From: Phaeacidiphilus oryzae TH49 | GTDB lineage: Bacteria > Actinomycetota > Actinomycetes > Streptomycetales > Streptomycetaceae | DNA: 64,000 nt | Assembly (NCBI RefSeq): GCF_000744815.1 | Contig: NZ_JQMQ01000005.1 | Coordinates: 4,286,055 to 4,350,054, forward strand | Reading direction: 5' to 3' | Shown here: piece after piece, positions 1 through 64,000 of the stretch | Numbering within the stretch: position 1 is the first letter of the stretch | How the letters are laid out: the number at the start of each line of letters is the position of its first letter | The notes under the pieces: generated by a model | The model's database searches: none | What the model was told of the DNA's origin: nothing | The model's input: the letters and a program-made list of their open reading frames with translations, nothing else | Program-made: the position numbers and the translations under genes

Positions 1-1
1 G

Positions 2-736
2 GGGATCACCACCGGTGAGCTGGACGCGATCTCGGCGAAGGTCCTGCGCGACCACGGCGCCAAGTCGAACTTCCTGGGCTACGGCGGCTTCCCGGCGACC
101 ATCTGCGCGTCGATCAACGACGTGGTCGTCCACGGCATCCCCGGCGACCAGAAGCTCCAGGACGGCGACATCATCTCGCTGGACTGCGGAGCGATCGTGG
201 ACGGCTGGCACGGCGACGCCGCCTTCACCGCGTTCGTGGGCTCGGGGCACGCCCCGGAGCTGCTGGAGCTCAGCCGCGTCTGCGAGGAGTCGATGTGGGC
301 CGGCATCGCGGCGGTGAAGAAGGGCAACCGGCTGGTGGACATCAGCCGGGCGGTCGAGTCGTACACCCGCCGGCAGCCGCTTCCGCCCAGCGGGAAGTAC
401 GGGATCGTCGAGGACTACGGCGGCCACGGCATCGGCACGGCCATGCACATGGATCCGCACCTGCTGAACTACGTGGACCGGCGGCGCGGGCGCGGGCCGA
501 AGCTGGTGCCGGGGTTCTGCATCGCCATCGAGCCGATGCTGAGCCTGGGGACGCCGAAGACCCACGTCCTGGCGGACGAGTGGACGGTCAAGACCGATGA
601 CGGCACCTGGTCCGCCCACTGGGAGCACTCGGTCGCGCTGACCGAGGAAGGCCCCTTGGTGCTCACCGCCCCCGACGGCGGCCGGGCCAAGCTGGCCGAG
701 ATGGGGATCACGGCCGCGCCGGACCCCCTGGCCTGA
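2..736 (+). CDS. map: Methionine aminopeptidase, type I (5' end missing)
   Basis: Removes the initiator methionine from nascent proteins in the cytoplasm, using two divalent metals. The window opens inside the gene: frame 2 reads without a stop to TGA at 734-736, giving 244 residues, so only the N-terminus is lost. Metal-ligand motifs of the family are visible in order: SLDCGAIVDGWHGD (both aspartates), GGHGIGTAMH (histidine), AIEPM and EHSVALTEEG (glutamates). It is the last gene before infA, as in the Streptomyces secY-adk-map-infA order. A promoter-like sequence in the 174-bp gap suggests infA is also transcribed independently. The family call is secure; which of the organism's map paralogues this is rests on context. 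Confidence 0.95.
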   Translation, partial: GITTGELDAISAKVLRDHGAKSNFLGYGGFPATICASINDVVVHGIPGDQKLQDGDIISLDCGAIVDGWHGDAAFTAFVGSGHAPELLELSRVCEESMWAGIAAVKKGNRLVDISRAVESYTRRQPLPPSGKYGIVEDYGGHGIGTAMHMDPHLLNYVDRRRGRGPKLVPGFCIAIEPMLSLGTPKTHVLADEWTVKTDDGTWSAHWEHSVALTEEGPLVLTAPDGGRAKLAEMGITAAPDPLA

Positions 737-765
737 TCCCTGGCCTGATCCCTGCCTGATCCGAT

Positions 766-795
766 TTCGTTATCGCTTCCGGCATGTCGTAGACT
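766..795 (+). promoter_or_regulatory. Candidate vegetative promoter of infA
   Basis: TTCGTT (766-771) and TAGACT (790-795) are separated by 18 nt and lie about 115 nt upstream of the infA start codon. The -10 fits the HrdB-type consensus well, the -35 only partly. Inferred from sequence alone. Confidence 0.5.
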
Positions 796-910
796 GTCGC
801 GTCGGCTCTCTACCAGCTTCTCTCGGCATGTCCCGGGAGGTTCCGGGCTTAGCGGCCCCTGGAGGGAGTCGGAATCGGTAGCCGAACCCGGGAAGGCACG
901 CGCTCAGGAC

Positions 911-1132
911 ATGCCCAAGAAGCAAGGGGCCATCGAAATCGAGGGCACCGTGATCGAGTCTCTGCCGAACGCCATGTTCAAGGTGGAGCTCCAGAACGGG
1001 CACAAGGTCCTCGCGCACATCAGCGGCAAGATGCGGATGCACTACATCCGCATCCTCCCGGACGACCGGGTCGTCGTCGAGCTCAGCCCGTACGACCTGA
1101 CCCGTGGCCGGATCGTCTACCGGTACAAGTGA
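911..1132 (+). CDS. infA: Translation initiation factor IF-1
   Basis: Binds the A site of the 30S subunit during initiation together with IF-2 and IF-3. The product has 73 residues, the usual length, and is a single OB fold. It carries the conserved [23 protein letters not shown] core and ends in [11 protein letters not shown] 911 gives the canonical start [14 protein letters not shown]. It lies between map and rpmJ in the alpha-operon order found across actinobacteria. The upstream promoter candidate at 766-795 and a hairpin just downstream (1161-1184) suggest expression partly uncoupled from the upstream ribosomal operon. Confidence 0.97.
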
Positions 1133-1160
1133 CAAGAGCAGCAGATCTCGCGTCGTCGAC

Positions 1161-1184
1161 GGCCGCACCCTTCCCGGTGCGGCC
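1161..1184 (+). terminator. Hairpin between infA and rpmJ
   Basis: A perfect 9-bp stem (GGCCGCACC with GGTGCGGCC) closes a 6-nt loop. There is no T tract, so it may act as an attenuator, an RNA-processing or stability element, or a weak terminator. Confidence 0.45.
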
Positions 1185-1220
1185 CTCTCACGGCGCGCCT
1201 GACCCGGAGAACCTGAACTC

Positions 1221-1334
1221 ATGAAGGTCAAGCCGAGCGTCAAGAAGATCTGCGACAAGTGCAAGGTGATCCGCCGTAACGGCCGGGTCATGGTGATCTG
1301 CGACAACCTGCGCCACAAGCAGCGCCAGGGCTGA
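1221..1334 (+). CDS. rpmJ: 50S ribosomal protein L36 (zinc-ribbon form)
   Basis: Small large-subunit protein of 37 residues, [20 protein letters not shown] and onwards. Cys11, Cys14, Cys27 and His32 form the zinc-binding C-x2-C-x12-C-x4-H ribbon, so this is the zinc-containing C+ type rather than the zinc-independent paralogue that many actinobacteria induce under zinc starvation. ATG 1221 follows a CCGGAGA ribosome-binding site by about 10 nt. It sits between infA and rpsM in the conserved order. Confidence 0.97.
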
Positions 1335-1533
1335 CCACCTCCCCTGTACGGGTCGTACTTTCTTCGCGCGACGCGGATACAACACAAGACGGGATGCCCG
1401 GTTCCGGTCGACGGTGAACATCGCCGTACGGAATCGCCACCCCCGGTCGGAGGCCGGGGACCTGACGGACCATCGAGGATTCGTCGGGTGAGGCATCGCG
1501 TGAGACCTCCGGAAAAGCAACAGGAGCCAATCC

Positions 1534-1914
1534 ATGGCACGCCTCGCAGGCGTTGATCTCCCCCGCGAGAAGCGGATCGAGATCGCCCTCACCTACGTCT
1601 ACGGCATCGGCCGGACCCTCTCGCAGAAGGCGCTCGCGGAGACCGGGGTCAACCCCGACGTCCGCGTCCGCGACATCAGCGAGGACGACCTGGTCAAGCT
1701 GCGCGACTACGTCGACGCCAACTTCAAGGTCGAGGGTGACCTCCGCCGTGAGGTCGCCGCTGACATCCGCCGCAAGGTCGAGATCGGCTGCTACGCCGGT
1801 CTCCGCCACCGTCGTGGCCTGCCGGTGCACGGTCAGCGCACCCACACGAACGCCCGCACCCGCAAGGGCCCGCGTCGCGCGATCGCCGGCAAGAAGAAGC
1901 CGGGCAAGAAGTAG
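1534..1914 (+). CDS. rpsM: 30S ribosomal protein S13
   Basis: Head protein of the small subunit that contacts 16S rRNA, the P-site tRNA and the B1 inter-subunit bridge. The 126 residues start [14 protein letters not shown] and include the [15 protein letters not shown](H)TNARTRKG block that marks the family, followed by a Lys-rich tail. ATG 1534 is preceded by an ACAGGAG site. The 199-bp gap from rpmJ contains a CCCCGG/CCGGGG hairpin and is long enough for its own promoter, but I could not pick one with confidence. It is cotranscribed with rpsK and probably rpoA-rplQ. Confidence 0.97.
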
Positions 1915-1995
1915 TCCGCCCACCCGTAACGGAACCGGACTTTCCTCCGGCCCGCTGGGCTAGCGGACCGACCACCTCGTCAGGAGAACAGACTT

Positions 1996-2403
1996 ATGCC
2001 TCCCAAGGGCCGTCAGGCTGCGGGCGCCAAGAAGGTGCGCCGCAAGGAGAAGAAGAACGTCGCGCACGGCCACGCGCACATCAAGAGCACGTTCAACAAC
2101 ACGATCGTCTCGATCACCGACCCGACCGGGAACGTGATCTCCTGGGCCTCCGCCGGCCACGTCGGCTTCAAGGGCTCCCGCAAGTCCACCCCGTTCGCGG
2201 CGCAGATGGCGGCCGAGGCCGCCGCGCGTCGTGCGCAGGAGCACGGCATGCGGAAGGTCGACGTCTTCGTGAAGGGTCCCGGCTCCGGCCGTGAGACCGC
2301 GATCCGTTCCCTGCAGGCCACCGGCCTGGAGGTCGGGTCCATCCAGGACGTCACCCCCACCCCCCACAACGGCTGCCGCCCGCCGAAGCGCCGCCGCGTC
2401 TGA
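1996..2403 (+). CDS. rpsK: 30S ribosomal protein S11
   Basis: Platform protein of the small subunit near the mRNA exit channel. It has 135 residues, with a Lys/Arg-rich N-terminus and the conserved [19 protein letters not shown] and [15 protein letters not shown] segments. The Asn-Gly in PHNGCR is the site converted to isoaspartate in S11 of other bacteria. ATG 1996 has a CAGGAG site 9-14 nt upstream. Between it and rpoA lies a strong hairpin, so rpoA may be attenuated relative to the ribosomal genes. Confidence 0.97.
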
Positions 2404-2430
2404 CGCGCCGGCCGCTTCGATAGCGGTTTC

Positions 2431-2460
2431 GTGCGGCCCCCACCCCGGTGGGGGCCGTAC
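2431..2460 (+). terminator. rpsK-rpoA intergenic hairpin (attenuator or partial terminator)
   Basis: A 14-bp stem with one mismatch (2431-2444 with 2447-2460) forms a very stable GC-rich hairpin, followed by CCTTGGTTTG. It lies between two genes that are normally co-expressed, so partial read-through is more likely than full termination. Confidence 0.6.
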
Positions 2461-2517
2461 CCTTGGTTTGTCGGCGTCATATAGCGGTCGCCGAAGACAA
2501 CAGGAGGAACACCTCAC

Positions 2518-3537
2518 ATGCTGATCGCTCAGCGTCCCTCGCTGACCGAAGAGGTCGTGGACGAATTCCGGTCCCGGTTCGTGATCGAGCCGCTGGAGCC
2601 GGGCTTCGGCTACACCCTCGGCAACTCTCTCCGTCGCACCCTGCTCTCGTCGATCCCCGGCGCTGCTGTCACCAGCATCCGGATCGACGGCGTCCTGCAC
2701 GAGTTCTCCACCGTGCCGGGCGTCAAGGAGGACGTGACCGACCTCATCCTCAACATCAAGCAGCTGGTCGTCTCCTCGGAGCACGACGAGCCGGTCGTGA
2801 TGTACCTGCGCAAGCAGGGTCCGGGTGTGGTCACCGCAGCCGACATCGCGCCCCCGGCCGGTGTCGAGGTGCACAACCCCGAGCTGGTCCTGGCCACGCT
2901 GAACGGCAAGGGCAAGCTGGAGATGGAGCTGACCGTCGAGCGCGGTCGCGGCTACGTCTCCGCCGTGCAGAACAAGCAGTCGGGTCAGGAGATCGGGCGC
3001 ATCCCGGTCGACTCGATCTACTCGCCGGTTCTCAAGGTCACCTACAAGGTCGAGGCCACCCGTGTCGAGCAGCGCACGGACTTCGACAAGCTGATCGTGG
3101 ACGTCGAGACCAAGCCGGCCATGCGGCCGCGGGATGCCATGGCGTCCGCGGGCAAGACGCTGGTCGAGCTCTTCGGTCTGGCGCGCGAGCTCAACGTCGA
3201 CGCCGAGGGCATCGACATGGGCCCGTCGCCGACGGACGCCGCCCTGGCGGCCGACCTGGCGCTCCCGATCGAGGAGCTGGAGCTGACCGTCCGCTCCTAC
3301 AACTGCCTCAAGCGCGAGGGCATCCACACCGTGGGTGAGCTCGTGGCCCGCTCGGAGGCGGACCTGCTCGACATCCGCAACTTCGGTGCGAAGTCGATCG
3401 ACGAGGTCAAGGCGAAGCTGGCCGGCATGGGCCTGGCCCTCAAGGACAGTCCGCCCGGATTCGACCCGACCGCCGCCGCCGACGCCTTCGGCGCCGACGA
3501 CGAGGACACCGGGTACGCGGAGACCGAGCAGTACTGA
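2518..3537 (+). CDS. rpoA: DNA-directed RNA polymerase subunit alpha
   Basis: Scaffold for RNA polymerase assembly and contact site for activators and UP elements. The 339 residues start [12 protein letters not shown]. The N-terminal dimerisation domain (about 1-230) contains [19 protein letters not shown]. The C-terminal domain (about 245-315) contains [17 protein letters not shown] and [16 protein letters not shown], which form the DNA-binding helix-hairpin-helix. An acidic tail follows. A strong AGGAGG site precedes ATG 2518. It is followed by rplQ, the standard neighbour. Confidence 0.98.
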
Positions 3538-3583
3538 GAACACATCGTCCCGTCGGCGTCCCCGCCGGCGTGATGCCGTAAGT

Positions 3584-3616
3584 CGTACGGCGTGCGCGGA
3601 CCGCGTGCGCCGTACG
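3584..3616 (+). other. rpoA-rplQ intergenic hairpin
   Basis: A 16-bp inverted repeat with two mismatches spans 3584-3599 and 3601-3616, 56 nt upstream of rplQ. It could limit read-through or stabilise one of the two mRNAs. No T tract follows. Confidence 0.4.
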
Positions 3617-3672
3617 CCCTGGCCCCGGTACCTGATACGGCCGGGGGCAGGAGAGATGAGGAGAAGATCCCC

Positions 3673-4152
3673 ATGCCCCGTCCCACCAAGGGTGCGCGTC
3701 TCGGCGGTAGCCCGGCGCACGAGCGTCTGCTGCTCGCGAACCTGGCCACCGCGCTCTTCGAGCACGGCCGCATCACCACCACCGAGGCCAAGGCCCGCCG
3801 CCTGCGCCCGGTGGCGGAGAAGCTGATCACCAAGGCGAAGAAGGGCGACCTCCACAACCGTCGCCTGGTGCGCAAGACCGTGACCAACGTCGCGGTGCTG
3901 CACACCCTCTTCACCGAGATCGCTCCGCGGTACGAGAACCGCCCGGGCGGCTACACCCGCATCACCAAGATCGGTCCCCGTCGTGGCGACAACGCCCCGA
4001 TGGCCGTGATCGAGCTGGTCGAGGCGCTGACGGTGCAGCAGACCGCGGTCGGCGAGGCCGAGGCCGCCGCCAAGCGGGCCGTCAAGGAGGCCGACGCCAA
4101 GGCCGAGGAGCCGCAGGACGCCGCTCCGGCCGACGAGGCCAAGGACGCCTGA
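3673..4152 (+). CDS. rplQ: 50S ribosomal protein L17
   Basis: Large-subunit protein near the polypeptide exit tunnel. The chosen ATG 3673 gives [20 protein letters not shown], the canonical beginning, with GAGGAGAAG upstream; an in-frame start 81 nt earlier is not supported. The 159 residues exceed the roughly 120-130 of most bacteria because of an Ala/Glu/Lys-rich tail (about 120-159) that is common in actinobacterial L17. It is the last gene of the alpha operon, and a hairpin follows at once. Confidence 0.97.
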
Positions 4153-4171
4153 GAACGGCGTCGCTGACGAG

Positions 4172-4209
4172 GCGGGCCCGTTCCTTCCGAAAGGAGGGGG
4201 CGGGCCCGT
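4172..4209 (+). terminator. Terminator-like hairpin after rplQ
   Basis: The arms GGGCCCG-TTCCTT and AAGGA-CGGGCCC pair around a short loop. There is no T run, which is usual for high-GC actinobacterial terminators. It probably ends the ribosomal transcript just before truA. Confidence 0.55.
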
Positions 4210-4244
4210 CCCGTTCCGTGGGAGAGGTCGAGGGGTCAGGGTTG

Positions 4245-5105
4245 ATGGTGACTGAGGAAAGGCCGGGCGAGGGCCTGGTGCGGGTGCGGCTCGACCTCGC
4301 CTACGAGGGGACGGAGTTCTCCGGCTGGGCGCGGCAGCCGGGGCGGCGGACCGTGCAGGGGGAGCTGGAGTCCGCCATCCCCACGGTGCTGCGGATGCAC
4401 GGCGAGACGGTGGAGCTCACGGTCGCCGGGCGGACCGACGCGGGCGTCCACGCGCGGGGGCAGGTCGCGCATGTGGACCTGCCGCTGGAGGTCTTCGAGG
4501 CCTGCGGGGAGGAGCGGCTGCTGCGGCGGCTGGCCGGGCGGCTGCCCTGGGACGTGCGGGTCTGGCGGGTGTCCCGGGCGGCGGCCGGCTTCGACGCCCG
4601 GTTCTCGGCGGTCTGGCGGCGGTACGCGTACCGGGTGTGCGACCAGGAGGCCGGCGTCGATCCGCTGATGCGCCGTCATGTGCTGTGGCACGACCGGCCG
4701 TTGGACGTGGACCGGATGAACGAGGCGGCCTCCGCGCTGCGCGGGGAGCACGACTTCGCGGCGTACTGCAAGCGCCGGGAGGGGGCCACCACGATCCGCG
4801 AGCTGCTGGATCTCCGCTGGGAGCGGGAGGCCTCGACCGGGTTCGCGGTGGCCGCCGTCCGGGCCGACGCGTTCTGCCACAACATGGTGCGGGCGCTGGT
4901 GGGGGCGATGCTCGCGGTCGGGGGCGGGCAGCGGGAGGTGTCGTTCCCGGGCGAGGTGCTGGCCGCGGGGGTGCGGGACTCCCGGGTCCATGTGGTGCGC
5001 CCGCACGGGCTGACCCTGGAGGAGGTCGGGTACCCGGCGGACTCCGCGCTGGCGCTGCGCGCGGCCGAGGCGCGCCGGGTGCGCAGCCTGTCCCTCCAGC
5101 CCTAG
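4245..5105 (+). CDS. truA: tRNA pseudouridine(38-40) synthase TruA
   Basis: Isomerises U38-U40 to pseudouridine in tRNA anticodon arms. The catalytic aspartate lies in [15 protein letters not shown], and [15 protein letters not shown] and [14 protein letters not shown] are further family motifs. The start is ambiguous: ATG 4245 (286 residues, preceded by AGGGGTCAGG) is preferred to GTG 4218, which abuts the upstream hairpin and has no ribosome-binding site. The stop codon overlaps that of the convergent gene downstream by 3-4 bp. Position after rplQ is the usual actinobacterial arrangement. Confidence 0.95.
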
Positions 5106-6376
5106 CCCCGCCCCCCTGCGGCCGAGCCCCGCGCCTCGGCGGCTGCGCGGGCCCTGGCGGCGAGGTCGTCGAAGACCAGGGTCGCGGCGGAGTCCCCGGC
5201 GTTCAGGGCCTCCTTGTCGGTGGCGGGGACGGGCTTGCCGGTGGTGTAGCCGGCGACGGTGAAGTACGCGTACCGGCCGAGGGCGTTGACCGTCATCCGG
5301 CAGGTGACCGCCTTGCAGAAGGGCGGGGTGCCCTTGGCGTACAGCGGGTCCACGTTCCCGGCCCGGGCGTTCCGCTTGGCCAGGGCCGCCTGGCCGCTGT
5401 CGCCGAAGACGGCGACGCCGACGGTGACCGCGGTGCTGCCGGACCGGTAGGTGGCGCGGTAGACGGCCTTGCAGGACTGCGCCTTGAGGTCGGCAGCGAG
5501 CGCCGGGGAGACCGCGGAGGCGCAGTTCGGGGTGGCGTTCGCGGCGATCCGGGTCCACGGGGTGTGCGGGATGACCGCGGGGAAGAAGACCTTCTCGCTG
5601 AGCGGGGCGGTGTCCTTGGCCGCCGTGGAGAGGTAGACCAGCGGGTCCACCGCCGCCGGGGACGGCTGCGGCGAGGGCGCGGCGGTGTTCGCGGCCTCGG
5701 CGGAGGAGGCCGGGGAGGGCGGCCCGGCGGCGGCCCTGTCGTGGTGGGTTCCCCCGCCGCGGGTCAGACCGACGCCCGCGGCTATGCCGCCGCCGATGAC
5801 GACCACCGCGACGGTGAGGGTCACGGCCAGCCGGCGTCCGCGGCGTCCGCGCCGGCGGCCGGGAGCCGGCCGGGCGGGGGTGGTGGCGGCTGCTGCGGTG
5901 GCGGAGGCCGGGGCGGTCGCGCCCGGCGCATCGGCGGACGGCTGCGGCTGCGGCTGGGACTGCGGCTGCGGCTCTCCCTCCGACGGCCGGGGGTTCTCCT
6001 CGGGGGCGCCGGGGCGGATGGCGTACGGCGCGGCGGCCGGGGCCTGCCCCCCGGGCTGCGCCTGGGATTGCGGCCGCGCCTGCCGGTTGTTCACCGCGGC
6101 CCACTCCTCGGCCGTAGGCGGCCGGGAGGGCTGCACGGCGGCGGGGGGCTGCTGCTCGGGGCTGCCGGGGCGGATGCTGTACGCCGGCGCCTCCGGCTGC
6201 TGCGGCGCCGGCAGCGCCGCCCGCGCCGACCGTCCGGGGCGCTGGACGGCGATCCGCTCGGACGGCGGGTTCTGGCGGTTGAACCGCGTCGGTATCCGGC
6301 CGCGGGACCGCCCGGCTCCTGCCGGGTCGCGCCGCGGCAGCGGGGCTTCGCCTTCCGCACCTGCCCGTTTGCTCAT
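5102..6376 (-). CDS. Membrane-anchored protein of unknown function with a Pro/Gln-rich cytoplasmic arm
   Basis: I do not recognise a functional family. The 424-residue product has a disordered Pro/Gln/Ala-rich N-terminal half (about 1-175) with two copies of a Y-[SA]-IRPG-[SA]-PE motif at 66-74 and 118-126. A basic patch RRRGRRGRR and one membrane segment (about 183-204) follow. The extracellular domain (about 245-424) contains four cysteines (NCAS, QSCK, PFCK, VTCR) that could form two disulfides. ATG 6376 has no good ribosome-binding site, but TAGTAT lies 7 nt upstream, so translation may be leaderless. The topology suggests an extracytoplasmic sensor or binding domain. Its stop overlaps the truA stop. 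Confidence 0.75.
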
Positions 6377-6535
6377 GGATCGGCATACTAGATGACTCCC
6401 CGCACTCGGCCCTCGCGCGAGTCGCCGGTCAACTCCCTTGGGGCTGCGGCTTGGTGACGTCTTTGTGCGATCCCCGTGCTCGGGTTGCGAAAATCCGGTG
6501 GCCGGGGTCCGGCCCCGAGCGGAGAATCCCCGGTC

Positions 6536-7291
6536 ATGGGTCATGTCGAGCTCGCACATCTGGATTACTACCTTCCGGACGGCAGCCCGCTCTTCTCGGA
6601 CGTGTCCTTCCGGGCCGGCGAGGGGGTCGTGGTCGCCCTGGTGGGCGCCGCCGGGGCGGGCAGGACCACGCTGCTGCGGCTGATGGCCGGTGAGCTGAGA
6701 CCGCACTCCGGAACGGTGTCGGTGAGCGGAGGGCTGGGCGTCCTCCCGCGGTTCGCCGGGCCGATCGGCGAGGCCAAGGGGGACGGCGGCCCCTCCGTGC
6801 GGGACCTGCTGGCCGGCCTGGCCCCCGCGCGGATCCGGGCCGCGGCCCGCGCCGTGGACGAGGCCGAGCTGGCCATGATGGCCCAGGACGACGCCCCCGC
6901 CCGCAGCTCCTACGCCCAGGCGCTGTCCGCCTGGCGGGAGGCCGGCGGCTACGCGTACGAGGCGCTCTGGGACGTCTGTACGAAGGCGGTCCTCGGCGTC
7001 CCCCTGGAGCGGGCGCAGTGGCGGGCCGTCCGCACCCTCTCCGGCGGGGAGCGGCAGCGGCTGCTGCTGGAGGCGCTGCTGCGCGGCCCCGACGAGGTCC
7101 TGCTGCTGGACGAGCCGGACGCCTTCCTCGACCCGCCGGGCAGGCGCCGGCTGGCGGAGCGGCTGCGGGAGACCGCGAAGACGGTGGTCTTCGCCGCCCG
7201 CGACCCGGAGCTGGCGAGCGGCGCGGCGGACCGGGTGGTGGAGGTCGATCCGGGCCCCTCGGGGAGCCGGGTCCACCCCGCCGCGGGGTGA
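6536..7291 (+). CDS. Half-length ABC-F-type ATPase with degenerate active site
   Basis: It resembles the first nucleotide-binding domain and inter-motif insertion of actinobacterial ABC-F translation factors, including SYAQALSAWREAGGYAYEAL. At 251 residues it has one domain, not the two expected of ABC-F proteins. The signature LSGGERQR (168-175) and Walker B LLLDEPD with Glu193 are intact. However, the Walker A lysine is Arg43 (GAAGAGRTT), the Q-loop reads VLPRFAG where RQF is usual, and the switch histidine is replaced in ARDPEL (221-226). ATP hydrolysis is therefore doubtful. ATG 6536 follows GCGGAGAA. It sits alone just upstream of the rplM promoter. No permease gene is present, so a transporter role is unlikely. 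Confidence 0.85.
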   Translation: MGHVELAHLDYYLPDGSPLFSDVSFRAGEGVVVALVGAAGAGRTTLLRLMAGELRPHSGTVSVSGGLGVLPRFAGPIGEAKGDGGPSVRDLLAGLAPARIRAAARAVDEAELAMMAQDDAPARSSYAQALSAWREAGGYAYEALWDVCTKAVLGVPLERAQWRAVRTLSGGERQRLLLEALLRGPDEVLLLDEPDAFLDPPGRRRLAERLRETAKTVVFAARDPELASGAADRVVEVDPGPSGSRVHPAAG

Positions 7292-7318
7292 GGGGGCGGG
7301 GCGGTCCGGTGGGCTTTT

Positions 7319-7348
7319 TTGACCTGTTCGGGGCCGCACCGGTATTCT
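7319..7348 (+). promoter_or_regulatory. Strong promoter of rplM-rpsI
   Basis: TTGACC (7319-7324), an 18-nt spacer and TATTCT (7343-7348) form a near-consensus vegetative promoter. It implies a leader of roughly 170 nt before the GTG of rplM, long enough for autoregulation by L13, although I see no defined structure. Confidence 0.75.
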
Positions 7349-7528
7349 GCGAGTTCGTTGTGCGTATTGGCTAGCTCCATCTCACGTGAGAGGTCGGTAC
7401 GCCGGTCCACCGGGCCGATGACCAGCGTCGCTCCCCTGATTGCGTCCAGGGGTCCGCCATGGCTGATCGTGATCGTCCTGGGTGGCCCTGTCAGTCAGGA
7501 CACTCACTGAAAAGCGAAGGCTACGACC

Positions 7529-7972
7529 GTGCGTACGTACAGCCCCAAGCCCGGCGACGTTCAGCGCCAGTGGCATGTGATCGACGCGACCGACGTCGTG
7601 CTGGGCCGCCTGGCAACCCAGGCCGCCACCCTGCTGCGGGGTAAGCACAAGCCGGTATACGCGCCCCACATCGACACCGGTGACTTCGTCATCATCATCA
7701 ACGCCGACAAGGTGCACCTCTCCGGCAACAAGCGCGAGCAGAAGATGGCCTACCGCCACTCGGGCTACCCGGGCGGTCTGAAGTCCATCTCCTACGGCGA
7801 CCTCCTGGAGAAGGACGCCCGGAAGGCGATCGAGAAGTCCGTTCGGGGCATGCTCCCGAAGAACTCCCTCGGGCGTCAGATGCTCTCCAAGCTCAAGGTC
7901 TACGCGGGCGACCAGCACCCGCACGGCGCCCAGCAGCCGGTGCCGTTCGAGATCACCCAGGTTCAGCAGTAG
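7529..7972 (+). CDS. rplM: 50S ribosomal protein L13
   Basis: Early-assembly protein of the large subunit. The 147 residues start at GTG 7529 ([20 protein letters not shown]). They contain the signature [18 protein letters not shown] and the [11 protein letters not shown] segment with the conserved VRGMLPKN motif. It is in the usual two-gene operon with rpsI, 45 bp apart, driven by the promoter at 7319-7348. Confidence 0.97.
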
Positions 7973-8017
7973 TCCGCGGTAGAGACGTCAGAGTCAGAGA
8001 GAGCAGCGAGGAACATC

Positions 8018-8509
8018 GTGGCTGAGACCACCCCTGAGACCCCTCTCGAGGTCGAGGAGACCTTCGAGGTCGAGGAGACCGAGTACACCAGCGAGTCGCT
8101 GGCCTCTCGCTTCGGCGAGGCGGTCCCCGGTACCGGCCTGGGTCGGCGCAAGCAGGCCATCGCCCGCGTCCGGCTGGTGCCCGGCACCGGCCAGTGGAAG
8201 ATCAACGGCCGCACCCTGGACGGGTTCTTCCCGAACAAGGTGCACCAGCAGATCGTCAACGAGCCGCTCAAGGTTCTTGAGCTGGACGGCCGTTACGACG
8301 TCGTCGCCCGGATCAACGGCGGCGGCACCTCCGGCCAGGCCTACGCCCTGCGCCTGGGCGTCGCCCGCGCGCTGAACGAGGCGGACGCGGACAACAACCG
8401 TCCGACCCTGAAGAAGGCCGGCTTCCTGACCCGGGACGCCCGCGCCGTCGAGCGCAAGAAGGCCGGTCTGAAGAAGGCCCGCAAGGCGCCGCAGTACAGC
8501 AAGCGCTAA
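8018..8509 (+). CDS. rpsI: 30S ribosomal protein S9
   Basis: Small-subunit head protein whose C-terminal KR tail reaches the P-site tRNA anticodon. The 163 residues are longer than the roughly 130 of the family because of an acidic Glu/Thr-rich N-terminal extension (about 1-38) typical of actinobacteria. The core begins [16 protein letters not shown] and the protein ends PQYSKR. GTG 8018 follows a GAGCAGCGAGGA region. It is terminated by the very strong hairpin at 8559-8593. Confidence 0.97.
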
Positions 8510-8558
8510 GTCCGGCCTTTTCGCCCCGCAGCCCGCGGTTGCGGGAGCAGGCATCCAG

Positions 8559-8593
8559 ACGCCCCGGGGGCACCATCCGTGCCCCCGGGGCGT
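8559..8593 (+). terminator. Intrinsic terminator of rplM-rpsI
   Basis: A perfect 15-bp GC-rich stem (8559-8573 with 8579-8593), a 5-nt loop, then TCTGTTGCTTCGT. This is one of the clearest terminators in the window. Confidence 0.85.
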
Positions 8594-8800
8594 TCTGTTG
8601 CTTCGTCACTTCTGGTGACTGCGGCCCTACCTGAACGGTGGACGGTTCGGGACGGCAGACGAGTGCAACCCAGCGTCTGTCGGATTGTCATATCAGTTGT
8701 CCGGGAAACATCCCGCGCATAACGGCAGCGCAGGGGGAGGGTCCGGACGCGAGGGGGACGACGCCGCACGGCACGGCGACGAGCCACGGAGGATTGACCA

Positions 8801-10171
8801 GTGGGACGACTGTTTGGAACGGACGGCGTGCGGGGCGTCGCCAACGTGGACCTCACCGCCGAGCTGGCGATGGGGCTCTCCGTCGCTGCGGCGCACGTGC
8901 TGGGGGACGCCGGCGCGTTTGAGGGCCACCGGCCGGTGGCCGTGGTCGGCCGCGATCCGCGTGCCTCGGGCGAGTTCCTCGAGGCGGCGGTGATCGCCGG
9001 GCTGGCCTCCTCCGGCGTCGACGTGGTGCGGGTGGGGGTGCTGCCCACGCCGGCCACCGCCTTCCTGACCGGCGAGCTGAACGCCGACTTCGGGGTGATG
9101 CTCTCGGCCAGCCACAACGCCATGCCGGACAACGGCATCAAGTTCTTCGCCCGCGGCGGGCAGAAGCTGCCGGACGACGTCGAGGACGCCATCGAGCGGT
9201 CGTACCACCAGTACCGGGCCGGGGAGGGCGAGCACTGGGCTCGGCCCACCGGCGCCGAGGTCGGCCGGGTCCGCGACTACGACGAGGGCTTCGACCGCTA
9301 CGTCCAGCACCTCGTCTCGGCGCTGCCGAACCGGCTGGACGGACTGAAGGTCGTCATCGACGGGGCGCACGGCGCCGCCGCGCGGGTCTCGCCGGAGGCG
9401 TTCACCCGGGCCGGGGCCGAGGTGGTCGCCACCATCGGCGCCGAACCGGACGGGCTGAACATCAACGACGGCGTCGGCTCCACCCACATCGACCGGCTGC
9501 GGGAGGCCGTCGTCGCGGCCGGGGCCGACCTCGGCTTCGCCCACGACGGGGACGCGGACCGCTGCCTGGCCGTGGACGCGGCCGGCGAGCTGGTGGACGG
9601 GGACCAGATCCTGGCGGTGCTGGCCATCGCCATGCGGGAGGCCGGCACGCTGCGGAACAACGCGGTCGTCGGGACCGTGATGTCCAACCTCGGCTTCAAG
9701 CTGGCGATGCGTCGCGAGGGCATCGACCTGGTGCAGACCGCGGTCGGGGACCGCTATGTGCTGGAGTCGATGAAGGAGAACGGCTACGCGCTGGGCGGGG
9801 AGCAGTCCGGGCACGTGATCCTCCTCGACCACGCGACCACCGGCGACGGCACCCTCACCGGGCTGATGCTGGCCGCCCGGGTCGCGGCGACCAAGCAGCC
9901 GCTGGCCGAGCTGGCCACCTGCATGGAGCGGCTGCCGCAGGTGCTGCTGAACGTGAAGGGCGTGGCCAAGGACCGGGCCGGCTCCGACGAGGGCGTGCGG
10001 AAGGCCGTCGCCGAGGCCGAGGCGGAGCTGGGGGAGACCGGGCGGGTGCTGCTGCGTCCCTCCGGGACCGAGCCGGTCGTCCGGGTGATGGTCGAGGCGG
10101 CGGACGTCGCCGCGGCGGAGTCGGTCGCCGAACGCCTGGCGGGCTGCGTCCGCGAACGCCTGGCCATCTGA
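8801..10171 (+). CDS. glmM: Phosphoglucosamine mutase
   Basis: Interconverts glucosamine-6-phosphate and glucosamine-1-phosphate on the way to UDP-GlcNAc and peptidoglycan. The 456 residues start at GTG 8801 ([15 protein letters not shown]), preceded by ACGGAGGA. The phosphoserine loop [12 protein letters not shown], the metal loop HDGDADRC, the sugar-binding GEQSGH and the phosphate-binding [12 protein letters not shown] are all present, so it should be active. glmS, the preceding enzyme of the pathway, lies 4 kb downstream, making this an amino-sugar cluster. Confidence 0.97.
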
Positions 10172-10179
10172 GGCAGTTA

Positions 10180-10254
10180 CCGCCCCCCAGGGGAGCGCCG
10201 CAGGCGCCGGCAAGGGGGCGGGGAACTGCGCGGCCCGCCGCGAACGGCGCCGCA
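10180..10254. repeat. Dispersed intergenic repeat, copy 1 (convergent gene ends)
   Basis: Between the converging ends of glmM and coaA. CCGCCCCC (10180-10187) can pair with GGGGGCGG (10214-10221), and the segment includes the core GCGGGGAACTGCGCGGCC plus ACGGCGCCGCA that recurs at 30.1, 46.8 and 62.7 kb. It probably works as a bidirectional terminator. Confidence 0.6.
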
Positions 10255-10337
10255 TTCGGCGACGCGGTCCGGGGCGTACCCGCTGGCCGCTGCCGAGTGC
10301 GGCGCCGTTGCGCGCGGCGCCGCTGGCGGCGCGCCTG

Positions 10338-11339
10338 CTACAGCTTGCGCAGTGAGACCCGCTGGACCTTGTGGTCGGCCCCCTTGCGGAGGATCAGCGT
10401 GGAGCGGCCGCGGGTGGGGGCCACGTTCTCGGTGAGGTTGGGCAGGTTGGTGTGCTGCCACACCTGCCGGCGGTACTCCAGCGCCTCGGCCTCCGGCACC
10501 TTCGTCAGCCAGCGGAAGTACGAGTTGGGGTCGGTGAACGCGGTCTCCCGCAGCTTGCGGAAGCGGTTGAGGTACCAGCGCTCGATGTCCTCCGGCCTGG
10601 CGTCCACGTAGATCGAGAAGTCGAAGAAGTCGGCGAGGCCGACCCGGGTGCGGCCGTCCTTGCCGGGGAGCGCCGGCTGCAGGACGTTCAGCCCCTCGAC
10701 GATCAGGATGTCCGGCTGACATACCGTCAACTTCTCGTCCGGGACGATGTCGTAGACCAGGTGGGAGTAGACCGGCGCGGTCACCTCCGGCTTGCCCGAC
10801 TTCACGTCGGCGACGAAGCGGGTCAGCGCCCGACGGTCGTACGACTCCGGGAAGCCCTTGCGGGCCATCAGCCCGCGCCGCTCCAGCTCCGCGTTGGGGA
10901 GGAGGAAGCCGTCGGTGGTGACCAGCTCCACCCGCGGATGCTCGGGCCAGCGCGCGAGCAGCGCCTTCAGCAGCCGGGCGGTGGTGGACTTGCCGACGGC
11001 GACGCTTCCGGCGACCCCTATCACGAAGGGCGTCCCGGGCTGGGTTCCGGTGTGGCCGTTGCCGTCCAGGAAGGCGTTGAGGGAGGCGCGGAGCCGGCCG
11101 GTGCCCTGGACATAGAGGTTGAGGAGACGGGAGAGCGGAAGGTAGATGTCCTCGACCTCCTTGAGGTCGATCACATCGCCGAGGCCCCGTACCCGTTCCA
11201 CCTCCTCCGCGGTGAGCGGCAGCGGCGTCCGCTCGTGGAGGGCGCTCCACTCGGCGCGGGTGAGGTCCACGAAGGGACTGGCGTCGCCGCGGCGCTGCGC
11301 CGACGCTCGGGAATCGAGGGTTTCCAGGGTCCTGGCCAC
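10338..11339 (-). CDS. coaA: Type I pantothenate kinase
   Basis: Phosphorylates pantothenate, the first committed step of coenzyme A synthesis. GTG 11339 gives 333 residues. The P-loop [12 protein letters not shown] (about 108-119) matches the bacterial CoaA type, and [21 protein letters not shown] and [14 protein letters not shown] are further family blocks. GGAGG lies only 1-2 nt before the GTG, so the exact start is uncertain. It is followed in the same direction 32 bp from the upstream kinase gene, with which it may be cotranscribed. Confidence 0.93.
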
Positions 11340-11371
11340 CCCTCCATTGTCCGGGTACCGCTGGCCGAAGA

Positions 11372-13714
11372 TCAGACCGGGGTCGGCAGGGCGTAGACGT
11401 TGTGGTCCTGGCTGCCGGTGTAGACGCTGCCGGACGTCACCATCGGGGTGCCCCAGACGGCGGCGCCGACCGAGAAGCGGCGGGTCACCTTTCCGTCGGC
11501 CGGCTGGAGGGCGTAGAGGTAGCCGTCTCCGCCGCCGATGTACAGCAGCCCGCCGGCCATGGACGGGGAGGAGTCGATCGGGGCGGCCGTGCGGAAGGTC
11601 CAGGCGGGGCTGCCGTCCGAGGCGCGGAGGGCGTAGACCCGGCCGTCCTCGCTGCCGAAGTGGACCAGCCCGGCCGCGGAGACCAGCGGGGAGGAGATGA
11701 TCTGGCCGCCGGTGAAGCGCTTCCAGCGGAGCTTCCCGGTGGTCGCGTCCACCGCGTACATCGCGTGGTCCTGGCTGCCGACGTAGACCGTGCCGCCCGC
11801 CATGGTGGGGGAGGACCAGATGCTGCCCTGGGTCCCGTAGGCCCAGCGCTGCTTTCCGGAGGCGGCGTCCAGGGCGTACAGGGCGCCGTCGAAGCTGCCG
11901 ATCCACACGGTCTGCGAGGCCGGGTCGTGGAACGGGGAACTGAGCACCTCGGCACCGGTCGGGGCCTTCCAGCGGACCTTTCCGTCGGCCGCCGCCAGCG
12001 CGTAGACGTTGTTGTCGTGGCTGCCGAAGACCAGCAGGTCGCCGTAGCGGAGCGGGGAGGAGCAGCACTTCCCGCCGGTGGCGTAGGACCAGCGCAGCCT
12101 TCCCGAGGCGGCGTCGACGGCGTAGACGCTGTGGTCGTAGCTGTCGAAGTAGACGGTGTTCTCGGCGTAGGCGGGGGTGGACCAGACGATGTCGCGGGCG
12201 GCGAAGGCCCAGCGGGGGGCGCCGGTACGGGAGTCGAGGGCGTAGAGGTGGCCGTCGTCGCTGCCGATGTAGAGGAGGTTGTCGGGGGAGATGTTCGGCG
12301 AGGAGTGCACCGGGCCGCCGGTGCGGTGGGTGAAGGCGGCCTGCGGCACGCCGGGGTGGTCGCCGGTGCCGGTGGACGCGGTGCCGCCGCCGCCCGCGGT
12401 GCCCGCGGCGGCGCGGTGGCTCCCGGACTCCAGGCCGATCCAGGTGCCGGCGGTCGCGGCGGCGACCCCGCCGCAGACGGCGAGGAAGGCGCGGCGGCGG
12501 AAGAACGGCGTCGCGCGATGGGCCGGCCCGGAGGCGGCCGCGGCGGCCTGGGCGGCGGGCGGCGGCTCGCTGGCCGGGTCGCCGGAAGGCGTGCCGGGCC
12601 GGGTCTCCGGCGAACCCTCGGGGTAGCCGGTGGCGGCCTCGGGCAGCGCGACCCGGTCCGGCGGCCCCGGCCGGCCGCCCTCCGCCCGCGGGGAGAGCCT
12701 GGCGGTTTCCACGTCCCCTTCGTACGGCGGCTCCGAGGCGTAGGAGGGCAGGGGCTCGCTGTACGGCAGCGCCTCGCTGTACGGCAGGGCCGCGCTGTAC
12801 GGCAGCGGCTCCGGCTCGCCGCCCAGGGTGCCGTCGCCGCCGGCCCGCTGCTGGATGTCCGCCAGCACCGCCGGCGGCAGCCAGCCGGGCTGGCCCAGCA
12901 GGGTGGGGCCGAGCTCGGAGGCGAAGGCGGCCGGGGTCGGCCGGGCCGCCGGGTCCTTCGCCAGGGTGCGGGCCAGCAGCCCGCGGAGCTCCCCGGGGAC
13001 CGCCTCCAGCCGGGGGCGGCTCTCCACCACCCGGTACAGCATGGAGAGTTGGGGCCCCTCGCCGAAGGGGCCGAGCCCGGTCGCCGCGTAGACCAGCACC
13101 GAGGCCAGGCAGAACATGTCGGCGGGCGGTCCGAGGGGATCGCCGGCCACCTGCTCGGGGGACATGAACCCGGGCGAGCCGAGCACCGTCCCCGCCGTGG
13201 TCAGCGCGGTGTCCTCGGCGGCCCGCGCGATGCCGAAGTCGATCAGACGCGGCCCGTCCTGGGCGAGCAGCACATTGGACGGCTTGACGTCCCGGTGCAC
13301 CAGCCCGGCCCGGTGGACGTCGGTGAGGGCGCCGGTCAGCCCGGCTGCCAGGGCGCGCAGCGTCGGCAGTGGCAGGGGGCCGTGCGCCGCGACGGTCTCC
13401 TCCAGGGTGGGCGCCGGCACGTAGAGGCTGGCCAGCCAGGGGCGCTCGTCCTCCGGCCCGGCGTCGATCAGCACCGCCGTGTACGGGCCGGACACCCGGC
13501 GTGCCGCCGCGACCTCGCGGGCGAAGCGCTTGCGGAAGCCGGCGGAGCGGACCAGCTCGGGGCGGATCACCTTCACCGCGGTGAGTACGCCCGCGGGGGA
13601 GCGGGCCAGGAAGACCTCCCCCATTCCGCCCGCGCCGAGCCGGGCGATCACCCGATACCCGCCGATGGACGCGGGCATCTGCTCCGCAGGTCTGTCCGCG
13701 GGCGTGTCGCGCAT
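11372..13714 (-). CDS. Transmembrane Ser/Thr protein kinase with extracellular PQQ-type beta-propeller
   Basis: A Hanks-type kinase domain (about 18-280) has the Gly loop [10 protein letters not shown], Lys48, the catalytic loop HRDVKPSN with Asp142 and DFG at 159-161, so it should be active. A Pro-rich juxtamembrane linker with repeated [10 protein letters not shown] units follows, then one membrane segment (about 402-425). The extracellular part (about 455-780) has seven or so PQQ-like blades of the form [21 protein letters not shown], a ligand-binding propeller architecture. ATG 13714 has a GGGGAGG site. The ligand is unknown; location between coaA and glmS hints at envelope sensing. Confidence 0.9.
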
Positions 13715-14211
13715 CACGGCCTCCCCTCGCCGGTGCGGTCGAAGCTCATTATGGCGTCCGGGGGTTGACACGGGCAGGGCGTGTGCCGCGGTTGCGCCGG
13801 GATCGGTACCGGCCCGATATCCGGGATCCGCCGGCGGCCGGCCGCGGCCCGCCGGGCCGGCCGCCGGCAGCGCCGTGCTCAGCGCGCCGGAGGGGGCTTC
13901 GCCGTGGTCCCGCCGGGGGTGCGGAGGGCCTTCCGCGGCCCGTGTCCCAGCCCCCGTGCGGGCCGTTCGGCGAGGGAACTGACGCGGTGTCAGCGACCCC
14001 GCGCGCCGGTGCGCACGCCGGCGGCGCGCCGGGGCCGGGGGCCCGCCGCCGGGCGGTCCGGCGGCCGCGAGGGAGGTGAACATCGGGTGAGAGTTCGCCC
14101 GCACCGGCCCGGGATCGTTCCGGGACCGTCCCGGGATCGTTCTTCCGCCCGGGTGCACCTCGGCGTTCCGCCTGTTCGAAGCACGGCCCTGCGACCCATA
14201 AGCTGTCGCTC
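13715..14211. other. Divergent intergenic region between the propeller kinase gene and glmS
   Basis: The 497-bp region must hold promoters for both genes. It has a direct repeat of CCCGGGATCGTTC (about 14109 and 14130) around GGGACCGTCCC. A -10-like TAAGCT lies about 12 nt before the glmS ATG, so the glmS leader is short. I find no glmS ribozyme, and the open frames here look like shadows. Confidence 0.4.
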
Positions 14212-16074
<1,863 letters not shown>

Positions 16075-16078
16075 CCGG

Positions 16079-16447
16079 GTGATCATCGGAGTCGGGATCG
16101 ACGTCGCCGAGATCGCGCGCTTCGGGGCCGCCCTGGAGCGCACCCCGGCGCTGGCCGACCGGCTCTTCCTGCCCTCCGAGCGGTACCTGCCGGGCGGCGA
16201 GCAGCGCGGGATCGCGTCGCTCGCCGCCCGGTTCGCCGCGAAGGAGGCGCTGGCCAAGGCGCTGGGGGCGCCGCCGGGACTCCTCTGGACGGACGCCGAG
16301 ATCCGCACCGAGCCGTCCGGCCGCCCGATCCTCCACACCACCGGCACGGTGGCCGCGCGAGCGGCCGAACTCGGCGTCCACAGCTGGCACGTCTCCCTGA
16401 GCCACGACGCCGGGGTCGCCTCGGCGGTCGTGATCGCCGAGGGCTGA
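16079..16447 (+). CDS. acpS: Holo-[acyl-carrier-protein] synthase
   Basis: Transfers 4'-phosphopantetheine from CoA to acyl carrier protein. The 122 residues start at GTG 16079 ([15 protein letters not shown]). Asp8 and Glu56 in [11 protein letters not shown] are the expected magnesium ligands. It is coupled to glmS (4-bp gap) and followed by nnr, the common actinobacterial order glmS-acpS-nnr-alr. Confidence 0.96.
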
Positions 16448-16505
16448 CCGCCGGCCGCCTCGCGGGATCTGCGCGGGGGGCGCCCCCCGGGGAATGATGG
16501 GGGGC

Positions 16506-17996
16506 ATGCGGAATGCGTATGCGGTGGAGCGGGTGCGGGCGGCCGAGCGGGAGCTGATGGCGCGGCTGCCCGAGGGGACTCTGATGCAGCGGGCCGCCGC
16601 CGGGCTGGCCGCGACCGCGGCCGAGGCGCTCGGCCGGGTGTACGGCGGCCGGGTGGTGGTGCTCGCCGGGAGCGGCGACAACGGCGGGGACGCGCTCTAC
16701 GCGGGCGCCCGGCTGGCACGCCGGGGCGCGGCGGTGCGAGCGGTGCTGCTCAACCCGGAGCGCGCGCACGGGGGCGGCCTCGACGCCCTGCGCGCCGCCG
16801 GCGGCCGGGCCGTGACGGAGCGCGGGGAGGCGCTGCGCGCGCTGACCGAGGCCGACCTGGTGCTGGACGGGATCGTCGGGATCGGCGGCCGCGGCGGGCT
16901 GCGCCCGGAGGCCGCCGAGTACGTCCACGCCATCGGCGAGCGGGCGACCGTCCTCGCCGTCGACCTGCCGAGCGGGATCGACGCCGACACCGGCGAGGTC
17001 GCGGGGGAGGCCGTCCGCGCCGACATCACCGTCACCTTCGGGACCCACAAGCCCGGGCTGCTGATCGACCCCGGCCGGGAGCACGCCGGCGTGGTCCGGC
17101 TGGTGGAGATCGGGCTCGACCTCCCCTCGCCGCCGGACGCCCAGGCCCTCCAGCACGCCGAGACCGCCGCGCTGCTGCCGCGGCCGGACGCGGAGAGCGA
17201 CAAGTACCGGCGCGGGGTGGTCGGCATCGCCGCCGGCTCCGCCCGCTACCCGGGCGCGGCCGTCCTCGCCGTCTCGGCCGCGCTGCGCGGTGGCGCCGGC
17301 GCGGTGCGGTACGCCGGGCCGGCGGCCGCGGACGTGGTGCGGGCCCATCCGGAGACGCTGGTCACGGACGGCGGGCCGGGCTCCGCCGGGCGGGTCCAGG
17401 CCTGGGTGGTCGGGCCCGGGATCGGTACCGAGTCCCGCGCGGAGCAGGTGCTGGACGAGGCGCTGGCCGAGCCGGTACCGCTGCTGGTCGACGCGGACGG
17501 TCTGGGGCTGCTGGCCCGGCGCGGGCCCAAGGCGCTGGCCGACCGGGCCGGCGACCCCGGCCGGCCGGTGCTCCTCACCCCGCACGCGGGGGAGGCCGCC
17601 GCGCTCCTGGCAGGCGCCGGGCGACCGGCCGAGCGGGCCCGGGTGGAGGCCGAGCGGCTGGCGCACGCCCGGCAGCTGGCCGAGGCGTACGGCTGCGCGG
17701 TGCTGCTGAAGGGGTCGACCACGGTCGTCGCCCCCGCCCCGGGGGGCCCGGCGGCACCCGTACGGGTCAATCCGACCGGGACGCCGTGGCTGGCCACCGC
17801 CGGCAGCGGCGACGTGCTGTCCGGCCTCGCCGGGGCGCTGCTGGCCGCCGGGCTCCCGGCGCTGGACGCCGCCTCGGCCGCCGCGTATCTCCACGGACTG
17901 GCGGCTCGCCGGGCCGCCGCCGGCGGCTCGCCGATCACCTCGCTCGACGTGGCCGCCGAACTGCCCGGCGCCTGGCGGGACGTGCTGAGCGGCTGA
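16506..17996 (+). CDS. nnr: Bifunctional NAD(P)H-hydrate repair enzyme (epimerase/dehydratase)
   Basis: Repairs hydrated NADH and NADPH. The N-terminal epimerase domain (about 1-210) has LAGSGDNGGDALYAGARL, and the C-terminal ADP-dependent dehydratase (about 225-490) has VVGPGIGTE, LTPHAGE and the ribokinase-like TAGSGDVLSGLAG. ATG 16506 gives MRNAYAVERVRAAERELM, 496 residues, after a GGGGGGC stretch. An upstream in-frame ATG at 16494 is less likely by comparison with the family start that I remember. Confidence 0.94.
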   Translation: MRNAYAVERVRAAERELMARLPEGTLMQRAAAGLAATAAEALGRVYGGRVVVLAGSGDNGGDALYAGARLARRGAAVRAVLLNPERAHGGGLDALRAAGGRAVTERGEALRALTEADLVLDGIVGIGGRGGLRPEAAEYVHAIGERATVLAVDLPSGIDADTGEVAGEAVRADITVTFGTHKPGLLIDPGREHAGVVRLVEIGLDLPSPPDAQALQHAETAALLPRPDAESDKYRRGVVGIAAGSARYPGAAVLAVSAALRGGAGAVRYAGPAAADVVRAHPETLVTDGGPGSAGRVQAWVVGPGIGTESRAEQVLDEALAEPVPLLVDADGLGLLARRGPKALADRAGDPGRPVLLTPHAGEAAALLAGAGRPAERARVEAERLAHARQLAEAYGCAVLLKGSTTVVAPAPGGPAAPVRVNPTGTPWLATAGSGDVLSGLAGALLAAGLPALDAASAAAYLHGLAARRAAAGGSPITSLDVAAELPGAWRDVLSG

Positions 17997-18106
17997 CCGC
18001 GGACGGCGCCGGACGGACGGGTGTTCGACAGGCGCGCCGCGGAGCCCTGGGTTTGACTCGTCGTCAGGCGCCGCCGCACGGCGGCCTCAGCGAGGAGAAC
18101 CGAACG

Positions 18107-18613
18107 ATGGTGAGTCCCCGTCCCCTGTCCCGCTTCCTGGCCCGCCGCGGTTCCGCGCTGGCGCTGGCCGCCGCGCTCGTGCTGCCCGCGGGCGGCGCCG
18201 CCGCGCTGGCCGGCGCCACCCCTGTGGCGGCCTACGGCGGCTGCCCGGCCCGCTCCGGCAGGACCGCCTGCGTCGACCTCACCCACCAGCGGATGTGGGT
18301 GCAGAAGGGCCGCCGGGTGGTCTTCGGCCCGGTCCGGGTCCGCACCGGGCGGGCCGGCTACCGGACCCGGCGCGGGCTGTGGCGGATCTACTGGCGCGAC
18401 CGCCACCACTACTCGACGATCTATCACGTCGCTATGCCCTGGAGTCAGTTCTTCTCCGGCGGCCAGGCCTTCCACGGCCTCGCCGAGCCGATGAGCACCC
18501 CGCCGGGCTCGCACGGCTGCGTCAACATGACCTACCCGGACGCCCGCGCCCTCTGGGGCGTCCTCCGCCTCGGCGACCGGGTCGACGTCTTCGGCCGCAA
18601 ACCGGGGACGTGA
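18107..18613 (+). CDS. Secreted L,D-transpeptidase (YkuD domain)
   Basis: Cross-links peptidoglycan stem peptides 3-3 or attaches proteins to them outside the cell. The 168 residues begin with a basic N-terminus and a hydrophobic signal segment (about 16-42, ending TPVAA). The catalytic motif is complete: HG at 123-124 and SHGCVN with His136 and Cys138. Cys46 and Cys55 could form a disulfide. GAGGAGAAC precedes ATG 18107. It lies between nnr and alr (D-alanine supply), consistent with cell-wall work. A second YkuD homologue at 22.5 kb lacks these catalytic residues. Confidence 0.93.
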   Translation: MVSPRPLSRFLARRGSALALAAALVLPAGGAAALAGATPVAAYGGCPARSGRTACVDLTHQRMWVQKGRRVVFGPVRVRTGRAGYRTRRGLWRIYWRDRHHYSTIYHVAMPWSQFFSGGQAFHGLAEPMSTPPGSHGCVNMTYPDARALWGVLRLGDRVDVFGRKPGT

Positions 18614-18806
18614 CCGCCCGCCGCGCGGGAATCATCCCTCCACAGGCGCAGCGGCCCGGCGCGGACCCGGCGCCCAACCGGCGCCCGCCCGGCGGCCCCT
18701 CGGAACCGGGGCAGCTCGCAGGGCGTTCGTGCGGCGTGTGGGGATGGTCACCCCCGGGCCGCGCGTCCCGGGGAGCGTGGAGCGGAATGGGAGACTGGGC
18801 GGCGAT

Positions 18807-20036
18807 ATGAGAGAACCAGAGTCCTCGGCGGCACACCCGGCAGCGCGCTCCGCGACGCTGCCCGCCCCGCGCGCCGAAGCGGTCGTCGACCTGGACGCCC
18901 TGCGGGCCAACGTCCGGACGCTGCGCGAGCGCGTCGGCCCCGCCCAGGTGATGACCGTGGTGAAGGCCGACGCCTACGGGCACGGGATGCTGCCCTGCGC
19001 GCGCGCCGCCCTCTCGGCCGGGGTCCGCTGGCTCGGCACCGCCACCCCCGAGGAGGCGCTGGCCCTCCGCGCCGCCGGGATCGGCCCCGACCGGGCCCGG
19101 GTGCTCTGCTGGCTGTGGACGCCCGGCGGCCCGTGGGCGGAGGCCGTCGCCGCGGACGTCGACGTCTCGGTGAGCGGTCGTTGGGCGCTGGACGAACTGC
19201 TGGCCGCGGTACGGGCGGTGGGCCGCCCGGCCAGGGTCCATCTGAAGGCCGACACCGGGCTCGGCCGCAACGGCTGCCAGCCGCACGACTGGCCGGAGCT
19301 GACCGCGGCCGCCCGGGCCGCCGAGGCCGAGGGCCTGATCAGGGTGGTCGGCGTGTGGTCGCACTTCGCCGCCGCCGACGAGCCGGGACACCCGTCCATC
19401 GAGGCCCAGTCGACCGCCTTCCGGGAGGCGCTGGAGACCGCCGGCCGGGCCGGGCTGCGCCCGGAGGTGCGGCACATCGCCAACTCGGCCGGCGCCCTCA
19501 CCCTCCCCGGGGCCCGCTACGACCTGGTCCGCACCGGGATCGCCAGCTACGGCCTCTCGCCCGCCCCCGAGCTGGGCAGCCCGGCCGACCTCGGGCTGCG
19601 TCCGGTGATGACCCTCCAGGCCGCGGTCGCCCTGGTGAAGCGGGTCCCCGGCGGCCACGGCGTCAGCTACGGGCACACCTACGTGACCCCCGGCGAGACC
19701 ACCCTGGCCCTGATCCCGCTCGGCTACGCGGACGGCATCCCCCGGCACGCCGGCAACGCCGGGCCGGTCCAGCTGGCCGGGAAGTGGCGGACGGTGGCCG
19801 GCCGGGTGGCCATGGACCAGTTCGTGGTGGACCTCGGCGGCGACCACGCCGAGGTCGGCGACCGCGCGGTGCTCTTCGGCCCGGGCACGGACGGCGAGCC
19901 GACCGCCGAGGACTGGGCCCGGGCCGCCGGCACCATCGGCTACGAGATCGTGACCCGGATCGGGGCCCGCGTCCCCCGCCGCCACCTCCACGCGGAGCCG
20001 GAAGAGGCCGGGACCCGGGATCCGGACGGGGAGTGA
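18807..20036 (+). CDS. alr: Alanine racemase
   Basis: PLP enzyme that converts L-alanine to D-alanine for peptidoglycan. ATG 18807 gives 409 residues. Lys53 in VVKADAYGHG binds PLP, the second catalytic base is in GVSYGHTYVT, and IPLGYADGIPR and AGRVAMDQFVVDLG are family blocks. An in-frame ATG at 18729 is disfavoured because the extra residues look non-conserved. Two bases separate its stop from the GTG of the next gene, so the two are likely coupled. Confidence 0.96.
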   Translation: MREPESSAAHPAARSATLPAPRAEAVVDLDALRANVRTLRERVGPAQVMTVVKADAYGHGMLPCARAALSAGVRWLGTATPEEALALRAAGIGPDRARVLCWLWTPGGPWAEAVAADVDVSVSGRWALDELLAAVRAVGRPARVHLKADTGLGRNGCQPHDWPELTAAARAAEAEGLIRVVGVWSHFAAADEPGHPSIEAQSTAFREALETAGRAGLRPEVRHIANSAGALTLPGARYDLVRTGIASYGLSPAPELGSPADLGLRPVMTLQAAVALVKRVPGGHGVSYGHTYVTPGETTLALIPLGYADGIPRHAGNAGPVQLAGKWRTVAGRVAMDQFVVDLGGDHAEVGDRAVLFGPGTDGEPTAEDWARAAGTIGYEIVTRIGARVPRRHLHAEPEEAGTRDPDGE

Positions 20037-20038
20037 CG

Positions 20039-21517
20039 GTGCCTCAGCAGCCCGCTGCGTCCCCGCAGCCCTCCGTCCCCGGCTCCGGTCCCGGCCAGTC
20101 GGCCGTGCGCCAGGTGCGCGCGGCGGCCGAGGCCGTGGTGGACGACGTCGCCCAGGGCCGCTGGGCCCTGGCCGGGCGGCGGGCGGGCTGGCTGGGCGTC
20201 TCGGTCGGGGTGGTGGCCGCCGGGGCCGCGGCCGGGGTGGCTGTGGAGCGGCTCACCACCGGCCGGGTGATGCGCCAGCGGGCCCGCGCCGAGCTGGACG
20301 CGGCCGCGCCGTTCGGCAGCCTCCGCGGTGAGGTGCACACGGTCGCCGCCGAGGACGGCACGGAGCTGCATGTCGAGGTCGACGAGCCCACGGCGTTCGA
20401 GCTCGCGGTGGGGCCGGTGCTCGGGCCGGTCCCCGGCTCCGCCGCCGGGGGCGCGGAGGCCGCCGGGGAGGCCGCGCGGGAGGCGGCGGAGCCCCTCCCC
20501 AGGCGGGCCACCGCCCGTCTGGCCGGAGCGCTGCGCCGCCCGGTGGCCGCCCTGCGCCGGCTGACCGGCGGCGCGGAGCCGCCGACCGTGGTCTTCTGCC
20601 ACGGCTACGCCCTCAACCTGGACTCCTGGCACTTCCAGCGGGCGGCCCTGCGGGACACCCACCGGCTGGTGCTGTGGGACCAGCGCAGCCACGGCCGCTC
20701 CGAGCGCAGCCGCTCCCACCTGGCCGGCGAGCCGGCCGCGATCGACCAGCTCGGCCGCGACCTCAGGGCGGTGCTGGACGCGGTGGCGCCCACCGGCCCG
20801 CTGGTGCTGGTCGGCCACTCGATGGGCGGGATGACGGTGCTCTCCCTGGCCCGGCAGTACCCGGAGCTGTTCCGCGACCGGGTCGCCGGGGTCGCCCTGA
20901 TCGGCACCTCCTCCGGCGATCTGGCGGGCACCACCTTCGGCCTGCCGGCGGCCGGGGCCAAGGTCTTCCACCGGATCGCCCCGGGCGTGCTGCGGGCGCT
21001 GGGCAAGCAGTCCGCGCTGGTCGAGCGGGGCCGCCGGATAGGCGCCGAGCTGGCCGCGCCGTTCTACCGCAAGTACTCCTTCGGCTCCCCCGACGTCGAT
21101 CCTGCGGTGGCCCGGTTCGCCGAGCGGATGCTGGACGGCACGCCGATCGACGTGGTCGCCGAGTTCTTCCCGGCCATCGCCGCGTACGACGAGCGGGCCG
21201 CGCTGCCGGTGCTGCGCGGGCTGCCGGTGCTGGTCCTCACCGGCACCCGGGACCTCCTCACGCCGCCCGGTCACGCCGAGGTGATCGCCGCCGAACTGCC
21301 CGAGGCCGAGCTGGTGCTCGTGGAGGACGCCGGGCACCTCGTCATGCTGGAGCGGCCGGATGTGGTCGACGAGCTGCTGTCCGAACTGATCCTCGGAACC
21401 CGCGGCCTCCGGCCGGCGGCCCGGGCCGACGAGGACGGCCGGGCCGCTGCGGCCGCCGAGGCCGACGAGGCCGCCGGGGCCGACACGGACGCGGAGCCGC
21501 CGGCCTCGGAGGCGTGA
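20039..21517 (+). CDS. Membrane-associated alpha/beta hydrolase
   Basis: Serine hydrolase of unknown substrate, 492 residues. An N-terminal membrane segment (about 55-78) precedes the alpha/beta fold. The nucleophile elbow is VGHSMGG with Ser261, the oxyanion region is FCHGYALNLDSWHFQ, the likely acid is in GTRDLLTP and the catalytic histidine in AGHLVMLE. The C-terminus is an Ala/Glu/Asp-rich tail. GTG 20039 with GGGGAG 6 nt upstream is preferred to GTG 20033, which overlaps the alr stop. Conserved placement between alr and tsaE suggests a housekeeping, possibly lipid-related, role that I cannot define. Confidence 0.9.
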   Translation: MPQQPAASPQPSVPGSGPGQSAVRQVRAAAEAVVDDVAQGRWALAGRRAGWLGVSVGVVAAGAAAGVAVERLTTGRVMRQRARAELDAAAPFGSLRGEVHTVAAEDGTELHVEVDEPTAFELAVGPVLGPVPGSAAGGAEAAGEAAREAAEPLPRRATARLAGALRRPVAALRRLTGGAEPPTVVFCHGYALNLDSWHFQRAALRDTHRLVLWDQRSHGRSERSRSHLAGEPAAIDQLGRDLRAVLDAVAPTGPLVLVGHSMGGMTVLSLARQYPELFRDRVAGVALIGTSSGDLAGTTFGLPAAGAKVFHRIAPGVLRALGKQSALVERGRRIGAELAAPFYRKYSFGSPDVDPAVARFAERMLDGTPIDVVAEFFPAIAAYDERAALPVLRGLPVLVLTGTRDLLTPPGHAEVIAAELPEAELVLVEDAGHLVMLERPDVVDELLSELILGTRGLRPAARADEDGRAAAAAEADEAAGADTDAEPPASEA

Positions 21518-21579
21518 AATCCCTGACGCTCCGTCAACTGCCACCCCCACTGGACCACGGGACACCACGGAAGGACCCC

Positions 21580-22065
21580 ATGCACCGCGTCACCATCCCG
21601 ACCGACGACCGGATGCGCGCGCTGGGCCGCGCGCTGGCCGCCGAACTGCGTGCCGGAGACCTCGTGCTCCTCTCCGGAGGGCTCGGCGCCGGCAAGACCA
21701 CCCTGACCCGCGGCCTCGGCGAGGGCCTGGACGTCCGCGGCGCCGTCACCTCGCCCACCTTCGTCATCGCCCGGGTGCACCCGTCCCTCTCCGGCGGCCC
21801 GGCCCTGGTGCACGTGGACGCCTACCGGCTGACCGGCCTGGACGACATGGAGGACCTGGACCTGGACGTCTCGCTGCCGGAGTCGGTGGTGGTCGTGGAG
21901 TGGGGCGAGGGCAAGGTCGAGGACCTGTCCGAGGACCGTCTTGAGGTCCGGATCGAGCGCTCAGCGGAGGAGGGGGACGAGGTCAGGACGGTCACGCTGA
22001 TCCCGTACGGCGAGCGCTGGCAGACCGGCGCGCTGGCCGAGGTGGCCGCCGCGGCGGCGGTCTGA
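21580..22065 (+). CDS. tsaE: tRNA threonylcarbamoyladenosine biosynthesis ATPase TsaE
   Basis: P-loop ATPase that drives the TsaBDE complex making t6A37 in ANN-decoding tRNAs. The 161 residues contain Walker A GGLGAGKTT (33-41), SPTFVI, HVDAYRL and VVVEWGE. ATG 21580 follows CACGGAAGG; a GTG at 21514 overlapping the previous stop would add 22 residues and is less likely. tsaB, rimI and tsaD follow after two inserted genes. Confidence 0.95.
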   Translation: MHRVTIPTDDRMRALGRALAAELRAGDLVLLSGGLGAGKTTLTRGLGEGLDVRGAVTSPTFVIARVHPSLSGGPALVHVDAYRLTGLDDMEDLDLDVSLPESVVVVEWGEGKVEDLSEDRLEVRIERSAEEGDEVRTVTLIPYGERWQTGALAEVAAAAAV

Positions 22066-22122
22066 CCGGCAGCGGTCCGACCCGCTCGCGGCTGGATTTT
22101 CCGACGTGCTGTCGGGAAGATG

Positions 22123-22152
22123 TTGCATGGCACCCGGCGGGCGTGTTGGTAT
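22123..22152 (+). promoter_or_regulatory. Candidate promoter for the small gene at 22200
   Basis: TTGCAT (22123-22128), an 18-nt spacer and TGGTAT (22147-22152) predict transcription from about 22159, just upstream of the palindrome at 22170-22185. Confidence 0.4.
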
Positions 22153-22169
22153 GGGTCCAGGGCCAATGG

Positions 22170-22185
22170 GTTAGGTCTACCTAAC
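22170..22185. promoter_or_regulatory. Iron-box-like palindrome (candidate operator)
   Basis: GTTAGGT-CT-ACCTAAC is symmetric at 14 of 16 positions. TTAGGT and CCTAA half-sites resemble those bound by DtxR/IdeR-family iron repressors (DmdR in Streptomyces), but the spacing between halves is shorter than in the usual 19-bp box. It lies just downstream of the predicted start site and 14 nt before the small ORF, a good position for repression. Confidence 0.4.
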
Positions 22186-22199
22186 TTACGGGAGGCGAG

Positions 22200-22421
22200 A
22201 TGTCCGAGACCACCCCGGAAGCGCGGGCCGCGCGGCCGGGCGAGCAGGCCGACCGGGCCGAGCAGGCCGAGTGCGCCGCGCAGCCGGATCGGGCCCAGCC
22301 GACCGGGCAGGCCCCCGCCGACACCGTGCGCCGGCTGCTGGCCGCGGGCCCGGCCGCGGCCGCGGTCAGCCGCCCGCCCCTGCGCCACGCCGGCGACGGC
22401 GCCCGCCCCGACGCCGCCTAG
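22200..22421 (+). CDS. Small hypothetical protein (73 residues)
   Basis: Not recognised. The ATG has GGGAGG 4 nt upstream and the frame is compositionally normal for the genome. The product begins MSETTPEARAARPGEQAD, is Ala/Glu/Pro/Arg-rich in the first half and contains an ADTVRRLLAAGPAAAAVSRP stretch that could be a short helix. It has no signal peptide or membrane segment. A palindrome resembling an iron box lies immediately upstream. It is inserted between tsaE and tsaB together with the convergent gene that follows. Confidence 0.55.
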   Translation: MSETTPEARAARPGEQADRAEQAECAAQPDRAQPTGQAPADTVRRLLAAGPAAAAVSRPPLRHAGDGARPDAA

Positions 22422-22468
22422 CGCCCCCACCCACCGGCGCGGGCGAGCGAGGAGCGCCGTCCGCCCGG

Positions 22469-23101
22469 TCAGGGCACGACGACGACCTTGTCGCCCAGGT
22501 CGGCGAAGGCGTAGAGCGCCTTGCCGTCCGCCCTGGACTCCCGGATGCCGCCCGTCCGGGCGGCCGTCGGGGAGGCCGTGGAGCCGTTCACCGCCGCGCT
22601 GAAGCCGATCGTGACGCCCTGGTTGAAGGCGAAGATCACGGTGTTCTCGATCCGCGTCCCGTCCGAGCCCGTGCCCGGCCCCCGGTTCTCCCGGATCACG
22701 CTGTACGTCCCCGGCAGCGGGCTCACCGCGCTCGGCTGCACCGCGAACGTCCGCTCCGCCGTGGTCGCCTCCGACTTCACCAGCCAGACCCGCTTCGCCT
22801 TCAGCGAGTAGACCACCCGCTTCCCGGTCCCCGAGCCGGCCGGGATGGCCGGCGCGGCCGGCTTCGACGGGCCGCTGGTGTGCCCGGCGGCCGGCGGAGG
22901 CGGCTTGGGCGCGGCCTCCTTCACCGATCCCTGCGCCTGCAGCGCCAGTACGGTCACCACCGCGAGCGCACCCGCGGTGAGCCCGGTCACCACCGCGCCC
23001 GCCCCGAACCTCGCCACGCGACGACCTCCCGTTCGACCCTGCGAACCGATCCCTGCGATACGTCCGCGGCCGCGGCGGCGAGCCGCGGACCGGCCACCCA
23101 T
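22469..23101 (-). CDS. Membrane-anchored YkuD-like protein lacking the catalytic Cys and His
   Basis: The 210 residues comprise an Arg-rich N-terminus, one membrane segment (about 32-56), a Pro-rich linker (64-88) and an extracellular domain (about 92-210). Strand order and motifs resemble an L,D-transpeptidase: RVWLVKSE, SPLPGTYSVIRE, ENTVIFAF, and a C-terminal RTGGIRESRADGKALYAF corresponding to the usual SHGC-I-R signature. There the His and Cys are Thr183 and Gly185, and the upstream catalytic His is absent too. It is probably a binding or scaffold domain rather than an enzyme. It lies antisense to the t6A genes, only 45 bp from the tsaB start. Confidence 0.8.
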   Translation of the reverse strand: MGGRSAARRRGRGRIAGIGSQGRTGGRRVARFGAGAVVTGLTAGALAVVTVLALQAQGSVKEAAPKPPPPAAGHTSGPSKPAAPAIPAGSGTGKRVVYSLKAKRVWLVKSEATTAERTFAVQPSAVSPLPGTYSVIRENRGPGTGSDGTRIENTVIFAFNQGVTIGFSAAVNGSTASPTAARTGGIRESRADGKALYAFADLGDKVVVVP

Positions 23102-23146
23102 CCTGCCACCCGTCGTCCACTGCGTCGGCCGCCGTATCGTTGTGCC

Positions 23147-23815
23147 GTGCTTCTGCTCGCCTTCGACACCGCCACCCCCGCCGTCACCGCGGCCCTCTAC
23201 GACACCGACGCGGCCGCCGTGCTCGCCGAGGAGACCCGGATCGACGCCCGCCGGCACGGGGAACTCCTGCTGCCCGCCGTCGACCGGGTGCTCTCCTCCG
23301 CCGGAGTCCGCAAGGAGGACCTCGGCGCGATCGCCGTCGGCATCGGCCCCGGCCCCTACACCGGCCTGCGGGTCGGGCTGGTCACCGCCGCCGCCCTGGG
23401 CAGCGCCCTGGACCTGCCGGTGCACGGCGTCTGCACCCTGGACGGCATCGCCCACGCGGCCCGCGCCCAGGGGCTCACCGGCCCCTTCGCGGTGGCCACC
23501 GACGCCCGGCGCAAGGAGGTGTACTGGGCCCGCTACGACGCCGAAGGGGAGCGGGTGACCGAGCCCGCCGTCGACCGCCCGGCCGAGATCGCCGAGCGGC
23601 TCTCCGGGATCCCCGTGGTCGGCGCCGGGGCGCTGCTCTACCCGGACGCCTTCCCGGACGCCCGCCCGCCCGAGCACGTCTCCGCCGGCGCGCTGGCCGG
23701 TGCCGCCGCCGAGCGGCTGGCGGCCGGCCGGGAGCTGCCGCAGCCGCTGCCGCTCTACCTGCGGCGGCCGGACGCCCAGGTGCCGGCCAACTACAAGACG
23801 GTGCTTCCGGCGTGA
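23147..23815 (+). CDS. tsaB: tRNA threonylcarbamoyladenosine biosynthesis protein TsaB
   Basis: Non-catalytic partner of TsaD in the t6A complex. GTG 23147 gives 222 residues starting MLLLAFDTATPAVTAALY. The dimerisation and ASKHA-fold motifs RRHGELLLPAVDRVL, GIGPGPYTGLRVGL and DARRKEVYWARY are present. No ribosome-binding site is evident, but TATCGT lies 7 nt upstream, so initiation may be leaderless. Its TGA overlaps the rimI GTG (GTGA). Confidence 0.95.
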   Translation: MLLLAFDTATPAVTAALYDTDAAAVLAEETRIDARRHGELLLPAVDRVLSSAGVRKEDLGAIAVGIGPGPYTGLRVGLVTAAALGSALDLPVHGVCTLDGIAHAARAQGLTGPFAVATDARRKEVYWARYDAEGERVTEPAVDRPAEIAERLSGIPVVGAGALLYPDAFPDARPPEHVSAGALAGAAAERLAAGRELPQPLPLYLRRPDAQVPANYKTVLPA

Positions 23816-24345
23816 CGGAGCCCGGCGAGGAGGGGTACCGGCTGCGGGAGATGCGCTGGTGGGACATCCCCGCCGTGCTGCGGCTCGAGGCCGAGCTCTT
23901 CCCGGACGACGCCTGGTCCGAGGGGATGTTCTGGTCCGAGCTGGCCGACAGCCGGCACCCGGCGGCCACCCGCCACTACGTGCTGGCCGAGGCCGGGGAC
24001 GGCACCGCCGCCGGCTACGCCGGGCTGATGGCGGTCGGCTCCGAGGCCGACGTCCAGACGATCGGCGTCACCCGGGCACACTGGGGCCGGGGCCTCGGCG
24101 CCCGGCTGCTCGCCGAGCTGATCGGGCGGGCCCGCGCGGCCGGCTGCGCCGACCTCCTGCTGGAGGTGCGGGTGGACAACGACCGCGCCCAGCGCCTCTA
24201 CGAACGCCACGGCTTCGAGCCGGTCGGCGTCCGCCGCGGCTACTACCAGCCGGCCGGGGTGGACGCCCTGGTGATGAAGCTCGACCTGACGAAGCAAGCA
24301 CAGCATCGAGACCGCACTCCAGAAGGAACCATCGAGCATGGCTGA
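23812..24345 (+). CDS. rimI: Ribosomal protein S18 alanine N-acetyltransferase
   Basis: GNAT acetyltransferase that acetylates the N-terminus of S18 in other bacteria; the substrate here is inferred. GTG 23812 overlaps the tsaB stop and gives 177 residues. The acetyl-CoA binding loop is [16 protein letters not shown], and [21 protein letters not shown] is the characteristic RimI C-terminal block. The C-terminus overlaps tsaD by 8 bp, so tsaB, rimI and tsaD form a tightly coupled unit. Confidence 0.94.
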
Positions 24346-25390
24346 CGAACCGCTGGTCCTCGGCATCGAGACGTCCTGCGACGAGACCGGCGTCGGCATC
24401 GTCCGCGGCACCACCCTCCTCGCCGACGCGGTCGCCTCCAGCGTCGACGAGCACGCCCGCTACGGCGGGGTCGTACCGGAGGTCGCCAGCCGGGCCCACC
24501 TGGAGGCGATGGTCCCCACCATCCGCCGGGCCCTGGACGAGGCCGGGGTCAAGGCGAGCGACCTGGACGGCATCGCGGTGACCGCGGGCCCCGGCCTGGC
24601 CGGCGCGCTGCTGGTCGGCGTCTCGGCGGCGAAGGCCTACGCCTACGCCCTGGACAAGCCGCTCTACGGGGTCAACCACCTCGCCTCGCACATCTGCGTG
24701 GACCAGCTGGAGCACGGGCCGCTGCCCGAGCCGACGATGGCCCTGCTGGTCTCCGGCGGCCACTCCTCGCTGCTGCTCAGCGAGGACATCACGACGGACG
24801 TCCGCCCGCTGGGCGCCACCATCGACGACGCCGCCGGGGAGGCCTTCGACAAGGTCGCCCGGCTGCTGAACCTCGGCTTCCCCGGCGGCCCCGTGATCGA
24901 CCGGTACGCCCGGGAGGGAGACCCGTCCGCGATCGACTTCCCGCGCGGCCTCACCGGCCCGCGGGACGCCGCCTTCGACTTCTCCTTCTCCGGGCTGAAG
25001 ACCGCGGTGGCGCGGTGGGTCGAGGCCAGGCGGCGGGCCGGCGAGGAGGTCCCGGTGCGGGACGTGGCCGCGTCCTTCCAGGAGGCGGTGACCGACGTCC
25101 TCACCCGCAAGGCGGTCCGCGCCTGCCGGGAGAACGGCGTGGACCACCTGATGATCGGCGGCGGCGTGGCCGCCAACTCGCGGCTCCGGGCGATGGCCCA
25201 GGAGCGCTGCGAGAAGGCCGGCATCCGGCTCCGCGTCCCGCGGCCGAAGCTGTGCACGGACAACGGGGCGATGGTGGCCGCGCTGGGCGCGGAGATGGTC
25301 CGGCGGAACCGGACGGCCTCGGCCTTCGACCTCTCCGCCGACTCCTCGCTGCCGGTGACCGAGACCCACGTCCCGGCGCGAAGCGAGTAA
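24338..25390 (+). CDS. tsaD: tRNA N6-adenosine threonylcarbamoyltransferase TsaD
   Basis: Transfers the threonylcarbamoyl group to A37 of tRNA. The 350 residues start [17 protein letters not shown]. The metal-binding HxxxH motif is His114 and His118 in NHLASHIC, and [35 protein letters not shown] and [10 protein letters not shown] are family blocks. Last gene of the tsaB-rimI-tsaD unit; a 184-bp gap follows. Confidence 0.97.
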
Positions 25391-25574
25391 GCGGAACAGT
25401 TCGCTCCCGATCCTTCATGCCCGCCGCTTACCGAGGTCTCACCGGATAGGCCACTCGTTCCCGGCTGTGCCGCGGCTGTGGCCCCGCTTTGTTCGTCTAC
25501 GCTCCGAGCCATCCCGCGCATCTCGCGGGACGGCGGCGGGACGGGCTCCGATCGGGAGCGGACAGGGGGCAGGG

Positions 25575-26450
25575 ATGCACCGGCGGATCGGGGTCGCGGC
25601 GGGGGCCGCGGCGCTGCTGCTGACGCTGGCGGGATGCGGCGGCGGGGGGTCCTCGGGGAGCGGCGGCGGAACCGCCTCCGGGACCGGAAGCCCGGCGGCC
25701 GCAGGCGGCGTCGGCGGAGGCGGCGGGGGTTCCGGAAGCGGTGCCGCGGCCGGCGCCGCGGTCTGGTCGAAGTGGGGGCTCAAGCCGCTCCCGCCGGCCC
25801 CGGCGGCGCCCGCCGACCGGCCGATCAAGCTCTCCCGCACCGGCCCGGTGCCGGTCTTCTCCCGGGTGCCGACCACCCAGCGGGTGGTCTTCATCACCAT
25901 CGACGACGGTCTGGTCAAGGACCCCCGTTTCGTCGAGATGGAAAGGGAGCTGCACGTCCCGATCACGATGTTCCTGATGAACGACGCGATAAAGGACGAC
26001 TACGGGTACTTCAGGTCCCTGCAGGCGCTCGGGTACTCGATCCAGAACCACACCCTCCACCACCCGGTGATGAGCAGGCTCGGCCTGGCCCAGCAGAGGA
26101 ACGAGATCTGCGGAGACCAGAAGATCCTCACCGCCGAGTACGGCACCGCCCCGTACCTCTTCCGCCCGCCCTACGGCGCCTACGACCGGGCGACCCGGGA
26201 GGCGGTGCGGGCCTGCGGGCCGGCCGCCATCGTCTACTGGACCGACACCATGGAGATCACCGGGATCCGGTACCAGAACGGGCGGCTGCGCCCGGGGGAC
26301 ATCATCCTCGCCCACTTCCGGGGGCCCCAGCAGCTCAAGGGCGAGAGGATGACCGCGATGTTCGCCAACATGGTCAAGCGGATCGAGGAGCAGGGCTTCA
26401 CGGTCGGCCGGCTGGACGACTACATCTCCCGGCCGGGGCAGGCCGGCTGA
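25575..26450 (+). CDS. Polysaccharide deacetylase lipoprotein
   Basis: NodB-fold carbohydrate esterase anchored outside the membrane. ATG 25575 gives 291 residues with a lipobox LTLAGC (Cys21) and a Gly/Ser-rich linker. The catalytic domain has FITIDDG (two aspartates; most family members read TFDDG), NHTLHHP (metal histidines), RPPYGAYD and a C-terminal IILAHF. The substrate could be peptidoglycan or a surface polysaccharide. It is separated from tsaD by 184 bp and converges on the next gene. Confidence 0.92.
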   Translation: MHRRIGVAAGAAALLLTLAGCGGGGSSGSGGGTASGTGSPAAAGGVGGGGGGSGSGAAAGAAVWSKWGLKPLPPAPAAPADRPIKLSRTGPVPVFSRVPTTQRVVFITIDDGLVKDPRFVEMERELHVPITMFLMNDAIKDDYGYFRSLQALGYSIQNHTLHHPVMSRLGLAQQRNEICGDQKILTAEYGTAPYLFRPPYGAYDRATREAVRACGPAAIVYWTDTMEITGIRYQNGRLRPGDIILAHFRGPQQLKGERMTAMFANMVKRIEEQGFTVGRLDDYISRPGQAG

Positions 26451-26457
26451 CGTCGGG

Positions 26458-27648
26458 TCAGCCCGCCGCCGCCGGGTGTCCCACCAGCATGGTCGGCGCC
26501 CCGTCGGCGCGGGTGAGGAACACCGTGGCGGCGTTCGGGCCGGCGGGCTTCACCTTGCGGCGGAGCTCCTCCGGCTCGACCGCCGAGCCGCGCTTCTTCA
26601 CGGTGAGGTTGCCGACCTCGCGCTCGCGCAGCAGCGCCCGCAGCCGCTTCAGGTTGAAGGGCAGCACGTCGGTGATCCGGTACGCGGAGGCGTAGGGGGT
26701 GGCGGTCAGCCGCTCCGAGGACAGATAGGCGATGGTCGGGTCGATCAGCGTCGCTCCGCCGAGCTCCGCGGCGACCTCGGCCACCAGATGGGCGCGGATC
26801 ACCGCGCCGTCCGGCTCGTAGAGGAAGCGGCCCACCGGCGCGGACGGGGGGTCCGGAAGCCGGCCGCCGGCCAGGGAGGCGCTGGACGGCAGCAGGGTGG
26901 CCCGGTGCGGGGACGCGGCGGCGGGCGCCGTGCCGAACCACAGCGCGGCCTCCTTGACGTCGCCCGACTCCGAGACCCACTCCGCCTCGACCCCGTCCGG
27001 CACCGCCTCGTGCGGGATGCCGGGGGCCACCTTGACCGCGGCGCAGCGGAACCGCCCGGCGGAGGCGGCCGCCAGCGCCCAGCTGAGCGGGGGCGAGTAC
27101 GCCTCGGGGTCGAAGGTCCGGCCGCGGGCGGTGCGGCGGGCCGGGTCGGTGAAGAGCGCGTCGCAGCCGGCCGTGTCGACGGCGGTCACGTCGGCGCAGA
27201 CCACCTCGATGCGGTCGGCGAGGCCGAGGGCGGCGGCGTTGGCCTCGGCGGCGGCGCAGGCCTCCGGGTCGCGGTCGACGGCGAGGACGCCGAGGCCGGC
27301 GCGGGCCAGGGCGATCGCGTCGCCGCCGATGCCGCAGCAGAGGTCGGCCACCCGGGTGGCGCCGAGCTCCGCGAAGCGGGCGGCGCGGTGGGCGGCGACG
27401 GAGGCGCGGGTGGACTGCTCGACGCCGTTCGCAGTGAAGTACATCCGGGGGGCGTCCGGGCCGAATTTCGCTCCGGCGCGTTGGCGGAGTCGCGCCTGGG
27501 TGAGCGCGGCGGAGACCAGCTCCGGGGGGTGGGTCCTGCGGAGGCGGCTGGCGAGGGCGAGTTCTTCGCCGGGAGCGTAATCGGCGAGCTCCGCCAGGAG
27601 GGCCTGGCCTTCGGGGCTGAACAGGGTGCGGATCTCCACGGGGGTCAT
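26458..27648 (-). CDS. Class I SAM-dependent methyltransferase with THUMP-like C-terminal domain
   Basis: The 396 residues start MTPVEIRTLFSPEG (ATG 27648). The Rossmann SAM site is VADLCCGIGGDAIALAR followed by AVDRDPEACAAAEAN, and the catalytic-type motif is FTDPARR. The C-terminal part (about 300-396) with NLKRLRALLRER and GNLTVKKRGSAVEPEELRRKVK matches the THUMP-like RNA-binding domain annotated on actinobacterial homologues. This suggests an RNA (rRNA or tRNA) substrate; the target base is unknown. It is transcribed divergently from groES across a 253-bp region. Confidence 0.85.
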   Translation of the reverse strand: MTPVEIRTLFSPEGQALLAELADYAPGEELALASRLRRTHPPELVSAALTQARLRQRAGAKFGPDAPRMYFTANGVEQSTRASVAAHRAARFAELGATRVADLCCGIGGDAIALARAGLGVLAVDRDPEACAAAEANAAALGLADRIEVVCADVTAVDTAGCDALFTDPARRTARGRTFDPEAYSPPLSWALAAASAGRFRCAAVKVAPGIPHEAVPDGVEAEWVSESGDVKEAALWFGTAPAAASPHRATLLPSSASLAGGRLPDPPSAPVGRFLYEPDGAVIRAHLVAEVAAELGGATLIDPTIAYLSSERLTATPYASAYRITDVLPFNLKRLRALLREREVGNLTVKKRGSAVEPEELRRKVKPAGPNAATVFLTRADGAPTMLVGHPAAAG

Positions 27649-27728
27649 TCTCTCCGGTCGCAGGGGGTGTTCTCCCCGTGGCGGCTCCGGGGGTGGCGAC
27701 TCGAGAACGCGGCGCGCCCCGCGCCACG

Positions 27729-27755
27729 TTGGCACTCTGGTTGACTGAGTGCTAA
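27729..27755. promoter_or_regulatory. CIRCE operator 1 (HrcA site) of groES-groEL1
   Basis: TTGGCACTC (27729-27737), 9 nt, GAGTGCTAA (27747-27755): nearly identical to the HrcA consensus. The -35 hexamer of the promoter lies in its spacer and first repeat base, so HrcA binding would block RNA polymerase. Confidence 0.92.
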
Positions 27756-27769
27756 TGGCTGTCTAATGT
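27741..27769 (+). promoter_or_regulatory. Heat-shock promoter of groES-groEL1
   Basis: TTGACT (27741-27746), a 17-nt spacer and TAATGT (27764-27769). Transcription would start near 27776, at the left edge of the second CIRCE element. Confidence 0.75.
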
Positions 27770-27774
27770 CTTCG

Positions 27775-27801
27775 TTGGCACTCTCCCACGGAGGGTGCCA
27801 G
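27775..27801. promoter_or_regulatory. CIRCE operator 2 (degenerate)
   Basis: TTGGCACTC (27775-27783), 9 nt, GGGTGCCAG (27793-27801). The left half is perfect and the right half deviates, but the halves still pair well. It lies at the predicted transcription start, 19 nt from the end of operator 1. Confidence 0.8.
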
Positions 27802-27901
27802 CAGCGACAAGGCAGGTCCGGCACCCGCGACGACGGGCCCACCAGGTTCGCGACCCTGACATGACACACCCCGTTGATCCTCCGAAGGGGGAGGTCGGAT
27901 C

Positions 27902-29960
<2,059 letters not shown>

Positions 29961-29979
29961 GGTTGCCACCTCTGAGCTG

Positions 29980-30031
29980 AGCCCGCTCGGGGGGTTCTTG
30001 GGGCTTTCGCCCCAGGGCCCCAGGGCGGGCT
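29980..30031 (+). terminator. Intrinsic terminator of groES-groEL1
   Basis: AGCCCGC (29980-29986) pairs with GCGGGCT (30025-30031), enclosing an inner GGGGCTTTCGCCCC hairpin; TTTGCG follows. Confidence 0.65.
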
Positions 30032-30067
30032 TTGCGCGTTACGGGGGGCAAGCGGGTCTTCGCGGGC

Positions 30068-30228
30068 GGGTGCGGCGCCGTTGACCGCTGGGCGCGCAGT
30101 TCCCCGCGCCCCTGATGTGCCTGGCCCTTCGGGCCGCACATCAGCGGCGCTCCCCGGGTTTCAGCGCCGAAGGCGCGAAATCAGGGGCGCGGGGAACTGC
30201 GCGCCCAGCGGTCAACGGCGCCGCACCC
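30068..30228. repeat. 49-bp perfect inverted repeat between convergent genes (dispersed-repeat copy 2, doubled)
   Basis: The arms 30068-30116 and 30180-30228 are perfect reverse complements. Each is one copy of the intergenic repeat seen at 10.2, 46.8 and 62.7 kb. The 63-nt centre has its own hairpins (GGCCCTTCGGGCC and GCGCCGAAGGCGC). It lies between the converging ends of groEL1 and the aminotransferase gene and can form a very long hairpin on either strand. Confidence 0.9.
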
Positions 30229-30237
30229 GCGGACGGC

Positions 30238-31311
30238 TCAGCCGGTGGACGCCCGTAGCGCGGCTATCGCGGAGCGAACATCCTCGCGCGTGTTGAACAC
30301 GTGGAACGAGACCCGCAGCGCGCCCGCCCGGTGCGAGGTGACCACCGACGGCGACGCCAGCGGCGGAGCCCCCGGCAGGGAGACGATCGCGGAGGCGTTT
30401 TCCGCGACCGGCTTGTAGCCCAGATCCGTCGCCGCCTCCCGGAACTCCCGCGCCAGCGCCAGGTCATGGCGGTTGATCCGGTCGATCCCGACCTCCGCGA
30501 GGAACGCCAGCGACTCCGCGGTGGCGACGCACCCCAGCCAGTCCGGCGTCGAGTCGAAGCGCCGCGCGTCCGCGGCCTGCTCGACCGCGTCGTAGGTGTT
30601 CGCCCACGGGTCCTCCGCCGAGTACCACCCGGGGCCGACCGGCCGCAGCCCGTCCTCCCGCGCCGCCGTCCCGTCCAGCACGCAGAAGCCGACGCTGCGC
30701 GCTCCCAGCAGCCACTTGAAGCAGCCGCAGACCCAGTAGTCCGCGTCGGCGGCGTCCAGCGGCAGCCAGCCGGCCGCCTGGGTGGCGTCCACCAGCAGCC
30801 GCGCCCCCCGCTCCCGGCAGACGGCGTGCAGCGCGCGCAGATCGGTGACCCGGCCGTCCGCGGACTGCACCACGGAGACGGTGACCAGCGCGGTCGAGTC
30901 GCGGACCGACTCGGCCAGCCGCTCCAGCGGCACGGTCCGCACCGCGAGGTCCCCGCGGGAGTGGAAGGCCTGGACGGCGGAGGCGAACTCGCCCTGCGCG
31001 CAGAGCACCTCGGCCCCGCCGGGCAGCGCGGCGGCGATCGGCGCGATCAGCGCGGAGGCGGTGGATCCGATGGCGGTGTCCGCGGCCCGGGCGCCGAGCA
31101 GCCCCGCGAAGCGGGAGCGTGCCTCGGCGACGATCTGCGGATCGCGGCTGATCGGGGCGCCCCGACCGGACTGCCAGGTGTCGAGCGCGGCGCGTACCGC
31201 GTCGAAGCTGCGGGCCGGCGGGAGCCCGTAGGAGGCGGTGTTGAGGTAGGCGGTCTCTGGGGCGAACTGGTCCCGGACGAAGCCGGGCAGGATGTCGCTG
31301 GATTCCGGCAT
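30238..31311 (-). CDS. Aminotransferase class V-fold PLP enzyme
   Basis: Fold type I PLP enzyme of the class V (cysteine desulfurase/isopenicillin epimerase-like) group, 357 residues. ARLLVDATQAAGWLPLD holds the aspartate that contacts PLP, and the Schiff-base lysine is in CGCFKWLLGARS. No desulfurase active-site cysteine loop is obvious, so an epimerase, lyase or aminotransferase role is more likely; the substrate is unknown. ATG 31311 faces a divergent LysR gene 83 bp away, which probably regulates it. Confidence 0.88.
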   Translation of the reverse strand: MPESSDILPGFVRDQFAPETAYLNTASYGLPPARSFDAVRAALDTWQSGRGAPISRDPQIVAEARSRFAGLLGARAADTAIGSTASALIAPIAAALPGGAEVLCAQGEFASAVQAFHSRGDLAVRTVPLERLAESVRDSTALVTVSVVQSADGRVTDLRALHAVCRERGARLLVDATQAAGWLPLDAADADYWVCGCFKWLLGARSVGFCVLDGTAAREDGLRPVGPGWYSAEDPWANTYDAVEQAADARRFDSTPDWLGCVATAESLAFLAEVGIDRINRHDLALAREFREAATDLGYKPVAENASAIVSLPGAPPLASPSVVTSHRAGALRVSFHVFNTREDVRSAIAALRASTG

Positions 31312-31394
31312 GGCAGCAGGATCGCCCGAGCCGAAGGATAAGTCCAGACCGTTTTCGTTTCGGCGGGATCCAAGCCTCGCTTATGCTTGGCGGC

Positions 31395-32321
31395 ATGATC
31401 GAGGTACGCCATCTGAGAGTGCTCCGGGCCGTCGCGCGGGCCGGCTCGTACTCCGCGGCCGCGCGGGAGCTGGGGCTGACCCAGCCCGCGATCAGCCAGC
31501 AGATGAAGGCGCTGGAGAAGTCCGTCGGGACCCCGCTGGTGGCCCGGGTCGGCCGGGAGACCCGGCTGACCGAGGCCGGCGAGGTGCTCACCCGGCACGC
31601 CAACGGCGTGCTGGCGGGGCTGGCGGCGGCGGAGGAGGAACTGGCGGCGATCGCCGGGCTGAGCGCCGGACGGGTCCGGCTGGTCTCCTTCCCGACCGCG
31701 TGCTCGGCGCTGGTCCCGGCGGCGGTCGCCCGGCTGCGGGCGGCCGAGCCGGGGGTGCGGGTCTCGCTGGTGGAGGCCGAGCCGCCGGAGGCGGTGGCGA
31801 TGCTGCGGGCCGGCGAGTGCGAGGTGGCCCTCGCCTTCCGGTATCCGGACGGCGCGCCGGCCGACGCGGCGGCCGGCGGTTGCGCGGACTGGACCGATCT
31901 GGACGTGCGGCCGCTGCTGGAGGACCGGCTGGTGGGGGTGCTGCCGGCCGGGCACCGGCTGGCCGGGCGCGGCGAGGAGCGGCCGGTGGGGCTGGACGAG
32001 CTGGCCGGCGAGCAGTGGATCGCCGGCTGCCCGCAGTGCCGCGGGCAGCTGGTGGAGATGTGCGCCGCGGCCGGCTTCGCGCCGGACATCGACTTCGCGA
32101 CCGACGACTATCCGGCGGTGGTCAGCCTGGTGGCCACCGGGCTCGGGGTGGCGGTGCTGCCGGAGATGGCGATGGAGTCGGTGCGGCGGAGCGGGGTCGA
32201 GGTGGTCCCGGTGGTGCCGAGCGTCCGCCGCGAGGTGGCGGCGCTGACGCTGCCCGGGCTGGCCCAGGTGCCGGCGGTGGCGCTGATGATGGACCAGTTC
32301 GCGGCCGCCGTCGCGGAATGA
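31395..32321 (+). CDS. LysR-family transcriptional regulator
   Basis: The 308 residues start MIEVRHLRVLRAVARAGSYS (ATG 31395, preferred to the in-frame ATG 12 nt upstream). The winged helix-turn-helix (about 1-65) includes AARELGLTQPAISQQMKALE. The effector-binding domain (about 88-300) follows. It is divergent from the class V aminotransferase gene. The 83-bp gap contains AAGC-N9-GCTT (31374-31390), an inverted repeat over a TATGCT -10-like sequence, which could be its operator. A hairpin at 32325-32347 ends the gene. Confidence 0.92.
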   Translation: MIEVRHLRVLRAVARAGSYSAAARELGLTQPAISQQMKALEKSVGTPLVARVGRETRLTEAGEVLTRHANGVLAGLAAAEEELAAIAGLSAGRVRLVSFPTACSALVPAAVARLRAAEPGVRVSLVEAEPPEAVAMLRAGECEVALAFRYPDGAPADAAAGGCADWTDLDVRPLLEDRLVGVLPAGHRLAGRGEERPVGLDELAGEQWIAGCPQCRGQLVEMCAAAGFAPDIDFATDDYPAVVSLVATGLGVAVLPEMAMESVRRSGVEVVPVVPSVRREVAALTLPGLAQVPAVALMMDQFAAAVAE

Positions 32322-32324
32322 GGC

Positions 32325-32347
32325 GCGGACGCCGGGAGGGCGTCCGC
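32325..32347 (+). terminator. Terminator hairpin after the LysR gene
   Basis: Perfect 9-bp stem GCGGACGCC/GGCGTCCGC with a 5-nt loop, 3 nt after the stop codon. Further on, an A6 run (32388-32393) gives a T6 tract on the opposite strand that may serve termination of the convergent whiB gene. Confidence 0.6.
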
Positions 32348-32441
32348 TGCGGGGGGATGCGCCGATGCGTGATGTGCCGATGCGCTGAAAAAACGTTTCT
32401 GCTGGTTGAGCCGCGGCCGGTGCCCGCCGGGTGGCGGCCGG

Positions 32442-32822
32442 TCAGTAGTAGGCGGCCGTACGGTGCCGCCGGACCAGGCCCAGTTCGGCCATCTCGTCCT
32501 CTTCCTCGTCGAGGTCCCGGGCGAGGTCCGGGTCGGGGGCGCGGTGCCGGGACCTGCCCAGCATCTCCTCGCGCTCGTCCTCGGTGAGGCCGCCCCAGAC
32601 GCCGTACGGCTCGCGTACGGCCAGGGCGTGGGCGGCGCACTCGGCCCGCACGGGGCAGCGCATGCAGACCTCCTTGGCCGCCTGCTCGCGGGAGGTCCGG
32701 GCGGCCCCGCGCTCGCCCTCGGGGTGGAAGAAGAGCGAGCTGTCGACCCCGCGGCAGGCCGCGGAGAGCTGCCAGTCCCACAGGTCTGCGTTGGGGCCGG
32801 GAAGGCGTGAGAAGTCGGCCAT
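32442..32822 (-). CDS. WhiB-family iron-sulfur regulator (WhiB3-like, Streptomyces Wbl)
   Basis: Redox- or NO-sensitive [4Fe-4S] protein that works with the principal sigma factor. ATG 32822 gives 126 residues starting MADFSRLPGPNADLWDWQ. The cluster ligands are Cys23, Cys53, Cys56 and Cys62 (C-x29-C-x2-C-x5-C), followed by the GVWGG turn (74-78) and a short basic stretch. The LPGPNAD-W-WQ start and its position between groEL1 and a SigD/ShbA-type sigma gene match mycobacterial WhiB3. I recall the Streptomyces counterpart as wblJ but am not certain. It is divergent from bldM across 528 bp. Confidence 0.93.
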   Translation of the reverse strand: MADFSRLPGPNADLWDWQLSAACRGVDSSLFFHPEGERGAARTSREQAAKEVCMRCPVRAECAAHALAVREPYGVWGGLTEDEREEMLGRSRHRAPDPDLARDLDEEEDEMAELGLVRRHRTAAYY

Positions 32823-33350
32823 GAGCTCATCCCCTCGGTTCGTGGGCGAAAGCTGAAAATATGACGAACTGTTCGAAACTGGAGTGTATGTGACGAGCAC
32901 CACTCAGACTGGCATAGCGTGACTATCAGCTCCAAATCACATCAACAGAACATCAAGCCGGGCATTCACGACACGCGCGGGTGCGGAGAGCGGGGGCTGA
33001 ACGGCTCAGTAGGCGGGTAGACCAGCTCAGATGCTTCGGATTCGGGGTCGCGAGCGGCGTGCGGAGGTCGGCTGAGCGGTAAATCTGCGCCGTGGTACCG
33101 GGAACTATGGGTGATCGGTAACCTTTCGGCCACGTAGAGTGGTGGAGGCAGCTGCCGACCCCGTAACTCATTCGAGTGACGGTCGTTGGGAGTGCGGAGG
33201 CGGTCAACAGGCGCAGGGCTTCGCGGACCGTCGCGCGGCGAACGGGCGACGGACGGTGAAGCCGTCCGGCGTCGCGGTGGCCCGTATCGGAGACGATTTC
33301 GTACCAGCCAGGAGGCACAACGTGACCCGGATCAGCTGCGGAGGGCGGTC
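32823..33350. other. Divergent regulatory region between whiB-like gene and bldM
   Basis: The 528-bp non-coding region is less GC-rich near 32850-32950. It carries a perfect CGAAC-T-GTTCG palindrome (32865-32875) on the whiB side and the BldN-type promoter at 33162-33189 on the bldM side. The open frames here are unconvincing. It is long enough for several developmental inputs. Confidence 0.6.
33162..33189 (+). promoter_or_regulatory. Candidate BldN (ECF sigma)-dependent promoter of bldM
   Basis: CGTAAC (33162-33167), exactly 16 nt, CGTTGG (33184-33189). I remember bldM p1 as BldN-dependent with a CGTAAC-N16-CGTTG type consensus; this match supports conservation here. It implies a leader of about 155 nt. 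Confidence 0.65.
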
Positions 33351-33962
33351 ATGACTTCCGTACTCGTCTGCGACGATTCCCCGCTCGCCCGTGAGGCGCT
33401 GCGCCGTGCGGTGGCGACCGTGCCAGGTGTGGACAGGGTGACCACCGCGACCAACGGCGAGGAGGTGCTGCGGCGCTGGGTCGCCGACCGCTCCGACCTG
33501 GTGCTGATGGACGTGCGGATGCCCGGCCTCGGCGGGGTCGAGACCGTGCGCCGGCTGCTGTCGGCCGACCCGGGAGCGCGGATCATCATGCTCACCGTGG
33601 CCGAGGACCTCGACGGGGTCGCCCTCGCGGTGGCCGCGGGAGCCCGCGGCTACCTCCACAAGGACGCCTCGCGCGCGGAGCTGCGGGCCACCGTCACCCA
33701 GGCCCTCGCCGACCCCACCTGGCGGCTGGCCCCGCGCCGGCTGCGCTGCGCCGAGATGGGCGCCGCGCCGACGCTGACCGCCCGGGAGATCCAGGTGCTC
33801 GAGGGGATGAGCCACGGCCGCAGCAACGCCGAGATCGGCCGGGAGCTCTTCCTCTCCGAGGACACGGTGAAGACCCACGCGCGGCGGCTCTTCAAGAAGC
33901 TCGGCGCCTCGGACCGGGCGCATGCGGTGGCCCTCGGATTCCGCTGGGGGTTGGTGCGCTGA
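33351..33962 (+). CDS. bldM: Developmental response regulator BldM
   Basis: Orphan response regulator needed for aerial hyphae and sporulation in Streptomyces, acting as a homodimer or with WhiI. ATG 33351 gives 203 residues, the length I remember for BldM, starting [20 protein letters not shown]. The receiver domain (1-about 120) keeps Asp54 in VLMDVRMPG, although phosphorylation is not thought necessary. The LuxR-type helix-turn-helix (about 140-203) includes [20 protein letters not shown]. It is preceded by a BldN-type promoter and a GGAGGGCGG ribosome-binding region. Confidence 0.96.
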
Positions 33963-34243
33963 GCACCGACCCCGGCGCTCTCGGCGAGCGGGCCACGGGG
34001 ACTCCAGGGACTGGATGGAGGGGCGGGTTCGCCGGGGCGTGCTGTCCGGTTTCCCCTCCGAGGACGCACCATGGAGGCATGGAGCACCTCGGGGAGCCGG
34101 TGGCAGATGCAGGAGGGGCGCCGCGCAGCGCCTCGGACAGGGGTGGCGGCCGGGCCACGGGCGAGCGTGACGCGGATAACGTTCCGGTGCACAAGTCGGA
34201 GGGGGGTGCCGCGTTTCCCGTCGTGAACAGGCACCATGGACCG

Positions 34244-34960
34244 GTGCGTGACGACGACGAGGCGAGCTCCCCCGGGGACGGCGCTGCGGCCGGTGCGAGT
34301 GGTACTCGCGTCGGGGGCGCCGGAGTCGCCGGGGTCGCAGCCGGAGAGCTGGTCGTTCGCGCGGTGCAGGGGGACGGCGCGGCGACCGGGGAACTGCTGG
34401 CGCAGGTGCATCCGCTGGTGCACCGCTACTGCCGGGCGCGGCTGGCCCGGCTGCCGGGGGACGCCCGGCACCATGTGGACGACGTGGCCCAGGAGGTCTG
34501 CCTCGCGCTGCTGAGCGCGTTGCCGCGGTACCGGGACGAGGGCCGTCCGTTCGAGGCGTTCGTCTACGGCATCGCGGCACACAAGATCGCTGATCTGCAG
34601 CGGGCCGCGATGCGCGGTCCCGCGGGGCAGGCGGCGATCCTCGCCGAGGAGCTGCCGGAGACGGCGGACGAGTCGCTCGGCCCCGAGGAGCGGGCGCTGC
34701 TGAGCTCGGACGCGGCCTGGATGCGGGAGCTGCTGGCCTGTCTGACCGACCGTCAGCGGGAACTGGTGCTGCTGCGGGTCGCGGCGGGGTTGACCGCGGA
34801 GGAGACCGGCGAGGTGCTGGGGATGTCCGCGGGGGCCGTTCGGGTGGCCCAGCACCGGGCGTTGGGGCGGCTGCGGGAGCTGGCCGCGTCCGCGCGGGCC
34901 GCGCGGTCCTCCTCCGGGGCGGAGCAGGGGCCGGACCGTCCGGAGGGCTTGAGCGCTTAA
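34244..34960 (+). CDS. shbA: ECF RNA polymerase sigma factor ShbA (SigD-like)
   Basis: In Streptomyces griseus ShbA directs transcription of hrdB, the principal sigma factor gene. GTG 34244 gives 238 residues beginning MRDDDEASS, chosen because homologues I remember begin VRDD; ORF extension upstream to 34079 lacks support. After a Gly/Ala-rich segment, region 2 spans [33 protein letters not shown] to [10 protein letters not shown], and region 4 includes [21 protein letters not shown] and [19 protein letters not shown]. No anti-sigma gene is adjacent. It sits between bldM and guaB, as SigD does near guaB2 in mycobacteria. Confidence 0.9.
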
Positions 34961-36739
<1,779 letters not shown>

Positions 36740-36870
36740 TCCGCGCCGGTCCGGCGCTGGACCGCACCCGTTCGCCCGTGCCCGGGCCGGGCGGCGCCCT
36801 GCTCGGATGCGAGAATGGACCGGCCGGTGCGCCGGCCGACAGGGCTTGAGCTTCAGAAGGGCAGCAGAGC

Positions 36871-37998
36871 GTGACCGAGATCGAGATCGGCCGGGGCAAG
36901 CGGGGCCGTCGGGCGTACGCCTTCGACGACATCGCCGTGGTGCCGAGTCGGCGTACCCGGGACCCGAAGGAGGTCTCGATCGCCTGGCAGATCGACGCCT
37001 ACCGGTTCGAGCTGCCCTTCCTGGCCGCTCCGATGGACAGCGTGGTCTCGCCCTCGCAGGCCATCGCGATCGGGCGGCTCGGCGGCCTCGGGGTGCTCAA
37101 CCTCGAAGGCCTGTGGACCCGGTACGAGGACCCGCAGCCGCTGCTGGACGAGATCGCGGAGATCACGGACGAGCGGGCGGCGACCCGGCGGCTCCAGGAG
37201 ATCTACACCGAGCCGATCAAGCCCGAGCTGATCGGGCAGCGGATCCGCGAGGTGCGGGACTCCGGCGTGGTCACGGCGGCGGCGCTGTCGCCGCAGCGGA
37301 CCGCGGAGTTCTCCAAGGCGGTCGTGGACGCCGGGGTGGACATCTTCGTGATCCGGGGGACCACGGTCTCCGCCGAGCACGTCTCCTCGGCGGCCGAGCC
37401 GCTGAACCTCAAGCAGTTCATCTACGAGCTGGACGTGCCGGTGATCGTGGGCGGCTGCGCGACGTACACCGCGGCGCTGCACCTGATGCGGACCGGCGCG
37501 GCCGGTGTGCTGGTCGGCTTCGGCGGCGGCGCCGCCCACACCACCCGGAACGTGCTGGGCATCCAGGTGCCGATGGCGACCGCGGTGGCGGACGTGGCGG
37601 CGGCCCGGCGGGACTACATGGACGAGTCCGGTGGCCGGTACGTCCACGTGATCGCGGACGGCGGCGTCGGGTACAGCGGTGACCTGGCCAAGGCGATCGC
37701 CTGCGGTGCCGACGCGGTGATGATCGGCGCCGCGCTGGCCCGGGCCACGGACGCGCCGGGCCGCGGCCACCACTGGGGGATGGAGGCCGTCCACGAGGAG
37801 CTGCCGCGCGGGAAGCGGGTGGACCTCGGGACCTACGGGACCACCGAGGAGATCCTCCTCGGCCCCTCGCACGCCCCGGACGGCACGATGAACCTCTTCG
37901 GCGCGCTGCGCCGGGCGATGGCGACCACCGGGTACTCGGAGCTCAAGGAGTTCCAGCGGGTGGAGGTCACGGTCGCCCCCTCGGCCGCCCACCGCTGA
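36871..37998 (+). CDS. guaB3: GuaB3-family IMP dehydrogenase-related protein
   Basis: IMPDH/GMPR-fold paralogue common beside guaB in actinobacteria. GTG 36871 gives 375 residues with no CBS domains. Phosphate- and nucleotide-site motifs (APMDSVVSP, IADGGVGYSGDLAKAIACGADAVMIG) are kept, but the loop that carries the catalytic cysteine in IMPDH reads GFGGGAAHTTRNVLG, with His223 where Cys is expected. The reaction is therefore unclear; published work on GuaB3 in other organisms assigns IMPDH or GMP-reductase-like activity. A strong terminator follows at 38017-38060. Confidence 0.92.
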   Translation: MTEIEIGRGKRGRRAYAFDDIAVVPSRRTRDPKEVSIAWQIDAYRFELPFLAAPMDSVVSPSQAIAIGRLGGLGVLNLEGLWTRYEDPQPLLDEIAEITDERAATRRLQEIYTEPIKPELIGQRIREVRDSGVVTAAALSPQRTAEFSKAVVDAGVDIFVIRGTTVSAEHVSSAAEPLNLKQFIYELDVPVIVGGCATYTAALHLMRTGAAGVLVGFGGGAAHTTRNVLGIQVPMATAVADVAAARRDYMDESGGRYVHVIADGGVGYSGDLAKAIACGADAVMIGAALARATDAPGRGHHWGMEAVHEELPRGKRVDLGTYGTTEEILLGPSHAPDGTMNLFGALRRAMATTGYSELKEFQRVEVTVAPSAAHR

Positions 37999-38016
37999 GG
38001 AAGGACTCCGCTCCCA

Positions 38017-38060
38017 CCGCCCCCGATCCACGGGCCCTTCGGCCCGGGGATCGGGGGCGG
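38017..38060 (+). terminator. Intrinsic terminator after guaB3
   Basis: 13 bp plus 6 bp of stem separated by one A-G mismatch (38017-38036 with 38041-38060), loop CTTC, and no T run. It begins 18 nt after the stop codon. Confidence 0.8.
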
Positions 38061-38104
38061 ACCCGTGGTTGACGCCCTGTGGGCGTCCGGGCGCACCATG
38101 GCAT

Positions 38105-39814
38105 ATGGGGAGTTCTCGGCTGGGGGATGAGGAGCGCGGCGAAGCGCTTGCCAGGATGGCGGACGGGGAGCTCGACCTGCTGGTGGTCGGGGGCGGGGTG
38201 GTCGGCGCGGGCACGGCGCTTGACGCGGTGAGCCGGGGGCTGTCCACCGGACTGGTGGAGATGCGGGACTGGGCGGCGGGCACCTCGTCCCAGTCCAGCA
38301 AGCTGGTGCACGGCGGGCTGCGCTATCTGGAGATGCTGGACTTCGGCCTGGTGCGCGAGGCCCTGGTCGAGCGGGGGCTGCTGCTGGAGCGGCTGGCCCC
38401 GCATCTGGTACGGCCGGTGCCGTTCCTGTACCCGCTGCGGGGGCGCGGCTGGGAGCGGGGGTACGTCGGCGCCGGGGTGGCCCTCTACGACGGGATGTCG
38501 GTGACCGGGGGGCACGGCGGCGGGCTGCCGCTCCACCGGCACCTGACTCGCCGTCAGGCGCTGCGCCAGGCGCCCGCGTTGCGGAAGGACGCCCTGGTGG
38601 GGGCCGTCCAGTACTACGACGCCCAGGTGGACGACGCCCGGTTCGTGACGATGCTGGTGCGCACCGCGGCCGGGTACGGAGCGCTGGTGGCGAACCGGGC
38701 CCGGGTGGTCGGGTTCCTCCGCGAGGGCGAGCGGGTGGTCGGCGCCCGGGTGCGCGACCTGGAGCAGGGCGGTGAGTTCGAGGTGCGCGCCCGGCAGGTG
38801 GTGAACGCGACCGGGGTGTGGACCGACGAGACCCAGGAACTGGTCGGTGAACGGGGCAAGTTCCACGTCCGGGCGTCCAAGGGCATTCACCTGGTGGTCC
38901 CGAGGGATCGCATCTTCTCCAAGACGGGTCTCATTCTCCGCACAGAGAAAAGCGTGCTGTTCGTGATCCCGTGGGGCAGGCACTGGATCATCGGAACCAC
39001 GGACACCGATTGGGAGTTGGACAAGAGTCATCCGGCGGCGAGCAGCGCCGACATCGAGTACCTGCTGCAGCACGTGAACGCGGTCCTGCAGCGGCCGTTG
39101 ACGAGGGAGGACGTGGAGGGCGTGTACGCCGGGCTGCGTCCCCTGCTGGCCGGCGAGTCCGACGCGACGTCGAAGCTGAGCCGGGAGCATGTGGTCGACC
39201 ACACCGCCCCCGGCCTGGTCGTGGTCGCGGGCGGCAAGTACACCACGTACCGGGTGATGGCCCGGGACGCGGTGGACGAGGCCGTGTACGGGCTCGACCG
39301 CAAGGTGCCGCCGTCCTGCACCGAGCGGCTGCCGCTGGTCGGCGCGGAGGGCTTCCCCGCGCTGTGGAACGGGCGGGCGGAGATCGCCCGCCGCAGCGGG
39401 CTGCACGTGGCCAGGGTGGAGCATCTCCTCGGCCGGTACGGTGGGCTGATCGACGAGGTGCTGGCGCTCTTCGGCTGGGACCCCTCGCTGGCCGAACCCC
39501 TCGCCGGGGCCGAGGACTACCTGAGAGCCGAGGTGGTGCACGCCTGCCGGTACGAGGGTGCCCGCCATCTGGAGGACGTCCTCGCCCGGCGGACCAGGAT
39601 CTCCATCGAGACCTTCGACCGCGGCACCGCGGCCATGGAGGAGGCCGCCGATCTGATGGCGGGTCAACTCGGCTGGGACAAGCGGCAGGTGAGACGTGAG
39701 GTCGACCACTACGCAAAACGGGTCGAAGCCGAACGGGAGTCGCAGCAGCAGCCGGACGACCGCACCGCCGACGCTGCGCGGTTGGGTGCGGCGGACATTG
39801 TGCCGCTACGGTGA
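38105..39814 (+). CDS. glpD: Glycerol-3-phosphate dehydrogenase (FAD)
   Basis: Membrane-associated flavoenzyme that oxidises sn-glycerol-3-phosphate to DHAP and feeds electrons to quinone. ATG 38105 gives 569 residues. The FAD site is LDLLVVGGGVVGAGTALDAV, with GTSSQSSKLVHGGLRYLE, NATGVWTDE, FVIPWGRHWIIGTTDTD and GLRPLL; the C-terminal domain (about 400-540) is the usual helical cap. No ribosome-binding site is visible. TTGACG (38069-38074) and a CACCAT about 6 nt before the ATG fit a promoter for a leaderless mRNA, though the 19-nt spacer is long. Confidence 0.95.
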   Translation: MGSSRLGDEERGEALARMADGELDLLVVGGGVVGAGTALDAVSRGLSTGLVEMRDWAAGTSSQSSKLVHGGLRYLEMLDFGLVREALVERGLLLERLAPHLVRPVPFLYPLRGRGWERGYVGAGVALYDGMSVTGGHGGGLPLHRHLTRRQALRQAPALRKDALVGAVQYYDAQVDDARFVTMLVRTAAGYGALVANRARVVGFLREGERVVGARVRDLEQGGEFEVRARQVVNATGVWTDETQELVGERGKFHVRASKGIHLVVPRDRIFSKTGLILRTEKSVLFVIPWGRHWIIGTTDTDWELDKSHPAASSADIEYLLQHVNAVLQRPLTREDVEGVYAGLRPLLAGESDATSKLSREHVVDHTAPGLVVVAGGKYTTYRVMARDAVDEAVYGLDRKVPPSCTERLPLVGAEGFPALWNGRAEIARRSGLHVARVEHLLGRYGGLIDEVLALFGWDPSLAEPLAGAEDYLRAEVVHACRYEGARHLEDVLARRTRISIETFDRGTAAMEEAADLMAGQLGWDKRQVRREVDHYAKRVEAERESQQQPDDRTADAARLGAADIVPLR

Positions 39815-40014
39815 GCGCCCGTGCCGGGAAAGTCGCCGCGGGGACACCGAGGCGGCACGGGGAGTCCCGGGCACCTCTCCACCCCCGAGCGGTGGGGATG
39901 CGAACGGACAAGGAATGATAGGGACTTCTGGTGGAGGGGTGCCGTGGTGGCGGCGGCATCGTGTCGGCAGTGTGCTTGATCGTTCTCGTGCAGCAGTAGC
40001 AGGGGGTCGCCCGG

Positions 40015-42711
40015 ATGGCCGATGAGCAGGACGTGCAGGGGGCCCGGCAGGAAGCTGAGGCTGGTGGCCGGCTTCTGGCCGGTCGCTACCGGCTGGGCTC
40101 CGTGCTCGGCCGCGGCGGCATGGGCACGGTGTGGCGTGCCGAGGACGAGATGCTCGGCCGGGTCGTCGCGGTCAAGGAACTCCGGCTCGCGGCGGGCGCC
40201 GAGGAGGAGGAGAAGCGCCGGCTGGTCGTGCGCACGCTGCGGGAGGCGAAGGCCACCGCGCGGATCCGGCACACCGGTGCGGTCACGGTCTACGACGTCG
40301 TCGAGGAGGACGAGCGGCCGTGGATCGTGATGGAGCTGGTCGAGTCCCGCTCGCTGGCCGACGTCATCAGGGAGGACGGCCCGGTGGGCGTCGAGCGCGC
40401 CTCCGAGATCGCTCTCGAACTCCTGAGCGTCCTGGCGGCGGCGCACCGGCAGGGGATCGTCCACCGGGACGTGAAGCCCTCCAACGTGCTGATCGGCGAG
40501 GACCCCGACGGGCCCGCGCGGGGCAGCCGGCAGGCCGGCGGGCGGGTGGTCCTCACCGACTTCGGCATCGCCAGCGTCGAGGGGGACCCCTCGGTCACCT
40601 CGACCGGGATGCTGGTCGGAGCGCCCTCCTACATCTCCCCGGAGCGGGCGCAGGGCCGCAAGCCGACGCCTGCGGCCGACCTCTGGTCGCTGGGCGCGAC
40701 ACTGTACGCGATGGTCGAGGGGCGGCCGCCGTACGACAAGGGCTCGGCGATCTCGACCCTCACCGCGGTGATCACCGAGCCGTTCGCGGAACCGGAGAAC
40801 GCCGGGCCGCTGCGCCCGGTCATCGAGCAGCTGCTGCACAAGGACCCGGAGAAGCGCCTGGACGGCCCCGGGGCCCGCCGGGAGCTGCGCAGGGTGCTGG
40901 ACGAGGCGCGGAGCGCCGCGGCGACCCGGGCGGTGGCCGAGGAGGCCGCACTGAAGGCCGTCGGCCGGGCCAAGCAGAGCGCGGCAGCCGCGGCGGCCGC
41001 CGCCGAGGCGCCGGCCAGGCCGCAGGGCCGGGGCGCCGAGGGCGGCAAGCGCCGGGGCGGGTTCGGCGCGCTCTTCTCCGGTGGGCTGCTGCCGGGGGCG
41101 CGGAGCGGCGAGGAGGCCGCCCAGGCGGGCGAGACGGGGGCTGCCGGGGCGGCGGGCGCGGCTGCCGGTACGGCCGCCGGCGGTGCCGCCGCGGCCGCGG
41201 CGCCGGCCAAGTCGGGCACGGACGCCGGGGCCCCGGGGCGTTCCGGGGAGCCCGGGAGGTCCGGGAAGACCGGGAAGACCGGGGACGGCTCTGCACCGGC
41301 CTCGGGCTCGAAGCGCGGGTCAGGCGACGGATCCGGCGGAAGCACCGGGTCCGGCGCCAAGGACCGAGTGGCCGGCTTCTTCGCCGGCGGGCGTACGGGG
41401 GGCAAGGACGGCGAGCGCGGCTCCGGGCAGCGCGCGGAGGAGGCCGCCGCGGGCGGCGCAGGCGCAGACGCCGATGTGCCGGCGCAGGGCGGCCGGGAGG
41501 CGGCGGGCGGTGCGGCGGCTAAGGCGCAGCCCAAGGGCTCGCCGGCCGCGCGGCGCGAGACGCAGGGCGAGTCCGCTTCACCCTCGTCTCCGCCCTCGCA
41601 GTCGCCGTCGAAGCCGAACTCCCCGGTGCGGTCGGAGTCCCGCTCGGAGGGGAGTCCGGCGGCCGGGACGGCGAGGACCGCGAAGACCGCCAAGACCGCG
41701 AGGATCGCCAAGACGGCCAAGACCGCCGCGCTGCCGGCCGCGGAGGCCGGGGCCGCCGCAGGTGCGGGTGCAGGTGCGGCCGAGGCCGTCGGGGCGTCCA
41801 GGGCGGAGGGCCTGGGGCGCTCCACCGGCCCGGCCGGCGGTGCCCGTACGGCGGCGCCGGGGCTGGTCGGCTCGGCCGGATCGGCCGGCGGCGGGACTCC
41901 CCCCACGGGCCAGGGCACCGGCGGCCCCGGCGGCGGGCCGTGGGGGATGACCCGGCGGAGCGCCGTCGTGATGGGCGGCCTGGTCCTGGTGGTGCTGGTG
42001 CTCCTCGGGACCACGCTGGGGCTGCTGGCCTCGCACGGTTCCGGGAAGCAGGGCTCCCCGCAGGGGGCGTCCGGCACCACGGGCGGCGCGACCGGGGGCC
42101 ACACCGGCTCGGGGGCGAGCGGCTCGGCGTCGACCTCGCCGTCCGGCTCGGCCTCCGCGCCCTCCTCGACCTCCTCGGGCGCGAGCGGGACCAGCGGCTC
42201 CGCGTCCGCCTCCTCCTCGGCCTCGGCTCCGGCCGGCGGCGGGGTGCCCAGCGGGTTCCGTACCTACAGCGACTCGGGGAACCACTTCTCGATCGCGCTG
42301 CCCGGCTCGTTCCAGCAGGGCGGCAACCCGAAGACCGGCCCGCAGGGCCAGAGCGTGATATTCACCGGGCCGGGCGGCGATTCCTACATCGAGGTCGACT
42401 GGAACATGATGCCCGGGATGGGCGCGCAGCAGGGGCTCCAGCAGCTCGCCTCGCAGAGCGAGGGCGGCTTCCCGGGCTACCAGCAGCTGCGGCTCTCCGG
42501 CAGCACCTTCAAGAGCGGTTGGGACTCGGCGGACTGGGAGTTCAAGTACAGCAACGCGCCGGTGCTGAAGCACGCGGTCACCCGCCACTTCGTGGTGGAC
42601 AAGAGCCACAGCTTCAACATCACCTGGATCACCCTGGACAAGGACTGGAGCAGCCAGGCGAGCCGGCAGATCCTGAGCACCCTCTACTCGAGCTTCAAGT
42701 TCACCTCCTGA
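40015..42711 (+). CDS. Transmembrane Ser/Thr protein kinase with extracellular sensor domain (kinase A)
   Basis: 898 residues. Kinase domain about 25-290: GRGGMGTVW, Lys54 in [14 protein letters not shown] with Asp152, DFG 182-184 and an APSYISPE activation segment, so it should be active. A very long Gly/Ala/Ser/Lys-rich linker (about 300-645) separates it from one membrane segment (about 650-672). A Ser/Gly stalk follows, and then a folded extracellular domain (about 745-898) starting GFRTYSDSGNHFSIALPGSF. AGGGGG precedes ATG 40015. The sensor domain is related to that of the kinase at 44551. The ligand is unknown. Confidence 0.93.
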   Translation: MADEQDVQGARQEAEAGGRLLAGRYRLGSVLGRGGMGTVWRAEDEMLGRVVAVKELRLAAGAEEEEKRRLVVRTLREAKATARIRHTGAVTVYDVVEEDERPWIVMELVESRSLADVIREDGPVGVERASEIALELLSVLAAAHRQGIVHRDVKPSNVLIGEDPDGPARGSRQAGGRVVLTDFGIASVEGDPSVTSTGMLVGAPSYISPERAQGRKPTPAADLWSLGATLYAMVEGRPPYDKGSAISTLTAVITEPFAEPENAGPLRPVIEQLLHKDPEKRLDGPGARRELRRVLDEARSAAATRAVAEEAALKAVGRAKQSAAAAAAAAEAPARPQGRGAEGGKRRGGFGALFSGGLLPGARSGEEAAQAGETGAAGAAGAAAGTAAGGAAAAAAPAKSGTDAGAPGRSGEPGRSGKTGKTGDGSAPASGSKRGSGDGSGGSTGSGAKDRVAGFFAGGRTGGKDGERGSGQRAEEAAAGGAGADADVPAQGGREAAGGAAAKAQPKGSPAARRETQGESASPSSPPSQSPSKPNSPVRSESRSEGSPAAGTARTAKTAKTARIAKTAKTAALPAAEAGAAAGAGAGAAEAVGASRAEGLGRSTGPAGGARTAAPGLVGSAGSAGGGTPPTGQGTGGPGGGPWGMTRRSAVVMGGLVLVVLVLLGTTLGLLASHGSGKQGSPQGASGTTGGATGGHTGSGASGSASTSPSGSASAPSSTSSGASGTSGSASASSSASAPAGGGVPSGFRTYSDSGNHFSIALPGSFQQGGNPKTGPQGQSVIFTGPGGDSYIEVDWNMMPGMGAQQGLQQLASQSEGGFPGYQQLRLSGSTFKSGWDSADWEFKYSNAPVLKHAVTRHFVVDKSHSFNITWITLDKDWSSQASRQILSTLYSSFKFTS

Positions 42712-42760
42712 CCATGCGTAAGCTGTCCACGGGGGGCGTGGGCGAGAGGGAGGACGTGTC

Positions 42761-44350
42761 GTGGCTGGCGGCAGGCAGTCGGGGGGCCTGCTCGGGGGCC
42801 GGTACGAGCTGAGCGGCCGGACCGGCGAGGCGGTGGACGGCTGGACCGGGCTTCCGGTGGTGCTCCACGGGATTCCCCTGCCGGAGACGGTGGAGGCGTT
42901 CGCCGAGGACGCCGATGACCCCGAGGATGTCCAGGACGTCCCGTACGCCCCGTACGCGAGTCGCGCCGGGGAGGCCGAGGCCCGGACGCCGGCCGACGGG
43001 GTACCGGCCGGCGTCGAGGACGCCGTGCCGGGACAGCGCGCCGAGCCGCGCGAGGAGAGCGCCGCCGAGCGGGCGGTGCGGGTCGCGGCGGAGGCCGTCG
43101 CGACGGCGCCGCGCCATCCGCGGCTGGTCGAGCTGTACGACTCGGTGGCCGCCGGGGCCACCCTCCACCTGGTCGGTGAGCGGGTGCTCGGCGCGCCGCT
43201 GTCGCTGCTGCTGGAGCGCGGGCCGCTGTCGCCGTACCGGGCCGCGGAGATCGCGGCCGACCTGGTCGGCGCGCTGCGGGCGGTGCACGCCGCCGGACGG
43301 CGGCACGGAAACGTCACCGCGGACACCGTCCTGGTGTGCGAGGACGGCAGCGCGCTGCTCGACGGACTCGGAGTGGACGCCGTCCAGGAGGCCCTCTGCG
43401 GGCCGGTGCCGCCTGCCGAGGGCGTCGGCGTCGGCGGGGTCGGGGCGGCCGGGGCGGCCTTCGGCCCGTGGGGGCCGGTCAGGCGGCGGGCGCGGGACGC
43501 CCGGCTGGTGCTGGTCGGTCCGGTGGCCGAGCGGTGGGCGCCGGAGCTGGCCGGACCGGAGCCGGCGGACGCGCCGGGCCGTCCCGGGTCACGGGCCTCG
43601 GGGCAGGACAACGCCTGGGTGGTGGACACCCTCGGGGACGCCGAGCCGGGACCCGCGCCGGAGGGCCCGCCGTCCGGCGAGGAGGTCGGCCCGGCGGCGG
43701 ACGCCTGGGCGCTCGGCGTCCTCCTCTACCGGATGACGACCGGTCAGGCACCGTTCGACGAGCAGGCCCTGGTGCCCGGCGAGGAGCTGCTGGACGCGGT
43801 GCGCTCCGGCACCCACGCCTCGGCCTCCGGGTGCGGGCCGCTGCGTCCACTCGTCGAGGAGCTGCTGCGGACCGACCCGGACGCCCGGCCGACCCTCCCG
43901 GCGGTCGCCGAGCGGCTGGCCGGACTGCTGGCGCGGGCGCCGGAGCCGCTGACCGCGGACGGGATGCTGGCGGTGGCCGAACTCCTCTCCGGACGTGCCG
44001 GACCGGGCGCGCCCGGGGGCGCCCCCGGCGGCACCGGCACCGGCGCGGCCGCCGCCCACGGACGGCACGCCCGGCCGCACGGGCGTGCGCGGGGGCGTGC
44101 GAGGCCGGAGGGGCGGGAGAGCCACGGCGAGGAGCGGAAGAAGCGGCCGGGCGGCCGGGAGCGGCCGGGCGCCCGGCTTCCCGAGCCGCGGGAGGGGGGC
44201 GTGGTGGGGGCGGAACGTTCTCAGCGGACGGGGACGCCGGGTTCCGGCCGGCGGGGCGGGCGACTCCTCGGACCGCTGCTGGTCGGTGGAGTGCTGCTGC
44301 TGATGGTGCTGGCCGTGCTGATCATCGCGCTGGTGGTGGGGCGACACTGA
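42761..44350 (+). CDS. Membrane-anchored pseudokinase
   Basis: 529 residues starting at GTG 42761 after GGAGGA. The fold resembles a Ser/Thr kinase: LVELYDSVAAGATLHLVGERV, LSPYRAAEIAADLVGALRAVHAAG, and a C-lobe WALGVLLYRMTTGQAPFD. But there is no Gly loop or VAIK lysine, the catalytic loop is RHGNVTADTVLV instead of HRDxKPxN, and DFG is replaced by DGLGVDA. A basic linker and one C-terminal membrane segment (about 502-526) end the protein, with only three residues outside. It is flanked by two intact kinases and probably acts as an adaptor or phospho-acceptor. Confidence 0.9.
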   Translation: MAGGRQSGGLLGGRYELSGRTGEAVDGWTGLPVVLHGIPLPETVEAFAEDADDPEDVQDVPYAPYASRAGEAEARTPADGVPAGVEDAVPGQRAEPREESAAERAVRVAAEAVATAPRHPRLVELYDSVAAGATLHLVGERVLGAPLSLLLERGPLSPYRAAEIAADLVGALRAVHAAGRRHGNVTADTVLVCEDGSALLDGLGVDAVQEALCGPVPPAEGVGVGGVGAAGAAFGPWGPVRRRARDARLVLVGPVAERWAPELAGPEPADAPGRPGSRASGQDNAWVVDTLGDAEPGPAPEGPPSGEEVGPAADAWALGVLLYRMTTGQAPFDEQALVPGEELLDAVRSGTHASASGCGPLRPLVEELLRTDPDARPTLPAVAERLAGLLARAPEPLTADGMLAVAELLSGRAGPGAPGGAPGGTGTGAAAAHGRHARPHGRARGRARPEGRESHGEERKKRPGGRERPGARLPEPREGGVVGAERSQRTGTPGSGRRGGRLLGPLLVGGVLLLMVLAVLIIALVVGRH

Positions 44351-44463
44351 GTCGCCGCTGGTGACCCGAGGTGGCGAACCGTCTCAATCACCGGTCAGTA
44401 GGCGGCAATTCGGGTCACAGGCCGGTCTCGGCGGCATGCCCGGGGCGAACGATGTCAGGTGGG

Positions 44464-44493
44464 TTGCCTAGTCTGTGCTGAGTTGGATGTACT
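44464..44493 (+). promoter_or_regulatory. Candidate promoter of kinase B
   Basis: TTGCCT (44464-44469), an 18-nt spacer and TGTACT (44488-44493), about 50 nt before the GTG. It would separate the last kinase gene from the two upstream genes. Confidence 0.4.
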
Positions 44494-44550
44494 GACCGCG
44501 GGGGCAGCCCACAGCGTGTACGGACGCGGCAAGGTGGCAGGGGGCGCAGG

Positions 44551-46680
44551 GTGAGCGACAGCAGTTCTGCCGGGGGCGGTTCAGCCGCCGGCACCGGCGG
44601 CGAGGACGCGCGCCTCCTCGCGGGCCGGTACCTGCTGGGCGAGCGGTTGGGCCGCGGCGGCATGGGCACGGTCTGGCGGGCCCGGGACGCGATGCTGGAC
44701 CGTGAGGTCGCGGTCAAGGAACTGTCGGTGGGTCACCTCGCGGAGGAGGACCTGAAGATAGTCAAGTCCCGGATGGAGCAGGAGGCCCGGGCCGCCGCCC
44801 GGATCAAGCACCCCGGCGTCATCACCATCCACGACGTCCTCGAGCAGGAGGGCAAGCCGTGGATAGTGATGGAGTTCATCGACGGCCGCTCGCTCGCCGA
44901 GCTCGTCGACCAGGAGGGCACCCTCAGCCCTCGGGAGGCGGCCGACATCGGCGCCAAGGTGCTGGCGGCGCTGAGCGCCGGGCACCGGGCCGGCGTGCTC
45001 CACCGGGACGTCAAGCCGGCCAACGTCCTGCTGGAGCGGAGCACCGGCCGGGTGGTGCTGACCGACTTCGGCATCGCCACCTACGAGGGCGACTCGGCGC
45101 TGACCCGCACCGGCGACCTGGTGGGCTCGCCCGACTACCTGCCGCCGGAGCGGGTGCACGGCGGGAGGCCTGGGCCTGAGTCCGACCTGTGGTCGCTGGG
45201 CGCGACGCTCTACGCGGCCGTCGAGGGCCAGTCGCCCTTCAAGCGGGACACCCCGATAACGACCCTCGCGGCGGTGGTCAGCGAGCCGCTGCCGGAGCCT
45301 GAGCGGGCCGGGGCGCTGAGCCCGGTGCTGCGCGCGCTGATGGCCAAGGAGCCGCAGCAGCGGCCGCCGGCCGACCAGGTGCGCTCGATGCTGGAGAGCG
45401 TGGCCGCGGGCCACACCATGGGCATCTCGGCGGGCGCGGTGGCCGAGGCCGTCTCGACGTTGCGCTCGCCCACCGAGTCGGTGCCGCTGGTCGACCGGAC
45501 CGGCGACGACCGGCCCACCGGCTTCCCCGAGTACGTCGGGGACCAGACGGACTTCGGCACGGCGGCGCGGGTCCCGGCGCAGGCGAGCGGGCCGAACGGC
45601 ACGGGCGGAACGAACGGGACCGGCGGAACGAACGGGCTGGCGAGCGCGGGCGCGGGCGCCGGCGCGGGCCTCATGGACGCGCTGCCGACATCCACCGAGG
45701 CGACCGGCGCGGGCGCGGCCCCGAGCGCGGCCAACGAGGCGCCGACCCGGATCGGCGGCGGCACCGCCGGCTACGGCTCAGCCGGCGGGTACGGGGGCGT
45801 GGGCGGGTACGGCCCGCCGGAGCCGACCGGTGCGACGGTGATGGCGGGCGGGGGCCAGGGCACCGGCCCGGGCCCGGGCGGGCAGAGCTGGGCGCCGGGG
45901 TCGTTCGGGGCGCAGCCCGGGTTCGGCGCGCCGATGGGGACTCTGCCGCCGGGGCCGGCGGTCGGCGGGCCGCCGGCGAAGCGCGGGCGCGGGCGGATAT
46001 GGGCCGGCGGGATCGCCGGTCTGTGCGCGGTGGCGGTGGCCGCCGTACTGGGCGTCCACTACCTCGGGCAGCGGGACGGCAGCGGCGGGACGCCGTCGGC
46101 CGGCGGGCTGAGCGCCAGCGCCAGTGCCAGCGCCGCGCCGGGGCCGACCTCGCCGCCGTCCTCAAGACCGGGCGCCAGGCGGCCGGTTCCCGGCGGGTAC
46201 CACTGGGTGAACGACCCGGAGGGCTTCGGGTTCGCGCTGCCGAACGACACCGGGCAGGGGCCGTGGCGGCGGCTGGAGAAGAACCCCGGGGCGATCGACT
46301 ACAGCCCCGACCCCTCGTACGACCCGGACCATCCGATCCATGTGCTGCGGTTCGGGGTGACGGCGGGGAGCTCGGAGACTCCGTACCAGCACGCGCTGGA
46401 GATGGAGCAGGACCATGTGTCCAAGAACCTCGCCGGGTACAAGCGGCTGGCGCTGGCGCACAGCACCTTCAAGGGGATGAACGCGGCGTTCTGGTCGTTC
46501 ACCTACCAGGCGACGGTGAACGGGCAGCCGAGCACGCGGTACGCGCGGGAAGAGCTGGTCCACGACCCGGTGAACGGGACCGAGTACGACATCTTCATCG
46601 GCTATCCGCTGTCCGATCAGACGACGGCCGACCAGCGGTTCAACACGGTCCTGAACTCGTTCACGGTGGAGAACTCCTAG
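44551..46680 (+). CDS. Transmembrane Ser/Thr protein kinase with extracellular sensor domain (kinase B)
   Basis: 709 residues from GTG 44551. Kinase domain about 26-285: GRGGMGTVW, Lys56, HRDVKPAN with Asp153, DFG 172-174 and SPDYLPPE. A Gly-rich linker (about 340-480) contains NGTGGTNGTGGTNG repeats. One membrane segment lies at about 484-505, and the extracellular domain (about 545-709) includes GFALPND, YQHALEMEQDHVSKNLAGY and STFKGMNAAFWSF. It shares layout and C-terminal motifs with kinase A (FSIALPG, STFKSGWDSADWEF), indicating a duplicated sensor. The substrate is unknown; the adjacent pseudokinase is an obvious candidate partner. Confidence 0.93.
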   Translation: MSDSSSAGGGSAAGTGGEDARLLAGRYLLGERLGRGGMGTVWRARDAMLDREVAVKELSVGHLAEEDLKIVKSRMEQEARAAARIKHPGVITIHDVLEQEGKPWIVMEFIDGRSLAELVDQEGTLSPREAADIGAKVLAALSAGHRAGVLHRDVKPANVLLERSTGRVVLTDFGIATYEGDSALTRTGDLVGSPDYLPPERVHGGRPGPESDLWSLGATLYAAVEGQSPFKRDTPITTLAAVVSEPLPEPERAGALSPVLRALMAKEPQQRPPADQVRSMLESVAAGHTMGISAGAVAEAVSTLRSPTESVPLVDRTGDDRPTGFPEYVGDQTDFGTAARVPAQASGPNGTGGTNGTGGTNGLASAGAGAGAGLMDALPTSTEATGAGAAPSAANEAPTRIGGGTAGYGSAGGYGGVGGYGPPEPTGATVMAGGGQGTGPGPGGQSWAPGSFGAQPGFGAPMGTLPPGPAVGGPPAKRGRGRIWAGGIAGLCAVAVAAVLGVHYLGQRDGSGGTPSAGGLSASASASAAPGPTSPPSSRPGARRPVPGGYHWVNDPEGFGFALPNDTGQGPWRRLEKNPGAIDYSPDPSYDPDHPIHVLRFGVTAGSSETPYQHALEMEQDHVSKNLAGYKRLALAHSTFKGMNAAFWSFTYQATVNGQPSTRYAREELVHDPVNGTEYDIFIGYPLSDQTTADQRFNTVLNSFTVENS

Positions 46681-46748
46681 CTCCGCGCTTCAGCCGTTTC
46701 CCGGCGCTGCCGCTTTGGGCCCGGGCCCCGCTGTCCGGACCACCACCC

Positions 46749-46816
46749 GGTGCGGCGCCGTAGCGGGCTGGTCGCGCAGTTCCCCGCGCCCCTTCACTCG
46801 CGCCTGCGGCGCTGCG
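46749..46816. repeat. Dispersed intergenic repeat, copy 4
   Basis: Contains GGTGCGGCGCCGTAGCGGGC, then TGGTCGCGCAGTTCCCCGCG CCCCT and GCGCCTGCGGCGCTGCG. It closely matches the copy at 62665-62732. It lies in the 240-bp gap between the kinase B stop and the next gene on the same strand, otherwise without recognisable features. Confidence 0.75.
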
Positions 46817-46920
46817 TTCGGGGCCGGGGTGGGGCCGGGGTCGGGGGCGGGGCGATCAGGGGGCGGCCTGGGCGGGGCGCGCGTAGCGTGGGGGGTCCGG
46901 CTGGTGGGAGGAGGCGGGTC

Positions 46921-48327
46921 GTGGGCGCTGTCAGTGGGGCTCGGCAGGTGGACGCCGTGGTGATCGGCATGGGTCCGGGCGGCGAGGAGGTCGCCGGGCG
47001 GCTCGCGGACGCGGGGCTGGACGTGGTCGGCGTGGACGAGGCACTGCTCGGCGGCGAGTGCCCGTACTGGGCCTGTATCCCGACCAAGATCATGGTGCGG
47101 GGCGCCGGGCTGCTGGCCGAGGGGCGGCGGATTCCCGGCATGGCCGGCCACGCGATGGTCCACGAGGAGTGGCCGCCCGTCGCCCGGCACATCCGGGAGG
47201 CCACCGACGACTGGGACGACAAGGTCGCGGTGGACCGCTTCACCTCCCGGGGCGGGGCCTTCCTGCGCGGGCAGGGCCGGCTGACCGCCCCCGACGAGGT
47301 GACGGTGCTCGGCTCGGACGGCGTGGAGACCGTGCTGAGGCCCCGCCGGGCGATCGTGATCGCGGTCGGGTCGCAGGCCGCCGTGCCCCCGGTGCCCGGG
47401 CTCGCCGCCACCCCCTACTGGACCAATCGGGAGGCGGTGGCCGCCGAGGAGGTGCCGGAGTCGCTGCTGGTGCTCGGCGGCGGGCCGGTGGGCCTGGAGA
47501 TCGCGCAGGCGATGTCCCGCTTCGGCAGCGCGGCGACGGTGGTGGAGGCGGCCCCGAGGCTGCTCGGCCGCGAGGAGCCGGAGGCCGGTGACCTGCTGCT
47601 CCGCACCCTCACCGAGGACGGGCTGACCGTCCACACCGGGCAGGCCCTGGAGGGCGTCTCCTACACCCCGGGGACCGGCTTCGAGGCCTGGTGCGAGCGC
47701 GGGGAGCGGTTGACGGCGGAGCGGCTGCTGGTGGCCGCCGGACGGCGGGTGGACCTGGCCCGGGTCGGCGCCGGCGTCCTCGGCGTGGACGACACGGCGC
47801 ACGCGCTGCCGGTGGACGAGCGGCTGCGGGTGCCGGGCAGCGGCCGGGACCGGCGGCCGGGGGTGTGGGGCGTCGGCGACGTCACCGGCAAGGGCGCTTT
47901 CACCCATATGGCGATGTACCAGGCGGACGTGGCGGTGCGCGCGGTGCTCGGGCAGGGCGGGCGCCCCGCCTCGTACCACGCGGTGCCGCGGGTGACCTTC
48001 ACCGATCCGGAGGTGGGCGCGGTCGGGATGACCGAGGCGCAGGCCCGGCAGGCCGGACTGCCCGGGATCCGGGTCGGCGCCACCGACCTGGCGGCCAGCA
48101 GCCGGGGGTACATCCAGCGGGTGGGCAACGCCGGGTTCATCAAGCTGGTCGCCTCGGGCGAGGTGCTGGTCGGTGGGACGGTGGCCGGGGCGTACGCCGG
48201 GGAGATGCTGGGGCAGCTCTCGACGGCGGTCAGCGCGCGGGTGCCGCTGGCCGATCTGGCCGACACCATCTGGGCCTTCCCCACCCTCCACCGGGCCTTC
48301 GGGGACGCGTTGCGCGCCCTGCGCTGA
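46921..48327 (+). CDS. FAD/NAD(P)-dependent disulfide oxidoreductase family protein
   Basis: 468 residues from GTG 46921, preceded by GGAGGAGG. The FAD site VVIGMGPGGEEVA, the redox pair Cys47-x4-Cys52 in GGECPYWACIPTK, the NAD(P) site LLVLGGGPVGLEIAQ and the second FAD site GVWGVGDVTGKGAF place it in the dihydrolipoamide dehydrogenase/mercuric reductase group. The C-terminal dimerisation domain keeps FTDPEVGAVGMTEA, but the active-site histidine of the HPT motif is replaced (AFPTLHRAF, Phe453). It is therefore not a standard lipoamide dehydrogenase and its substrate is unknown. Confidence 0.88.
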   Translation: MGAVSGARQVDAVVIGMGPGGEEVAGRLADAGLDVVGVDEALLGGECPYWACIPTKIMVRGAGLLAEGRRIPGMAGHAMVHEEWPPVARHIREATDDWDDKVAVDRFTSRGGAFLRGQGRLTAPDEVTVLGSDGVETVLRPRRAIVIAVGSQAAVPPVPGLAATPYWTNREAVAAEEVPESLLVLGGGPVGLEIAQAMSRFGSAATVVEAAPRLLGREEPEAGDLLLRTLTEDGLTVHTGQALEGVSYTPGTGFEAWCERGERLTAERLLVAAGRRVDLARVGAGVLGVDDTAHALPVDERLRVPGSGRDRRPGVWGVGDVTGKGAFTHMAMYQADVAVRAVLGQGGRPASYHAVPRVTFTDPEVGAVGMTEAQARQAGLPGIRVGATDLAASSRGYIQRVGNAGFIKLVASGEVLVGGTVAGAYAGEMLGQLSTAVSARVPLADLADTIWAFPTLHRAFGDALRALR

Positions 48328-48388
48328 GCCTGTTGGCAAGGGGTTGTGAAGGCGTCGGGGGTGCGCGGAGCTGGTAGTTACCGAGGGG

Positions 48389-48417
48389 TACACAACCAGC
48401 CCCCGGCGGCCTACTCT
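48389..48417 (+). promoter_or_regulatory. Candidate promoter of the succinic semialdehyde dehydrogenase gene
   Basis: TACACA (48389-48394), a 17-nt spacer and TACTCT (48412-48417), 8 nt before the ATG, suggesting a leaderless or very short-leader mRNA. Confidence 0.45.
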
Positions 48418-48424
48418 GCCAGTC

Positions 48425-50032
48425 ATGACTGACACCGTCGACACCGTCCGCAATCCGATCGCCGCTCCCGGCCCGCGCACGGCGGATGACGCCGTGACGG
48501 CGGAGGTGGTGGCCCGGCTGATCGGCGGGATCACCGCGGGTCCTGAGGCGGAGACGACGGCGGTCCGCTCGCCGCTCACCGGCGAGGTGCACGCCGAGCT
48601 GCCGTGCTCCACCCCGAAGGACGTGGCCGACGCCTTCGACCGGGCCAGGGCCGCCCAGCGGGCCTGGGCCGCCCGCCCGATCCGGGCCCGCGAGGCCGTG
48701 CTGCTGCGCTTCCACGACCTCCTCTTCCAGCACCGGGACGACCTCCTCGACCTGGTCCAGGCGGAGACCGGGAAGGCCCGCTCGCACGCCTTCGAGGAGC
48801 TGGGCGCGGTGGCGGTGGCCTCCCGCCACTACGGCCGGACGGCCGGGCGCTACCTGCGGACCCGGCGGCGCAACGGCGTCTTCCCGGTGCTGACCCATGT
48901 GCAGGAGATCCGGCACCCCAAGGGCGTGGTCGGGCAGATCTCGCCGTGGAACTACCCGCTGGAGCTCTCCATCGGCGATGTGCTGCCCGCCTTCGTGGCC
49001 GGCAACGGCGTCGTCACCAAGCCGGACACCCAGACCGCGCTGACCTGCCTGCGGGCGCGGGAGCTGCTGGTCGAGGCCGGGCTGCCGGCCGACCTGTGGC
49101 AGATCGTGATCGGCGAGGGCCCGGTGATCGGGCCCGAGGTGGTGGACCGCGGCGACTACGTCTCGTTCACCGGCTCGACCCGGACCGGCAAGGAGGTCGC
49201 GCAGCGGGCGGCCGGCCGGCTGGTCGGCGCCTCGCTGGAGCTGGGCGGCAAGAACGCGATGCTGGTGCTGCGCGACGCCGACCTGGACCGGGCGGCCGAG
49301 GGGGCGGTGCGGGCCTGCTTCTCCTCCGCCGGGCAGCTGTGCATCTCGATCGAGCGGCTCTTCGTGGCGCGCGAGATCGCCGACGCCTTCCTGGAGAGGT
49401 TCACCGCGCGGGTCCGCGCCATGAAGCTCGGCAACACCCTGGCGTACGGGGCGGACATGGGCTCGCTGGTCTCGGAGCGCCAACTCGCGACCGTGGTACG
49501 GCATGTGGACGAGGCGGTGAAGAACGGGGCGGTGGTGCTGGCCGGCGGCAAGCCGCGGCCGGACCTCGGGCCGTTCTTCTACGAGCCGACCGTGCTGGAC
49601 GGCGTGGACGAGCAGAGCGCCGTGTGCGGGGAGGAGACCTTCGGCCCGGTCGTCTCGGTCTACCGCTTCGACAGCGAGGACGAGGCGGTCGAGCGGGCCA
49701 ACGCGACCCGGTACGGCCTCAACTCGAGCGTCTGGACCAAGGACGGCGGCCGGGGCCGGGCCGTCGCCGCCCGGCTGCAGACCGGGACGGTCAACGTCAA
49801 CGAGGGGTACGCGCCCGCGTACGCCAGTGCCGCCGCGCCGATGGGCGGGATGAAGGAGTCCGGCGTCGGCCGCCGGCACGGCTCCGAGGGCATCCTCAAG
49901 TACACCGAGGTGCAGACGGTGGCCACCCAGCGGCTGGTCGGCTTCGGGCCGGCCTTCGGGATGACCGACGAGCAGTACGCGAAGTTCCTCGGCACCTCGC
50001 TCAAGGCGCTCAAGGCGCTCCGGCTGAAGTAG
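48425..50032 (+). CDS. gabD: Succinic semialdehyde dehydrogenase (NAD(P)+)
   Basis: Oxidises succinic semialdehyde to succinate, the end of the GABA shunt; assignment is by family resemblance. 535 residues, ATG 48425. Aldehyde dehydrogenase motifs: GVVGQISPWNYPLEL (cofactor), SFTGSTRTGKEVA, the general base glutamate in LELGGKNAM, the nucleophilic cysteine in SSAGQLCIS and the GEETFGPVVSVYRF segment. The following GMC oxidoreductase starts 74 bp on and may be cotranscribed. Confidence 0.9.
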   Translation: MTDTVDTVRNPIAAPGPRTADDAVTAEVVARLIGGITAGPEAETTAVRSPLTGEVHAELPCSTPKDVADAFDRARAAQRAWAARPIRAREAVLLRFHDLLFQHRDDLLDLVQAETGKARSHAFEELGAVAVASRHYGRTAGRYLRTRRRNGVFPVLTHVQEIRHPKGVVGQISPWNYPLELSIGDVLPAFVAGNGVVTKPDTQTALTCLRARELLVEAGLPADLWQIVIGEGPVIGPEVVDRGDYVSFTGSTRTGKEVAQRAAGRLVGASLELGGKNAMLVLRDADLDRAAEGAVRACFSSAGQLCISIERLFVAREIADAFLERFTARVRAMKLGNTLAYGADMGSLVSERQLATVVRHVDEAVKNGAVVLAGGKPRPDLGPFFYEPTVLDGVDEQSAVCGEETFGPVVSVYRFDSEDEAVERANATRYGLNSSVWTKDGGRGRAVAARLQTGTVNVNEGYAPAYASAAAPMGGMKESGVGRRHGSEGILKYTEVQTVATQRLVGFGPAFGMTDEQYAKFLGTSLKALKALRLK

Positions 50033-50105
50033 CCGTCCGTTTCGTACGTACCGTTCCGTACCACCGGCCGGCGGTCCGGGTACGGCTGGAGAGGGGTCTG
50101 TCTTG

Positions 50106-51959
50106 GTGGCGTCGGCGGAGTCGACTGGGTCGGCGGAGGAGCAGCGGGACGGGTTCGACTACGACGTGATCGTGGTCGGGTCCGGGTTCGGGGGCTCGGT
50201 GGCCGCGCTGCGGCTGACCGAGAAGGGCTACCGGGTGGCGGTGCTGGAGGCCGGGCGCCGCTTCACCCCGGAGACCCTGCCCAGGACCTCCTGGGACATG
50301 AGGAACTTCATCTGGGCGCCGGCCCTGGGGCTCTACGGGATCCAGCGGATCCATCTGCTGGACAACGTGATGATCCTGGCGGGGGCGGGCGTCGGCGGCG
50401 GCTCCCTCAACTACGCCAACACCCTCTACGTGCCGCCGAAGCCGTTCTTCGAGGACCCGCAGTGGGGCGGGATCACCGACTGGGAGAAGGAGTTGAAGCC
50501 GTTCTACGAGCAGGCCAAGCGGATGCTCGGGGTGCGGCTCAACCCGACGATGACGCCCTCGGACGTCCACCTCAAGGCGGCGGCCGAGCGGATGGGCGTC
50601 GGCGACACCTTCCATCTGGCGCCGGTCGGGGTCTTCTTCGGGGACGGCAGGGACACCGAGGGCGGGCCGGAGGTCGAGGCCGGCGCCCCGGTCCCCGATC
50701 CGTACTTCGGCGGGGCCGGGCCGGAGCGCCGGGCCTGCACCGAATGCGGCGAGTGCATGACCGGGTGCCGGCACGGCGCCAAGAACACCCTCACCGAGAA
50801 CTACCTGTACCTGGCGGAGCGGAACGGCGCGGAGATCCATCCGCTGACGACCGTGGCGCGACTGCGGGAGATCGACGGAGGCCTCGAGGGCGGCGGCGGG
50901 TACGCCGTGGACACCCTGCCCACGGACGCCCGGAGCCGGGGCGCGAAGCGGGCCGGGGCACGGACGCTGACGTCCCGTCAGGTCGTGGTCGCGGCGGGCA
51001 CCTGGGGCACCCAGCAGCTGCTCCACGCGATGAAGGACGAGGGGCTGCTGCCGCGGATCTCGGGGCGGCTCGGCGCGATGACCCGGACCAACTCCGAGGC
51101 GCTGGTGGGCGCGCAGACCACGGACCGCAGGTACGGGCGGAAGGCCGACTTCACCAAGGGCGTCGCCATCACCTCCTCGATCCACCCGGACGCCAACACC
51201 CATATCGAGCCGGTGCGGTACGGCAAGGGGTCCAACTCGATGGGCTTCCTGGCCGTGCAGCAGGTGCCGGGCGGCGGGCGGGCGCCGCGGTGGCTGCAGT
51301 ACCTCGCCACCACGGTGCGGCGGCCGGACCTCTTCCTGCGGGCGATGAACAAGCGGCGGTGGTCGGAGCGGACCATCATCGGGCTGGTCATGCAGTCGCT
51401 GGACAACTCGCTGGTGGTGGAGCGGACCAAGGGCCTCTTCGGAAAGCGGAAGCTGACCTCCCGGCAGGGGCACGGGGAGCCCAACCCGGGGTTCATCCCG
51501 GCCGCCGCGGAGGGCGCGTCCGCGCTCGCCGCGGAGATCAACGGGTTCCCCGGGAGCACGGTGGGGGAGATCTTCGACATCCCGCTGACCGCGCACTTCA
51601 TCGGCGGATGCGCGATCTCCGAGACGGCGGAGGGGGGCGTCGTCGATCCGTACCACCGGATGCACGGGCACGCGGGGATCAGTGTCGTCGACGGCTCCAC
51701 GGTCTCCGCGAACCTCGGGGTGAACCCGTCGCTGACGATCACGGCCCAGGCGGAGCGGGCGATGGCGTTCTGGCCGAACCGGGGGGACGCGGACCCCCGC
51801 CCCGCGGCCGGGGCCGGGTACCGGCGGGTCGAGGCGGTGGCGCCGAAGTCGCCGGCCGTGCCGGCGGGGGCGTTCGGCGAATACCGGGTGCTGCTGCCGG
51901 TGCCGGAGGTGCCGGAGGTGCCGGTCAAGGCGGGGGCCGAGGCGGGGGCCGAGGACTAG
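50106..51959 (+). CDS. GMC-family FAD oxidoreductase with a four-cysteine cluster
   Basis: 617 residues from GTG 50106 (a TTG at 50103 is also possible). The FAD dinucleotide site is YDVIVVGSGFGGSVAALRL; GAGVGGGSLNYANT and the C-terminal FIGGCAISETAEGGVVDP with NLGVNPSLTITAQAERA match the cholesterol-oxidase-like branch. CTECGECMTGC (C-x2-C-x2-C-x3-C) has ferredoxin spacing and could bind a [4Fe-4S] cluster. There is no signal peptide or membrane segment. The substrate is unknown; sterol or alcohol oxidation is likely by family. Confidence 0.88.
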   Translation: MASAESTGSAEEQRDGFDYDVIVVGSGFGGSVAALRLTEKGYRVAVLEAGRRFTPETLPRTSWDMRNFIWAPALGLYGIQRIHLLDNVMILAGAGVGGGSLNYANTLYVPPKPFFEDPQWGGITDWEKELKPFYEQAKRMLGVRLNPTMTPSDVHLKAAAERMGVGDTFHLAPVGVFFGDGRDTEGGPEVEAGAPVPDPYFGGAGPERRACTECGECMTGCRHGAKNTLTENYLYLAERNGAEIHPLTTVARLREIDGGLEGGGGYAVDTLPTDARSRGAKRAGARTLTSRQVVVAAGTWGTQQLLHAMKDEGLLPRISGRLGAMTRTNSEALVGAQTTDRRYGRKADFTKGVAITSSIHPDANTHIEPVRYGKGSNSMGFLAVQQVPGGGRAPRWLQYLATTVRRPDLFLRAMNKRRWSERTIIGLVMQSLDNSLVVERTKGLFGKRKLTSRQGHGEPNPGFIPAAAEGASALAAEINGFPGSTVGEIFDIPLTAHFIGGCAISETAEGGVVDPYHRMHGHAGISVVDGSTVSANLGVNPSLTITAQAERAMAFWPNRGDADPRPAAGAGYRRVEAVAPKSPAVPAGAFGEYRVLLPVPEVPEVPVKAGAEAGAED

Positions 51960-52056
51960 GGCTCTCCATCCGGGACCCGACCACTGCCGAAACCGCGCAC
52001 CGCGCCCCTGATGTCCGTCCTTCGGGCTTCGCGTCGGGGGCGCTACGCTCGCGCGG

Positions 52057-52707
52057 GTGAATGAGACGGGGCGGGTCGAGGCGTTCTCGGACGGGGTGTT
52101 CGCGGTGGCGATCACCCTCCTGGCACTGGAGTTGAAGGTTCCGCAGCTGGTCGGCCAGGTGCAGGGCCGGCTGTGGGGGGAGCTGGCCCGGCAGTGGCCG
52201 GGTTTCGTGGCCTACGTGGTCAGCTTCCTGGTGATCGGGATCATGTGGGCCACCCACCACCAGGCGTTCGGCTGCATCGTGCGGGTGGACCGGGTGCTGG
52301 TCTTCCTGAACCTGCTGCTGCTCCTCGGGGTCGTGCTGCTGCCCTGGGCGGCCCAGCTGGTCGCCGAGTACCTGGACACCCCCCGCGGCGGGACCGTCGC
52401 CGCCGTCGTCTACAGCGGGGTGATGACCTATCACGCCTTCAGCTTCGGGCTGCTGTGGTGGTGGGTCGTCCGGCAGGGGAGCGGGCTGCTCGACCCCGCC
52501 CTGGACGACGACGCGGCACGGGCGATGCTGCCCCGGTTCCTGGTCGGTTCCCTGGTGTACCCGGCGCTGGTCGGGGTCTCGTTCCTCAGCGCGCTGGCCG
52601 CCGTCGTGCTGCACGGGGTGATGGCGGTCTACTACGCCTTCAACCAGCTGGCGGTACCGCGGCGGGAGGCGGAGGCGGAGGCGGGGGTTGGGCGGGGGGC
52701 CGGCTGA
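52057..52707 (+). CDS. TMEM175-family potassium channel-like membrane protein
   Basis: 216 residues from GTG 52057. The TMEM175 signature RVEAFSDGVFAVAITLLALEL forms the first membrane helix; its FSD residues mark bacterial TMEM175 (DUF1211) K+ channels. Five further hydrophobic segments follow (about 48-68, 80-105, 115-135, 160-180, 185-205), giving the six-helix layout of the bacterial family. It ends in a short charged tail and is followed at once by a perfect terminator. Channel activity is inferred from the family. Confidence 0.9.
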   Translation: MNETGRVEAFSDGVFAVAITLLALELKVPQLVGQVQGRLWGELARQWPGFVAYVVSFLVIGIMWATHHQAFGCIVRVDRVLVFLNLLLLLGVVLLPWAAQLVAEYLDTPRGGTVAAVVYSGVMTYHAFSFGLLWWWVVRQGSGLLDPALDDDAARAMLPRFLVGSLVYPALVGVSFLSALAAVVLHGVMAVYYAFNQLAVPRREAEAEAGVGRGAG

Positions 52708-52718
52708 AGACGCAAAGG

Positions 52719-52754
52719 GCAAAGGGCCCCGCGGGGGAGGGCGGGGCCCTTTGC
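52719..52754 (+). terminator. Intrinsic terminator after the TMEM175 gene
   Basis: A perfect 14-bp stem (52719-52732 with 52741-52754) encloses an 8-nt G-rich loop. The right arm ends CCCTTTGC. Confidence 0.85.
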
Positions 52755-53566
52755 TCAGCAGCCGGCGTCAGGGCCGCGCCGGCGCTGCGGAAACGGCGTC
52801 GGGGGAGGAACGCCGTTGATGTGGCCTGCGGTCGGGCGTCGAGCTGTGGTGGTGCCGTACAGCGGTTGTCGTCCTGCAGGGGGCGTGCGCGGGGCGCTAC
52901 GCGCCGCTGAGCGGAGATGCGACGGACCGTTCGGTTACTGAGTGTGCGTAACGCCTACCGCGGAACCCGTCGATCGTCTTCTCTGAACCCCCGGTTCGGG
53001 ACACCCTCCCCGTGCCCGCAGTCCGCCCCTGTAACCAGCATCGTGCTCGCCCGAGGGCCCTCTGTGCAACCCATTCGACGCATACCGGCATAGTCGTTTT
53101 TCCCTCCGCGGATCGGAGGGGGCGGTCAACGACCTTGGTGGAAAGTAAAGTTAAGGTGACGCTCCGCATTCGGCGGGCGGCGGGTAGTGAAAGCCGCGGC
53201 GTGCGCCGGGGCCGGTCCAGGAGAAACGTCCCGGCTGGTGAGAGGGGGCGGACCGCCCCGGGATCCGGGGTGTCGGGGGCAGCCGGCCCGAGGCGTCCCT
53301 CGGGACGGCCACCCCGTCCACCCAGTCGTGACCGGGCCGCTGTCCCCTGCCGTCCGGACACTGCGCCGTTGCGAGGTCCCACGGCACGCGCCAACGTGCC
53401 TCATCGCTTCGGCGGACTGTGTTGTGCTCCACGCGTGGTTGGTGCGCCGCGGTCCCCGTGTCTGGCCGACACGGCTCTCGGTGCGGTCATGTGAACCAAC
53501 GATCCGCCGGGGAGCTGGTCACGCGGAAGCCGTGCTGCCGTACGGGTGAAACCTTTCGCCGGACGG
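52755..53566. other. Long region without a supportable gene
   Basis: About 810 nt. Several open frames exist on both strands, but none has a plausible start with a ribosome-binding site, a recognisable product or normal codon bias. An AT-richer patch (about 53138-53158, GGAAAGTAAAGTTAAGGTGA) stands out. CGGATCGG-type inverted repeats lie near 53105. It may hold a promoter for upstream initiation of the aroQ transcript or a non-coding RNA. Confidence 0.5.
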
Positions 53567-53635
53567 CTCGGGGCCGGTCTCGGGGCCGGTCTCGGGCCCG
53601 GCTCGGAGCAGGTCTCGGGCCCGCCTCGGGGAGGT
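53567..53635 (+). repeat. Six direct repeats of 11-12 bp upstream of the aroQ leader
   Basis: Units of the form CTCGGGGCCGGT start at 53567, 53579, 53591, 53602, 53614 and 53625. Lengths run 12, 12, 11, 12, 11, 11, i.e. about one DNA turn each. They occupy the -35 region and upstream of the TATACT box. Probably a multi-site operator. Confidence 0.75.
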
Positions 53636-53640
53636 GCGGC

Positions 53641-53646
53641 TATACT
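53641..53646 (+). promoter_or_regulatory. -10 box of the aroQ leader transcript
   Basis: TATACT is a near-perfect -10 hexamer, 7 nt upstream of the leader-peptide ATG, so transcription should begin at or within a base or so of that codon. There is no recognisable -35; the direct repeats occupy its place, which suggests dependence on an activator. Confidence 0.65.
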
Positions 53647-53653
53647 CGGGCGC

Positions 53654-53722
53654 ATGTTCAGCACGGCTTACTTCTTTAGCTATGGCGCCGGAGGCTCCGG
53701 TCGCCATGGTGATGCCGCCTGA
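53654..53722 (+). CDS. Putative leader peptide of chorismate mutase (aromatic-rich, 22 residues)
   Basis: ATG 53654 to TGA 53722 encodes MFSTAYFFSYGAGGSGRHGD followed by two alanines. Five of the first ten residues are Phe or Tyr, the end products of the pathway that chorismate mutase opens. The mRNA appears leaderless. A hairpin (53682-53707) lies inside the second half of the ORF, starting at Tyr10, and a terminator-like hairpin (53746-53775) follows 23 nt after the stop. This layout matches ribosome-mediated attenuation, as in E. coli pheL and Streptomyces trp leaders. Not experimentally known to me; the assignment is inference. Confidence 0.65.
   Translation: MFSTAYFFSYGAGGSGRHGDAA
53682..53707 (+). 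other. Leader hairpin within the aromatic-rich ORF
   Basis: ATGGCG-CCGGA (53682-53692) pairs with TCCGG-T-CGCCAT (53696-53707): 11 bp, one bulged T, 3-nt loop. A ribosome stalled on codons 6-10 would cover its 5' arm, as expected of a 1:2 pause hairpin. Confidence 0.55.
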
Positions 53723-53745
53723 ACAGATCCACACAGGCTTCACTC

Positions 53746-53775
53746 AGCGCCCTGGGCCCACCGGCCCGGGGCGCT
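53746..53775 (+). terminator. Attenuator hairpin upstream of aroQ
   Basis: A 13-bp stem with one T-G wobble (53746-53758 with 53763-53775) and a 4-nt loop is followed by GTCCGTTTC. It lies between the leader peptide and aroQ (ATG 53839). Confidence 0.6.
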
Positions 53776-53838
53776 GTCCGTTTCACGGCGCCGGCGGCCG
53801 GTGCGATCCGGGGCTCCCCGACAAGGAGACCGACTGCC

Positions 53839-54162
53839 ATGAGTACCGAACTGGTCCCGACCCAGCCGAACGCCCGCCCGGAGACCGGGGTGCGCGCCGA
53901 GGCGCCGGACGCGGCCGCCGCGGAGGCGCTGATCGCCCAGGCGCGCGAGCGGATCGACGCGCTCGACGGCGAACTGCTCCGGATCGTGAAGGAGCGGATG
54001 GCGGTCTCGGCGCGGGTTCAGCGGGCCCGGATCGCCACCGGCGGGCCGCGCCTCTCGCTGGCCCGCGAGCAGCAGATCCTGGCCCGCTTCCACGCCGAAC
54101 TCGGCCGGGCCGGTACGGAGCTGGGGATGCTGCTGCTGGAGCTGTCCCGCGGGCGGGCGTGA
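53839..54162 (+). CDS. aroQ: Chorismate mutase (AroQ type)
   Basis: Rearranges chorismate to prephenate, committing it to Phe and Tyr. The 107 residues have a disordered N-terminus (1-25) and an all-helical AroQ domain. IDALDGELLRIVKERMAVSARVQRAR corresponds to helix 1 with the substrate-binding Arg and Lys, and LAREQQILARFHAEL to helix 2. ATG 53839 follows AAGGAG. It has no prephenate dehydratase or dehydrogenase domain fused. The upstream leader region suggests control by aromatic amino acid supply; guaA follows 143 bp downstream. Confidence 0.94.
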   Translation: MSTELVPTQPNARPETGVRAEAPDAAAAEALIAQARERIDALDGELLRIVKERMAVSARVQRARIATGGPRLSLAREQQILARFHAELGRAGTELGMLLLELSRGRA

Positions 54163-54305
54163 GCGCGCGGGCGCGTGGCGGAGCGGGCGAGCCCGGCGGG
54201 GCGCGCGGGCGCCGGGCCGCCCGGGTGGTGCGGAAACCGGGTTTCACGGGGCGGCGGTTAGGATGAGGGGGCTCCCATTGTTTTCGCCGGAAGGCCGCCC
54301 CGCCA

Positions 54306-55928
54306 GTGTCATCAGCATCAGCGACCGCCGACTCCGTGGACCGCCCGGACGCGCCGGGATCCCCCGCCACCGTGCTCGTGGTGGACTTCGGCGCCCAGTA
54401 CGCCCAGCTCATCGCGCGCCGGGTGCGTGAGGCGCGGATCTACAGCGAGATCGTCCCGCACGACATGCCCGCTGCCGAGATGCTGGCCAAGCGTCCCGCC
54501 GCGATCATCCTCTCCGGCGGCCCGTCGTCGGTCAACGACCCGGGCACCCCGGCCGTCGAGCGCGAGCTGCTGGAGGCCGGAGTGCCGGTCCTCGGCATCT
54601 GCTACGGCTTCCAGGCCATGGCGGTCGCGCTCGGCGGCACCGTTCCGGCGACCGGGAAGCGCGAGTACGGGCGGACCGGGCTGACCGTGTCCCGCCCCGG
54701 CTCCACCCTCTTCGAGGGCACCCCGGACGACCAGGCGGTGTGGATGTCGCACGGCGACTCGGTCGGCGAGGCGCCGGCCGGGTTCACCGTCACCGGCTCC
54801 ACCCCGGGCGCCCCGATCGCCGCCTTCGAGTGCGACGAGAAGCGGCTGTACGGCGTGCAGTACCACCCCGAGGTGCTCCACTCCACCCACGGCCAGCAGG
54901 TGCTGGAGCACTTCCTCTACCGGGGCGCCGGGCTCGCCCCCGACTGGACCACGGAGAACGTGGTCGAGGAGTCGATCGAGGCGGTGCGCGCCCAGGTCGG
55001 CGGCAAGAAGGCGATCTGCGGGCTCTCCGGCGGGGTCGACTCGGCGGTCGCCGCCGCGCTCGTCCAGCGGGCCATCGGCGACCAGCTGACCTGCGTCTTC
55101 GTCGACCACGGGCTGCTCCGCAAGGGCGAGGCCGAGCAGGTCGAGAAGGACTTCGTGGCCGCCACCGGCGTCAAGCTCAAGGTGGTGGACGCGCAGCAGC
55201 GCTTCCTGGACGCGCTGGCCGGGGTCAGCGACCCGGAGCAGAAGCGCAAGATCATCGGCCGTGAGTTCATCCGGGTCTTCGAGCAGGCCGCGGCCGAGGT
55301 CGTGGCCGAGGAGGGCGGCGTCGGCGGCGAGGGCGCGGTGGAGTTCCTGGTGCAGGGCACCCTCTACCCGGACGTCGTCGAGTCCGGCGGCGGCACCGGC
55401 ACCGCGAACATCAAGTCCCACCACAACGTCGGCGGGCTGCCCGAGGACCTGCAGTTCCAGCTGGTCGAGCCGCTGCGCCGGCTCTTCAAGGACGAGGTGC
55501 GGAAGGTCGGCGAGGAGCTCGGCCTGCCGGCCGAGATCGTCTGGCGGCAGCCGTTCCCCGGCCCGGGGCTGGGCATCCGGATCGTCGGCGAGGTCACCAG
55601 GGACCGCCTGGACCTGCTGCGCGAGGCCGACGCGATCGCCCGCGAGGAGCTGACCGCGGCCGGTCTGGACCGGGAGATCTGGCAGTGCCCGGTGGTGCTG
55701 CTGGCCGACGTCCGCTCGGTGGGCGTGCAGGGCGACGGCCGGACCTACGGGCACCCGATCGTGCTGCGCCCGGTCTCCTCCGAGGACGCGATGACCGCGG
55801 ACTGGACCCGGCTGCCGTACGAGGTGCTGAGCAAGATCTCGACCCGGATCACCAACGAGGTGGCCGACGTCAACCGCGTGGTGCTGGACGTGACCAGCAA
55901 GCCGCCGGGGACCATCGAGTGGGAGTAG
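54306..55928 (+). CDS. guaA: GMP synthase (glutamine-hydrolysing)
   Basis: Aminates XMP to GMP. 540 residues from GTG 54306; no strong ribosome-binding site. The glutaminase domain (about 20-215) has ILSGGPSSV, the nucleophile Cys99 in [10 protein letters not shown], and YHPEV with the catalytic His/Glu. The ATP pyrophosphatase loop is [14 protein letters not shown], and the C-terminal dimerisation domain ends [15 protein letters not shown]. It completes the guanine branch with guaB at 35.2 kb. Confidence 0.97.
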
Positions 55929-56038
55929 CAGCGGCGTAGCGGCGGCCTTCGAGGCCGGCCGTGGGCGGGCGGCGCCGTCGGACCTGGACCGGTCCGGCGG
56001 CGCCGCCGTTGTCGTAGAGGGGTTCTACGCTGTGCCGC

Positions 56039-56692
56039 GTGAGCGAATCTGTGCGCGAGAACACCGCGACCTACGACCGGATCGCCGGTGCGTACGCCGA
56101 ACGCTGGTCGTCGAGCGAGGACTGGTGGACGTCCGAACTCGACTGGCTGGCGGACCGGTTGGGGGAGGGCGCGACGGTCGGCGACCTCGGCTGCGGCCCG
56201 GGGCTGCATGCGGCGGCGATGCGCCGGCGCGGGCTGCGCGCGGTCGGCCTCGACCTGTCCGCGGGGATGCTGCGGTCGGCGGGGGTGCCGGGCCTCGCGC
56301 AGGCCGACATGCGGGCGCTGCCGCTGCGGGACGGGGCGCTGGACGCGGTGTGGTGCGCTGCGGCGCTGCTGCACATACCCCGGGAGGGGGCCGCGGGGGT
56401 GCTGCGGGAGTTCGCGCGGGTGCTGCGGCCGGACGGCGGGCTCGCGATGCTCTCGGTGGCCGAGGGCGAGGGCGAGTACGTCGAGGCCGTCTCCTACCGG
56501 CCCGAGCTGCGGCGGAACTTCGTGCTGTACGGCGAGGAGGAGCTGACGGGGCTGCTGGACGGGGTCGGGCTGCGGGTGGAGGCGGTGCGGCGGCGGACGA
56601 CGCATCGCAGCTGGCTGCATGTGCGGGCGCGGTCCTGGGGCCCGGTCGCGACGGCGCCCGGGGCCGGGGCCGGGCCCGGGGCCGGGGTCTAG
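56039..56692 (+). CDS. Class I SAM-dependent methyltransferase
   Basis: 217 residues from GTG 56039. SAM-binding motif I is VGDLGCGPGLHAAAMRRRG, followed by AVGLDLSAGML, LAQADMRALPLRDGALD and the post-motif FARVLRPDGGLAMLSV of the UbiE/COQ5-like group. A Gly/Ala/Pro tail ends the protein. The substrate is unknown. Its TAG stop overlaps the stop of the convergent small membrane gene. Confidence 0.88.
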   Translation: MSESVRENTATYDRIAGAYAERWSSSEDWWTSELDWLADRLGEGATVGDLGCGPGLHAAAMRRRGLRAVGLDLSAGMLRSAGVPGLAQADMRALPLRDGALDAVWCAAALLHIPREGAAGVLREFARVLRPDGGLAMLSVAEGEGEYVEAVSYRPELRRNFVLYGEEELTGLLDGVGLRVEAVRRRTTHRSWLHVRARSWGPVATAPGAGAGPGAGV

Positions 56693-56898
56693 GGGACCCG
56701 GCGGTCCTTGCGTCGGGTGCGCTGGTGGATCGCGGAGATCAGGCCGGCCGCGCCGAGGGTGATCAGGATCAGCGGGATGACCAGGCGGCCGGGGACGTGC
56801 AGCACCCCGGCCGAGCCCAGCAGATAGAGGATCGCGACCGCGGCGAAGGCCAGGCCGGAGATCAGCGAGAAGAGGTCGATCCCGGGGCGTCGTCTCAA
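56689..56898 (-). CDS. Small two-helix membrane protein, coupled to the PspC gene
   Basis: 69 residues from TTG 56898, which overlaps the TGA of the upstream PspC gene (TTGA), a sign of translational coupling. Two hydrophobic segments (about 7-27 and 34-54) are followed by a basic tail HQRTRRKDRRVP. Not a named family to me. By context it is a component of the PspC envelope-stress module. Confidence 0.75.
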   Translation of the reverse strand: MRRRPGIDLFSLISGLAFAAVAILYLLGSAGVLHVPGRLVIPLILITLGAAGLISAIHQRTRRKDRRVP

Positions 56899-58283
56899 CG
56901 GTCCACTTCCAGGCGTCCGGCGCCGACCGCGAGGTCCAGCGCGATGGTGCCGTGCGACTGCGGCGCGGCGGAGGGCAGTTTCAGGGTCTCGTCGCGGGCC
57001 AGGCCGCTGTGGGTGCTGCCGTCGGGGAGGATCAGGTCGCCCGCCCCGGTCTGCGCGGAGATCCGGACCGCGACGTCCGGCGGCAGCTGAACGCGGAGGT
57101 AGCCGGCGCCGACCCGGGCCTTGACGCCGAGGGTGCGGCCGGCCCCGGGGGCGGCCCGGCTGAGGTCCAACTCGGCCCGTCCGGCGCCGAGTTGGTAAGG
57201 GGAGTGGACGGCGGAGGCGGAGGCGGGGGCCCAGGTGCGATGGCCGCCACCGGTGCGCAGCGGGGCCGGCAGGGCGCTCACCCCCGCCAGCAGAAGGGTG
57301 AGCAGCAGCGCGGGCAGGGCCAGGGTGCGGCCCCGTCCGCGTCCGTGGAGGGCGCCGACCAGCAGCCCGGCCGCGAGGGTCAGCAGCGCGGCGGCCAGGA
57401 TCGTCGCCACGTCGGCGGAGTGGTGCCGGGCGTAGGCGGCCAGCCAGACGCCGGTGCCGGCGAGGAGCGCCAGGAGGAGGAAGAGGGGCGTCAGAAAGGA
57501 CCGCTCGCGCTCGTACGCGGGGAGTCCGGCCGTGTCGTCGGCGGCCGGGGCCCAGGCCGGCGGGGGCGGCGGCGGGTTCTCGCGCTGCCACCAGGCCGGA
57601 GCGGGCAGTGGGGTGGGGGCGATCGGCTCGGGGGGCGGGGGCGGCGGTCCGTCCTCGGGCGCGGGCGGGCCGACGGGGGCGGACCCCGGCCAGTCGGCGG
57701 GCGCGGTGGGGCGGGCGTCCGCGGGGACGGCGTCCTGCGGTTCGCTCCCGGGCGGTGCCGTGGGCGTTTCGGCGGTCTGCCGGGGGTGCGGATGGCGGGC
57801 CGGATCGTAGCGGATGGCGGCGATCGCCAGCAGGGCGATCAGCAGCAGGGAGAAGAAGTGGTTGCCCTCGCTCATGTACGCGAAGAGGACGCCGGTGCCG
57901 AGGAGGGTGATCAGGATGGCGCCCAGCGACTGGGCGTCGACGTGGCCGCTCAGCAGCCGCTGGAGCTCGTTGCGGCGCGGCGCCACGCCGCCGATCGGGA
58001 TGATCAGCCAGGCCAGCCCGTACAGGAAGAGGCCGATGCCGCCGGAGACGCAGAGGACGGCTAGGACCACCCGGAAGATCACCGGGTCCAGGGAGAGGTG
58101 CCGGCCGAGGGCACCGCAGACGCCCGCGATCACCCTGTTCTCCGGGCGGCGCTCCAGCGGGGGCCGGACGGTGGGCTGATAGGGGGGTGGCGGGGTGTAC
58201 GGGGGGCGCGCGGGGTGCGGATGCTCCCGGCGCTCCCGGTGCTCCTGGCGTCCCCGGTGTTCTTGGTGGCGGCGGCCTTCCAT
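56895..58283 (-). CDS. PspC-domain membrane protein with C-terminal Toastrack-like domain
   Basis: 462 residues from ATG 58283 (GGAGG 8 nt upstream). After a His/Arg/Pro-rich start, the PspC domain (about 43-105) reads RPENRVIAGVCGALGRHLSL and contains a membrane helix. More membrane segments lie at about 120-155 and 265-330, separated by a Pro-rich cytoplasmic stretch. The C-terminal part (about 350-462) with VKARVGAGYLRVQLPP and ISAQTGAGDLILPDG is the repetitive beta structure seen in DUF4097/Toastrack proteins of envelope-stress systems. It is divergent from a PspC-type histidine kinase. Confidence 0.85.
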   Translation of the reverse strand: MEGRRHQEHRGRQEHRERREHPHPARPPYTPPPPYQPTVRPPLERRPENRVIAGVCGALGRHLSLDPVIFRVVLAVLCVSGGIGLFLYGLAWLIIPIGGVAPRRNELQRLLSGHVDAQSLGAILITLLGTGVLFAYMSEGNHFFSLLLIALLAIAAIRYDPARHPHPRQTAETPTAPPGSEPQDAVPADARPTAPADWPGSAPVGPPAPEDGPPPPPPEPIAPTPLPAPAWWQRENPPPPPPAWAPAADDTAGLPAYERERSFLTPLFLLLALLAGTGVWLAAYARHHSADVATILAAALLTLAAGLLVGALHGRGRGRTLALPALLLTLLLAGVSALPAPLRTGGGHRTWAPASASAVHSPYQLGAGRAELDLSRAAPGAGRTLGVKARVGAGYLRVQLPPDVAVRISAQTGAGDLILPDGSTHSGLARDETLKLPSAAPQSHGTIALDLAVGAGRLEVDR

Positions 58284-58447
58284 GCGTCCATCCTCCGGCA
58301 GTCCGGGGGTGCTGTGCACCGCTTCCGGCCCTGATCGGGCCCTGGGACGACCCCGAATTGTCCCTGAGGGGCCCGGATCCGGTTCTGCGGGAATCGTCGG
58401 GGCCGACCCTGATGCGTCGGGGTGCGGCGGCGTGTGACGATCGGGGC

Positions 58448-60049
58448 GTGGCAGTCCCTCCCGAGCAGCAGCCCCCGGCGTCGTCGGCGTCCGGGCCGTC
58501 GGCGTCGGCCGCTTCCGGGCCTCCGCCCGGGCCCGGGCCCGCGTCCGGTCCCGCGGGCGCGGGCGCGACGGCGGCCGAGCCGCCCCAGCCGCCCCCGGTA
58601 CGCAAGCTCTACCGCAGTTCGGACAGCCGGATGCTGGGCGGGGTGGCCGGCGGACTGGCCGCCCACCTCGGGATCCCGGTGCTGTGGGTGCGGATGGCCT
58701 TCGTCGTCCTGGTGCTGGGGGACGGCCTCGGGGCGCTCCTCTACGCGGCGTTCTGGTTCGTGGTGCCGCTCGGGATGGACGCGGCGACCGCGCGGCGGTT
58801 CGGCTACCGGGGCCCCGGAGGGGGGCGCGGGGCGCCGGAGACCGGGGCGTACGGACGGCCGGCCGGTGCCGGGCGGCCGCGCCGGCGGGGGTTGCGCGGG
58901 CTGCGCAGCGCGCTGCAGGACACCTTCCAGGGGGAGCCGGGCGAGCCGGTCTCCGGGGCGACGGCGAGCGGGGCCACCGCTGCTGACGGCGGGTCAGGCG
59001 CCGCCGGCGCCGGGGCCGGAGTCGGGTCCGCTGCTGCGGGCGGAGGGGCCGGCCGGGGCGGATCGGTCTTCGAACGGGGGCCGCTGCTGGCGCTGGTCGC
59101 GCTGGTGGCCGGGGTGCTGGTGCTCCTCAACACCTTCAACCGGCATGTCTCGCCGTATATGTGGCCGCTGCTGATCACCGGGCTCGGGGTGGCCCTGGTC
59201 TGGCGGCAGGCGGACGACTCGCGCTGGTCGCGGCTGCTGGCCATGGGCTCCTCGGCCGGCGGGCAGCGGGGATCGGCCTGGCTGCGGCTGGGCTCCGGGG
59301 TGCTGCTGGTGGCCGCCGGAATCGCCGGCTTCCTGCTGATGCAGGGTTCGCTGCGGGACTTCGCGCAGATCATCGAGGCGGTGCTGGCGGTGCTCGCCGG
59401 GGTGCTGGTGCTCGGCGGCCCGTATCTGCTGCGGATGTGGCAGGACCTGAGCACCGAGCGCCGGGAGCGGATCCGGGCGCAGGAGCGCGCCGAGGTGGCC
59501 GCGCACGTCCACGACTCCGTGCTGCACACCCTGACGCTGATCCAGCGGAACGCCGAGGACCCCAAGCAGGTCGTCCGGCTGGCCCGGGCGCAGGAGCGCG
59601 AGCTGCGGCGCTGGCTGTACCGGCCGGCCTCGGACGGCAGCGAGAAGGAGGACGCCCCGGAGACCCTCGCCGAGTCGGTGCGGGCCGTCGCCGCCGAGGT
59701 GGAGGACGCCCACGGGGTGCCGGTGGAGGTGGTCTGCGTCGGCGACTGCCCGATGGACGAACGGCTGGCCGCGGCCATGCAGGCGGCGCGCGAGGCGATG
59801 GTGAACGCCGCCAAGTACGGCGGCGGTGGACCGGTTTCGGTGTTCGCCGAGGTCGAGGGCCGTACGGTAATGGTGTTCGTACGGGACCGCGGGCCCGGGT
59901 TCGACCTGGACGCGGTGCCGGAGGACCGGATGGGCGTCCGCGAGTCGATCATCGGCCGGATGCGGCGGAACGGCGGCAGCGCGCGGGTGCGCCCGGCGCC
60001 GGACGGCGGCACCGAGGTCGAGCTGCAGATGGAGAGAGCGGAATCATGA
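58448..60049 (+). CDS. PspC-domain sensor histidine kinase
   Basis: 533 residues from GTG 58448. A Pro/Ala-rich start precedes a PspC domain (about 50-115) with SSDSRMLGGVAGGLAAHLGI. Several membrane segments (about 210-315) follow. The kinase core has the HisKA_3 phospho-acceptor in AEVAAHVHDSVLHTLTL, the N box AAREAMVNAAKYGG and the G box VRDRGPGFDL. It should phosphorylate the response regulator encoded next, whose ATG overlaps its stop (ATGA). The membrane signal is probably envelope stress. Confidence 0.93.
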   Translation: MAVPPEQQPPASSASGPSASAASGPPPGPGPASGPAGAGATAAEPPQPPPVRKLYRSSDSRMLGGVAGGLAAHLGIPVLWVRMAFVVLVLGDGLGALLYAAFWFVVPLGMDAATARRFGYRGPGGGRGAPETGAYGRPAGAGRPRRRGLRGLRSALQDTFQGEPGEPVSGATASGATAADGGSGAAGAGAGVGSAAAGGGAGRGGSVFERGPLLALVALVAGVLVLLNTFNRHVSPYMWPLLITGLGVALVWRQADDSRWSRLLAMGSSAGGQRGSAWLRLGSGVLLVAAGIAGFLLMQGSLRDFAQIIEAVLAVLAGVLVLGGPYLLRMWQDLSTERRERIRAQERAEVAAHVHDSVLHTLTLIQRNAEDPKQVVRLARAQERELRRWLYRPASDGSEKEDAPETLAESVRAVAAEVEDAHGVPVEVVCVGDCPMDERLAAAMQAAREAMVNAAKYGGGGPVSVFAEVEGRTVMVFVRDRGPGFDLDAVPEDRMGVRESIIGRMRRNGGSARVRPAPDGGTEVELQMERAES

Positions 60050-60870
60050 GCAGCGGTTTGAGCGGCGCGAGCGCCGTGGGCGGCGGGGCGGGCGCGGCCG
60101 GGGCGGCCTCCGGCGCGGGCGCCGGGCGGCGGGCGCGGGTCGTGCTGGTGGACGACCACCGGATGTTCCGCACCGGTGTGCGGGCGGAGATCGGCGAGAC
60201 CGGGCGGACCGGGATCGACGTGGTCGGCGAGGCCGACGACGTCGACCAGGCGGTGGCGGTGGTCGGCGAGACCCGGCCGGACGTGGTGCTGCTGGACGTC
60301 CATCTGCCGGGCGGCGGCGGAGTCGAGGTGCTCCGCCGCTGCGCCTCGCTGATGGGGGAGGGGGCGGGTACCGCCGGGGCCGCTTCCCCGGCCGGAGCCG
60401 GGGCCGGGGTCGGAGCCGGGGCCGGGGCTGCCGAGGGCGGGCAGCCGGCCCGGCCGGTGCGCTTCCTCGCGCTGTCGGTCTCGGACGCCGCGGAGGACGT
60501 GATCGGCGTGATCCGCGGCGGCGCGCGCGGCTACGTCACCAAGACCATCACCGGTGACGACCTGGTGGACGCGGTCTTCCGGGTCGCCGACGGGGACGCG
60601 GTCTTCTCGCCGCGGCTGGCCGGCTTCGTACTTGACGCCTTCGCGGCGACCGACACCCCGCCGGTGGACGAGGACCTGGACCGGCTCACCCAGCGGGAGC
60701 GCGAGGTGCTGCGGCTGATCGCCCGCGGCTACGCCTACAAGGAGATCGCCAAGCAGCTCTTCATCTCGGTGAAGACGGTCGAGTCGCATGTCTCCGCGGT
60801 GCTGCGGAAGCTGCAGCTGAGCAACCGCCACGAGCTCTCGCGATGGGCGGCGGCCCGGCGGCTGGTGTGA
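60046..60870 (+). CDS. LuxR-family response regulator (partner of the PspC histidine kinase)
   Basis: 274 residues. The receiver domain has VVLVDDHRMFRTGVRAEI and the phospho-acceptor aspartate in VVLLDVHLPGGGG. Then comes a Gly/Ala-rich insertion of about 45 residues before RPVRFLALSVSDAAEDV, which breaks the receiver between helix 3 and strand 4. The DNA-binding domain includes LTQREREVLRLIARGYAYKE and SVKTVESHVSAVLRKL. ATG 60046 overlaps the kinase stop by 4 bp, so the two are coupled. Confidence 0.94.
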   Translation: MSSGLSGASAVGGGAGAAGAASGAGAGRRARVVLVDDHRMFRTGVRAEIGETGRTGIDVVGEADDVDQAVAVVGETRPDVVLLDVHLPGGGGVEVLRRCASLMGEGAGTAGAASPAGAGAGVGAGAGAAEGGQPARPVRFLALSVSDAAEDVIGVIRGGARGYVTKTITGDDLVDAVFRVADGDAVFSPRLAGFVLDAFAATDTPPVDEDLDRLTQREREVLRLIARGYAYKEIAKQLFISVKTVESHVSAVLRKLQLSNRHELSRWAAARRLV

Positions 60871-60915
60871 GCCCGGCCCCGCTCAGCACGGCCTGGGCCC
60901 GGCTCGGCCGAGGGC

Positions 60916-61995
60916 TCAGGCCGGGCGGGTGGCGGCGCTGATCGGCATCGAGTCCAGCGGCGCGTAGCGGACCGGCGCGCCGGGATGCGGGGCGTGGATG
61001 ATCTTCCCGCCGCCCACGTAGATGCCGACGTGGCTCCGGCCCGAGTAGTAGAAGACCAGGTCGCCCGGGGCGAGCTGGGAGACCGGGATCCGGCGGCCGA
61101 CGTCGACCTGCTGGTAGGTGGTGCGGGGGAGGGATATCCCGGCCGCCGCGTACGCCTTCTCGGTCAGTCCCGAGCAGTCGTACGCGTCCGGGCCCGCGGC
61201 GCCCCACGCGTAGGGCTTGCCGAGCTGGGCCTCGGCGAAGGCGACGACGGCCGCGGCGACCGCGTCGGGCGCCGGCGCGGTGGAGGCCGGGGGAGTCGTC
61301 GAACCCGCCTTCTCCAGACTCACCTGGTCGGCCGCGGTGAGGCTGGAGAGGAGGTGCTGGGCCTGGGCGAGGTCGCTCCTGATCCGGTCCTTGGCCTGCG
61401 CCAGGCGCTGCTGCTCGGCGCTCGCCCGGGCCACCGCGGCCTCGGCGGCCGCGCGGTCCGCGGTCAGGGCGCGAACCTGGCGGCCGTACTGGTCGAGGAC
61501 GTGCTTCTCGGCCTGGGTGACCTGGTTGAGGGCGCCGGCCTGGGCGAGGAAGCGGTCGGGGCTGCCGGAGAAGGCGAGCCGGAAGCTCTCGGTGAACGCG
61601 CCGGTGCGGTACTGGGCGGCGGCGACCGCGCCGAGGGCGGTGCGGGTGGACTCCAGGGCGGCCTGGCCGCGGGCGAGCCGGGTGCGGTCCTCGTCCGCCC
61701 GGCGCTGGAGGGCGCGGAGGCGGGTGGTGGCCTGGTCGTAGTCCTGGGTCTCCCGCTCGGACTGCTGGTACAGGCGGTCGATCTCGGCGCGGGCCTGGCT
61801 GGGGGTGGTCGGCCTGTTCTGGGCGGCGTCGGCGCTGCCGGGATCGGCGATGACGCCCACCGAGGCGGCGGCTGCGGCGGTGAGGCCGGCGGCGCTGCGG
61901 GCGGCCGTACGGGCGCGAGCGGTGCGGGCGGTCAGGCGCCGGGGTTTTCGGTGCTTGCCGGGCTGCTTCTGGGCGGTCTGCTTCTTGGCGGCCAT
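60916..61995 (-). CDS. Secreted NlpC/P60 (C40) peptidoglycan endopeptidase
   Basis: 359 residues from ATG 61995 (a GTG at 62007 is also possible and closer to the ribosome-binding site). A long basic N-terminus precedes a weak signal segment (about 35-55). A coiled-coil region rich in Ala/Arg/Gln (about 65-215) follows, then the NlpC/P60 domain (about 245-350). Catalytic Cys is in AYDCSGLTEKAY, His in SHVGIYVGGG, and the third residue near IHAPHPG. RipA-like layout suggests cleavage of peptide stems during growth or septation. A hairpin that can hide the ribosome-binding site lies upstream. Confidence 0.92.
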   Translation of the reverse strand: MAAKKQTAQKQPGKHRKPRRLTARTARARTAARSAAGLTAAAAASVGVIADPGSADAAQNRPTTPSQARAEIDRLYQQSERETQDYDQATTRLRALQRRADEDRTRLARGQAALESTRTALGAVAAAQYRTGAFTESFRLAFSGSPDRFLAQAGALNQVTQAEKHVLDQYGRQVRALTADRAAAEAAVARASAEQQRLAQAKDRIRSDLAQAQHLLSSLTAADQVSLEKAGSTTPPASTAPAPDAVAAAVVAFAEAQLGKPYAWGAAGPDAYDCSGLTEKAYAAAGISLPRTTYQQVDVGRRIPVSQLAPGDLVFYYSGRSHVGIYVGGGKIIHAPHPGAPVRYAPLDSMPISAATRPA

Positions 61996-62013
61996 GGCGG
62001 ATACCACTGGTCC

Positions 62014-62034
62014 TTCCAGACGGGGGGTCTGGAA
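62014..62034 (-). promoter_or_regulatory. Hairpin overlapping the ribosome-binding site of the C40 peptidase gene
   Basis: On the mRNA strand, TTCCAGAC pairs perfectly with GTCTGGAA around a 5-nt C loop. The 3' arm includes GGAA of the GGAAGGA ribosome-binding site, so folding would reduce initiation. Confidence 0.5.
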
Positions 62035-62179
62035 CCGGGACGCTAACCCCGGGGTGAAGCGGTTCGCCTGGGAAGTTTCGGGGCTGGTCGTATCTGGGTG
62101 GAATCGATCACGGGGTGCGCGTTAACGGCTGTGAGGGGGGCGTCCGAAGTGCCGATTGTGCGTGGGTACGATCGAGCCC

Positions 62180-62533
62180 GTGTCCGAGCTCATTGATTTC
62201 TTCGTCGCCCTGCACATCATCGGTATCGCGGCTCTGCTGGGTGGGTTCCTCACCCAGATGAAGAGCTTCAAGTCGGGCGACGTGCGCGTCGTTCCCGCGA
62301 TGCTGCATGGGGCGCTCACCATGCTGGTCACCGGCGTTCTGCTGGTCGGGTTCAACGAGATGAACCACTCCCACCCGAACATGATCAAGATCGGGATCAA
62401 GATCGTTGTGCTGGTGGTGATCCTCGGGCTGATCTATGTGAACCGGAGCGAGGAGAAGCCGGGGAAGGGTGTGGTGGGAGCGATCGGCGGGTTGACGCTG
62501 GTCAACATCTTCATCGCGACGCTGTGGCAGTAG
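62180..62533 (+). CDS. Small integral membrane protein of unknown function
   Basis: 117 residues from GTG 62180 (MSELIDFFVALHIIGIAALL). It has four hydrophobic segments (about 6-24, 42-62, 76-94, 98-116), a conserved GGFLTQMKSF loop and HGALTMLVTG. Actinobacterial homologues are usually left as hypothetical membrane proteins. TACGAT 9 nt upstream of the GTG suggests a leaderless transcript. An in-frame GTG at 62156 is less likely. Confidence 0.82.
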   Translation: MSELIDFFVALHIIGIAALLGGFLTQMKSFKSGDVRVVPAMLHGALTMLVTGVLLVGFNEMNHSHPNMIKIGIKIVVLVVILGLIYVNRSEEKPGKGVVGAIGGLTLVNIFIATLWQ

Positions 62534-62664
62534 CGGCGGCGGTGTGAGTCTGCGCGACGGTGCTGGACCCCTATCGGGGGGTGCGGCGCCGTTTTGCTTT
62601 TCCCCGTGGCCCTTCCCGCACCGGAGGGACGCGGGAGGGGCGGCAACGGGGGCGTGCGTCGGCG

Positions 62665-62732
62665 GGTGCGGCGCCGTAGTGGGCTGGTCGCGCAGTTCCC
62701 CGCGCCCCTACTTGCGCCTGCGGCGCTGCGCC
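62665..62732. repeat. Dispersed intergenic repeat, copy 5 (convergent gene ends)
   Basis: Starts GGTGCGGCGCCGTAGTGGGC, then the core TGGTCGCGCAGTTCCCCGCG and GCGCCTGCGGCGCTGCG. It sits between the converging ends of the small membrane gene and the acyl-CoA dehydrogenase gene and is nearly identical to the copy at 46749-46816. Confidence 0.75.
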
Positions 62733-62747
62733 GGGGCGGTGCTGGGG

Positions 62748-63920
62748 TCACTCGGCGTCGAGGCCGCCGCGCTTGATCAACTGGGCGGCGATGACGTTGC
62801 GTTGGATCTCGTTGGTGCCTTCGCCGACGATCATCAGGGGGGCGTCCCGGAAGTAGCGTTCCACGTCGAACTCGGTGGAGTAGCCGTAGCCGCCGTGGAT
62901 GCGGACCGCGTTGAGGGCGATGGTCATCGCCGTCTCGGAGGCGAAGAGCTTCGCCATGCCGGCCTCCATGTCGACCCGCCGGCCGGCGTCCGCCTCCCGC
63001 GCCGCGTACAGGGTGAGCTGGCGGGCGGCGGTCAGGGAGGTGGCCATGTCGGCCAGGTAGTTGCCGATGGACTGGTGCTTCCAGATCGGCTTGCCGAAGG
63101 ACTCCCGCTCCTGGGAGTACGCCAGGGCGTCCTCCAGCGCGGCCTTGCCGACGCCGAGGGCTCGGGCGGCGACCTGGAGGCGGCCGGTCTCCAGGCCCTT
63201 CATCATCTGGGGGAAGCCGGCCCCCTCCGCCCCGCCGAGCACGGCGTCCGGCGCCGCCCTGTAGTCCTCGAAGGAGAGTTCGCAGCTCTCGACGCCCTTG
63301 TAGCCCAGCTTGGGGAGGTCGCGGGAGACCGTAAGACCGGGGCCGTGCTCGACCAGCAGGATGGAGATCCCCTTGTGGGCGGGGCTGGCCTCCGGGTCGG
63401 TCTTGCAGAGCAGCGCGATCAGCTGCGAGCGGCGGGAGTTGGTGATCCAGGTCTTGGAGCCGTTGACCAGGTAGGACCCGTCCTCGGCCCGGCGCGCGAC
63501 CGTGCGCATGTTCTGCAGGTCGGAGCCGCCGCCGGGCTCGGTGAGGGCCATCGTGGCGCGGATCTCGCCGGTGGCCATCCTCGGGAGGTAGCGGCGCTTC
63601 TGCTCCTCCGTACCGAAGTTGAGCAGCAGTTTGGCGACCACGGTGTGCCCGCCCATCGCGCCGGCCAGGGACATCCAGCCGCGCGCCAGCTCCTCGGTGA
63701 CCAGCACGTAGCAGGGCATGGAGACGGCGTTGCCGCCGTACTCCTCGGGGATGGCCAGGCCGTAGATGCCGAGCTGCTTCATCTTCTCGATGAGCGCCTC
63801 GGGATAGGTGTTGGCGTGTTCGAGCTCGTTGACGACCGGCTTGACGTCCTTGTTGACGAAGTCGCGAACGGTCTGGACGACGAAGCGCTCGTCCTCGCCG
63901 AGGGTGTCGAGGGTGCTCAT
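62748..63920 (-). CDS. Acyl-CoA dehydrogenase
   Basis: FAD enzyme that introduces the alpha-beta double bond into acyl-CoA. 390 residues from ATG 63920. Family motifs include MALTEPGGGSDLQNM (FAD contact), TWITNSRRSQ, GLETGRLQVAARALG, IHGGYGYSTEFDVERYFRDA and the C-terminal GEGTNEIQRNVIA, whose first Glu is at the position of the catalytic base of short- and medium-chain enzymes. Acyl specificity cannot be told. It lies 32 bp downstream of the partial gene at the window edge on the same strand. Confidence 0.95.
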   Translation of the reverse strand: MSTLDTLGEDERFVVQTVRDFVNKDVKPVVNELEHANTYPEALIEKMKQLGIYGLAIPEEYGGNAVSMPCYVLVTEELARGWMSLAGAMGGHTVVAKLLLNFGTEEQKRRYLPRMATGEIRATMALTEPGGGSDLQNMRTVARRAEDGSYLVNGSKTWITNSRRSQLIALLCKTDPEASPAHKGISILLVEHGPGLTVSRDLPKLGYKGVESCELSFEDYRAAPDAVLGGAEGAGFPQMMKGLETGRLQVAARALGVGKAALEDALAYSQERESFGKPIWKHQSIGNYLADMATSLTAARQLTLYAAREADAGRRVDMEAGMAKLFASETAMTIALNAVRIHGGYGYSTEFDVERYFRDAPLMIVGEGTNEIQRNVIAAQLIKRGGLDAE

Positions 63921-63952
63921 TGCGGGTGGCTCCTGGAAGGGGGTGGGGGGCG

Positions 63953-64000
63953 TCAGACGGCCTTGCGGGCGCGGAGGGCGGCGATCTCCTCGGGGCCGCG
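63953..64000 (-). CDS. 3' end of an unidentified gene (possibly CoA-related)
   Basis: Only the last 15 codons are in the window: RGPEEIAALRARKAV then TGA. An EEIAALRA ending is common in CaiB/BaiF CoA-transferases, which would fit the acyl-CoA dehydrogenase next to it, but the fragment is too short for a firm call. Confidence 0.5.
   Translation of the reverse strand, partial: RGPEEIAALRARKAV

Follow-up and report, generated by a model that had tools for sequence, protein, structure and literature searches.

The nearest known case to the element described here is the aroR-aroF leader of Corynebacterium glutamicum, which was reportedly treated by Neshat et al. 2014 and which serves another gene. 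In the accessible portions of two sources the aroR leader of aroF, a DAHP synthase gene, is described as acting by ribosome-mediated attenuation in response to Phe limitation and not to Tyr; like our element, it is found in an actinobacterium, has both Phe and Tyr codons in a leader ORF and stands ahead of a gene of the aromatic pathway (PMC11802643; PMC7356990). By description the two differ in place: aroR lies upstream of a DAHP synthase gene and serves the first step of the shikimate pathway, whereas our element stands at the chorismate branch, 5' of the chorismate mutase gene aroQ. The pheL-pheA system of Escherichia coli combines a Shine-Dalgarno-led leader that reads Phe only with a fused enzyme, and our element differs from it in a predicted leaderless ORF, in having both Phe and Tyr codons and in a monofunctional chorismate mutase. 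The available part of one of these sources describes pheL as a leader peptide responding to charged tRNA-Phe before pheA, likewise a gene with chorismate mutase activity (chorismate mutase-prephenate dehydratase) (PMC11802643). The trpL-trpE leader of Streptomyces, as far as the accessible text of two further papers goes, shares with our element the leaderless ORF, the alternatives of antiterminator and GC-rich terminator and a position at the other chorismate branch, but it senses Trp and differs in sequence and gene (PMC8079986; PMC1262725).

Surveys of leader peptides have listed related elements for other pathways or other organisms. The reannotation of S. lividans gives, in its available sections, eight leader peptides, most of them leaderless and none for Phe or Tyr (PMC8079986), and Seliverstov et al. 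2005, in the part accessible to us, report trp, cys, leu/ilv and ileS elements upstream of actinobacterial amino-acid genes and no conserved structures for other pathways (PMC1262725). A further likeness is with uORFs that have been predicted, with Phe (or Phe/Tyr) codons, 5' of genes of the shikimate pathway: uORFC-13-1, upstream of aroF and so of another gene, is given in the available text for Acholeplasma and environmental sequences only (PMC8632094), and two shikimate-gene candidates in Fig. 6b of PMC6429828, as far as accessible, come from a study of five non-actinobacterial genomes. The words chorismate and phenylalanine are absent from the main text of a study of mycobacterial leaderless transcripts and of two M. 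tuberculosis papers (PMC4633059, PMC13236596, PMC11133741), and a 3'-end study of Streptomyces clavuligerus describes, in its accessible part, 96 novel premature transcripts, which could include the aroQ leader RNA (PMC8269248). Our search of open-licence PubMed Central articles, without their supplements, found no report of an aroQ leader in actinomycetes; the preliminary description of this DNA had likewise known of none for actinobacterial aroQ, and such an attenuator is apparently unreported in the searchable open papers.

We studied this element in a window of 64,000 nucleotides of Phaeacidiphilus oryzae TH49, meaning the whole stretch of DNA that was analysed, and the features found there are collected in Table 1. 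Translation agrees with the earlier claim that a 22-codon ORF with Phe2, Tyr6, Phe7, Phe8 and Tyr10 precedes aroQ, whose product was the sole match of the AroQ protein search in its own genome and which is followed downstream by guaA. A -10-like hexamer lies seven bases before the leader ATG, and the transcript is therefore predicted to be leaderless, with its 5' end at or adjoining that ATG; a simple promoter scan found no promoter at the leader region. From sequence and computed folds, we consider that the 5' leader of aroQ is probably a ribosome-mediated transcription attenuator sensing charged tRNA-Phe and tRNA-Tyr, with a probability of roughly 0.86.

Table 1. Features of the putative aroQ attenuator in the window (positions counted from its first base).
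Feature	Position	Strand	Evidence or detail
-10-like element TATACT	53641..53646	+	sequence; 7 bases from leader ATG
Leader peptide ORF MFSTAYFFSYGAGGSGRHGDAA	53654..53722	+	sequence, translation; 22 codons plus TGA; kept in relatives
Putative regulatory codons	Phe8 53675-53677; Tyr10 53681-53683	+	Tyr6 TAC, Phe7 TTC, Phe8 TTT, Tyr10 TAT
Hairpin H1 (strands 1:2)	53680..53709	+	53680-53692 with 53696-53709, 13 pairs, one bulge
Antiterminator (strands 2:3), predicted	53693..53758	+	-26.5 kcal/mol, RNA 53690 to 53761
Antiterminator, 5' segments	53693-53697, 53699-53700, 53702-53704, 53708-53712, 53714-53716		
Antiterminator, 3' partners, respectively	53754-53758, 53751-53752, 53747-53749, 53740-53744, 53736-53738		
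Hairpin H2	53717..53738	+	53717-53721 with 53734-53738, across leader stop codon
Leader stop TGA	53720-53722	+	
Terminator-like hairpin H3 (strands 3:4)	53745..53776	+	53745-53758 with 53763-53776, 14 pairs
Shine-Dalgarno-like AGGAG of aroQ	53824..53828	+	sequence; outside switching hairpins
aroQ, chorismate mutase type II, 107 aa, proposed regulated gene	53839..54162	+	Pfam CM_2, E 1.5e-9

For the preliminary description, relatives that did not conserve the ORF or its aromatic codons would have refuted the attenuator; in fact the relatives do conserve them. The AroQ protein search gave a match in 48 of 61 genomes (its own and 60 relatives), and almost all of the loci read have, 5' of the match, an ORF encoding MFSxxxFxFTYGTGWSGCHGxAV or a peptide close to it; Streptomyces iranensis, S. 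hygroscopicus and Actinacidiphila soli all have the leader. When 296 genomes of the class were searched with a profile, 91 had a chorismate mutase match, and we scanned the fetched loci for a Tyr codon, or its equivalent, placed at a hairpin, with a Phe codon at most three codons away and with a start and a stop codon. Leaders in which Phe codons, usually together with Tyr codons, adjoin a hairpin were found in 119 of the 137 fetched chorismate mutase loci, at least six of which are second fetches of genomes already counted, and these leaders come from eleven families of the class. By group, the leader is present in f1 (64/64), f2 (1/1), f3 (13/13), f18 (15/17), f16 (2/3), f14 (1/1), f29 (1/1), f33 (1/1), f35 (2/2) and f44 (1/1) and in genus g24 of f6 (17/18), a genus which we take, as a guess, to be Mycobacterium; the 119th leader (L051) comes from the L081 genome, fetched a second time. 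With a limit on hairpin energy, and one of the 137 loci left out for its short upstream region at a contig end, the scan found leaders in 119/136 loci on the forward strand, in 0/136 reverse complements and in 0.6/136 dinucleotide shuffles. An independent scan for clusters of F and Y gave 51/86 forward and 0/86 reverse.

The 18 leader-negative loci (L052, L096, L097, L100-L105, L115, L121, L130 and L133-L138) are of several kinds: L115 and L121 have the Phe-Tyr codons and the hairpin but no leader ORF by the rule used, L130 is cut by a contig end, and paralogues or distant matches have the leader in none of seven cases. Within f6, the genera g47, g83 and g87 carry a chorismate mutase without the leader (L097 and L100-L105, 0/7), beside the 17/18 of g24 in the same family, and this absence would be a loss or replacement of the leader. 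We also found a -10-like hexamer of the form NAnnnT, with at least three of six matches to TATAAT, before the start codon of 116 of the 119 leaders, compared with 48 of 351 control positions, a count which is favoured by the fact that the start codon was picked among candidates by this same criterion. Among 117 hexamers found, 116 lie at 6 or 7 bases from the start codon.

The element is specific for aroQ. A covariance model built from 59 sequences of the family, out of 74 distinct ones (those of other families being left out), has one strong match in its own genome (E 2.2e-16, the next being 0.11), and 105 strong matches in 150 genomes of the family (E ≤ 1.8e-9, the next being 2.5e-5). Each of the 105 is followed, 83-351 bases downstream and on the same strand, by a chorismate mutase match. 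Conversely, every chorismate mutase profile match with E ≤ 1e-27 has the element. Of the 14 of 119 matches that do not, none reaches E 1e-26, and one is part of a match that is frame-split in two halves, where the element stands with the other half. In its own genome, the 1500 bases upstream of each match to pheA, to two DAHP synthases and to pheS contained no Phe/Tyr leader. In genus g14 of the family (e.g. G013, G026, G346) the leader model gives no strong match. Among the 150 sampled genomes, just five of g14 have chorismate mutase matches, all of them weak (E 9e-26 or worse), and the main chorismate mutase of g14 must be of another kind.

The choice of codons near the hairpin also speaks for the attenuator. 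Among 110 distinct leaders the Phe codon nearest to the hairpin is UUU in 89 and UUC in 21, where the presence of a Phe codon is partly by construction, since the scan demanded it, and the choice of UUU is not. The codon at the base of the hairpin is UAU in 85, UAC in 20, CAG in four and CAU in one, and at least three of the CAG cases have a Tyr codon one place earlier. Both preferred codons are rare in the window, where UUU makes up 7 of 278 Phe codons and UAU 15 of 269 Tyr codons in a reference of 33 ORFs chosen by third-position GC. The best reading is that these two rare codons, UUU and UAU, would do most of the sensing of Phe and Tyr. Of the two amino acids, Phe probably gives the stronger signal, since two leaders (L014 and L038) are without a Tyr codon and aroR of Corynebacterium is said to answer to Phe and not to Tyr. 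One could suppose instead that what matters is the amino-acid sequence of the leader peptide, which would cause arrest while nascent or serve as a small functional protein, and that its codons do not sense supply; the end of the peptide is indeed well kept in many Streptomycetaceae (FTYGTGWSGCHG). Across families, however, the part after Tyr is wholly different (GTGWSGCHG, GYRSAVPVV, GYGPGSLAIVGC, GDRARSPLHR) while the hairpin at that place is kept, and the residues that are kept are Phe and Tyr, the products of the pathway, encoded mostly by UUU and UAU, which makes this explanation very improbable.

A sensing role for the codons would also agree with where they lie relative to the folds. The 185-nt stretch folds better than all of 200 dinucleotide shuffles (z -4.4). 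The hairpin that the preliminary description had placed exactly from Tyr10 with 11 bp is real, though it is longer and has a bulge (Table 1), and it starts one base 5' of the Tyr10 codon, which forms its base in the window. The 5' arm of H1 is thus placed to sit under a ribosome waiting at the Phe8 and Tyr10 codons, and the placement is the same in relatives. The terminator-like hairpin before aroQ is likewise real, with 14 pairs rather than the 13 first given; the U-tract 3' of it is weak (TCCGTTTC), as U-tracts after H3 are among the loci compared, and a simple terminator scan, which asks for a U-rich tail, found no site at the leader region. No H3 of any kind was found in 9 of the 119 leaders, and among the other 110 several of the hairpins chosen for loci outside the family are doubtful. 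Leaders L086, L087 and L092 keep the leader and H1, with H3 and the third strand not recognised, and are candidates for a readout without an intrinsic terminator.

The preliminary description had proposed a test of both hairpins for compensatory changes, and they show these at different depths, H3 within the family and H1 across families. For H3, 49 cells of the family alignment are changed on both sides of a pair, compared with 9.7 in shuffles (0/500 as high), and seven pairs have a double change, compared with 4.9 (26/500). Inside the family we looked for covariation of H1 and found none, H1 hardly varying there. Across ten families, in 22 chosen sequences whose cut offsets differ and of which at least three rows are misaligned (L041, L042, L045), H1 has 26 cells changed on both sides, compared with 10.5 in shuffles (0/500 as high), and 77.1% of its cells are paired, slid versions reaching 52.2% at most. 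With a shift of one column there are more doubly changed pairs (9 vs 6), yet fewer such cells (20 vs 26) and far fewer cells paired (39.2 vs 77.1%). A conserved structured RNA 5' of a biosynthetic gene could also be a metabolite-binding RNA or a protein-binding site that controls aroQ, with the ORF incidental. This we regard as the least probable explanation of all, as there was no Rfam match at gathering score in nine loci, the three matches obtained in E-value mode for window positions 52800-54600 all lie far below the gathering scores, the loop and arm sequences of H1 vary across families, and an in-frame Phe/Tyr ORF is kept at the expected transcript start.

A further point is whether the strands can switch. 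The preliminary description had doubted that they do so in the classic way, having seen by eye only the short pairing of CCGGT (53697-53701) with ACCGG (53760-53764). That pairing exists, but it is neither the sole candidate nor needed, and we set it aside for the longer, interrupted pairing of 53693-53716 with 53736-53758, which joins the loop and 3' arm of H1 to the 5' arm of H3; folding and strand swaps show the classic 1:2, 2:3 and 3:4 alternatives to be present. RNA was folded from beyond a ribosome at the Tyr codon to the H3 loop. In all of 77 sequences (loci with a score of at least 33 among the 110 with H3, without L007, L042, L051, L069, L081, L108, L109, L110 and L114 but with some second fetches, e.g. 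L004/L062), the pairing of the H3 5' arm with the H1 loop and 3' arm is above the mean of 60 base shuffles of the region, with 12.3 pairs on average compared with 8.5, and 28 of the 77 reach p < 0.05 individually. The window's own antiterminator has p = 0.17-0.22, and the single-sequence support is modest. When strands were exchanged among 23 chosen representatives of 22 genera, own pairings were stronger than swapped ones (-21.3 vs -19.1 kcal/mol; 22/23 better, L093 being the one that pairs worse than its swaps), with 0 of 20000 permutations as good and p 0.00125 for the 16 representatives of the family, values which, like those of the shuffles, ignore shared ancestry and hence are too small, so that we take them as support and not as proof.

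H2, which lies across the stop codon, is proposed to be the apical stem of the antiterminator, although the minimum-energy antiterminator fold of the window has 53714-53716 with 53736-53738 in place of the H2 pairs. An exact stem of five pairs at the stop codon is present in 44 of 105 distinct leaders, compared with 17.3 expected from shuffles, when counted sequence by sequence at the stop codon, the MAFFT alignment being unusable here because the 3' arm of H2 is misaligned between types. The stems, mostly in the family, include GUCUG/CAGAC, GCUUG/CAAGC, GCCUG/CAGGC and GCAUG/CAUGC, and exact ones are seldom found outside it.

The folds also indicate what the order of events would have to be. 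In the window, only H3 forms with the ribosome at the stop codon, and in the full-length RNA H3 wins even with H1 blocked, so the order of folding must matter. For many members of the family, a stalled ribosome makes little difference to the stability of the antiterminator (10.5 pairs unblocked and 12.3 stalled, on average), and H1 would therefore have to act by folding first. The switch is sharper in the tested f6 loci (14 loci from 13 genomes, out of 18, the other four being without a recognisable third strand), which have 10.9 pairs with the H1 5' arm covered, 3.1 with it free and 8.4 in shuffles.

We hypothesise that transcription begins at or next to the leader ATG, with a ribosome following directly behind RNA polymerase. 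With ample Phe and Tyr this ribosome would reach the stop codon and mask the 3' arm of H1 and the H2 region; no antiterminator could then form, H3 would fold and transcription would terminate before aroQ. If Phe (or Tyr) became short, the ribosome would pause at Phe7/Phe8 or Tyr10 and mask the 5' arm of H1, and the freed loop and 3' arm of H1 could pair progressively, by way of the stop-codon stem, with the 5' arm of H3, so that the long antiterminator would be made before the 3' arm of H3 and aroQ would be transcribed. On RNA without translation, H1 would fold first and transcription would end at H3. As in attenuators of the trp and pheA type, codons for end products of the pathway stand in a short leader ORF and are placed such that a stalled ribosome would cover the 5' arm of H1, and a mutually exclusive 2:3 antiterminator emerges from computation. 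The 3:4 hairpin before aroQ, a candidate intrinsic terminator, is strong and covarying, but with a weak U-tract and no site in the terminator scan. The conserved ORF, the aromatic codons and the classic alternatives thus support the probable Phe/Tyr attenuator of the preliminary description, and from them we infer its action in the cell, namely stalling, termination and the relief of termination.

Termination is the weak point of this model; Rho or some other readout may be used, above all where a locus has no clear H3. In the broader form of this alternative, the same leader peptide and the same stalling would be read out by access of Rho or by translation of aroQ, and H3 would be a stable mRNA hairpin and nothing else. 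The weak U-tracts, the negative terminator scan and the f6 loci which have the leader and H1 without a clear H3 or third strand speak for it, whereas the H3 of the family is kept with covariation and its 5' arm matches strand 2. Moreover, the element stands at variable distances from the aroQ match (83-351 bases), and in the window none of the hairpins includes the Shine-Dalgarno-like sequence, which makes a direct masking of the start of aroQ unlikely. Altogether we regard this readout as unlikely, and favour transcription attenuation through H3.

If this reading of the locus is true, the aroQ attenuator would be the counterpart, on the Phe/Tyr branch, of the Trp attenuator, and common to eleven sampled actinomycete families, including Streptomyces. 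Chorismate is the point where the aromatic pathway splits, and in Streptomyces the Trp branch is described, in the accessible part of one source, as controlled by a Trp attenuator (PMC1262725). More tentatively, and at somewhat less than even odds, we suggest that one ancestral Phe/Tyr attenuator before aroQ predates the split of the sampled actinomycete families, that its aromatic codons, H1 and strand switching have persisted through changes in the terminator and in the remainder of the peptide, that it reads two amino acids in series by rare codons on a leaderless RNA, and that some lineages have moved to a readout without an intrinsic terminator. The set of aroQ leaders would then be a deep data set on attenuator evolution, and the leader itself a defined target for engineers of aromatic products; a direct test is possible with changes to two or three of its codons or to one helix.

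Other observations concern the surroundings of the leader ORF. Its first bases (53655-53661, UGUUCAG) are complementary to the stop-codon region (53719-53725, CUGAACA), some relatives hold a different matching pair (e.g. UGCUCA/UGAGCA), and such pairing could limit repeat translation of the finished leader RNA. Own pairs are better than swapped ones in 71 of 105 cases (-8.3 vs -6.9 kcal/mol), and we left this pairing out of the model, the signal being too weak and too easily explained by shared ancestry. Upstream, about 930 bases without an assigned gene (52708-53640) lie between a TMEM175-like gene (52057-52707) and the predicted leader promoter, and directly 5' of the latter, at 53564-53635, is an array of imperfect units of 12 or 23 bases (CTCGGGGCCGGT).
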